Part shown: one piece after another, positions 1-34,201 of the stretch
Layout of the letters: each line of letters opens with the position of its first letter
How positions within the stretch are numbered: the stretch's first letter is position 1
NCBI GenBank assembly: GCA_031291395.1
Contig: JARLJD010000013.1
Location: forward strand, 1 to 34,201
DNA length: 34,201 nucleotides
Source of the DNA: Alphaproteobacteria bacterium
GTDB lineage: Bacteria; Pseudomonadota; Alphaproteobacteria; UBA9219
Direction of reading: 5' to 3'
Made by a program: the position numbers and the translations under genes
Notes under the pieces: generated by a model
The model's database searches: none
The model's input: the letters and a program-made list of their open reading frames with translations, nothing else
What the model was told of the DNA's origin: nothing

Positions 1-25
1 CAAGCCCGACATACGTTACGCTCAT
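1..25 (-). CDS. 5' end of an unidentified gene (partial)
   Basis: An ATG at 25-23 on the minus strand opens a frame reading MSVTYVGL before the window ends. A good ribosome binding site (AGGAG, about five bases before the ATG) precedes it. It lies downstream of accD on the same strand. In many alphaproteobacteria folC follows accD, but eight residues are too few to identify this gene. The start is supported only by the ribosome binding site and the open frame. Confidence 0.4.
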
Positions 26-198
26 GATCTTCTCCTGATAAAGAGGGTTCCCCTTCCTGCTTGGATGAGGCTTCCTTCTTCTATCAGCCCCTTCCCCTGC
101 AGAGGGGATGATCGCGAACATATGGTCTCTATGGGGGAGGAAATTCTGCCGCTTTTGCTGCAAGCGTTGTTGTTCAATCCCTTTTGTGACAAGCGGAA

Positions 199-1107
199 TT
201 ATATCCTCTTCGCCCCATGTGGCACGGGGCCTGTCAGCATGTTGCCTCGGGCGGGTTTTCCTTTGCGCAACAGACGCAGAACGCGGCCTAGCGTAGGGCG
301 CAAGTCCTTGCGCTCGACGACGATGTCGACCATGCCGTGATCCAGCAGATATTCGGCGCGTTGGAAGCCCGGCGGCAAGGTTTCGCGGATCGTGCTTTCG
401 ATCACGCGGGTTCCCGCAAAGCCGATTTGCGCGCCGCGCTCTGCGATGTGGATATCGCCGACCATAGCGAAACTCGCCGTCACGCCGCCGGTCGTGGGGT
501 CGGTCAGAATGACGATGAAGGGTAGGCCTTTGTCTTTGACCTGACCCGCGGCAATGATCGTGCGCGGCATTTGCATCAGCGACAAAGCACCTTCCTGCAT
601 CCGCGCGCCGCCCGAAGCCGGAACGACGACCAAGGCCGCGCCCGTCGCCACGGCGCGGCGCGCGGCGGTGACAATCGCCTCGCCTACGCCCATGCCCATT
701 GAACCGCCCATAAAAGCGAAGTCGAACACGGCGATAACAGTTTTAACCCCGTCGACAGTTCCTTCGCCGACAAGGATCGCGTCGTGGCGTTTGGTTTTGT
801 TCTGCGCTTCTTTCAGCCGATCGGCATATTACTTCTGGTCGCGGAATTTCAAAGGATCGACGATGACCTTCGGCACTTCGACCGCGCTGTAAGCGCCGTC
901 GTCGAACAGGCTTTCCAACCGCTTGACCGGCGACAATTTCAGATGATGCCCGCACGAACGGCAGACGTTCAGATTGTCCTCAAGCTCGCGCCGGAACAGC
1001 ATCGCGCTGCAACCCGGGCACTTTTCCCACAGATTGTCGGGGATATCCTTCTTCTCGCCGACAAGGGCGCGAATTTTCGGACGGACGAAGTTTGAGAGCC
1101 AGTTCAT
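199..1107 (-). pseudogene. accD: Acetyl-CoA carboxylase carboxyltransferase beta subunit, interrupted by an in-frame stop
   Basis: AccD is the zinc-binding beta subunit of the carboxyltransferase that makes malonyl-CoA for fatty acid synthesis. The amino-terminal part has the four-cysteine zinc ribbon (C30, C33, C49, C52) and runs to FRDQK at residue 92. Codon 93 is TAA (831-829). The same frame then continues without a shift through YADRLKEAQ, the FMGGSMG core, [11 protein letters not shown] and [12 protein letters not shown] to a normal end at 199. Without the stop it would encode about 302 residues, the usual AccD length. AAGG about ten bases before the ATG serves as ribosome binding site. 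The position after trpB-trpA is the common alphaproteobacterial order. One base change (AAA to TAA, since Lys or Arg is usual here) would explain the stop; a sequencing or assembly error is equally possible, because accD is normally essential. Bases 26-198 downstream hold no clear gene. Confidence 0.85.
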
Positions 1108-1136
1108 GAGGGTACCTTAAAGTATCTTCTAACCCG

Positions 1137-1223
1137 GCGTCATCCCCGCGAATGCGGGGATCCATCTTCCTTGCTTGCTTTCTTGCGGCTAAAAATGGAT
1201 CCCCGCATTCGCGGGGATGACGC
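1137..1223. repeat. REP-like inverted repeat between trpA and accD
   Basis: Two perfect 29-base arms, 1137-1165 and 1195-1223, are inverted around a 29-base spacer. Each arm is itself nearly palindromic (ATCCCCGC-GAAT-GCGGGGAT). The arrangement resembles paired REP/BIME elements found between genes in many proteobacteria. It lies in the 126-base gap between trpA and accD, so in a trpBA-accD transcript it would form a strong hairpin just after the trpA stop. It could attenuate or stabilise the messenger there. There is no U-run, so it is not a classical terminator. Confidence 0.85.
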
Positions 1224-1233
1224 ATATCTATTT

Positions 1234-2052
1234 CTAACCCTTATGCGTCGCTTGCGCTAGCGTTTCGACGAAACCCAGCGCATCCTTGACCAATCCGGGT
1301 TTGGCTTTGCCTTGGGCGTCTAGGTTGGAGGCGATGCGGTTGATGATCGCGCTGGCCACGATGACGGCGTCGGAGATTTTGGCGATGCTCTGCGCTTGCT
1401 CCGGCGTCGAGATTCCGAAGCCGACGGCGACGGGCAGGTTTGTGTGCGGACGAATAGCTTCGATCGCGCGGCGCACTGGCTCGGTAACGGCTTGCTTGCC
1501 GCCTGTGGTTCCCGTGACGGCGACGTAATACAGGAACCCTCCGGCGTCCTTTAAAACAACGGGCAAACGTTTGGCGTCGGTTGTGGGCGTGATCAGGCGG
1601 ATGATGTCGAGACCTTGCGCTTGCGCGGCCTTGCGCAGTTCGGAATCCTCCTCGGGCGGCAGGTCGGCGATAATCAGGCCGTCGACTCCGGCCTTTTTCG
1701 CCGCGCTGACGAATTTTTCTATGCCGTAGGAATAGACGGGATTGGCGTAGCCCATCAGGATAATCGGGGTGTCGTTGTCCTGCTTGCGGAAACGAACGAC
1801 GGAATCGAGAATAAGAGCCATGTTGATGCCCGCGGCAAAGGCGCGCAGATCGGCCTGTTCGATAATGGGGCCGTCGGCCATTGGATCGCTGAAAGGCATC
1901 CCGATTTCGATCAGGTCGGCTCCGGCTTTGGGCAGACCGGCCAGCATGTCGGCGAAGGTTTTCAGGTCGGGATCACCCGCCGTAAGGAAGGCGATGAAGG
2001 CTTTCTTTTTTGCTTCTTTCAATGCGGCGAAACGCGCGGCGATGCGGCTCAT
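1234..2052 (-). CDS. trpA: Tryptophan synthase alpha subunit
   Basis: TrpA cleaves indole-3-glycerol phosphate to indole and glyceraldehyde-3-phosphate, and passes indole through a tunnel to TrpB. The protein has 272 residues, normal for the family. The two catalytic acids sit at exactly the Salmonella numbers: Glu49 in [10 protein letters not shown] and Asp60 in MADGP. The phosphate-binding end of the barrel (VAVGFGIS) is also present. The ATG overlaps the trpB stop by four bases (ATGA), and AGGAG inside the end of trpB is its ribosome binding site, so the two are translationally coupled. A large hairpin repeat follows its stop codon. Confidence 0.97.
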
Positions 2053-3254
2053 AGCGTCACTCCTAACCGGCTGGCGATCGTGAAGATATCCTTGTCGCCG
2101 CGACCGCTGATATTGACGACCATGAGATGATCTTTCGGCAAAGTCGGCGCGAGTTTGGCGACATAGGCCAAGGCATGCGCCGATTCCAAAGCGGGCAGAA
2201 TGCCCTCAAGTTTGCCTAAAAGCTGGAAGGCTTCGACCGCTTCGTCGTCGGTTATGGGGACATAGGAAACGCGTTTTTGATCGAACAGCCACGCATGTTC
2301 GGGGCCGACGCCCGGGTAATCTAGCCCTGCCGAGATCGAATGCGCCTCTTGAATCTGTCCTTCTTCGTCTTGCAGGAAATAGCTGCGCATACCGTGCAGA
2401 ATGCCGTCCCTGCCGCCTTCCAAAGCGGCGGCGTGTTTGCCGGTGTTCATGCCGAAACCGGCGGCTTCGACGCCGTACATAGCGACCGAAGGCTCATTCA
2501 GAAATTCGTGGAAGATGCCGATCGCGTTCGATCCGCCGCCGATGCAGGCGACCAGCGAATCCGGCAAGCGCTTTTCCGCCTGCATCATCTGCGCGCGGGT
2601 TTCGCGGCCTATGACCGATTGAAAATCGCGCACCATGACGGGATAGGGATGCGGGCCACCGACCGTGCCGATGATATAGAACGTATCCTCGACATTGGCG
2701 ACCCAGTCGCGCAAAGCGGCGTTCATCGCGTCTTTCAGCGACCGCGAACCGGAGGTGACCGCTTTGACCTCGGCCCCAAGCAGGCGCATGCGAAACACGT
2801 TAGGTTTCTGCCGTTCGATGTCCACCTCGCCCATGTAAACCGTGCAGGGAAGATTGAACAAAGCCGCGACTGTGGCCGCCGCGACGCCATGCTGTCCCGC
2901 GCCGGTTTCCGCTATGATGCGCGTCTTGCCCATGCGCTTGGCGAGCAAGATTTGCCCCATGCAGTGGTTGATTTTGTGCGCGCCGGTGTGGTTCAGTTCC
3001 TCGCGCTTAAGGTAAATTTTGGCCCCGCCCAGATGTTCGGTCAGCCTTTGCGCGAAGAACAACGGCGAAGGGCGGCCGACATAATGCGTCAGGTAATAAT
3101 CCAGCTCGGACTGAAACGATGGGTCGGCTTTGGCCTCGTCATAAGCTGCCTCGACCGCCAGCACCAGCGGCATGAGCGTTTCGGGGACATAGCGCCCGCC
3201 ATAGGGACCAAAATGCCCGTCTTTGTCGGGCTGGGAGGTGTAGGAATTTTTCAT
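2049..3254 (-). CDS. trpB: Tryptophan synthase beta subunit
   Basis: TrpB condenses indole with serine to make tryptophan, using pyridoxal phosphate. The protein has 401 residues, the usual length. HTGAHKINH (residues 89-97) carries the PLP lysine, Lys94. GGGSNAIG, about residue 240, is the phosphate-binding loop. The sequence opens with the conserved [15 protein letters not shown]. No ribosome binding site is visible before the ATG, where the messenger is pyrimidine-rich, but no other start fits the conserved amino terminus. trpF, which often precedes trpB in alphaproteobacteria, is absent here; the gene upstream is divergent. Confidence 0.97.
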
Positions 3255-3314
3255 GGGAGGAAGGATAGAGAGGATTTTGGGAAAATAAAAGCGGATTTAT
3301 CGGCGCGCGGAGAT

Positions 3315-3344
3315 AGTATACTACGCCCCATAGCCCAGTGTGAA
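3315..3344 (-). promoter_or_regulatory. Candidate sigma-70 promoter for trpB-trpA-accD
   Basis: On the minus strand TTCACA (3344-3339) and TATACT (3320-3315) are separated by 18 bases, and transcription would start about 55 bases before the trpB ATG. The -10 lies in the palindrome TAGTATACTA, so it can also be read rightward toward the gene at 3340, though no matching -35 is seen in that direction. Matched by eye only. Confidence 0.4.
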
Positions 3345-4941
3345 AAACATGAATCGTCTTTATTGCGTACATAAATTCGTTCCAGCATCAGAAGCGCGTC
3401 CACACTTGCCGCGTAATAGCTGCGTAGACATCCCCCTCTCTATCCTTTTGGTCTGCGCCGTTATGGCGGCTTATGCCAATGTTTATGCGAATGCTTTTCT
3501 TTACGACGATAACATTTTGATCGTCCACAACCAATTTTTGCGAAACTGGGATTATTTGCGCGATTTGTTTCGCACTTCGTTGTTTGCCGGAAACCCTGAT
3601 GCCAGCGCTTATTACCGTCCGCTTCAAGCCTTGCTTTATCTGCTTGTCTTTCAAACGGCGGGGCTTTCGCAGGTTGCGTTTCATCTTCTGAACGTGGTTC
3701 TGCATGCGGCGAACGCATGCATGGTTTACAAACTGGGGCGCAAACTGGATTTTAAGCCTGTGGTCGTATTTCTGGCGGCGCTTTTGTGGGCGCTTCATCC
3801 CGTTCAGACCGAGGCCGTCACTTATATGAGCGCGACGGCGGATTCGCTTTATGCCTTTTTCTGCCTTTGGGGCGCGATCGTCCTTCTGCCCGATTTCACA
3901 CCGCGCCGCATGCTGGCGGCGGCGTTGCTTATGATTTTTGGGCTTCTCAGCAAAGAATCGGCGATCTCCTTTCCCTTGCTGGCGATGAGCTGTTTTTATC
4001 TTATGAGCGACAAGCGGTTTGACTTGAAAAGCTATTTCCGCTTTTGGCCTCTTCTTGTGATCGCCGGAACCTATGTTTTCCTCCACTTCGCCTTTTTGCC
4101 GCACGGTTTGGCCGCGCCGAAAGTCGCGGGCGCGGTCGATAAATTCGGGTCTTTGGCCACGCTGCCGCGTTATTTGGGTTTTTTGCTTCTGCCCCGTCAC
4201 CTTCATATGGAGTATGATCTTCCGGTTTATAGCGATATCTGGCATGCCGATTCGCTGGCTGGCATCGGCCTTGCGGTTATGGCCACCATTCAGATTCTTC
4301 GCGAACGCCCGGGTCACAGCTTGCCTTTCAGTTGGGGACTGTGCTGGTTTGCGGCGGCGCTATTGCCTTCCTTTCTTGTCAACGCCTTCTACTACGAACA
4401 TTGGCTGTATTTGCCGTCGGCAGGGCTTTTTCTCGGCACGGCGCAGAGTGCGGCATTGTTTATGGAGAGACATGGAACTCTAAAGCGGGGAAGTGTAGCT
4501 CTTATGCTGTTGCTGGCCTTCGGTGCAGGGCTTTTGACCTATCGCCAGAACCGGATTTGGCGCGATCCGGTCGTTTTCTACACCCATATTTTTGCGCAAG
4601 GGGAAACGGCGGCAAGGGCCCACGTCAATCTTGGCGTAGTTTATTTGGAGCGGGGCGAATACGAAAAAGCCGCCGCGCAAGAGCGGATCGCGATTACAAA
4701 TTCAAACGACACGCTGGCGACGGCGCAGAACAATCTGGCGGTAGCGCTTTCCCTGATGCCGGAGCGCGACCGGCGTAGCGATGAAATCCAAACGCACCTT
4801 TTGCGCGCCGTAGAGATCAATCCCGATTTCTATCCCGCGCTTGACGCTCTCGCCCTGTTTTATGACCGGCAGGGCGATGCGGCGAAGGCGGAAATATATC
4901 GTGAGAGGGTTGAAGGAGTGCGCAGGAAGCTTCGGTTTTAA
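3340..4941 (+). CDS. GT-C/TMTC-like multi-pass membrane protein with C-terminal TPR repeats
   Basis: The protein has 533 residues. After a polar start (about residues 1-29), a first membrane helix leads into a periplasmic loop with an acidic YDDN motif (about 54-57), then YYRPLQ, a layout typical of GT-C glycosyltransferases and of TMTC-type O-mannosyltransferase relatives. About eight to ten hydrophobic segments follow. The last 120 residues form TPR-like helices (AHVNLGVVYLERGEYEKA, then AQNNLAVAL and ALDALALFYDRQGDAAKA). I infer transfer of a lipid-linked sugar to a protein or glycan on the periplasmic side; the acceptor is unknown. The frame opens with GTG at 3340; ATG at 3349 is an alternative, and neither has a clear ribosome binding site. 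It stands alone, convergent with the icm-like genes. Confidence 0.75.
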   Translation: MKNMNRLYCVHKFVPASEARPHLPRNSCVDIPLSILLVCAVMAAYANVYANAFLYDDNILIVHNQFLRNWDYLRDLFRTSLFAGNPDASAYYRPLQALLYLLVFQTAGLSQVAFHLLNVVLHAANACMVYKLGRKLDFKPVVVFLAALLWALHPVQTEAVTYMSATADSLYAFFCLWGAIVLLPDFTPRRMLAAALLMIFGLLSKESAISFPLLAMSCFYLMSDKRFDLKSYFRFWPLLVIAGTYVFLHFAFLPHGLAAPKVAGAVDKFGSLATLPRYLGFLLLPRHLHMEYDLPVYSDIWHADSLAGIGLAVMATIQILRERPGHSLPFSWGLCWFAAALLPSFLVNAFYYEHWLYLPSAGLFLGTAQSAALFMERHGTLKRGSVALMLLLAFGAGLLTYRQNRIWRDPVVFYTHIFAQGETAARAHVNLGVVYLERGEYEKAAAQERIAITNSNDTLATAQNNLAVALSLMPERDRRSDEIQTHLLRAVEINPDFYPALDALALFYDRQGDAAKAEIYRERVEGVRRKLRF

Positions 4942-4984
4942 GGAAGAGGACACCGCCGCTTATGCGGAAAGTGTGGGCTCTTCC
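4942..4984. terminator. Nested hairpin between convergent genes
   Basis: GGAAGAG (4942-4948) pairs with CTCTTCC (4978-4984), and inside it CCGC-TTAT-GCGG (4956-4967) forms a second stem. It follows directly after the stop of the TPR protein and lies just beyond the end of the icmJ-like gene, so it may end transcription from one or both sides. There is no proper U-run. Confidence 0.3.
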
Positions 4985-5002
4985 CTCGCAAAAAATAGAT
5001 GC

Positions 5003-5659
5003 TTACGCCGCGATTTTCTTGAACATGTCTTTCCATTCACCGGTCGGCAACTGGGCGAAGGGGCCAGAGGGGGAGCGCCAGAATTTGACGATTTTGGGGA
5101 AGCCGTTGACGTTGCCGCTTTGGCTGCGTACCATATATTTGTCCAAAGGCAGCAAGCGAATGCCCTCCAATTTGGCAATGGCGGCGGGGCGTTCACGGTT
5201 GTTCAGATTTTCATGCAGGACAGTCGCCAGCAAGAAAGGATCGTCGCTGCCGAGGCGCTTTTTGGCCTCGATCCGGCGGGCCGTCAGCGCGTTCAGCGCG
5301 CGCGTCGCCACGTCCGCCATTTCGCCGCCTTCTTCGGCGCGAGCAACGTAAATGGCGCGGGCGATGTGATTAAGCTCGGCTTGGGTGATTTCCGGCAGCC
5401 AGATCAGAACGCCGCTGCCCATCACGCCCGCACGTTCCAGATTCAAGGTCTGCTCGCAGAAACCGCATGCGGTCGCATAGCCGCCTTCGACGGGAACCAC
5501 GCGCTGATATTGACGGGAACGAAAGCCGCAGAAACGACAGGTGAAATCATCACGCGCCAGAATCTTCTCGGTGCCCGCCTTCGACAAAGCGCCCACCGGG
5601 CCTTCGCCCCCGGCGCCGAAAGTCGATCCGACGCCGAGGGTTAGAGGAAGTAAGGACAA
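5003..5659 (-). CDS. icmJ: IcmJ/DotN-like type IVB secretion protein
   Basis: IcmJ (DotN) of the Legionella Dot/Icm system is a small zinc protein that belongs to the coupling complex around DotL and delivers substrates to the channel. This protein has 218 residues, close to the roughly 208 of DotN. It has two CxxC pairs (C41/C44 in TCRFCGF and C65/C68 in ACGFC) after KILARD, the HNH-like zinc fold expected for the family. No signal peptide or membrane segment is visible, consistent with a cytoplasmic subunit. The start is TTG at 5659, only nine bases after the icmD-like stop, with AAGG upstream. It is the third gene of an icmC-icmD-icmJ series; icmB, next in Legionella, is missing. Confidence 0.8.
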   Translation of the reverse strand: MSLLPLTLGVGSTFGAGGEGPVGALSKAGTEKILARDDFTCRFCGFRSRQYQRVVPVEGGYATACGFCEQTLNLERAGVMGSGVLIWLPEITQAELNHIARAIYVARAEEGGEMADVATRALNALTARRIEAKKRLGSDDPFLLATVLHENLNNRERPAAIAKLEGIRLLPLDKYMVRSQSGNVNGFPKIVKFWRSPSGPFAQLPTGEWKDMFKKIAA

Positions 5660-5668
5660 GGCGGTACC

Positions 5669-6064
5669 TTAGAAGCCGCCGATGCCAGTAGTAACCGTAC
5701 CCGTGCCAGCAGTCGAGAAGACTTGCGAACCGGTGCTTCCCATCATGCCGATAACATAGGGAGCCGCAAGAAACGCGGCACCTGCGCCCAGTTTGCCAAG
5801 CGCTGGGTTAAGCGGGTTGGATCCGGGATTATCAGCATGCTTCTTGGCGCCAGCAATGCCGGCAACGGTCAGCACAGTACCAAGACCATAGCTGATATAC
5901 GAGACGACCGTCATCGCGGGCAGCATGACATCGCTAGATACGCCAGTAACGGCCGACGACAACTGCGCGAAGGCGTCGCACGGCACGACAGCGGCGAAAG
6001 TAGCCGCAACCGCAAGGCCGGTCAGAACGTCGTTGAGCAGTTCTTGTTTCATACGGGTATTCAT
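5669..6064 (-). CDS. icmD: IcmD/DotP-like type IVB secretion membrane protein
   Basis: The protein has 131 residues, almost the same length as Legionella IcmD (about 132). It has a signal-like segment (about residues 12-33, possible cleavage after AFA). A membrane hairpin follows: helix about 47-71, the polar turn KKHADNPGSNPLNP, then helix about 90-108. The H-x-D-N-P turn between two glycine-rich helices matches the IcmD/DotP pattern. A strong ribosome binding site (AGGAGG) precedes the ATG. The hairpin closely resembles the first unit of the neighbouring icmC-like protein, so the two probably share ancestry. The role in the secretion channel is inferred from Dot/Icm relatives. Confidence 0.7.
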   Translation of the reverse strand: MNTRMKQELLNDVLTGLAVAATFAAVVPCDAFAQLSSAVTGVSSDVMLPAMTVVSYISYGLGTVLTVAGIAGAKKHADNPGSNPLNPALGKLGAGAAFLAAPYVIGMMGSTGSQVFSTAGTGTVTTGIGGF

Positions 6065-6278
6065 AGTCTTCCTCCTGGGTTCTGGTTAAATAACTAAAGT
6101 TTTCGATGTATTTATCTTACAAACTAAGCTTTATTTCTTAACGAGTGCTTAATTCGAGGATATCTTATTCTACTTCCTTCTATCGCTTTTTGGCAAGCCC
6201 CGCTTTTACTTTCAAAGGGGTGGTTTGTCTACAAAAATCGTCTGCAAAAATAATTTTTTTCTTTATCTTGCCCTCCTT

Positions 6279-7241
6279 TCAATTCAGCAATCCGGTGCCG
6301 AAAGTCGCATCCATAACTTTCAGGAACGCAAAGATATTGATCGCCACAACGCCGCCGAGAATGTGGGTTAATCCCTGCGCCAGCGTAACGTTTCCGCCGC
6401 CCCCTTCGACGACTTTTTTCAGGATCAGCCAGCCGCGCACGAAAGCGATCGCGCCAATGATTTGGACAAACTCCAACCCGGCGTTTATTGCATCTGAAAA
6501 AGATTGCGATGCGCCCATGCTGCCAACTGTAGTCCAATCAATGGCAGACGTAACACTGCTGGTGCCAAAAACTGAAGTCATCATCATGTTCAGATTATCG
6601 CCGATCGTCATCAGCAAAGCGCCGAAACCGATATGAGTCAAAACGCTGTGAATCGAATTGGTCTTGGGATCGAAGCCGTATTTCGACGCTTTCATCAAGC
6701 CGCGCACGATCATGTACAGGCCGCAAAGAATAGCGATTAATGAAATGATCGATATAAGCGGGTCTTTGATGTTGCTAATAAAGCCCGTCATCATTCCGTC
6801 CAGACCCGCCCCGCCATTGCCCGAACTACCACCGGTGCAGGCTAACGTGCCGCCTGCCGTTTGCTGGGTATAAAGGGATCCAACAATGGTGCCAATAAAA
6901 TCAGGCAGCGCCATCAAGCAAGCCGCGCCAAACCACAGCATCAGAGCGCGGTGAAGGGGATTATTGCTGGCATTGTCCGTGTGAAGGCGAAGATGGTGAA
7001 TTCCCTGAACCACAAAGACGGCGCCTGCGCCATAGGCTATCCACGCGAACAGCATGCCAAAGGGTTTGACATTCGGATAGATTGTGCAAAATATGCCGCC
7101 AAGGGTACTGCTGTCGGCCCAAGCCGCGCCGCCAGAACACAGCAAAAAAGTCACCACCAAAGCGGCAATAGCCGGTACAGGGGTTTGTATAAAAACATTG
7201 CTTTTCAACAATTTAAACAATTTTTTCTCCCCATTGCGCAT
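6279..7241 (-). CDS. icmC: IcmC/DotE/DotV-like protein built of three membrane-hairpin units
   Basis: The protein has 320 residues, much longer than Legionella IcmC/DotE (about 190). After a signal-like helix (about residues 20-42) I see three units of the form helix, polar turn, glycine-rich helix. Unit A is about 62-124 (turn HLRLHTDNASNNPLH), B about 160-225 (GLMKASKYGFDPKTNSIH) and C about 256-316 (IAFVRGWLILKK, then GLTHILGGVVAINIF). Unit C carries the RGWL...LTHI-GG pattern of IcmC/DotV; unit A is closest to the icmD-like protein next door. A glycine- and serine-rich linker (about 131-150) separates A from B. It is first in the icmC-icmD-icmJ series. A TTG about eight codons in, preceded by GGAG, is an alternative start. 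Confidence 0.65.
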   Translation of the reverse strand: MRNGEKKLFKLLKSNVFIQTPVPAIAALVVTFLLCSGGAAWADSSTLGGIFCTIYPNVKPFGMLFAWIAYGAGAVFVVQGIHHLRLHTDNASNNPLHRALMLWFGAACLMALPDFIGTIVGSLYTQQTAGGTLACTGGSSGNGGAGLDGMMTGFISNIKDPLISIISLIAILCGLYMIVRGLMKASKYGFDPKTNSIHSVLTHIGFGALLMTIGDNLNMMMTSVFGTSSVTSAIDWTTVGSMGASQSFSDAINAGLEFVQIIGAIAFVRGWLILKKVVEGGGGNVTLAQGLTHILGGVVAINIFAFLKVMDATFGTGLLN

Positions 7242-7310
7242 TGGATATGCCTTTTATCTCTGGTAATGGTTCCAAACTAACACGCATAAGGCATTTTGCC
7301 AACAAACATA

Positions 7311-8168
7311 TTAAAGAACTTTTAATTTCATACGATGAATCAAGGGAAAAAGCAATTTTTCTCGATCTTCCGCCCAGCGGATAATGGATAATTTTCCGTT
7401 AAATTCCTCGACGATAGCGGTGCAAGACTCGACCCAATCACCGTCATTAAGGTAAAGGATCTGCCCGATTTGGCGTTGCTCGGCGTTATGGATATGGCCG
7501 CACAGGACAATGTCCGCCTGCCGCGATTTGGCATATTCGGCAATAAAACCCTCGAAAGAGCTAATATATTCGACGGCGTTTTTGACCTTGTATTTCAAAT
7601 AGGCCGACAAAGACCAGTAAGGGAAGCCCAACCGCCGTCGCACGCTGTTGAGCAGGCGGTTCAAAAACAAGGCGATGTCATAGGCCTTGTCGCCCAGCAA
7701 AGCCAATCCCTTGGCATAGCCGATGACGGCGTCGAACTGATCGCCGTGCAGAATCAGAATTTGCCGTCCGTCCGCCGTTTCGTGCACGGTTTCGCCTACG
7801 ACATAAACGCCGCCGAAGTGCAGGCCGCTGTAAGGCCGCGCCGCTTCGTCGTGATTGCCGGGGATATAGAAAACCTTGGTGCCGTGGCGCGCGCGGCGCA
7901 TGATTTTTTGCACGACGTCGTTATGCTCCTGCGGCCAGTACCAGCGACGGCGCAAATGCCAGCCGTCGACGATATCGCCGACCAGAAACAGGTAATTGGA
8001 TTCCGTGTGGCGCAGGAAATCCAAAAGTCTTCCCGCCTGACAGCCGCGCGTGCCCAAATGAATGTCGGAAATCCAGATCGAGCGATAACGTAAGACGGGA
8101 TCGCCGGAGTCTTCCGATTTGGGCAAGGGAAGCGAGTCGAAAGATGACGCTTCCGGCGGGGAAATCAT
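7311..8168 (-). CDS. LpxH-family metallophosphoesterase (UDP-2,3-diacylglucosamine diphosphatase-like)
   Basis: LpxH splits UDP-2,3-diacylglucosamine to lipid X and UMP in lipid A synthesis. All metal-binding motifs of the calcineurin-like fold are present in order: SDIHLG (Asp35, His37), GDIVDGWHL, GNHD, HGDQFD and GHIHNA. At 285 residues it is somewhat longer than LpxH of enterobacteria (about 240). Alphaproteobacteria often use LpxI for this step, so the exact substrate is not certain. I chose the ATG at 8168 because it overlaps the lptG stop (ATGA) and follows GGAGGAGGG; upstream frame extension lies inside lptG. Third gene of an lptF-lptG-phosphoesterase operon, a context that supports a lipid A role. 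Confidence 0.85.
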   Translation of the reverse strand: MISPPEASSFDSLPLPKSEDSGDPVLRYRSIWISDIHLGTRGCQAGRLLDFLRHTESNYLFLVGDIVDGWHLRRRWYWPQEHNDVVQKIMRRARHGTKVFYIPGNHDEAARPYSGLHFGGVYVVGETVHETADGRQILILHGDQFDAVIGYAKGLALLGDKAYDIALFLNRLLNSVRRRLGFPYWSLSAYLKYKVKNAVEYISSFEGFIAEYAKSRQADIVLCGHIHNAEQRQIGQILYLNDGDWVESCTAIVEEFNGKLSIIRWAEDREKLLFPLIHRMKLKVL

Positions 8169-9256
8169 CCCTCCTCCATATGCAGCAAGGCGGCGTTGCC
8201 CAAAGCCAGCGCGACCATCGGGATCGCCCACGCCGCAAGGGCGACAGGCAAGGTTTGATTGACGCCCAGCGCGTTCACGACATTATTCAGCGTATAAATA
8301 AAGCTGCCCAGCAAAACCCCCGCGACGATCATCGCCGTGACCCTCCCTCGCCGGTTCATGCGCAAGGCGAAAGAGGCCGCGAAAAAGACCATGGAACACA
8401 GCAAGAAAGGCTGCGACAACAGGCTCTGGAACGCCAGTTGATGGCGCGTTTGCGGCAAGCCGATCGTCTTGAGCGCACGGATAAAGCGCGGCAACTCCCA
8501 AAAGGAAATGGTGTTGGGCGCTGCCATGCTTTCCTGAATTTTTCCAAGCGTAAGGGACGTCGGCAAGCGCCAGTCGTCGACATGCTCCGCCGGTTTCTGA
8601 TCCATATTGACCCACGCGTTCGGGACATCCCACGCGCCTTTTTGCAGCACGGCTTGCGGCGCGTCGACGCGCCCCAGATAATTGCCGTCATTGTCATAGA
8701 TAAAGGCCATCAGCGGCGTTAACGTCAAAGGATCCATTTCAACGTGATCGGCATGCAGCAAATAATGTTTCTGCCCGTCGCCTTGACGCAGCCACAAGCC
8801 CGCGCCGGTTAGCTCCAGCGTCGGCACGCGGTCGAGATAATGCAGCTCAAGCGCCTTGTAACGGGCGTTCATGACCGCGCCGATGGGATTGATGATCGCG
8901 ATATTCAGTCCGGCGAAAATCAGCGTGACGATCAAGGCCGGACGCATGAATTGCCACGCCGAAATGCCGACCGAGCGGGCGACGACCAGTTCCTGACTGC
9001 GCGTCAGCCGCCAGAAGGTGAACAGGCCGGAGAATAGAACGACAAAGGGCAAAATACGCTCAATCGTTTCCGGCAATTTATAGACGCCCATTTCCAGAAT
9101 AAGGTCGAAGCCGACATCCGCATGCCCGCTGGCTCTGCGCATCAGCTCGGCGATCTCGAACAAAAACACGATGCCGGACAGGGCGCTTAGAAACACTGCG
9201 AACCATAGCAAATATTGCCGCCCGAAATAGCGTTGCAGAACCCAGCGCTCCATCAT
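8165..9256 (-). CDS. lptG: LPS export ABC transporter permease LptG
   Basis: LptG pairs with LptF in the inner-membrane LptB2FG transporter that pulls LPS out of the membrane toward the Lpt bridge. The 363-residue protein starts MMERWVLQRYFGRQYL. It has a first helix with FEIAELMRR, two further amino-terminal helices, a large periplasmic beta-jellyroll (about residues 130-260) and three carboxy-terminal helices. The frame is open well upstream of 9256, but that part lies inside lptF and looks nothing like the family. The ATG at 9256 overlaps the lptF stop by four bases (ATGA), so I chose it; the next codon is also ATG. It ends overlapping the phosphoesterase start. Confidence 0.9.
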   Translation of the reverse strand: MMERWVLQRYFGRQYLLWFAVFLSALSGIVFLFEIAELMRRASGHADVGFDLILEMGVYKLPETIERILPFVVLFSGLFTFWRLTRSQELVVARSVGISAWQFMRPALIVTLIFAGLNIAIINPIGAVMNARYKALELHYLDRVPTLELTGAGLWLRQGDGQKHYLLHADHVEMDPLTLTPLMAFIYDNDGNYLGRVDAPQAVLQKGAWDVPNAWVNMDQKPAEHVDDWRLPTSLTLGKIQESMAAPNTISFWELPRFIRALKTIGLPQTRHQLAFQSLLSQPFLLCSMVFFAASFALRMNRRGRVTAMIVAGVLLGSFIYTLNNVVNALGVNQTLPVALAAWAIPMVALALGNAALLHMEEG

Positions 9257-10371
9257 GACGTCGCCTCGCGCAACGGACGCGGGGAAAGAAAATCGCCGCT
9301 CATCAGCGCAAAGCCGATCGGCGCGGGCAGTAAAGCCACGACGTAAAGGGCAAAAACCATATGACCGTCGCGCGCGACAAGGCCGCTCAACGTCATAAAA
9401 GCCGCTTGCGTCACAATAATCGCCACAGCGCAAGCCAGAATCCTTCCGCCCATCCCGCGCCGGTTAAAGGCTCCGGCAAGGATCGAGGCCAGAGCGACAA
9501 GGGCGTAGGAGAAGGACAAAAGCGGCGTGGCGAGGCGGGTATGAAGCTCAGCCATAAAATGCGACTTCGGCCCGCGCGCGCGCAGCATCTCTGGCGTCGG
9601 ATGCAGCAATCCGGCGATTGTCTGTTCGCGCAAATCGGGCAGGCGTCCAGTCGGCGTGTTACGCAAGGCGTCAAGATCCAGTACATACTGATCGAAGGAC
9701 AGTTCGGACAATTTGCCGGTTGCGCGATCGAATTCCTGCCTCCGGCCGTTGAAAATGATCATATGCGTCTGGCCACCGGTCGTGACCACCTGACCGGTGG
9801 CTGCCATTGTCGTGATCGCCAGATCCGGCTGCCGCACATCGTGGATCAAGATGCCTTGCAACGAACCATTCGCGCCACGCTTGTTGGCATAAAAAGTCAG
9901 GCCATCGGAAAGGTCGTTAAAACTGCCCGGGTGCGATAGAAACACGGCGTAATTGTCGCGCATTTTGTATTGCAGGGAAACCAGATTGCGGTTGGCAGCC
10001 GGTGTGATCCACAAAGTCAGGGCGGCGCAAGAAATGGCGGCTACGGCCGACAAAATTAAAGCTGGTTCGATCAACCGCCAAGGCCCAAGCCCTGCCGAAC
10101 GCATCACGACCAACTCGCTGTCCGTCGCCAGCTTGTTATAAACGAAAACCACGGCGGTGCCGAGGCCAAGCGGCATAATCAACGGCAAAAAGGTCAGGGC
10201 AGAAAGCCCCAAAAGTTGAAAGAAAATCAGCATCGTCGCCGAATTCTCGATCACCAGAGACAAAAGGCGAAACGACTGCGTAAACAAAACCACAAAGGTC
10301 ACAGCCCCCGCCGCGAAAGCAAAAGCCGTCGCCAACTGGCGCAGAAGATAAAGCGTAAGGATGCGGTTCAT
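9253..10371 (-). CDS. lptF: LPS export ABC transporter permease LptF
   Basis: The protein has 372 residues, typical for LptF. It has an amino-terminal coupling helix (NRILTLYLLRQLA), membrane helices at about 12-34, 50-75 and 100-122, a periplasmic domain of about 150 residues, then HTRLATPLLSFSYALVALA and two more helices. ELVVMRSAGL (about 84-93) is the conserved coupling-helix motif of LptF/LptG permeases. It is the first gene of the lptF-lptG-phosphoesterase operon. The ATPase lptB is not in this window, as is usual. The 194 bases upstream (10372-10565) separate it from a divergent amidase gene; I see no convincing promoter there. Confidence 0.92.
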   Translation of the reverse strand: MNRILTLYLLRQLATAFAFAAGAVTFVVLFTQSFRLLSLVIENSATMLIFFQLLGLSALTFLPLIMPLGLGTAVVFVYNKLATDSELVVMRSAGLGPWRLIEPALILSAVAAISCAALTLWITPAANRNLVSLQYKMRDNYAVFLSHPGSFNDLSDGLTFYANKRGANGSLQGILIHDVRQPDLAITTMAATGQVVTTGGQTHMIIFNGRRQEFDRATGKLSELSFDQYVLDLDALRNTPTGRLPDLREQTIAGLLHPTPEMLRARGPKSHFMAELHTRLATPLLSFSYALVALASILAGAFNRRGMGGRILACAVAIIVTQAAFMTLSGLVARDGHMVFALYVVALLPAPIGFALMSGDFLSPRPLREATS

Positions 10372-10565
10372 GTCAAAAACGTTAGCAATGACTGGACAAT
10401 TCCTCTAGCCGGTTTAGGGTGAAAAGGCAAATGGGGGAGATTCAGCGAAATTCGCTCAACCACGCCAAAGTTCATTATACCCGCGAGAATTGGCGTGATG
10501 GGCTGGTTGTTGAAAAATGCCCATAAAATCTTCACCGTCGACGCATTTACCGGCACTAAGACCGC

Positions 10566-11264
10566 ATGAAATTCTCGCCTTCGCCCAATTTCGACAACCG
10601 CGCCTTTGGCGTCGCGCTGGACTATATCGTTTTGCACTATACCGGCATGAACGACGCCGCGAGCGCGCAAGCGCGTTTGTGCGATCCGGCGGCGCGAGTC
10701 AGTGCGCATTATCTTATCGAAGAAAACGGCGACCTGACGCAATTAGTCGATGAAACGCGCCGCGCATGGCATGCGGGGCAAAGCTTCTGGCGCGGCGCCA
10801 CCGATCTGAACAGCGCGTCGATCGGCATCGAACTTATCAACCCCGGCCACGAATTCGGCTATCGCCCTTTTCCCGAACCGCAATTAGAGGCGCTGAAAAA
10901 ACTTTTGCGCGAGATCATCGCGCGTCATCACATGAATCCGGCGACCGCGCTTCTGGCGCACAGCGACATCGCGCCGACGCGCAAACAGGATCCGGGGGAA
11001 TTATTTCCATGGCAGGATCTGGCGCAGGAAGGGTTTGGTTTGTGGCCAGCCCCCCTCCCTTCAGACTATGCGCCCGCCGATGCGCAGGAAATAGACGCTT
11101 TGCTTGCCTTCATCGGCTACGATACGACCTCGCCGCAAGATTCCCTGCGCGCCTTCCAACGCCGCTATCGCCCCAAGAATCTGGCCGGCATATCCGACAA
11201 TGAAACCACAGCGATCCTGCGCGCGCTTAAGCGATTTATCGTCACAAATTGCGCTTTTTCGTAG
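10566..11264 (+). CDS. amiD: N-acetylmuramoyl-L-alanine amidase, AmiD-like (Amidase_2)
   Basis: This family cuts the bond between N-acetylmuramic acid and the stem peptide in murein or its fragments. The 232-residue protein has the zinc ligands His24 (IVLHYT), His132 (LLAHSDIAP) and Asp142, with Glu89 (IGIEL) and Lys140 (TRKQDPG) as likely catalytic residues. The last 70 residues resemble a peptidoglycan-binding helical domain (AFQRRY...). I see no signal peptide or lipobox, unlike E. coli AmiD, so it may act in the cytoplasm on recycled fragments, as AmpD does. No clear ribosome binding site precedes the ATG. Its last codons (Ala-Phe-Ser-stop) run into the REP element, which supplies the stop. 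Confidence 0.88.
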   Translation: MKFSPSPNFDNRAFGVALDYIVLHYTGMNDAASAQARLCDPAARVSAHYLIEENGDLTQLVDETRRAWHAGQSFWRGATDLNSASIGIELINPGHEFGYRPFPEPQLEALKKLLREIIARHHMNPATALLAHSDIAPTRKQDPGELFPWQDLAQEGFGLWPAPLPSDYAPADAQEIDALLAFIGYDTTSPQDSLRAFQRRYRPKNLAGISDNETTAILRALKRFIVTNCAFS

Positions 11265-11332
11265 GAGCGGCTTCCAGCCGCGACCCATTTTTTAACGGCA
11301 AAAAGCCGCGGCTGGAAGCCGCTCCTACGAAA
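11257..11332. repeat. REP-like inverted repeat (GTAGGAGCGGCTTCC family), copy 1
   Basis: Two perfect 26-base arms (11257-11282 and 11307-11332) face each other across a 24-base spacer. The core GTAGGAGCGGCTTCCAGCCG resembles REP elements known from Pseudomonas and Xanthomonas. A second copy lies at 32894-32973. It sits between the convergent amidase and dnaJ-like genes and could terminate both. The TAG inside the left arm is the stop codon of the amidase. Confidence 0.9.
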
Positions 11333-11342
11333 GCTTAAAGTA

Positions 11343-12266
11343 TTACCCGAACCCCGCTTTCTTGCGCGGGTCGTAGGCGTTTTTCTTCGCCCATTTCTCG
11401 ATCCAATCGGTCAAATCCTGCGGCACGGGGGCTGGTAAAACAATTTTCAATTTCACGAACATATCCCCGGCCCCAGTGCTGCCCCTTACGCCTTTGCCCT
11501 TAAGACGCAGCGTGGTTCCAGAATTGGCGCCCTTGGGGACTTTGACAGCGACGTGGCCGTCGAGGGTCGGAACCGTAACGTTTGCGCCCAGCACAGCTTC
11601 GGGAAGGCTGACGGGACATTCCAGATGAATGTCGCGTCCCTTGCGCGTGAAAAACGGATGCGGCTCGATATGGATTTCGACGATGGCATCGCCCGCGCCG
11701 CCGCCAAGCCCCGGCAAGCCTTGGCCTTTGAGCCGCAATTTGTGGCCTTCCTCGACGCCGGGCGGGATCGTGATATCCAGCGTCTTGTCGTTGTTCAACG
11801 TCACGCGTTTCTTGCCGCCCAGACAGGCTTCGACAAAGGAAACGCCGATCGTATAAGTCACGTCGCTGCCGCGCGCGCCTGTTGCGCCGCCTGCGCCAAA
11901 GCCGCGCCGCGCGCGGCCGCCGCCCATAAATTCGGCGAAAATATCCTCCATGCCGCCAAAGGCGGAAAACGGGTCCGCGCCGCCCGCGCCGTGTCCGGCG
12001 TGGCGATAGGCTCTTTCATATCCGCCGCCGCCAAAGCCGCGCTCTTGGCCCTGCGCGTCGATCTCGCCCTTATCGAAGCGCGCGCGTTTGTCCGCGTCCG
12101 AGAGCAGATCGTAAGCCGCCGTCACTTCCTTGAACTTCTGTTCGATATCCTTGCGCCCGGGATTGACGTCGGGATGCAGTTTTTTCGCAAGCTTGCGGTA
12201 AGCGCTTTTAATCTCGCTTGCGCTGGAGGTTTTGGAAACACCGAGGATTTGATAGGGATCGGGCAT
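11343..12266 (-). CDS. CbpA-like DnaJ co-chaperone without zinc finger
   Basis: The 307-residue protein has a J domain (about 1-70) with HPD at 31-33, the motif that stimulates DnaK ATPase. A Gly/Phe-rich linker (about 75-130) and two carboxy-terminal substrate-binding beta domains (SDVTYTIGVSFVEA, then DIHLECPVSLPEAVLGA) follow. The four CxxCxGxG zinc repeats of true DnaJ are absent, so it belongs to the CbpA/DjlA-unrelated class II group. It should deliver unfolded proteins to DnaK. It ends close to the REP element, convergent with the amidase. A ribosome binding site is weak, but the J domain begins right at this ATG. Confidence 0.92.
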   Translation of the reverse strand: MPDPYQILGVSKTSSASEIKSAYRKLAKKLHPDVNPGRKDIEQKFKEVTAAYDLLSDADKRARFDKGEIDAQGQERGFGGGGYERAYRHAGHGAGGADPFSAFGGMEDIFAEFMGGGRARRGFGAGGATGARGSDVTYTIGVSFVEACLGGKKRVTLNNDKTLDITIPPGVEEGHKLRLKGQGLPGLGGGAGDAIVEIHIEPHPFFTRKGRDIHLECPVSLPEAVLGANVTVPTLDGHVAVKVPKGANSGTTLRLKGKGVRGSTGAGDMFVKLKIVLPAPVPQDLTDWIEKWAKKNAYDPRKKAGFG

Positions 12267-12313
12267 GAGAAAATTGGGGATTAAGGGCTGGAGACGATCT
12301 TGATCCTACCAAG

Positions 12314-12760
12314 TTACGGCGCGATCTTCCAGCTCCCATCCGGCTGCTGGCAGGCTTTGGCATAGCCCTGTTTTCGTTGGCCGCGGATCGCGACCGTTTG
12401 CCGGAATTCGCGGCAATACGCGCCATTGTCGGCATATCCGTCCGAAACCGCGACGATCGTGCCAGAATGGCCGCTGTCGGGATTGTTCCATGTCACCATC
12501 TGGCCGACAGGCGCATAGCAGGCGCGGCTTTCGGCATGCTGGTTATGCCGCCTGTCTGCCTCGGTCATTCTGGCGGCGACATCATCTCTGGCCCATGCGG
12601 CCAGCAGAATGCCACCGCCGGTCGGTGCCGGTTGCTCTTTGTTTTGATTCGGCTGGCTGTCGATCATACTTTCCGTTTGATCAACGCCCACGGAATCGGT
12701 CTGGCAAGCCGCCAGAAGCATCGACGCGAGAAGCAACAAGGGAACGGATGTGCGAGACAT
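12314..12760 (-). CDS. Small surface lipoprotein, 17-kDa antigen / RT0821-like C-terminus
   Basis: The 148-residue protein begins with a lipoprotein signal ending in LLAAC, with Cys19 as the lipidated residue. A disordered Gln/Asn-rich stretch (about 25-45) follows. The last 35 residues (YCREFRQTVAIRGQ, then AKACQQPDGSWKI) match the end of rickettsial 17-kDa-antigen and RT0821/Lpp0805-type surface proteins. Its function is unknown; an outer-membrane location is inferred. AAAGG before the ATG is a fair ribosome binding site. It is divergent from the metal exporter. Confidence 0.8.
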   Translation of the reverse strand: MSRTSVPLLLLASMLLAACQTDSVGVDQTESMIDSQPNQNKEQPAPTGGGILLAAWARDDVAARMTEADRRHNQHAESRACYAPVGQMVTWNNPDSGHSGTIVAVSDGYADNGAYCREFRQTVAIRGQRKQGYAKACQQPDGSWKIAP

Positions 12761-12848
12761 AATCAGCCTTTGAAAAACTTTTACTGCGCAAAAATACTCT
12801 AAAGGGTAAGATCAATGCAACGGGGTTAAAAATTCTCCGGCTCTGACA

Positions 12849-13784
12849 ATGATCGACAAAACCGACATTCTTGCCATAGACAACAGTAGGCTGCGCCGTT
12901 TGGCGACTTGCGCCAGCATCAGTGTGGCGGCGGTTTTGATCGCGGCCAAGCTGATCGCGTGGCGGATGACGGATTCGGTCGCTTTGCTGACGTCGCTGTT
13001 CGATTCGACGTTCGATCTGTTTGCCTCTCTTATCACCGCTTATGGCGTCGCCCGCGCGTTGCGGCCTCCTGATCGCGGGCACCGGTTCGGCCATGGCAAG
13101 GCCGAGCCTTTGGCGGCCTTGGTGCAAGCGGTTTTCATCATCGGCTCGTCCGTCCTTCTGGTCTATGAAGCCGCCAGCCGCCTGTATCATCCGCGCGCCA
13201 TCGCGCATGAAGGAATTGGCTACGGCGTCATGGCGCTGGCACTGGCGCTGACTTTCGCGCTAGTAAGGTTTCAGGACCATGTCGCCAGCAAAACCGGATC
13301 GGTGGCGATCCGCGCGGACCGTTTGCACTATGTCGGCGACCTTGCCGTCAATCTTGCGGTTATGGCCGCCTTTGCTTTGCAGCAGCTTACAGAGATGGTC
13401 TTCTTTGATTCACTTTTTGCCTTCGGCATCGCGCTGGGGCTTATGGTATCGGCTGTTCATATTTTAAGACAGGCGCTGTTGGCGCTGACAGACGCCGAGC
13501 TGCCGGAGCGCGAGCGTGAGAAAATTCGTGCCGTCGTGCTTTGCCAACCCGGCGTGCGCGGCGTCCACGACATGCGCACGCGATCTGACAGCGACCGCGT
13601 CTTTATCGAACTTCACGTCGAAATGGACGGCCACATGACGTTGCGCGACGCGCATGAGCTGACGGAGAAAATCAGCGCCGCCCTGCTTGCCGTAATCCCC
13701 AACGCCGACATTCTGGTTCACCAAGACCCCGTCGGCATAGAAGAATTCCGGCTTGACGCGCAGATTGAGAAGGAGGGGACGTAG
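12849..13784 (+). CDS. Cation diffusion facilitator (FieF-like divalent metal exporter)
   Basis: CDF proteins export Zn2+, Fe2+, Mn2+ or Cd2+ in exchange for protons. The 311-residue protein has six hydrophobic segments. The transport-site residues are Asp52 and Asp56 (FDSTFD) and His160 and Asp164 (LHYVGD), the Asp-Asp/His-Asp set of E. coli FieF. HRFGHGKAEPLAAL (about 78-91) is the family signature. The cytoplasmic carboxy-terminal domain (about 215-311) has the usual ferredoxin-like pattern with ELHVEMDG. Which metal is carried cannot be told from sequence alone. No ribosome binding site is evident before the ATG. Convergent with ctpA. Confidence 0.92.
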   Translation: MIDKTDILAIDNSRLRRLATCASISVAAVLIAAKLIAWRMTDSVALLTSLFDSTFDLFASLITAYGVARALRPPDRGHRFGHGKAEPLAALVQAVFIIGSSVLLVYEAASRLYHPRAIAHEGIGYGVMALALALTFALVRFQDHVASKTGSVAIRADRLHYVGDLAVNLAVMAAFALQQLTEMVFFDSLFAFGIALGLMVSAVHILRQALLALTDAELPEREREKIRAVVLCQPGVRGVHDMRTRSDSDRVFIELHVEMDGHMTLRDAHELTEKISAALLAVIPNADILVHQDPVGIEEFRLDAQIEKEGT

Positions 13785-13803
13785 GTTCCCCTCCTATTCG
13801 GCG

Positions 13804-15225
13804 TCACTTCTTTGTTTCTGCCGCATACAGATGGATCCCGCGGATCAGATCCAAAGCGCGGGCCAGCTGATAATCGAAGGGCGGTTCCGCTTTCTTGCCG
13901 TCTTTGCCCTTGCTCTTGGCTTTTTCCGAGTCCATTGGCGGCAAGCCGTCCTCGTCGCTGTCGTCGGAGGAAGAAGCCTTTTCGCTTGACTTATCCTTGC
14001 CTTCCTTGGCGTCTTCGTTTTGCAAAGCGCCCTTAAGATCGGCTTCGTGCACGCCGGGGCCGGTCGCGATTTTTTCCAGCTTGGCCTGCTGCACGATGAT
14101 GTCTGGCTCGATACCCAAAGCCTGTATCGACCGGCCCGATGGCGTATAGTAACGCGCCGTGGTCAAACGCATCGCGCCGCCGCCGGAAACCGGGATAATG
14201 GTCTGAACTGAACCTTTGCCGAAGCTCTTGGTTCCGACCAAAATCGCGCGCTTGTGATCTTGCAAGGCGCCCGCGACAATTTCCGACGCCGAAGCCGAGC
14301 CGCCGTTAATCAGCACCACCATAGGCTTGCCGTGCGTCCTGTCACCCCCTTTGGCGGACATGACCTGATCGTCTTCCTTGTGGCGACCGCGCGTGGCCAC
14401 GACTTCCTTGCCCTCGTCAAGGAACGTGCCGGAAACCGAAACCGCCTCGTCCAGCAAACCGCCCGGATTGTTGCGCAGATCGAGGACATAGCCGATCAGC
14501 TTGGAACCCATTTTCTCGTCAATCTCGTCCATAGCCTTATCGAGACCGGTTTGCGTCTGCTCGTTAAACGCGGTGATGCGAATATAGGCAATGTCGTCTT
14601 TAGGCTCCCACTTGACCGATTGCACACGAATGACGGCTCGCGTCAACGTGACATCGAAAGGCCGACCCGAAAGACCGCCGCGGCGGATCGTCAAAACAAT
14701 TTTTGTGCCGGGCGTGCCGCGCATATGATCGACAGCCTGATCAAGCGTGTAATCAGTGACGGGCTTGGCATCGATATGAGTAATCAGATCGCCCGGCTGA
14801 ATGCCCGCCCTTGCGGCAGGCGTGTCGTCGATCGGCGAAACGACCTTGATAATGCTGTTTTCCATCGTCACTTCAATGCCCAGCCCCCCGAACTCGCCGC
14901 GGGTCTGGGTTTGCATGTCCTGAAACTGCTTCTTGTTCATATAGCTGGAATGCGGGTCAAGGGACGACAGCATGCCGTTCAGCGCGTTCTCAATCAGCTT
15001 GTCGTCGGTGACAGGATCGACATAATCGGCGCGCACGCGCTCCAACACGTCGGAAAAAAGCGTTAATTGCTTGAAAGTATCGTTCGAACTGCCGTCATCT
15101 TTAACAGCAGCCTGCGGCTCTGCCGCTGGCGTTGTAACGGGCGAGTTCTTGGCAAAAAGCGGCGACGAAGCCAGTGCAGCCAAAACAGTGAAGAGAGCCA
15201 GAACGCGAAGCAAGTTTTTGGACAT
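13804..15225 (-). CDS. ctpA: Carboxy-terminal processing protease (S41, CtpA)
   Basis: This periplasmic protease trims carboxy-terminal tails and commonly controls murein hydrolases. The 473-residue protein has a signal peptide (cleavage near LFAKN, residues 22-27), a PDZ domain (about 108-185, GLGIEVT) and the S41 core. GGSASASEI (308-316) holds the nucleophile, probably Ser312, and SFGKGSVQT holds Lys337. A highly charged, low-complexity stretch (about 395-445, rich in Lys, Glu, Asp and Ser) precedes the last 25 residues, longer than in many homologues. AGGA lies seven bases before the ATG. The divergent mltA nearby fits a role in peptidoglycan turnover, though no direct link is shown. Confidence 0.93.
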   Translation of the reverse strand: MSKNLLRVLALFTVLAALASSPLFAKNSPVTTPAAEPQAAVKDDGSSNDTFKQLTLFSDVLERVRADYVDPVTDDKLIENALNGMLSSLDPHSSYMNKKQFQDMQTQTRGEFGGLGIEVTMENSIIKVVSPIDDTPAARAGIQPGDLITHIDAKPVTDYTLDQAVDHMRGTPGTKIVLTIRRGGLSGRPFDVTLTRAVIRVQSVKWEPKDDIAYIRITAFNEQTQTGLDKAMDEIDEKMGSKLIGYVLDLRNNPGGLLDEAVSVSGTFLDEGKEVVATRGRHKEDDQVMSAKGGDRTHGKPMVVLINGGSASASEIVAGALQDHKRAILVGTKSFGKGSVQTIIPVSGGGAMRLTTARYYTPSGRSIQALGIEPDIIVQQAKLEKIATGPGVHEADLKGALQNEDAKEGKDKSSEKASSSDDSDEDGLPPMDSEKAKSKGKDGKKAEPPFDYQLARALDLIRGIHLYAAETKK

Positions 15226-15308
15226 TGGGGAATCCTGAAGAGCCGGAAAGTGAAGGCTTTCAGTTTAGGGATTGCGCGCGCGGAATACAAGAGATTATCA
15301 ACACGCTT

Positions 15309-15337
15309 TTGTAATTCCACGCCAAACCGCATATAAT
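15309..15337 (+). promoter_or_regulatory. Sigma-70-type promoter of mltA
   Basis: TTGTAA (15309-15314), 17 bases, then a perfect TATAAT (15332-15337). Transcription would begin about 16 bases before the mltA ATG, leaving room for the AAAAGG ribosome binding site. Confidence 0.65.
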
Positions 15338-15360
15338 CAACCATCCTTAAAAGGTTCCCC

Positions 15361-16458
15361 ATGCGTTTTGCCGTTTTTTCCCTTCTCCTTCTCGCTCTGG
15401 CTTCCTGCGCCTTGCCGCCGGAAAAGGTCGAACGTTTGACTCTAGCCCCTGTTTCTTTTGCCGATCTCTCCGGCTGGCAAAACGACTCTCTCGCTCCGGC
15501 TCTGGCCGCGTTCAGACGTTCCTGCGCCGCGCTTACCGTCAAAACGAAAGCACGGGAAGCCTGCGCGACGGCGGAAAAAACGGAAATGACGGATGATGCC
15601 GCGCGCGCTTATTTCGAAAACTGGTTTCAACCCTACGCAGTCGCGGGAACGGACGGCGTCGACGGCCTCTTCACTGGTTATTACATGCCGGAGTTAAACG
15701 GTTCCCTGACGCGCGGCGGCGCATTCCAAACTCCCCTTTACGAACGCCCCGCAGATATGATTACAGTCGATCTCGGCGCGTTTAAGTCCGATCTCAAAGG
15801 CCAGCGCATTGTCGGAAAAATTCAACAGCGCAAGCTTGTTCCCTATGACGACCGCGCCGAAATCACCAGCGGCTCGCTTGTTCGCCGCGCGCAAGTTCTG
15901 GCATGGACGGACGATCCCATCGGCGCATTCTTTCTGCAAATTCAAGGCTCCGGCCTTATCCGCCTGACAAACGGCAAGCTTTTGCCTGTCGGCTATGACG
16001 GAGCCAATGGCCGCGCCTATGTCGCGATAGGCCGCGCGTTGAAAGATCGCGGCGACCTGCCCTCGCCCGTAACGATGCCTGCCATTCGCGCATGGCTTGC
16101 CGCGCATCCGGACAAAGCGCAAGAGATCCTGAACCTCAATCCCTCCTATGTCTTTTTCCGCCGCCTTCCAAACGAAAACGCCGTGGGCGCGGAAAGCGTG
16201 GCGCTGACGCCCTTGCGCAGCCTCGCGGTCGATCCTCAGTATCTGCCGCTGGGCACACCTGTGTGGCTAGACACCACAGATGGACAGGGGGCGGTCTTGC
16301 AACGCCTGATGATCGCGCAAGACACCGGCGGCGCGATCAAAGGCCCCGTGCGCGGCGATGTCTATTGGGGCACCGGCGTTTCCGCCGCTGCGCAAGCTGG
16401 CGCGATGCAAAGCCGTGGGCGTTACTATGTTTTGCTGCCGAAAAAAACAAACCAATAA
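15361..16458 (+). CDS. mltA: Membrane-bound lytic murein transglycosylase A
   Basis: MltA cleaves the MurNAc-GlcNAc bond with formation of 1,6-anhydro ends. The 365-residue protein has a lipobox ending LASC (Cys16), so it is an outer-membrane or inner-membrane lipoprotein. FTGYYMPELNGS (about 102-113) begins the MltA domain. IQGSGLIRL and the carboxy-terminal 3D domain follow, with catalytic-site aspartates in AQDTGGAIKG and GDVYWG (about 320-338). AAAAGG precedes the ATG and a strong promoter lies just upstream. In many alphaproteobacteria mltA sits between a Tim44-like gene and an smr gene; here the Tim44-like gene is 12 kb away and one extra gene separates mltA from smr. Confidence 0.94.
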   Translation: MRFAVFSLLLLALASCALPPEKVERLTLAPVSFADLSGWQNDSLAPALAAFRRSCAALTVKTKAREACATAEKTEMTDDAARAYFENWFQPYAVAGTDGVDGLFTGYYMPELNGSLTRGGAFQTPLYERPADMITVDLGAFKSDLKGQRIVGKIQQRKLVPYDDRAEITSGSLVRRAQVLAWTDDPIGAFFLQIQGSGLIRLTNGKLLPVGYDGANGRAYVAIGRALKDRGDLPSPVTMPAIRAWLAAHPDKAQEILNLNPSYVFFRRLPNENAVGAESVALTPLRSLAVDPQYLPLGTPVWLDTTDGQGAVLQRLMIAQDTGGAIKGPVRGDVYWGTGVSAAAQAGAMQSRGRYYVLLPKKTNQ

Positions 16459-16533
16459 CTCGTTTGTCGGATTTACCCCATGGCTGTTCACTAAAAACAC
16501 TAGAAGAAGCTGTAGTCCTGCTGTAGTCCCGCG

Positions 16534-16562
16534 TTGACTCCGTTCTTTCACTGTTTGATAAC
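16534..16562 (+). promoter_or_regulatory. Promoter for the membrane-anchored gene at 16610
   Basis: TTGACT (16534-16539) and GATAAC (16557-16562) are 17 bases apart, with transcription expected near 16570. A tandem copy of CTGTAGTCC (two within 16510-16529) lies just upstream. The gene therefore probably has its own promoter rather than relying on mltA. Confidence 0.5.
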
Positions 16563-16609
16563 ATGCCGCAGGGTTTTGCAAAGTTGAATTGAGAGGAAAG
16601 AAACGCCTC

Positions 16610-17302
16610 ATGAAAAAAGCTGTTCGCGTGTTCATTTCTATACTCAAAATTTATGCCTATTTTGTCGCGACAATCGTGACAGCTTATTATGTTTATGCAT
16701 TCGCAATCAATACGGCTAATAGACAAGATGGTTCTGACGTGCTGGCGGCAAAACCTGTTATCTATCTATATCCGCAGAAGGAACAAGAAACCTTTATCAG
16801 GCTTGATTATCATGGAAAACTAACGACGTCTTTTCCTGCTTATGATGACGGATTAAAGGGGTGGCGGGTTCTGGCTTATCCGGATGGCCATGTTGTAAAT
16901 TTGGCGGACAATGAAACCTATAACTACCTGTTTTGGGAGGGCAAACCTGAAAAAGCTGATTATGATTTTTCAACAGGTTTTGTCGTTGCCGGAAAAGATA
17001 CGGCCAGCTTTCTACGAAAAACGTTGGAAGAATTCGGGCTAACCCCCAAGGAATACAATGAATTTATTGTTTATTGGCTGCCAAAAATGGAAAACAACGC
17101 CTACAATCTGATTCATTTTGCCGATAAGGAGTATACGAAGAATGCTCCCCTAAACATCGAGCCGAAACCGGACTCCTTATTGCGCGTTTTTATGGTGTAT
17201 AAGCCCATTGATAAAAGGCTTGATATTAAGCCTCAGACAATTGCGCCGTTCGTCAGAAAGGGCTTCAGTGTTGTGGAATGGGGCGGATCTGAGGTGGAAT
17301 AG
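16610..17302 (+). CDS. Membrane-anchored protein with KPVIYLYP motif, function unknown
   Basis: The 230-residue protein has one amino-terminal membrane helix (about 5-27) and an extracytoplasmic domain. That domain begins with KPVIYLYP and continues with GWRVLAYPDG, YNYLFWEG and, near the end, IKPQTIAPF and GFSVVEWGG. I recall the KPVIYLYP...YLFWEG pattern from scattered secreted proteins of bacteria and archaea, but no function is known to me. The A+T content is visibly higher than in mltA and smr on either side, and it has its own promoter, which suggests later insertion into an mltA-smr pair. The frame opens with TTG at 16589; I chose ATG at 16610 because it begins a typical basic-then-hydrophobic anchor and follows AGAGGAAAG. 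Confidence 0.75.
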   Translation: MKKAVRVFISILKIYAYFVATIVTAYYVYAFAINTANRQDGSDVLAAKPVIYLYPQKEQETFIRLDYHGKLTTSFPAYDDGLKGWRVLAYPDGHVVNLADNETYNYLFWEGKPEKADYDFSTGFVVAGKDTASFLRKTLEEFGLTPKEYNEFIVYWLPKMENNAYNLIHFADKEYTKNAPLNIEPKPDSLLRVFMVYKPIDKRLDIKPQTIAPFVRKGFSVVEWGGSEVE

Positions 17303-17384
17303 CTAGGGGAACGGCCTTGTTCTGTTTTGTCTCTATCGGGAAAAATCAAGCAAGAGGGCGCGGAGATTAAGAAGCGAAGTCTAA

Positions 17385-17888
17385 ATGACGGTTGAAGACA
17401 AACAGGTCTGGAAGGACTATACGCGTGGTGTTCAGCCTGTGCGAAAGGAGAAAAAGACTCCTGACCGCAGGGAAAATCGAACAGAAGGGCAGGCCGTCCA
17501 AACAATCGCTGAAAAACCGGGGCCCTTCCCTCTGCCTCTCTTTCATAAGGGAAAAGAACGTCTTTCCGCTCCCCCCCTCGAACGCAAACGCGAAAAAGCG
17601 CTGCGTCAGGGAACAATTGCGATCGAGGCCAGACTCGACCTGCACGGCATGACGCAAGCCGAAGCTTTCGCGGCGCTCAGCGACTTTATGCGCCAAGAAA
17701 CCAAAGCTGGAAAACGCCACCTGTTGATCATCACCGGCAAAGGCCGCGGCGAAGGCGGCGTTCTGCGCCGCAACCTTGAAACATGGCTATCCCAACTGCC
17801 AGAATCCCGATCCATCCTCGCCCTTCGCCCCGCCGCCCCCCACCATGGCGGCGGCGGGGCGTTTTATGTGGTGATGCGGAAAAAGTGA
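17385..17888 (+). CDS. Smr domain protein
   Basis: Small MutS-related domains bind or nick nucleic acids; in bacteria they have been tied to rescue of collided ribosomes and to DNA processing. The 167-residue protein has a charged, proline-rich amino-terminal half (about 1-75) and a carboxy-terminal Smr domain. Its signatures are LDLHGMT (84-90), ITGKGRGEGGVLR (about 114-126) and a glycine-rich HHGGGGAFYV end (about 152-162). It follows mltA in many alphaproteobacteria. Its actual role in this group is not established. A terminator-like hairpin follows about 50 bases after the stop. Confidence 0.88.
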   Translation: MTVEDKQVWKDYTRGVQPVRKEKKTPDRRENRTEGQAVQTIAEKPGPFPLPLFHKGKERLSAPPLERKREKALRQGTIAIEARLDLHGMTQAEAFAALSDFMRQETKAGKRHLLIITGKGRGEGGVLRRNLETWLSQLPESRSILALRPAAPHHGGGGAFYVVMRKK

Positions 17889-17936
17889 GAACGATGGGCA
17901 TAATAAAAATACGCCCAAACAGCCTTTGCCTGTAAA

Positions 17937-17963
17937 CGCCGCTCTTTCCGGCGCATTTTTATT
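17937..17963 (+). terminator. Rho-independent terminator after smr
   Basis: CGCCG (17937-17941) and CGGCG (17949-17953) form a stem with a seven-base loop, followed by CATTTTTATT. The 3' part (GGCGCATTTTTATT, 17950-17963) is also nearly complementary to 17902-17915, giving an alternative longer hairpin. Confidence 0.5.
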
Positions 17964-18053
17964 GTTTCTCCTCGTTTTAAGAATCATCGCTGCTTTTGAT
18001 TGGCAGACGCCGATCAAAAGGCTAATTTGATCTTCCAACAATGCGGAATCGAC

Positions 18054-18929
18054 ATGTCGGGACTGAACAGGATTTTTTCGTGCGGGCGCAGATTTATTCT
18101 GGCGGCTGGATTCATTGCGGCTTTACAGGGATGCGCGTCGGGTCCTTTGAACGACGCGGACGCCATAGCCAATTCCGCATCGATGCAACAGCAGGAAATA
18201 ACGTCGGGATCCTTTCGCCTGACGATCTTTTCGCGCATTCGCGACGCCAATCAGCCCATCACAATCTATGTCGACGGCGATCTGCGCGGCTGGGCGCCTT
18301 CGGCCGATCCCGGCATTGACTCAACCCCCGATGAATATCTGGAGCTGCGGCTGGCTGCGCTTGATCCCGCGACCAATGTCGTCTTTATCGCCCATCCGTG
18401 CCAGTTCGGCATAGCGGATCCGGTTTGCTATAACGATACATGGCAAAACGGGCGTTTGGCCGAGCAGGTTGTGTCCAGCATCAACCACGCGATCGACTAT
18501 GTGACCATTACCTTTATTCACCCGCAGGTGAATCTGGTCGGCTATTCGGGCGGCGGCGCGATCGCGGCCGTTCTGGCTGCGCGGCGGCAAGATGTCATCA
18601 GCTTGCGCACGATTGCCGGAAACCTTGATCCCAACGGCAATGGGCGGGCGCATGCCGCCGATCCGCAAGATGAATTTGTCGACCCGATGCTGATCGCCCC
18701 GCGCCTCGCGATGCTGCCGCAAATTCATTTTGTTGGGGACAAAGACGTTTTCGTGCCGCCTTTTTTGACCGAGAATTTTATCAAGGCCATTGGCCCCAGC
18801 TATTGCGTCAAAGTCATACAAATTCCCGAAGCCACACACCGCAAGGGCTGGGAAGACGCGTGGGCGGAATATGCGACGAAACTTCCGGCGTGCCGCGCCC
18901 TGATCGACCGTTCTATCTCACCGGAATAG
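18054..18929 (+). CDS. Alpha/beta-hydrolase lipoprotein
   Basis: From the ATG at 18054 the protein has 291 residues and begins with a lipoprotein signal ending ALQGC (Cys27). The frame is open to 18000, but the extra residues would bury the signal. The hydrolase core has an oxyanion-region YVDGDLRGW and the nucleophile elbow GYSGGG. GDKDVFVP carries the likely acid and EATHRKGW the likely histidine, so a full Ser-Asp-His triad is present. The substrate is unknown. Such hydrolases may act as esterases, lipases or peptidases at the envelope. It is convergent with the glycosyltransferase operon, leaving only about 30 bases between stops. Confidence 0.8.
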   Translation: MSGLNRIFSCGRRFILAAGFIAALQGCASGPLNDADAIANSASMQQQEITSGSFRLTIFSRIRDANQPITIYVDGDLRGWAPSADPGIDSTPDEYLELRLAALDPATNVVFIAHPCQFGIADPVCYNDTWQNGRLAEQVVSSINHAIDYVTITFIHPQVNLVGYSGGGAIAAVLAARRQDVISLRTIAGNLDPNGNGRAHAADPQDEFVDPMLIAPRLAMLPQIHFVGDKDVFVPPFLTENFIKAIGPSYCVKVIQIPEATHRKGWEDAWAEYATKLPACRALIDRSISPE

Positions 18930-18960
18930 ATCCCGAACCTGCGGGGGCGGCTCGTTGCCG

Positions 18961-19821
18961 TTATTTTCCCAGTAACTGCAAAATATCCGCTCTGTTGCGC
19001 AGACAAGCAAGGTAGTTGGGGCCGAGAAAATCTTCATCGTCAAGATTATAAGCGCGAAAGTCGACGTAATCCGGATAAATTTTCCCTACCGCATAGCCCT
19101 TGCTTTCCAGCAAGCCGTAAAAATCATAGAGCAGGTGATGCGTCATGATGTTGACTTTCCCGTACTCGAACTGAATGACGTCGATAGCGCCGCGATCAAT
19201 CGCTTCGGAAAAGCCTTTGAGCACATCGAATTCGGCGCCTTCTACATCCATCTTAAGGAAATCGATCCTGCCGATATTTTTTTCCCGCATATAGTCGTCC
19301 CCGGTGCGAACAGAGCATTTCTTTTCCTGATTGGCACCATTCGGGTAATTCACAAAAGACGAAAATTTATTGGAAGCATCATAAACATGAACAGAGATTT
19401 CGCCCGAATGGCTGAACAGGCCAAAATTGTTAAGAAAGGCGTTTTCCTTGCCGACCAGATTTGCGCTGAGGGTGGAAAAGGTCTCGGCGACGATTTCGAA
19501 AGCGTGAAAGGCCGCGCCGGGAATTTCGGCAGACGCCAAAGCCGTCCATTCGCCGACATTGGCGCCGACATCGAAGATCACCGCAGGGCACAGCGAAGCG
19601 AGGCGGCGCAACACCATTCGCTCGCCGTTATCGTCGAATTCCGAGTTGAAATTTTTGTATGCCTTAAGGAAAAAGTCGCAGAACAAAGCCATGGCTCGAT
19701 GATCGCTCTTTTGGCGGCCGAGTTGATAAGCGGCGGCAGCGATCTCCTGGGGGGTGATCTTGTCGACATTTGCTAGAACATCGCGAACGATCGAGGCGGC
19801 AATTTGCTCGGATGTGAACAT
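18961..19821 (-). CDS. FkbM-family SAM-dependent methyltransferase
   Basis: FkbM-type enzymes O-methylate sugars, polyketides or glycans. The 286-residue protein has a helical amino-terminal region (about 1-75), then SAM motif I VIFDVGANVGEWT (about 81-93). AFEIVAETF (second acidic strand) and FLKMDVEGAEFDVLKG (about 193-208), the FkbM signature, follow. AAGG lies about eight bases before the ATG. Last gene of a four-gene operon with two GT2 enzymes and a fused GT-methyltransferase; it likely methylates the glycan they build. The gap to the preceding gene is 84 bases. Confidence 0.88.
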   Translation of the reverse strand: MFTSEQIAASIVRDVLANVDKITPQEIAAAAYQLGRQKSDHRAMALFCDFFLKAYKNFNSEFDDNGERMVLRRLASLCPAVIFDVGANVGEWTALASAEIPGAAFHAFEIVAETFSTLSANLVGKENAFLNNFGLFSHSGEISVHVYDASNKFSSFVNYPNGANQEKKCSVRTGDDYMREKNIGRIDFLKMDVEGAEFDVLKGFSEAIDRGAIDVIQFEYGKVNIMTHHLLYDFYGLLESKGYAVGKIYPDYVDFRAYNLDDEDFLGPNYLACLRNRADILQLLGK

Positions 19822-19905
19822 AAGAAACCTTCAGGCCGAATGATTGAAAAGGCAAGATGAAGTATATAATAAAACCCGCCGTGTAAAGCGGAAGCCCCCG
19901 ACCGC

Positions 19906-20817
19906 TCAAGCCACCGGAATGAACCCCGAACTGGCAAGAACAAACCCAAGGCTTCGTAGGCGGTTCAGCCCGTCTTCTGTCGGTGGTTCGTTGCTGTTAT
20001 TGATAAACGTCCAGTTCGAGCGGTCGAACGGCATATCGACGCTGACGGCGCCGGTGGATTCGATGCCCTTGCTTTTCAGATAGGCGCGCACGGCATAATC
20101 GGAAACGCCCTGCCAGAAATAACGCCGCCGGAACCACGCCGGAGTCAACCGCTCGGCATGAATGTGATGATGAATCACAATCGACGGGTCGTAATAGAGC
20201 TTCCATCCGGCCATATGCATAACCAGATCGACGGCATGTTCCGCCGCCAGCAAAGTAACGCCTTTGCGCCCCAGCGTGGTCGGAAAACATCCCGCCGCAA
20301 TCAAAGCCTCGCGGCGATAGCAGCCGTTACCCTCCAGCAAGCCTTCGTCGACGAAATGCGGCTGCGTGCCGAATCCTGCGGCGGACAACAAATACAACAT
20401 GCCGTCCGTCAGCCAATCCGGCCGCGGCGCGCCCCAGACGGGAATGACATCGCCGCCGATCTTGCCGACTTTGTCGCCCTGCGCGGCAAAGGAAGCCAAA
20501 AATAACTCCAGCCAGTCAGGAGGCGCGGTGGCATCGTCATCGCCCTGCACGATCAGCGGCGCGGTCGTCCGGCGCACGCCCGCGTTGCGGGCATAAGCGA
20601 CGCCAAGCTGCGGCTCCTCGACCAAGATGATGCGGTGATGCGGATAACGCGCCTTGATCAACGCAACCGCCGCTTCTGTTTTGTCGACAGAGCCGTTATC
20701 GACGACGCAAATTTCAAAGCGCGACGGATCGAGCGTTTGTTCGCACAGGCTCACAAGGCAGCGTTCCAAAAACGCGGCGCGATTGCGCGTGGGAATGACG
20801 ACGCTGATATCGGGCAT
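19906..20817 (-). CDS. Family 2 glycosyltransferase (A)
   Basis: The 303-residue GT-A enzyme starts ISVVIPTRNR, the nucleotide-sugar binding strand. It has the acidic metal-binding run DDD at 93-95 (VQGDDDA) and the acceptor region LEGNGCYRREALIAAGCFP (about 163-181). It has no membrane segment. It is clearly paralogous to the GT2 at 22717, with DDD at the same residue numbers. GAGG stands about seven bases before the ATG, 17 bases after the preceding stop. The sugar and acceptor cannot be told; surface polysaccharide or glycoprotein synthesis is inferred. Confidence 0.9.
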   Translation of the reverse strand: MPDISVVIPTRNRAAFLERCLVSLCEQTLDPSRFEICVVDNGSVDKTEAAVALIKARYPHHRIILVEEPQLGVAYARNAGVRRTTAPLIVQGDDDATAPPDWLELFLASFAAQGDKVGKIGGDVIPVWGAPRPDWLTDGMLYLLSAAGFGTQPHFVDEGLLEGNGCYRREALIAAGCFPTTLGRKGVTLLAAEHAVDLVMHMAGWKLYYDPSIVIHHHIHAERLTPAWFRRRYFWQGVSDYAVRAYLKSKGIESTGAVSVDMPFDRSNWTFINNSNEPPTEDGLNRLRSLGFVLASSGFIPVA

Positions 20818-20834
20818 AAGAAGTCCTCAAAAAA

Positions 20835-22709
20835 TCACGTTACTGCGTCCGTCGTTCGCGATGTTGGGGCAAGGATAAGCATCGCGCCGCTTTTCTCATC
20901 GACCCTTTGCGCCGCAAAGGCATAACCGTTTTCTTGCGCCCATGATTCAAGTTTCCCGTCCTCGCCGCGCGGCGTCTGGACAAAAAGAATCGGGCGGAAT
21001 TTTTTCAAAATGCCCGCAAGGCCGGACAGAACATCAAGGGGATTCGCGGCATCGATGCGGCAAGCGTCAAGCCGCGGCTCCTCATCGAGAAATTGATCCA
21101 GTTGCACAAACGGAACGGTCGCTTCGGGGACGAGATCGGCGTCGTCGCTAAAAACGGCGACGCTGCGCTCTTGTCCTGCTTCAAGCGCGCCATAGCCGGG
21201 CGCTGCGCCTGCGGCATAGCCTAAAAGGCGCATGTCGACGATATGCTGCATCCGGTTTCCGATTACGTTTTGTTTGATTTGCTCGATATAATCGGGGTCG
21301 AATTCGACAAGGATAATTTTGTCGGCTTGGCAGATATGCGCGGCGAAAAGGGCAAAAGCGCCAGCGCGGCTGCCGACATCGAGCCAAACGCTTTGAGCGG
21401 GGACAAGGCTGCCGATCCTTTCCCATTCTTCATCGTCGGGAAGATGAAAATCCGGCGCGGGCGATGCTGCGCGGATTGCAAGCGAAAACTCGCGCCCACG
21501 GCAAGAAACGCATCGCATTTCCGCGAGGCGCTCGGCGCGCTCGGACAAAAATTTCTGCGGCGCCGTTAAAATATTCTCGGCCTCAGCCAGACGGCACCGA
21601 TAGGCATTCAAAACTTTTTCCCCTGCCGCTTGCAGCAAAAATAATAGCCGCGGGTTGTCCAGAATCATTTTCAAATAGCCAATGACATCCAGAGTCGATT
21701 TGCAGCGGTGGAAATGATAGGGGGAAAGCAGGCCTTCGCTGCCGATGCGCGTCATGACGATAGGGCGGTGATACTGCAGGGCTTCAACAGATTTTATTTT
21801 CAGGCCGGTGCCATCGTCCATCGGATTTACCATGACATCCATGACCTTATAGAAATCATGAATGTTTTCACAGACGCCCAGCATTATGACAAAGGGCGGC
21901 ATTTCTTTGGCAAAATTCATGTAAACGGCGCCAGCGACACAAAGTTCAATGTGTTCGGAAACCCCGGGCGTCTTAACAAGATATTCCACAAGGCTGACAA
22001 GCGTTCTGACATTCGTGTTGTTGTTTCCGCCGACGAATCCAACGCGCAGTTTTCTTCCCATCGGTTGATTGACGGGAAGAAAGGGCATCTCTTCCGGCGC
22101 GAACTGAAGCGTAAAGACGGCCTTGTCGGTTAAGGCACGGAAAGAAAATTCCTCGGCATACTGCACGGCGATGTTAATGTCCGCGCGATCAAGCCCGCGC
22201 GCTTCGTCCTCCGGCGATACCGAGAAAAAACCCGGCGAAAAACCAGGCCTGCTGAGCTTGAACATGCGATCCGAAAACGCATCGTGCGTATGCTGTATTT
22301 TTATAACCTGCGGCGGGACAATCTCGAACGCTTTGCTCATCCAGATATAATTGCCGACGATAACGTCGAAGGGATCGCGCTCGTAAATCAGCTTTACGAA
22401 TGCGCCGACATCCTCGTCGTACCATGAATCAAGCTCGTAATTGAATGTGGCAATTTCGGGCAAAGCGCCGCCCACAGCGCGAATCGCAGCCTCCCGGCGG
22501 CGAGCCATGTCGTAACTGCATAGGTAATAGGCATCAACCTGCCGCAAAGTATCGAGGGTTGCCTTGTTCGAGATTTCTTCCTGAATCGAATAAAGGAAGC
22601 TGACTCGATGCCCTGCGGCGCGTATCTGGCGCACCATGCCCCGAATGCCGGCTCTATTTCCGGCAGTTGTGGGAAAAAGGGGCGTGGGGCTGACGATAAG
22701 ATAATGCAC
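20835..22709 (-). CDS. Fused GT-B glycosyltransferase and FkbM-like methyltransferase
   Basis: The protein has 624 residues. Residues about 1-385 are a GT-B (GT4-like) glycosyltransferase, with a first Rossmann half starting YLIVSPTPLFP and a second half starting LRVGFVGGNNNTN. The nucleotide-binding loop is MDDGTGLKIKSVEALQYHRP (about 297-316). Residues about 395-405 hold a short Cys pair (CVSC). Residues about 430-615 are a methyltransferase-like domain with motif I WLDVGSRAGAFALFAA (442-457) and VEFDP; the FkbM D-x-E-G signature is degraded (DACRIDAANPLDVL). It may therefore be weak or inactive as a methyltransferase. GTG start at 22709 with GAGG about ten bases upstream. Second gene of the operon, seven bases after GT2 (B). 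Confidence 0.82.
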   Translation of the reverse strand: MHYLIVSPTPLFPTTAGNRAGIRGMVRQIRAAGHRVSFLYSIQEEISNKATLDTLRQVDAYYLCSYDMARRREAAIRAVGGALPEIATFNYELDSWYDEDVGAFVKLIYERDPFDVIVGNYIWMSKAFEIVPPQVIKIQHTHDAFSDRMFKLSRPGFSPGFFSVSPEDEARGLDRADINIAVQYAEEFSFRALTDKAVFTLQFAPEEMPFLPVNQPMGRKLRVGFVGGNNNTNVRTLVSLVEYLVKTPGVSEHIELCVAGAVYMNFAKEMPPFVIMLGVCENIHDFYKVMDVMVNPMDDGTGLKIKSVEALQYHRPIVMTRIGSEGLLSPYHFHRCKSTLDVIGYLKMILDNPRLLFLLQAAGEKVLNAYRCRLAEAENILTAPQKFLSERAERLAEMRCVSCRGREFSLAIRAASPAPDFHLPDDEEWERIGSLVPAQSVWLDVGSRAGAFALFAAHICQADKIILVEFDPDYIEQIKQNVIGNRMQHIVDMRLLGYAAGAAPGYGALEAGQERSVAVFSDDADLVPEATVPFVQLDQFLDEEPRLDACRIDAANPLDVLSGLAGILKKFRPILFVQTPRGEDGKLESWAQENGYAFAAQRVDEKSGAMLILAPTSRTTDAVT

Positions 22710-22716
22710 GATCTTT

Positions 22717-23640
22717 CTACCTCTCTGTCGGCATAATGCCGGTCAAGGCGAGCACAAAGCCAAGACTGCGGAAACAGGACATGCTGCTTTCAAGATGCTC
22801 GGGCGTATCTCCGGCCATAAAGGCCCAATCGCCCGGTTTGAGCGGCAGATCAATGAAAACTTCGTTTGGCGTTGGCAACCCCTGGCGAATCTGATACGCG
22901 CGACCGGCTGCTTCCGATACGCCCTGCCAAAAAAGACGGTGGCGCAGCCACATGGGCCTCAGCCTGTCAGCATGAATAAAGTGGCGCAGAATAATGCGGG
23001 GATCAAAGAAAACGCGGCCTCCGTTTTCCCTGATGCGCTCTTCGACGATATGTTCGCCCGACAAAAGGCAAGAGCCGACGCGCCCCAATTCTTCGGGAAA
23101 ACCGCCGACCGCCTCCAGATTCGAACGGCGCCAGCAAGTATTGCCCTCGCATGTAGGCTCGTCTTTGTCTAGAAAGCGCGGTTGCATTCCCACTCGTGTC
23201 GCCGCCGATAAATAAAGCTCCATTTGCGGCGTCAGCCATTCCGGCTTCTGGATTTCCCAAATCGGCTTGATATCACCGGTGATTATGGCCAGATCGGAAC
23301 CGATTTCGGTAAAACGAGCAATGAATAGTTCAAGCCAATTAGAATCAACGGTGCCGTCATCATCGATACTCGCAAATAACGGCGCTTGCGTTGCGCTGAG
23401 CGCGCAATTGCGCGCGTGTGACGCACCTGGTTCCAACTCGACAATTATAGAAACATGATGTTTGGGATAACGCGCCACAATTTTTTCAGCGACTTCCAGC
23501 GTGTTGTCGATACATGCATTGGCGACCACGCAAATTTCATATCGCGAAGGATCCAGACTTTGTTCACACAAACTGACAAGACATGCTTCCAGAAAAGGAG
23601 CACGGTTATGGGTAGGAACAACAACGCTGATTTCTAGCAT
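22717..23640 (-). CDS. Family 2 glycosyltransferase (B)
   Basis: The 307-residue GT-A enzyme starts ISVVVPTHNR, with DDD at 93-95 (ASIDDDG) and CEGNTCWRRSNLEAVGGFP (about 165-183). It resembles the GT2 at 19906 along the whole length, including the RPMWLRHRLFWQGVS segment near residue 243, so the two arose by duplication within the cluster. It is the first gene of the operon. I see no ribosome binding site and no clear promoter in the 100 bases upstream (23641-23741). Confidence 0.9.
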   Translation of the reverse strand: MLEISVVVPTHNRAPFLEACLVSLCEQSLDPSRYEICVVANACIDNTLEVAEKIVARYPKHHVSIIVELEPGASHARNCALSATQAPLFASIDDDGTVDSNWLELFIARFTEIGSDLAIITGDIKPIWEIQKPEWLTPQMELYLSAATRVGMQPRFLDKDEPTCEGNTCWRRSNLEAVGGFPEELGRVGSCLLSGEHIVEERIRENGGRVFFDPRIILRHFIHADRLRPMWLRHRLFWQGVSEAAGRAYQIRQGLPTPNEVFIDLPLKPGDWAFMAGDTPEHLESSMSCFRSLGFVLALTGIMPTER

Positions 23641-23741
23641 GCAAACAAAGCGAGAAACAAAGGAAGGTTTTCGATCCTAACAGAGGCTCTTGGGCAAGGC
23701 AATGCGCGAAGAATGCGCGAGAAAACGTAACGCTCACGCCG

Positions 23742-26700
23742 TCATTCAACCTCTTCCGCCTCTGGCGAACGCCATTTCTGCGCCAACCGATCGAACGCCA
23801 GATAGATCACAGGCGTCGTGAACAAAGTCAGCACTTGCGACACGATCAAGCCGCCGACAATCGAAATTCCTAAAGGGTTCCGCAGTTCCGATCCCATGCC
23901 TTTGCCCAGCATCAGCGGCAACGCGCCGAGCAGAGCCGCCATTGTCGTCATCATAATCGGGCGGAAGCGCAAAAGGCAGGCTTGATAGATGGCCTCGCGC
24001 GGGGGTTTGTGTTCAACGCGTTCGGCCTCCAACGCGAAGTCGATCATCATGATCGCGTTTTTCTTGACGATGCCGATCAGCAAAACAATGCCGATGATCG
24101 CGATAATATCCAGCTCCTTGCCCGCCAGTATCAACGCCAGCAAAGCGCCGATGCCCGCCGAGGGCAAGGTCGAGATAATCGTGATCGGGTGGATATAGCT
24201 TTCATACAAAACCCCAAGAACGATATAGACCGTGACGATTGCCGCAAGAATCAACAGCAATTCATTACCCAGCGACGCGCGGAAGGCCAGCGCCGCGCCC
24301 TGAAAACTCGTCATCACGCTTTGCGGCATGCCGATATTTTGTTCCGTTTTTCCGATCGCGTCGACGGCCTCGCCCAACGACGCGCCCGAAGCCAGATTGA
24401 ACGAGATTTGCGCGGCGGGGAACTGCCCCAAATGATTGATCTGCAAGGCAGCCTGTTGTTGCTTGATCGAGGCGATCGTCGCCAGCGGCACCTGCCCGCC
24501 GCTGGCCGAGGGCAAATAGATCGATTGCAGCGACGCCATTGTCGCAGGTGTGTTGAGAATGACCCGATACTGATTGGACTGCGTGAAAATGGTCGAGACG
24601 ATACGCTGCCCGAACGCGTCATAAAGCGCGTTATCGACGGTGGCGAGCGAAATGCCGAGCCTTCCCGCCGTGTCGCGGTCGACGGCCACATAATCCGAAA
24701 GCCCGTTTTGTTGCAGATTGTCGGCGATGTCCTCAAACTGCGGCAACTGGCGCAATCTGGATTCCAGAAGGGGCGTCCATTTGTTGAGTTCGTCCAGATT
24801 GGAATCTTCGAGAATGAACTGGTATTGCGCGCGGCTGACCGAACTATCGATCGTTAAATCCTGCACGGGTTGCATGTAAAGCGTGATGCCGGGAAGGACG
24901 GCGATCTCTTTGCTCAGACGGCGGATCACATCGCTGACCGAGGACGAACGCTGATCGAGCGGTTTCAGGTTAATCAGCATGCGCCCGCTGTTCAGCGTCA
25001 CATTGGTGCCGTCCACGCCGATGAAGGAAGACAGGCTGTCGACGTCCTTGTCCCGCAAAACCGCAGCGGCTAATGCCTGCTGGCGGTCGGCCATCGCCGT
25101 GTAGGAGATAGATTGCGGCCCCTCCGAAATACCCTGAATAAGGCCAGTATCCTGAACCGGAAAGAAGCCCTTCGGCACGACGATATAGAGAAAGGCCGTC
25201 AGCCCCAGCGTGCTGAGCGCGACAGCCAAAGTCAGATTCTGGTGATCGAGCACCCATGTCAGCGCGCGGCCATAAGCGGCGATGGTTTGGTCGAATCCCC
25301 GCTGCGTCGCTTTCAAAAACCGACTTTCCTTGGCGGGGTCATGCGTTTTCAACATTCGCGCGCACATCATCGGCACCAAAGTCAGCGACACGACCGCCGA
25401 GATCAAAATCGTCACGGACAAGGTGATCGCGAATTCGCGGAACAAACGCCCGACCAGATCGCCCATAAACAAAAGCGGGATCAGCACGGCGATCAGTGAA
25501 ACCGTCAAGGACACGATCGTAAAGCCGATTTCGCCCGCGCCTTTCAACGCGGCATTCATCGGCGTCTCGCCCATCTCGATATAGCGCGAAATATTCTCGA
25601 TCATCACAATCGCGTCGTCGACGACAAAGCCGGTCGCGATCGTCAGCGCCATCAGCGATAGGTTGTTCAAACTGAATCCCGCCAGATACATAAGCGCGAA
25701 CGTGCCGACCAAAGACACAGGCACCGAAAGGCTGGGAATGATCGTCGCCGGAATATTGCGCAAAAAGATGAATATGACCGCGACGACCAAAAGCACCGAC
25801 AACAGCAATTCAAACTCGACATCATGCACCGACGCGCGGATCGTCGTGGTGCGGTCGGTCAAAACCTTGACATTGACGGCGGCGGGCAGGCTGTTTTTCA
25901 GGCTCGGCAACAATTGCTGGATCGTATCGACGACCTTGATGACATTGGCTCCGGGCTGGCGCTGGATGTTGAGGATGATCGCGGGGGTTTTTCCCGACCA
26001 CGCGCCCAATTGCGTATTCTCCGCGCCGTTGACCACAGTCGCGACATCCTTCAACCGCACCGGCGCACCGTTTTGATAGGCGATGATGATGTTTTTGTAT
26101 TCATCCGCGCTTTGAAGCTGGTCGTTGGAATTGATCGTGGTCGAACGCTCTGGCCCGTCAAAACTGCCTTTGGGCGCGTTGGTGTTGGCGTTGCTGACGC
26201 TGGTGCGCAAATCGTCAATATTCAGGCCATAGGCGGCCAAAGCCTCGACATTGGCGATCACGCGCACGGCGGGACGCTGGCCGCCCGACAGGCTGACCAA
26301 ACCCACGCCCGGCAACTGCGAAATTTTTTGCGCCAACCGCGTGTCCGTCAAATCCTCAACATCGGTCAGCGGCAAAGTGTCGGACGTCACGGCCAAAGTC
26401 AGAACCGGCGCGTCGGCGGGATTGACTTTGGCGTAAATCGGCGGCGCGGGCAAATCGGAAGGCAGCAAGTTTCCGGCGGCATTGATCGCCGCCTGAACTT
26501 CCTGCTCCGCTATGTCGAGGTTAAGGCTCAGATCGAATTGCAGCGTCAGAATGGACGCTCCGGCCGAACTGACCGACGACATTTGCGTCAAGCCCGGCAT
26601 CTGCCCAAACTGCCGCTCCAAAGGCGCGGTGACGGCAGAGGTCATCACGTCGGGGCTGGCGCCGGGATAAAAGGTCTGAACCTGAATGGTCGGGTAATCG

Positions 26701-26819
26701 ACCTGAGGCAGGGCCGACAAAGGCAAAAACTTGAAAGCCACAAACCCGGCCAGCAAAATCGCGACCATCAACAGCGAAGTCGCAACCGGACGTTGGATAA
26801 AAAGACGCGAGGGATTCAT
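23742..26819 (-). CDS. RND efflux inner-membrane pump (MdtB/MdtC-type, HAE1)
   Basis: The 1025-residue protein has the full RND layout: helix 1 ([19 protein letters not shown]), a first periplasmic loop, helices 2-6, a second loop, and helices 8-12. The proton-relay aspartates lie in [14 protein letters not shown] and the matching lysine in [17 protein letters not shown]. The opening [14 protein letters not shown] and [13 protein letters not shown] is closest in style to MdtB/MdtC. Such pumps normally need a periplasmic adaptor and an outer-membrane channel; neither gene is within this window. Drugs, bile salts or metals are possible substrates; nothing here decides. The upstream neighbour is DUF1150. 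Confidence 0.93.
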
Positions 26820-26930
26820 GGCCAGCCCAAAGGCAATGCAGGAAAGAAACCGAGTCTATAGCAAACCGCCGCGCGAAGAGCCAGCAAGGCACGACATCAT
26901 AGAATTAGGGCGTGAGTGGGGCGGGAAAAA

Positions 26931-27158
26931 CTAATGCACGCTGGCCGGTTCCAAATCATACTGCCGCACCATTGCGAACGCGAGGTCGCGTTCGGCGATA
27001 ACGGTCAAGGGCGTGCCGTCTGCGGCGTGAATTGCGTGACAACACCGCCCGTCCAGCGTCACAGGCTTGATATAGGCGATCGTTTCCATCCCATAAGCGC
27101 CGAAGTCAGGCGAAGTCAGCGTTTGACGGACGAAAAGCGGCTTTTCCCCGGTTACCAT
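26931..27158 (-). CDS. DUF1150 family protein
   Basis: The 75-residue protein matches the alphaproteobacterial DUF1150 family: AYIKPVTLDG, AIHAADGTPLTVIAERDLAFA and the ending RQYDLEPASVH. Its biochemical role is unknown. In many alphaproteobacteria it sits next to an Hsp20 (IbpA-like) gene; here no Hsp20 gene is adjacent. GGGGAG about five bases before the ATG is the ribosome binding site. Confidence 0.9.
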   Translation of the reverse strand: MVTGEKPLFVRQTLTSPDFGAYGMETIAYIKPVTLDGRCCHAIHAADGTPLTVIAERDLAFAMVRQYDLEPASVH

Positions 27159-27421
27159 ATGCGCTCCCCTGCATGCGAATCGCTTGAACTGTACTCGGCG
27201 TCTATATCATCACGAATTCAATAACCAATTATTAATTTTGACGAACTGCCAAATGAGCGAGAACAAGGGATAATAAAAATGCGCCACAGGTTCGATACAA
27301 AATGATCCATTTATGCACTGCGCGCGCCCTGTGTTCCTGCGATTTCACGAACGCCTAGCACGGCATGGATGCGGGTTTGATAGCCTTCGTCCATTCGCCG
27401 TACCAATGCTTTTTTTGCCGG

Positions 27422-27727
27422 TTACCGCAACACCTGCGAAATACAGCTTTGGGCGAGTTCGTTCAGTTTTTCGGGAACTTGCGCCTTTCCTTTGTTTCCG
27501 GATGCATGAGCTTCCGTCGCTTGCAACGCCACTTCGGCAAAGGTTTTGTCGTCCCATTTTCTCATGCCCTCGCGCACGCAAGAGCAGTAAGCGGCTCGGG
27601 CGGAATCCGTATCGCCGCCGACGCAGCTTTGATACTCGTGGTCGAGTACGTAATCCGGTATTTCTGCATAAGCGGGGGCTGCAAGCAGACAGACCAGCAA
27701 GCCCCCGGGAATGAGGCTGCGCTTCAT
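27422..27727 (-). CDS. Small secreted four-cysteine protein downstream of secB
   Basis: The 101-residue protein has a clear signal peptide (MKRSLIPGGLLVCLLAAPAYA, 21 residues, cleavage at AYA-E). Four cysteines follow in the mature part (YQSC, YCSC and QSC near the end), probably forming disulfides in the periplasm. I do not recognise the family. Its ATG overlaps the secB stop by four bases, so it is translated with secB, and it may itself be a SecB client. The 263 bases upstream of DUF1150 (27159-27421) carry no other gene that I can support. Confidence 0.75.
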   Translation of the reverse strand: MKRSLIPGGLLVCLLAAPAYAEIPDYVLDHEYQSCVGGDTDSARAAYCSCVREGMRKWDDKTFAEVALQATEAHASGNKGKAQVPEKLNELAQSCISQVLR

Positions 27728-28206
27728 GCCGCCCCCACGGTCATCATCGTGCCAACCTTGTCGCGCTGCGCCGCGTAAAGCGCCATGAAATCGATCGGTT
27801 GCAGGGTGATCGCGGGGAACCCGCCTTCGCGTATAGCGTTTGAGATAATCGCGCGCGCAAAGGGGAAAAGCAAACGCGGCGCTTCGGCCAGAAGGAACAG
27901 CCGAATTTGTTCTTCCGGCATTTCCGGCAGCGTGAACAATCCGGCATAAGCCAACTCGGCGATGAACGCGGTTTTATCGTTCAGTTTCGATTCCAGCTTG
28001 ATCTTCAAAACCGCCTCAAACACGCTGTTGCCCAGATTGCGCGTCATCACATTGACGTCAAGCGCCATTTGCGGCTGCGTCTGCATATCGTTGAAGATCA
28101 ACGGCGCGTTCGGGCTTTCGAACGAGAAATCCTTGATATATTGCGCGCCCAGCCCGATCTGGACATTAACGGTTTCAGGAGCGGGAGGGGGTGTTTCGTC
28201 GGTCAT
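27724..28206 (-). CDS. secB: Protein-export chaperone SecB
   Basis: SecB holds preproteins unfolded and hands them to SecA. The 160-residue protein has QYIKDFSFESPNAP (about 22-35), LDVNVMTRNLG, the YAGLF segment (about 93-97), LFPFARAIISNAIREGGFP and the LQPIDFMALY end, all hallmarks of the family. The start lacks a visible ribosome binding site; its upstream region is the large inverted repeat. It is divergent from the Tim44-like gene, a conserved alphaproteobacterial arrangement. Confidence 0.95.
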   Translation of the reverse strand: MTDETPPPAPETVNVQIGLGAQYIKDFSFESPNAPLIFNDMQTQPQMALDVNVMTRNLGNSVFEAVLKIKLESKLNDKTAFIAELAYAGLFTLPEMPEEQIRLFLLAEAPRLLFPFARAIISNAIREGGFPAITLQPIDFMALYAAQRDKVGTMMTVGAA

Positions 28207-28237
28207 TGAAGATGAGGGGGTTAGAGGTTGGGGTTAG

Positions 28238-28536
28238 CGGCGTGAGGGAATAAGCGAACCTGTTTTTGCGTATTGGAAACAGCGGCGCCGCAAAAGCGAT
28301 TGAATCCCCTCCCCCTCGCGGGGAGGGTTAGGGAGGGGGGAGTGAGGCAAGAGACCAAGTTTAGGATTATAATCCATTGCGCCAAAAGACTGCGCCTAAT
28401 CCCAAACCGCATTTCCCAGTCTCTCCCCCTCCCTAACCCTCCCTAACCCTCCCCGCGAGGGGGAGGGGATTATGCCGCTTTCATTTCACTGCTGTTTCCA
28501 ATACGCAAAAACGGATTCACTTATTCCCTTACGCCG
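28238..28536. repeat. Large imperfect inverted repeat between secB and the Tim44-like gene
   Basis: The 397-base gap 28207-28603 holds no gene. Two arms of about 110 bases, 28238-28350 and 28421-28536, are inverted copies. The outer 46 bases (GGAATAAG...TTGGAAACAGC) match with about four differences. The inner parts share CCCCTCCCCCTCGCGGGGAG and a GGGTTAGGGAGG tract; the right arm has one extra GGTTAGGGA unit. The 70-base loop contains ATTATAAT. The whole thing looks like a MITE-sized palindromic insertion or a folded-back duplication. No clear target duplication is seen at its borders. Confidence 0.8.
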
Positions 28537-28590
28537 ACTATCTCCCCCCTTTCTGCCACCGATTCCCCTTTTCCGCAACGTGAACCGCGC

Positions 28591-28604
28591 TATAATCTCT
28601 TTTA
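28591..28604 (+). promoter_or_regulatory. -10 element placing transcription start at the Tim44-like ATG
   Basis: A perfect TATAAT (28591-28596) is followed by seven bases and then ATG at 28604, where the transcript would begin. The -35 region is poor (CTTTTC at 28568). If used, the messenger would be leaderless, which fits the absence of a ribosome binding site before this ATG. Confidence 0.4.
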
Positions 28605-29263
28605 TGCACATGGATATCGACCTTATCGTTTACGCCGTCATCGCCGCCGTCTTTCTGGGACGGCTGTGGGTCGTTCTTGGCACCCGCAATGACGACGAGC
28701 CGCAGCGCCCCAACCCGTTTGCGCCGCCGCCGCCTCCGGCGCAGCATCAAGACGCACCCCTCGCCGCGCCGCCGCAAGATGCACCGCGACCGATGCATCT
28801 CGGCCCGCCCCCCAATTCGCTGGCGGGAGGGCTGGCCCAAATTCAGGCCGTCGATCCCACTTTCGACGAAAAAGCCTTTCTACAGGAACGGCGCGATGTT
28901 TTCTCGACCATTGTCAGCGCCTATGCCGCCGGAAACCTGAACAGCGTTTCCGAATTCCTGTCGCCCGCGTTGCTGGCGCATTTCCAACAAGCCGTCGCGG
29001 CGCGCGCCGCGGCAGGGCAAAGCGCGCAAACCCGCATCAGTCGCATCAAGGAAGCCGAAGTCACAGCAGCCCGCGCCGAAGGCTCACAGGCCTTCGTAAC
29101 AGTCAAGTTCATCAGCGATCAGGAAAACATCCTGCGCGACGCCGGCGGCTCCGTCATCGGCGGCGAGGAAGGCAAATACGAGGAAGTCGTCGATATCTGG
29201 ACATTTGCCCGCGATACGCAAGCGCCGGGCGCGCGGTGGGTGGTAGTGGAGACGGGAGGTTAG
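28604..29263 (+). CDS. Tim44/TimA-like membrane-anchored protein
   Basis: From ATG 28604 the protein has 219 residues. It has an amino-terminal membrane helix (about 5-22), a Pro- and Ala-rich linker (about 35-75), then a Tim44-like domain from about residue 85 (FDEKAFLQERRDVFSTIVSAYAAGNL) to the end, with VVDIWTFARD. Relatives in alphaproteobacteria are the presumed ancestors of mitochondrial Tim44, although the bacterial proteins are thought to work at the membrane rather than in import. An upstream extension of the frame to 28472 would place polar residues before the helix, so I did not use it; ATG at 28610 is also possible. Divergent from secB. Confidence 0.88.
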   Translation: MHMDIDLIVYAVIAAVFLGRLWVVLGTRNDDEPQRPNPFAPPPPPAQHQDAPLAAPPQDAPRPMHLGPPPNSLAGGLAQIQAVDPTFDEKAFLQERRDVFSTIVSAYAAGNLNSVSEFLSPALLAHFQQAVAARAAAGQSAQTRISRIKEAEVTAARAEGSQAFVTVKFISDQENILRDAGGSVIGGEEGKYEEVVDIWTFARDTQAPGARWVVVETGG

Positions 29264-29269
29264 CCGTTG

Positions 29270-29590
29270 TTATCCCAAGTTAAGAGCCGACTTTCTTTTC
29301 ATCGAAGCGATAACGATTGGTTTTGACTTGGCGTTCTCCGTTGTTTTCGCGGCTGTTGACGAATTGGTATTGGGACGACGTTCGGACGGATTGATCTTAG
29401 TCGCGTATTGATCCAACCCTTTACGGTAGGGAATTTTTCCCGTTTCGCTCAAACTATCTGTGCTTGCGAGGCGACAACTATCAGGAAGGCTATTGTCAGA
29501 ACCGTCTGGAATATAAGCAGCCGACGGCACATTACCGAATTGACTATTCCAAAGCTCTTGAAGAGCATATTGAGGTATGGCGGTTGTCAT
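29270..29590 (-). CDS. Small hypothetical protein
   Basis: The 106-residue product starts MTTAIPQYALQELW and is rich in Ser, Asn, Lys and Thr, so mostly disordered; the carboxy terminus is basic (KSKPIVIASMKRKSA). I do not recognise it. The start at 29590 is supported by GAGGTGA four bases upstream; the frame extends further upstream without a ribosome binding site. The region is richer in A+T than its neighbours. It is convergent with the Tim44-like gene, six bases apart. Confidence 0.5.
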   Translation of the reverse strand: MTTAIPQYALQELWNSQFGNVPSAAYIPDGSDNSLPDSCRLASTDSLSETGKIPYRKGLDQYATKINPSERRPNTNSSTAAKTTENAKSKPIVIASMKRKSALNLG

Positions 29591-29729
29591 AATGCTCACC
29601 TCATAAAAATATCTCAAATTATGAGTATATTTAACCACAGACTGGTTAAACCTCGCTTAATTTTCCTCTTCTGAAACAAAAAAATCCTTTTACTTTCCCG
29701 TAACCATAACTCAAGAAAACAGGGCAACA

Positions 29730-29753
29730 AAAAACGCGCCGAAGCGCGTTTTT
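29730..29753 (-). terminator. Strong bidirectional hairpin terminator
   Basis: A perfect ten-base stem, AAAAACGCGC (29730-29739) with GCGCGTTTTT (29744-29753), closes on the loop CGAA. It lies 25 bases past the stop of the small gene at 29779-30012. With A and T runs on both flanks it can work in either direction. Confidence 0.8.
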
Positions 29754-29778
29754 ATGGATGAATCTTTTGCTTTCCGGC

Positions 29779-30012
29779 TCAATGCACAATCGGCTTGAAC
29801 GGATGTGCTGCGTGGGCGAAGAAGTCACGAAGGCTATGTGTAATCTTTGGGCCGCAAGCAATAAGGACGCCTTTGAAACCGCCGGAAACAAATCCGCGCC
29901 AACGCGTTGATGCTTCGTCGCTTTTAAAATAGTGACGCGAACGCAGAACGAGATCCCAAAGTTTGCGCGTAAGGAAAAAATTTCCTGAAGGCGTGATCCC
30001 TGTCTCCTTCAT
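29779..30012 (-). CDS. Small hypothetical protein with its own terminator
   Basis: From ATG 30012 the product has 77 residues (MKETGITPSGNFFLTRKLWD..., ending FFAHAAHPFKPIVH), basic, with a Gly-rich middle (FVSGGFKG). I do not recognise it. Two further ATGs upstream (30024 and 30036) are in frame; I chose 30012 because GGGGTG stands four bases before it, in a context very like that of the small gene at 29590. A strong terminator follows the stop, which supports a real transcription unit. Confidence 0.5.
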   Translation of the reverse strand: MKETGITPSGNFFLTRKLWDLVLRSRHYFKSDEASTRWRGFVSGGFKGVLIACGPKITHSLRDFFAHAAHPFKPIVH

Positions 30013-30113
30013 AATGCACCCCATTCCTAAAATCATTTATCCCAAATCTTACAGAGAGCATTAAACCACGAAAGCATTAACTTCCGGTAAATCGTTACTC
30101 AATCGTTAACGTT

Positions 30114-31430
30114 CTACAAGATAAACTTCGACAGATCGACGTTCTGCGCGAAATCTGCCAGACGGTCGTTCACGTATTTTCCGTCGATTTTTACCTCTGA
30201 CCCGGGTTTGTCGCTGGCGTCGAAACTGATTTCTTCAAGCAATTTTTCCAGAAGCGTGTGCAAGCGCCGCGCCCCGATGTTTTCGACGCTTTCGTTGACC
30301 TCGGCGGCCAGACGGGCGAGTTCGTCAATGGCGTCGTCGGTGAAATCCAACGTGACTTTTTCGGTATCGAGCAGCGCTTTGTATTGCTTGATCAGGCTGG
30401 CCTCCGGCTCGGTCAGGATGCGTTTAAAATCTTCGCGCGTCAGGGGTCTCAACTCGACGCGAATGGGCAAGCGCCCCTGTAGTTCCGGCAACAGGTCTGA
30501 GGGCTTGGCAAGATGAAACGCGCCCGAGGCGATGAACAAAATATGATCGGTGCGCACGGTTCCGTATTTGGTCGAAACCGTCGTGCCTTCGATCAAAGGC
30601 AACAGGTCGCGCTGCACGCCCTCGCGGCTGACGTCGCCGCCCCCGCGATAGCCTTCCGACCGCGCCGCGATTTTGTCGATTTCATCAAGGAAGACGATGC
30701 CGTTTTGCTCGACCTCGTCGATCGCCAGTTCAACGACTTTGTCGGCGTCGAGCAATTTGTCAGATTCCTCGGCATGCAAAACCTTCAAGGCTTCCGGCAC
30801 CGGCAATTTACGCGTTTTCATGCGCGGACTGCCCATTTTGCCGATCATGTCGCCGATGTTAAGCATACCCATCTGCGCTCCGGGCATGCCCGGCACGTCG
30901 AACATCGGTAGGCTGTTCGCATTGTTGTCTTGCACCTGAATTTCGATTTCTTTTTCGTTCAACTCGCCGTTTTTTAGCATGTGGCGGAATTTCGTCCGCG
31001 TTTCCGGCGTCGCGCTTTCGCCCACCAACGCGTCGAGCGTACGTTCTTCCGCGGCCTCTGCTGCGCGGGGATCGACGTCGCGCCCCATGCGTTCGCGCAC
31101 CATCTTGATCGCCACTTCGACCAAATCGCGAATGATCTGCTCGACATCGCGGCCGACATAGCCGACCTCGGTGAATTTCGTCGCCTCGACCTTGAAAAAC
31201 GGCGCTTGCGCGAGTTTGGCCAGACGGCGAGCGATTTCGGTTTTGCCGACCCCCGTCGGGCCAATCATCAGAATATTTTTTGGCACCACTTCCTCGCGCA
31301 AGTCCTGCGGCAATTGCTGACGCCGCCAACGGTTACGCAAAGCGACGGCCACGGCGCGCTTAGCCTCATGCTGGCCGACGATAAAGCGGTCAAGTTCGGC
31401 GGTGATTTCGCGAGGGGAAAGAGGGGTCAT
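30114..31430 (-). CDS. hslU: HslU ATPase subunit of the HslVU protease
   Basis: HslU (ClpY) is a hexameric AAA+ unfoldase feeding HslV. The 438-residue protein has Walker A GPTGVGKT (57-64), the pore-loop motif GYVGRD (about 91-96), an inserted I domain (about 110-240), Walker [11 protein letters not shown] (about 251-260), sensor and arginine-finger region ([12 protein letters not shown]) and the ending LSKFIL, which inserts into HslV. The ATG follows directly on the hslV TAA, so the two are co-translated. Confidence 0.97.
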
Positions 31431-32003
31431 TTAAAGCTCTATGCTTTCTAAGGTGACATTCGTATTCGTATAAACGCAAATTCCCGACGCGATCGCCAGC
31501 GCCTTACGCGCGATCGCCTCCGCGTCCATGTCGTCGCGGTCAATCAAGGCGCGGGCGGCGGATAAAGCGTAAGGCCCGCCGGAGCCTATGCCGATCAGCC
31601 CGTCTTCCGGCTCCAAAACGTCGCCGGTGCCGGACAGGATCAGGCTGGTGTTTTTGTCCGCCACCGCCATCATCGCCTCCAGACGGCGCAGATATTTATC
31701 CGTGCGCCAGTCCTTGGCCATTTCAACGCAGGCGCGCATCAACTGCCCCGGGTGTTTTTCCAGCTTGGCCTCCAGACGTTCAAAAAGCGCGAAGGCGTCG
31801 GCCGTCGCTCCGGCAAAGCCGCCAATCACATCGCCCGCCGCGCCGGATTTCAACCGCCGCACCTTGCGCGCGTTGCCTTTGACAATCGTCGCGCCCATCG
31901 AAACCTGCCCGTCGCCCGCAACGACGACTTTATCGCCTTTGCGAACGGCGATGATCGTCGTGCCGTGCCAGTTTGGGAAGGTGGAAGATTCGGTGGTCAA
32001 CAT
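31431..32003 (-). CDS. hslV: HslV peptidase subunit of the HslVU protease
   Basis: HslV is the proteasome-like threonine peptidase. The 190-residue product starts [18 protein letters not shown]; the catalytic threonine is most likely Thr15, freed after removal of a 14-residue leader. AGDGQVSMG and [20 protein letters not shown] follow, both typical. A TGA stop directly precedes the ATG at 32003 in frame and there is no ribosome binding site, yet no later start is possible before the WHGTT motif. The ATG lies at the edge of the inverted repeat shared with the divergent HisA-like gene. Confidence 0.95.
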
Positions 32004-32005
32004 TC

Positions 32006-32146
32006 AGCATTCAGGGGTTAGAATTCAGCATTCAGGAAGTAGAGATAAGCTATTTTTTGGGATAAACAAGAGGGGCTATTTTGTTAGAGCGGAATTCGTG
32101 TTATTCCCTCCCTTCCCTGAAGGCTGAATGCTAACCCCTGAATGCT
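32006..32146. repeat. Inverted repeat of TGAATGCT units between hslV and the HisA-like gene
   Basis: Arms of 34-35 bases, 32006-32039 and 32112-32146, are inverted copies with about three differences around a 72-base centre. The unit TGAATGCT(GA or AACCCC) is also repeated in tandem, twice on the left and three times on the right. Next to it on each side, the sequence TGA-ATG gives the first ATG of hslV (32003) and of the HisA-like gene (32156). Neither has a ribosome binding site. Both promoters must lie within this region; none is convincing by eye. Confidence 0.8.
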
Positions 32147-32155
32147 AGCCCTTGA

Positions 32156-32890
32156 ATGCTCACCCTCTACCCCTCCCTCCACATCAAAGAAGGCACTATC
32201 TCGCATCTGACCAGCAGCAGCAGCGATTTACGGCAAGCAGTGCTTGTGGATCCCCATCCGACCGAACGCGCCCAAGCCTTTGAGGCTAACGGTTTCGAAT
32301 GGCTGCATGTGGTCGATCTGGACGCGGCTTTCTCCGAATCCACGGTCAACGTCGCCTGTATCGAGGACATCATCAAATCGGTCAAAATTCCGGTGCAACT
32401 TTCAGGCGGCATCCACGATATGCGCACTATCGAGTTTTGGTTTGAGCGTGGCGCGCAAAATATCGTCCTGACCTCCGCCGCGCAGCAAAACCCAGATCTG
32501 GTGCGCAAAGCCTCAGCGCATTTTCCCGGCCGCATTTCGGTTCGGATCGACTCCATCCGCGGCTATGCCGCGCGCACGGGTTGGAGCAAGGCGACTTCCG
32601 TCAAAGCGCTCGATCTGGCTCTGCGCGTCGAAGACGCGGGCGCGGCGTCGATCATCTTTGCCGACATCAATCGCGGCGGCGCGTTAAGCCACGTCAATCT
32701 GGAAGCCACCGTCGATCTCGCCTTCGCTTTGACCATCCCCGTCATCGCGGCAAGCGGCGTGGATTCGCTGCAGGATCTGGCCAAACTGAAAGCGCACTGC
32801 AAGGCGGGCATTTCGGGTTTGATTATGGGCCATGCGCTTTACAGCGGCGCGATTGATGCGAAGGAGGCGTTGAAGCTGGCGCGGGGGTAA
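32156..32890 (+). CDS. HisA-family (beta/alpha) barrel protein with lost catalytic residues
   Basis: HisA isomerises ProFAR in histidine synthesis. This 244-residue protein keeps the family frame: LYPSLHIKEG, WLHVVDLDAAFS, VPVQLSGGIHD-like strand 3 (VQLSGGIHD), RIDSIRGY, DAGAASIIFADI and the GLIMGHALYSG end. Key sites differ. The catalytic Asp of strand 1 (AIDLKDG in true HisA) is His9, the amino-terminal Arg/Gly-Asp cluster reads HLTSSSS, and YTDIDRDG reads FADINRGG (Thr to Ala169, Asp to Asn172, Asp to Gly174). Only Asp132 remains. It stands alone, with no other his gene nearby. I infer a paralogue with another role, or a pseudoenzyme. The start codon is in a repeat and lacks a ribosome binding site. 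Confidence 0.82.
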   Translation: MLTLYPSLHIKEGTISHLTSSSSDLRQAVLVDPHPTERAQAFEANGFEWLHVVDLDAAFSESTVNVACIEDIIKSVKIPVQLSGGIHDMRTIEFWFERGAQNIVLTSAAQQNPDLVRKASAHFPGRISVRIDSIRGYAARTGWSKATSVKALDLALRVEDAGAASIIFADINRGGALSHVNLEATVDLAFALTIPVIAASGVDSLQDLAKLKAHCKAGISGLIMGHALYSGAIDAKEALKLARG

Positions 32891-32893
32891 ATA

Positions 32894-32973
32894 CTTTCTC
32901 GTAGGAGCGGCTTCCCGCCGCGACCCTTTGTTTTTTAAGGCGGTGGGGGCTGGAAGCCGCTCCTACGAGAAAG
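32894..32973. repeat. REP-like inverted repeat (GTAGGAGCGGCTTCC family), copy 2
   Basis: Perfect 22-base arms 32894-32915 and 32952-32973 flank a 36-base centre that is only partly palindromic. The core is the same as in the copy at 11257-11332. It sits between the convergent HisA-like and tsaE genes. The stop codon of tsaE (TAG, 32965-32963) lies inside the right arm. Confidence 0.9.
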
Positions 32974-33421
32974 CTAGGCAAAGGCGTTCGTCCCAATCCC
33001 CGCCTTTCTCCGCGACACAGCTTCTTGCGCCGCCCGCATCCAAAGAAAATTTCAGCGATAACCTGCTTAAAGGCAACCGCCCGCCTGCCCGTTCCGGCCA
33101 TTCGACTAGAACAATGCCGAAGGCCAAAGCGTCATCCCAGCCGAGTTCATCCAATTCATCCGCCGATTTCAGGCGATACAAATCGAAATGCGCAATCGCC
33201 AAGCTTCCGACCTCGTAAGTTTGCACGAGGGTAAAAGTGGGGCTTGGAATGTCGCCTTCGACGCCCCGCACGCGCAGCAAGGCGCGGGCGAATGCGGTTT
33301 TTCCCGCACCAAGTTCACCCTGTAAGGCTACCACATCGCCCACGCGCAGATGCGGCGCGATCAGATCGGCCAAAGCCTGTGTCGCGGCAAGATCGGGCAG
33401 AGGGAAATGATTGGGCAGCAT
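32963..33421 (-). CDS. tsaE: tRNA threonylcarbamoyladenosine ATPase TsaE
   Basis: TsaE is the ATPase that helps TsaB-TsaD make t6A37 in ANN-decoding tRNAs. The 152-residue product from ATG 33421 has Walker A GELGAGKTAFAR (about 40-51), SPTFTLVQ, HFDLYRLKSADELDELGW and VLVEWPERAG, all in family order. The frame extends to 33514, into the toxin gene, but the extra residues do not fit; the usual length supports 33421. Its last four codons, Leu-Ala-Phe-Ser-stop, come from the REP element. The family normally ends shortly after the ERAG region, so the tail may be rewritten by the repeat. Confidence 0.93.
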   Translation of the reverse strand: MLPNHFPLPDLAATQALADLIAPHLRVGDVVALQGELGAGKTAFARALLRVRGVEGDIPSPTFTLVQTYEVGSLAIAHFDLYRLKSADELDELGWDDALAFGIVLVEWPERAGGRLPLSRLSLKFSLDAGGARSCVAEKGGDWDERLCLAFS

Positions 33422-33461
33422 GGGTTTCTTCGCCGTGAATCTCTGAAAGCGAACGCATCGC

Positions 33462-33743
33462 TCACAAATCAAGTTCGCTGTGCGAGCCAAGGCGCACAAG
33501 ATCGAGGCAATCATCGCCAGATTTGCGGTAGATCAAAACCAGATCGGGCTTGATATGGCAATTGCGGTGATCAACCCAATCGCCTGTAAGAGAATGGTCG
33601 CAAGCGCGTTGCGGCAAAGGGCTATCGACGACAAGCAATTCGAGAACCGGCCTCAGGATAGCCTCAAGCGTTTTGCCGTGCCGTCCCGATTTTTCCCGTT
33701 TGTAATCGCGCTTGAAACGTTTGGTGCGTTTAATCTTCCGCAT
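33462..33743 (-). CDS. YafQ-family mRNA interferase toxin
   Basis: YafQ cuts mRNA on the ribosome. The 93-residue protein has the catalytic set of E. coli YafQ: His50, His63 and Asp67 (CHIKPD) at identical numbers, and His88 (LGSHSEL). The terminal Phe91 of E. coli is replaced by Asp92. The amino-terminal half is very basic. The ATG at 33743 overlaps the antitoxin gene by 14 bases, typical of TA pairs. It should be held inactive by the protein encoded just upstream. Confidence 0.93.
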   Translation of the reverse strand: MRKIKRTKRFKRDYKREKSGRHGKTLEAILRPVLELLVVDSPLPQRACDHSLTGDWVDHRNCHIKPDLVLIYRKSGDDCLDLVRLGSHSELDL

Positions 33744-33996
33744 TCAATTCCGCAAACAAGTTGTCAATCGACCCGACTTCGATTAATTCCCCCCGCCGCG
33801 CCGCTTTCATCGCCTCAATGGTTTCTTCATTAGGAATAAGCGGCTCGAATGGCAGCTTTTTCTCGCGCGCGATGCGCGTCAGCATCAGGCGGAAGGCGTC
33901 CGAAACCGTAAGGCCTATCGTGGCCAACACAGCAGCAGCTTCAGCCTTTACCTGCCCGTCAATCCGAGCGCGAACGACAGAATTTGCAGACATCAT
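33730..33996 (-). CDS. DinJ/RelB-family antitoxin
   Basis: The 88-residue product (MMSANSVVRARIDGQVKAEA...) has an amino-terminal ribbon-helix-helix domain, with VVRARIDGQVKAEAAAVLATIGLTVSDAFRLML as its strand and helices. An acidic carboxy-terminal half (PNEETIEAMKAARRGE) wraps the toxin. It neutralises the YafQ-like toxin and binds its own operator. I chose ATG 33996 because GGAGG lies five bases before it; a longer frame to 34029 would run across the operator. Confidence 0.92.
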   Translation of the reverse strand: MMSANSVVRARIDGQVKAEAAAVLATIGLTVSDAFRLMLTRIAREKKLPFEPLIPNEETIEAMKAARRGELIEVGSIDNLFAELNAED

Positions 33997-34007
33997 AGTT
34001 ACCTCCA

Positions 34008-34046
34008 TTTGGGCTATATTGTAGCCCAAAACAGCCCAAAGTTCAA
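34008..34046 (-). promoter_or_regulatory. Promoter and autoregulatory operator of the dinJ-yafQ operon
   Basis: On the minus strand TTGAAC (34046-34041), 17 bases, then TACAAT (34023-34018): a good sigma-70 promoter. A perfect palindrome TTTGGGCTA-TATTG-TAGCCCAAA (34008-34030) overlaps the -10, and a third half site CAGCCCAAAG lies at 34032-34041. A ribbon-helix-helix dimer bound here would block transcription, the standard TA autoregulation. Confidence 0.8.
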
Positions 34047-34128
34047 GACCTATTTCATGCCGTGTCGGCGTTCAACGAATTGTCCGATTAGATAGCCAAT
34101 GAAATGTCCGATAGTTCCCGTTTTGTAC

Positions 34129-34201
34129 ATGGGGGCTGAGATGAAAATCGAACGGGCAATTCAGGAGGGCTTGAGGATGTTGAAGTTTGACGAGGTGAAC
34201 A
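34129..34201 (+). mobile_element. Start of a possible ISNCY-like transposase (partial)
   Basis: A frame begins ATG at 34129 (MGAEMKIERAIQEGLRMLKFDEVN) or ATG at 34141 and runs off the window. The segment RMLKFDEV resembles the start of ISNCY/ISDol1-type transposases as I remember them (MLKFEEVYGRW...). Just before it, TGTCCGATTAG (34081-34091) and TGTCCGATAG (34105-34114) form a short direct repeat, as would suit an element end. The match is over only about ten residues, so this is inference. Confidence 0.4.

Follow-up and report, generated by a model that had tools for sequence, protein, structure and literature searches.

A DotE/IcmC protein with an additional N-terminal DotP-type hairpin in an alphaproteobacterial type IVB secretion system

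We analysed a window of 34,201 nucleotides from an alphaproteobacterial genome of the lineage UBA9219 (contig JARLJD010000013.1) and found that one of its genes (6279..7241, reverse strand) encodes a DotE/IcmC (TraQ-type) protein of a type IVB secretion system with three hairpin units, i.e., a two-unit DotE core preceded by a unit of the DotP type. This three-unit DotE is real, conserved and undescribed in the open-access literature that we searched, where we found no description of any fused DotE form, yet it extends a known family. The kinship between DotE and DotP is already published, and hence not new.

A DotE core preceded by a DotP-type unit

The open reading frame is real and codes for 320 residues. 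Profile comparison reveals three related two-helix hairpins, all encoded on the reverse strand, as are the other features of the locus. The protein starts with a hydrophobic segment (residues 1-42; 7115..7241) which, as read from the sequence, resembles a signal peptide: it ends in A-W-A and its hydropathy peaks at residues 16-34. Unit 1 (residues 50-136; 6834..7094) is a DotP/IcmD-type hairpin with the loop HxDNxxxNPL, bracketed by the conserved pair Cys52 (7086..7088) and Cys135 (6837..6839). Units 2 (residues 146-232; 6546..6806) and 3 (residues 246-320; 6282..6506) are the first and second hairpins of the DotE/TraQ core, the latter with the F-RG and THI-GG motifs. The linker at residues 126-145 is rich in Gly and Ser and predicted to be disordered. 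An AlphaFold2 model of modest confidence (mean pLDDT 67) places helical hairpins at residues 47-124, 147-225 and 246-314. The neighbouring genes encode a separate one-unit DotP/IcmD (TraR-type) protein of 131 residues (P0002; 5669..6064) and an IcmJ/DotN of 218 residues (5003..5659, TTG start as called), which matches NF038221 (E 2.8e-25, below the curated cut-off) and, weakly, TraT of ColIb-P9. The order dotE-dotP-icmJ is that of DotE/TraQ systems.

The units are homologous to DotP. When the whole genome was searched by tblastn with the 320-residue protein, the only matches were itself and P0002 (through residues 31-147, E 3.6e-7), and phmmer with P0002 matched the longer protein twice, at residues 58-137 (iE 4.5e-8) and 145-231 (iE 2.2e-5). 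We split an alignment of 29 relatives into units 1, 2 and 3, built a DotP profile from 34 DotP-like neighbours, and compared the profiles with hhalign, using as controls reversed columns and, for each pair, 15 shufflings of the columns. Against DotP, the scores were 127 for unit 1 (probability 99.6%), 61 for unit 2 and 46 for unit 3; between units, they were 85 (1 and 2), 51 (1 and 3) and 21 (2 and 3). The highest control reached 17.1 overall and 13.6 for the pair of units 2 and 3. The scores against DotP are thus far above the controls, from which we conclude that all three units are related to it, while the direct link between units 2 and 3 (21 against at most 13.6) is weak; the units are connected chiefly via unit 1 and DotP. 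These scores, together with the three predicted hairpins, uphold the preliminary description of the chain as three related units.

Every unit consists of two hydrophobic helices, which inflates scores, and one could attribute the likeness between units to this common composition, together with the weak direct link between units 2 and 3; the long protein would then be an ordinary DotE extended at the N-terminus by an unrelated segment. We regard such convergence as highly improbable: columns of the same composition, shuffled or reversed, never exceeded 17.1, against 46-127 for the comparisons with DotP, and the unit repeats in the five- and six-unit relatives described below, where some of the extra units average 45-47% identity to DotPs from the same lineage.

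Unit 1 is the only one to carry the loop motif of DotP (HTDNASNNPL, against HADNPGSNPL in the 131-residue protein) and is closest to this neighbour, a match that had been proposed at the outset and that tblastn, phmmer and profile comparison all confirm. Units 2 and 3, in turn, behave as one protein. Residues 150-315 match the NCBIfam TraQ model NF033883 (175 residues; profile positions 5-173; E 7.7e-12) with 45 bits, which, the curated cut-off being 80 bits, indicates homology without an equivalog call. The first 145 residues fall outside the model, which was matched by all 22 three-unit proteins scanned. The TraQ proteins of ColIb-P9 (175 residues) and of a Stenotrophomonas plasmid (177 residues) match the unit profiles twice each, and so do alphaproteobacterial DotE proteins of 205-264 residues. 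Ordinary DotE/TraQ thus has two units, and the window protein amounts to one DotE/IcmC (TraQ) protein, formed by units 2 and 3 together, with one extra DotP/IcmD (TraR)-type unit at its N-terminus, as judged from these profiles. Its 320 residues and its third unit depart from the length of two-unit DotE/TraQ (about 175-210 residues). Unit 3 had been taken for IcmC by itself: its RGWL and THI-GG motifs are there and correspond to the conserved DotE/TraQ C-terminus, but the match to IcmC/TraQ needs units 2 and 3. The suggested trio of DotE, DotP and DotV is therefore not supported: units 2 and 3 are a single DotE, classic DotE/TraQ (175-264 residues) already has two units, and these comparisons gave no sign of DotV. 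Nor does the fusion merge the separate small proteins: a separate DotP gene is kept, so the fusion adds a unit.

Other searches set the limits of this assignment. The DotP profile matched TraR of ColIb-P9 (E 7e-10, in a small search set), and TraX of the same plasmid gave only noise against the unit profiles (0.5 bits or less). Most Pfam and NCBIfam matches fall under the curated cut-offs; a Pfam scan of the three proteins of the window matched no family, and a sequence search of the PDB with both profiles returned nothing meaningful. A survey based on IcmJ, a thin draw of the phylum, yielded no clear Legionella-like genome. An artefact of assembly or gene calling is ruled out, as about 30 genomes, within the order and outside it, contain the same fused gene. 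Nor do we favour separate translation of the DotE half from M149 or M150, two internal methionines, because two-unit DotE proteins also have the LDxMM motif in an internal position.

The window protein shares with DotE/IcmC of Legionella and TraQ of IncI/IncM plasmids (NF033883) the C-terminal 175 residues, both hairpins, a C-terminus of the F-RG/THI-GG type and a position before dotP/icmJ. It differs from them by the N-terminal DotP-type unit with its conserved flanking cysteines, and in some of its relatives the extra units number three or four. Unit 1 shares the hairpin and a loop motif (HxxNPxxxPL) with DotP/IcmD and TraR (the VirB2-like subunit of MPF_I systems), to which it aligns with the score of 127, but it sits inside a DotE chain and an independent DotP is also present.

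Distribution and history of the number of units

The number of units varies between proteins: by profile matches, DotP has one, ordinary DotE two, the window protein three, and some relatives five or six, with the two C-terminal units in common and extra ones that are DotP-like. Across the order of the window, the fused form is present in almost all genomes of three families (31-62% identity), and some members have two or three separate DotPs downstream of the fused gene. The IcmJ survey, which was not seeded by the fused protein, revealed outside the order two-unit DotEs in six genomes (G078, G202, G249, G121, G441, G644), three-unit ones in four (G167, G132, G133, G077), and a five-unit one of 572 residues in another (G267). 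Another 39 loci came from scanning GTDB species genomes; most are labelled as Micavibrio sp. or alphaproteobacterial MAGs, and their DotEs have 2, 3, 5 or, in a single case, 6 units. These proportions are biased because the scan was seeded with sequences of the fused type. The 58 non-redundant DotE proteins, from the order and wider Alphaproteobacteria, include forms with 2, 3, 5 or 6 units. The five-unit proteins (541-654 residues; L080:8361-10079, and loci L125, L129-L133, L135-L137, L139-L141 and L143) and the six-unit one (634 residues; L142:4651-6555) are the longest chains in number of units. We searched for compensation, i.e., fewer separate DotP genes with longer DotEs, and found no such trend among the scanned loci.

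Two observations lie apart from this series. One three-unit DotE (L128:4993-6552) has a Gly-rich N-terminal region of about 240 residues with no recognisable extra hairpin. Plasmid pHW121 (L168:963-1508) and about eight similar plasmids (5-18 kb, mostly mobilizable, enterobacterial) encode an orphan two-unit DotE/TraQ homologue annotated as hypothetical; the pHW121 protein matches the TraQ-core profile (E 2e-21), and this plasmid has no annotated type IVB genes. These orphans might act on a co-resident conjugation system.

The number of units follows the phylogeny of the core. In a tree of the core of the 58 proteins, whose root was not inferred, five changes in unit number are needed, against a mean of 21 when the numbers are shuffled. 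The five- and six-unit proteins placed in it form one group among the three-unit ones (SH-aLRT 98), and two-unit forms are scattered to several places. A tree built from every unit, with only 85 columns over 252 rows and many unresolved forks, offers leads more than proofs. In it, the two C-terminal units cluster according to their position whatever the form, which indicates a shared core. The two outermost units of the five-unit proteins are nearest to DotPs of the same lineage (mean identity 47 and 45%). The unit next to the core has a TLGxxxCN-like start in both the order of the window and the five-unit proteins, which suggests that the third unit may have had a single origin. Overall, the origin by duplication and fusion that had been proposed is supported. 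A bolder reading, which we hold only tentatively, is that type IVB pilin-like subunits were progressively concatenated in one lineage, with DotE chains passing from 2 hairpins to 3, 5 and then 6, so that covalent arcs of several hairpins replaced a ring of separate subunits.

The cysteines around unit 1 are conserved over much of this range. All 27 aligned members of the order have one at window position 52 (55 in two of them) and one at 135. An automatic count found both in 23 of the 26 three-unit proteins that fall outside the sister group, as well as in 12 of the 13 five-unit proteins; the nine three-unit proteins closest to the five-unit clade all lack the pair. A periplasmic disulfide between Cys52 and Cys135 would be the natural reading of this pair.

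Kinship with pilins and the type IVB machine

Hairpins of this kind have been linked to conjugative pilins. TraQ and TraR were described as distantly homologous members of the VirB2 pilin family (PMC6112013) and are so used in another study (PMC12102498). A 2025 review names TraR as the VirB2 of R64 and lists no equivalent for Dot/Icm (PMC12624023). We found that 14 of 30 DotPs match the Pfam TrbC/VirB2 pilin family (PF04956) at E<1 (best E 8.8e-5), whereas the window's own proteins, DotP included, do not match it. This match and the published kinship lead us to infer that the hairpins are pilin-like. Fold searches with the models of the 320-residue protein and DotP against the PDB, and of the former against a viral library, returned only generic helical folds (none at E<0.001); the models being of low confidence (pLDDT 67 and 60), these matches neither support nor exclude a pilin fold. 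VirB2 is a single hairpin supplied as separate copies, whereas several hairpins are joined here in one DotE chain. A published parallel is that of the Patescibacteria, where VirB2-like units are also multiplied beside a type IV system, in arrays of 2-11 pilin genes (PMC12102498); the copies there are separate genes and not fused in one protein.

The genome of the window carries a broad set of type IVB genes scattered over contigs. We identified DotO (contig C185), DotH (C146), a DotG candidate beside DotH (by position only), two DotI in tandem, DotB and DotC together (C27), part of DotL (C161), and three DotA/TraY paralogues, all above the family cut-off (C12:835-2850, C157:4242-6179, C29:9475-11397). 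One stalk protein (DotA) per machine is usual, and the three paralogues could be alternative stalks or belong to several systems. In total, type IVB genes lie on at least nine contigs (C217, C185, C146, C182, C27, C12, C157, C29, C161), unlike in other families of the order, which keep long type IVB operons. Several relatives have a contiguous run of dotH, dotG, a DotF-like gene, dotE, dotP, icmJ, dotO and dotM. The genome also encodes three MOBP relaxases, on contigs other than those bearing type IVB genes (C7:6268-6639, C174:1862-2206, C113:11334-11675), so the system may move DNA, proteins or both. In another genome (G029), a very long open reading frame of at least 4456 residues (L090:3-13370) lies no more than about 15 kb from the type IVB operon. 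The genome of Micavibrio aeruginosavorus ARL-13 was reported without type IV secretion (PMC3189940), so a tie to predation should not be assumed.

Possible roles of the fused chain

The explanation that we consider probable is that the protein is a DotE (TraQ) with an N-terminal DotP/TraR-type hairpin, a pilin-like inner-membrane chain that fixes the order and ratio of its hairpins; the anatomy can be read from the sequence, the role would follow from it. Each unit would be a VirB2-pilin-like membrane hairpin with periplasmic ends and a cytoplasmic polar loop, and the chain would belong to the inner-membrane platform, next to DotP and the DotA stalk. Through the fusion, a DotP-type hairpin would stay adjacent to DotE in fixed order and ratio, the putative Cys52-Cys135 disulfide would brace the added unit, and the separate DotP would supply further hairpins able to polymerise. 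The fixed stoichiometry raised in the preliminary description is possible in these terms. Against this explanation count that the unit numbers 2, 3, 5 and 6 match no single symmetry and that longer DotEs are not accompanied by fewer separate DotP genes.

Two other roles seem unlikely, to a similar degree. The chain could be made whole and then cut into DotP-like and DotE subunits as in Legionella, the fusion ensuring only their equal numbers; signal-peptide-like N-termini with A-x-A sites on DotP and DotE, pilin-type processing by analogy, and the Gly/Ser-rich linker with its predicted disorder would all fit such a precursor. However, a signal-like segment with A-x-A is missing before unit 2, the cysteines bracket unit 1 with C135 inside the linker, which suggests that the unit stays folded in the chain, and most relatives keep a separate DotP gene. 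Alternatively, unit 1 could remain outside the channel or pilus as a membrane anchor or an assembly adaptor that recruits the separate DotP to DotE. The separate DotP gene does adjoin that of DotE in nearly all loci, and, of the three positions in the three-unit proteins that fall outside the sister group, that of unit 1 has diverged most (mean identity 28%, against 37-48% for units 2 and 3). But the loop motif of DotP and the hairpin architecture are preserved in unit 1, and an anchor would have no need for the two or three further units of this kind that relatives have acquired.

Few components of type IVB systems are as poorly understood as DotE and DotP. The natural series of fused proteins indicates that hairpins of the DotP and DotE types can lie directly next to each other in a preferred order, and probably do, and it provides locked forms for structural study. 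If progressive concatenation is true, the sequence would reveal in which order and symmetry the DotE/DotP layer is arranged, and free polymerisation of the concatenated hairpins would be ruled out. The series also traces the descent of DotE and DotP from one pilin-like unit, with parts of a machine arising via duplication and fusion.
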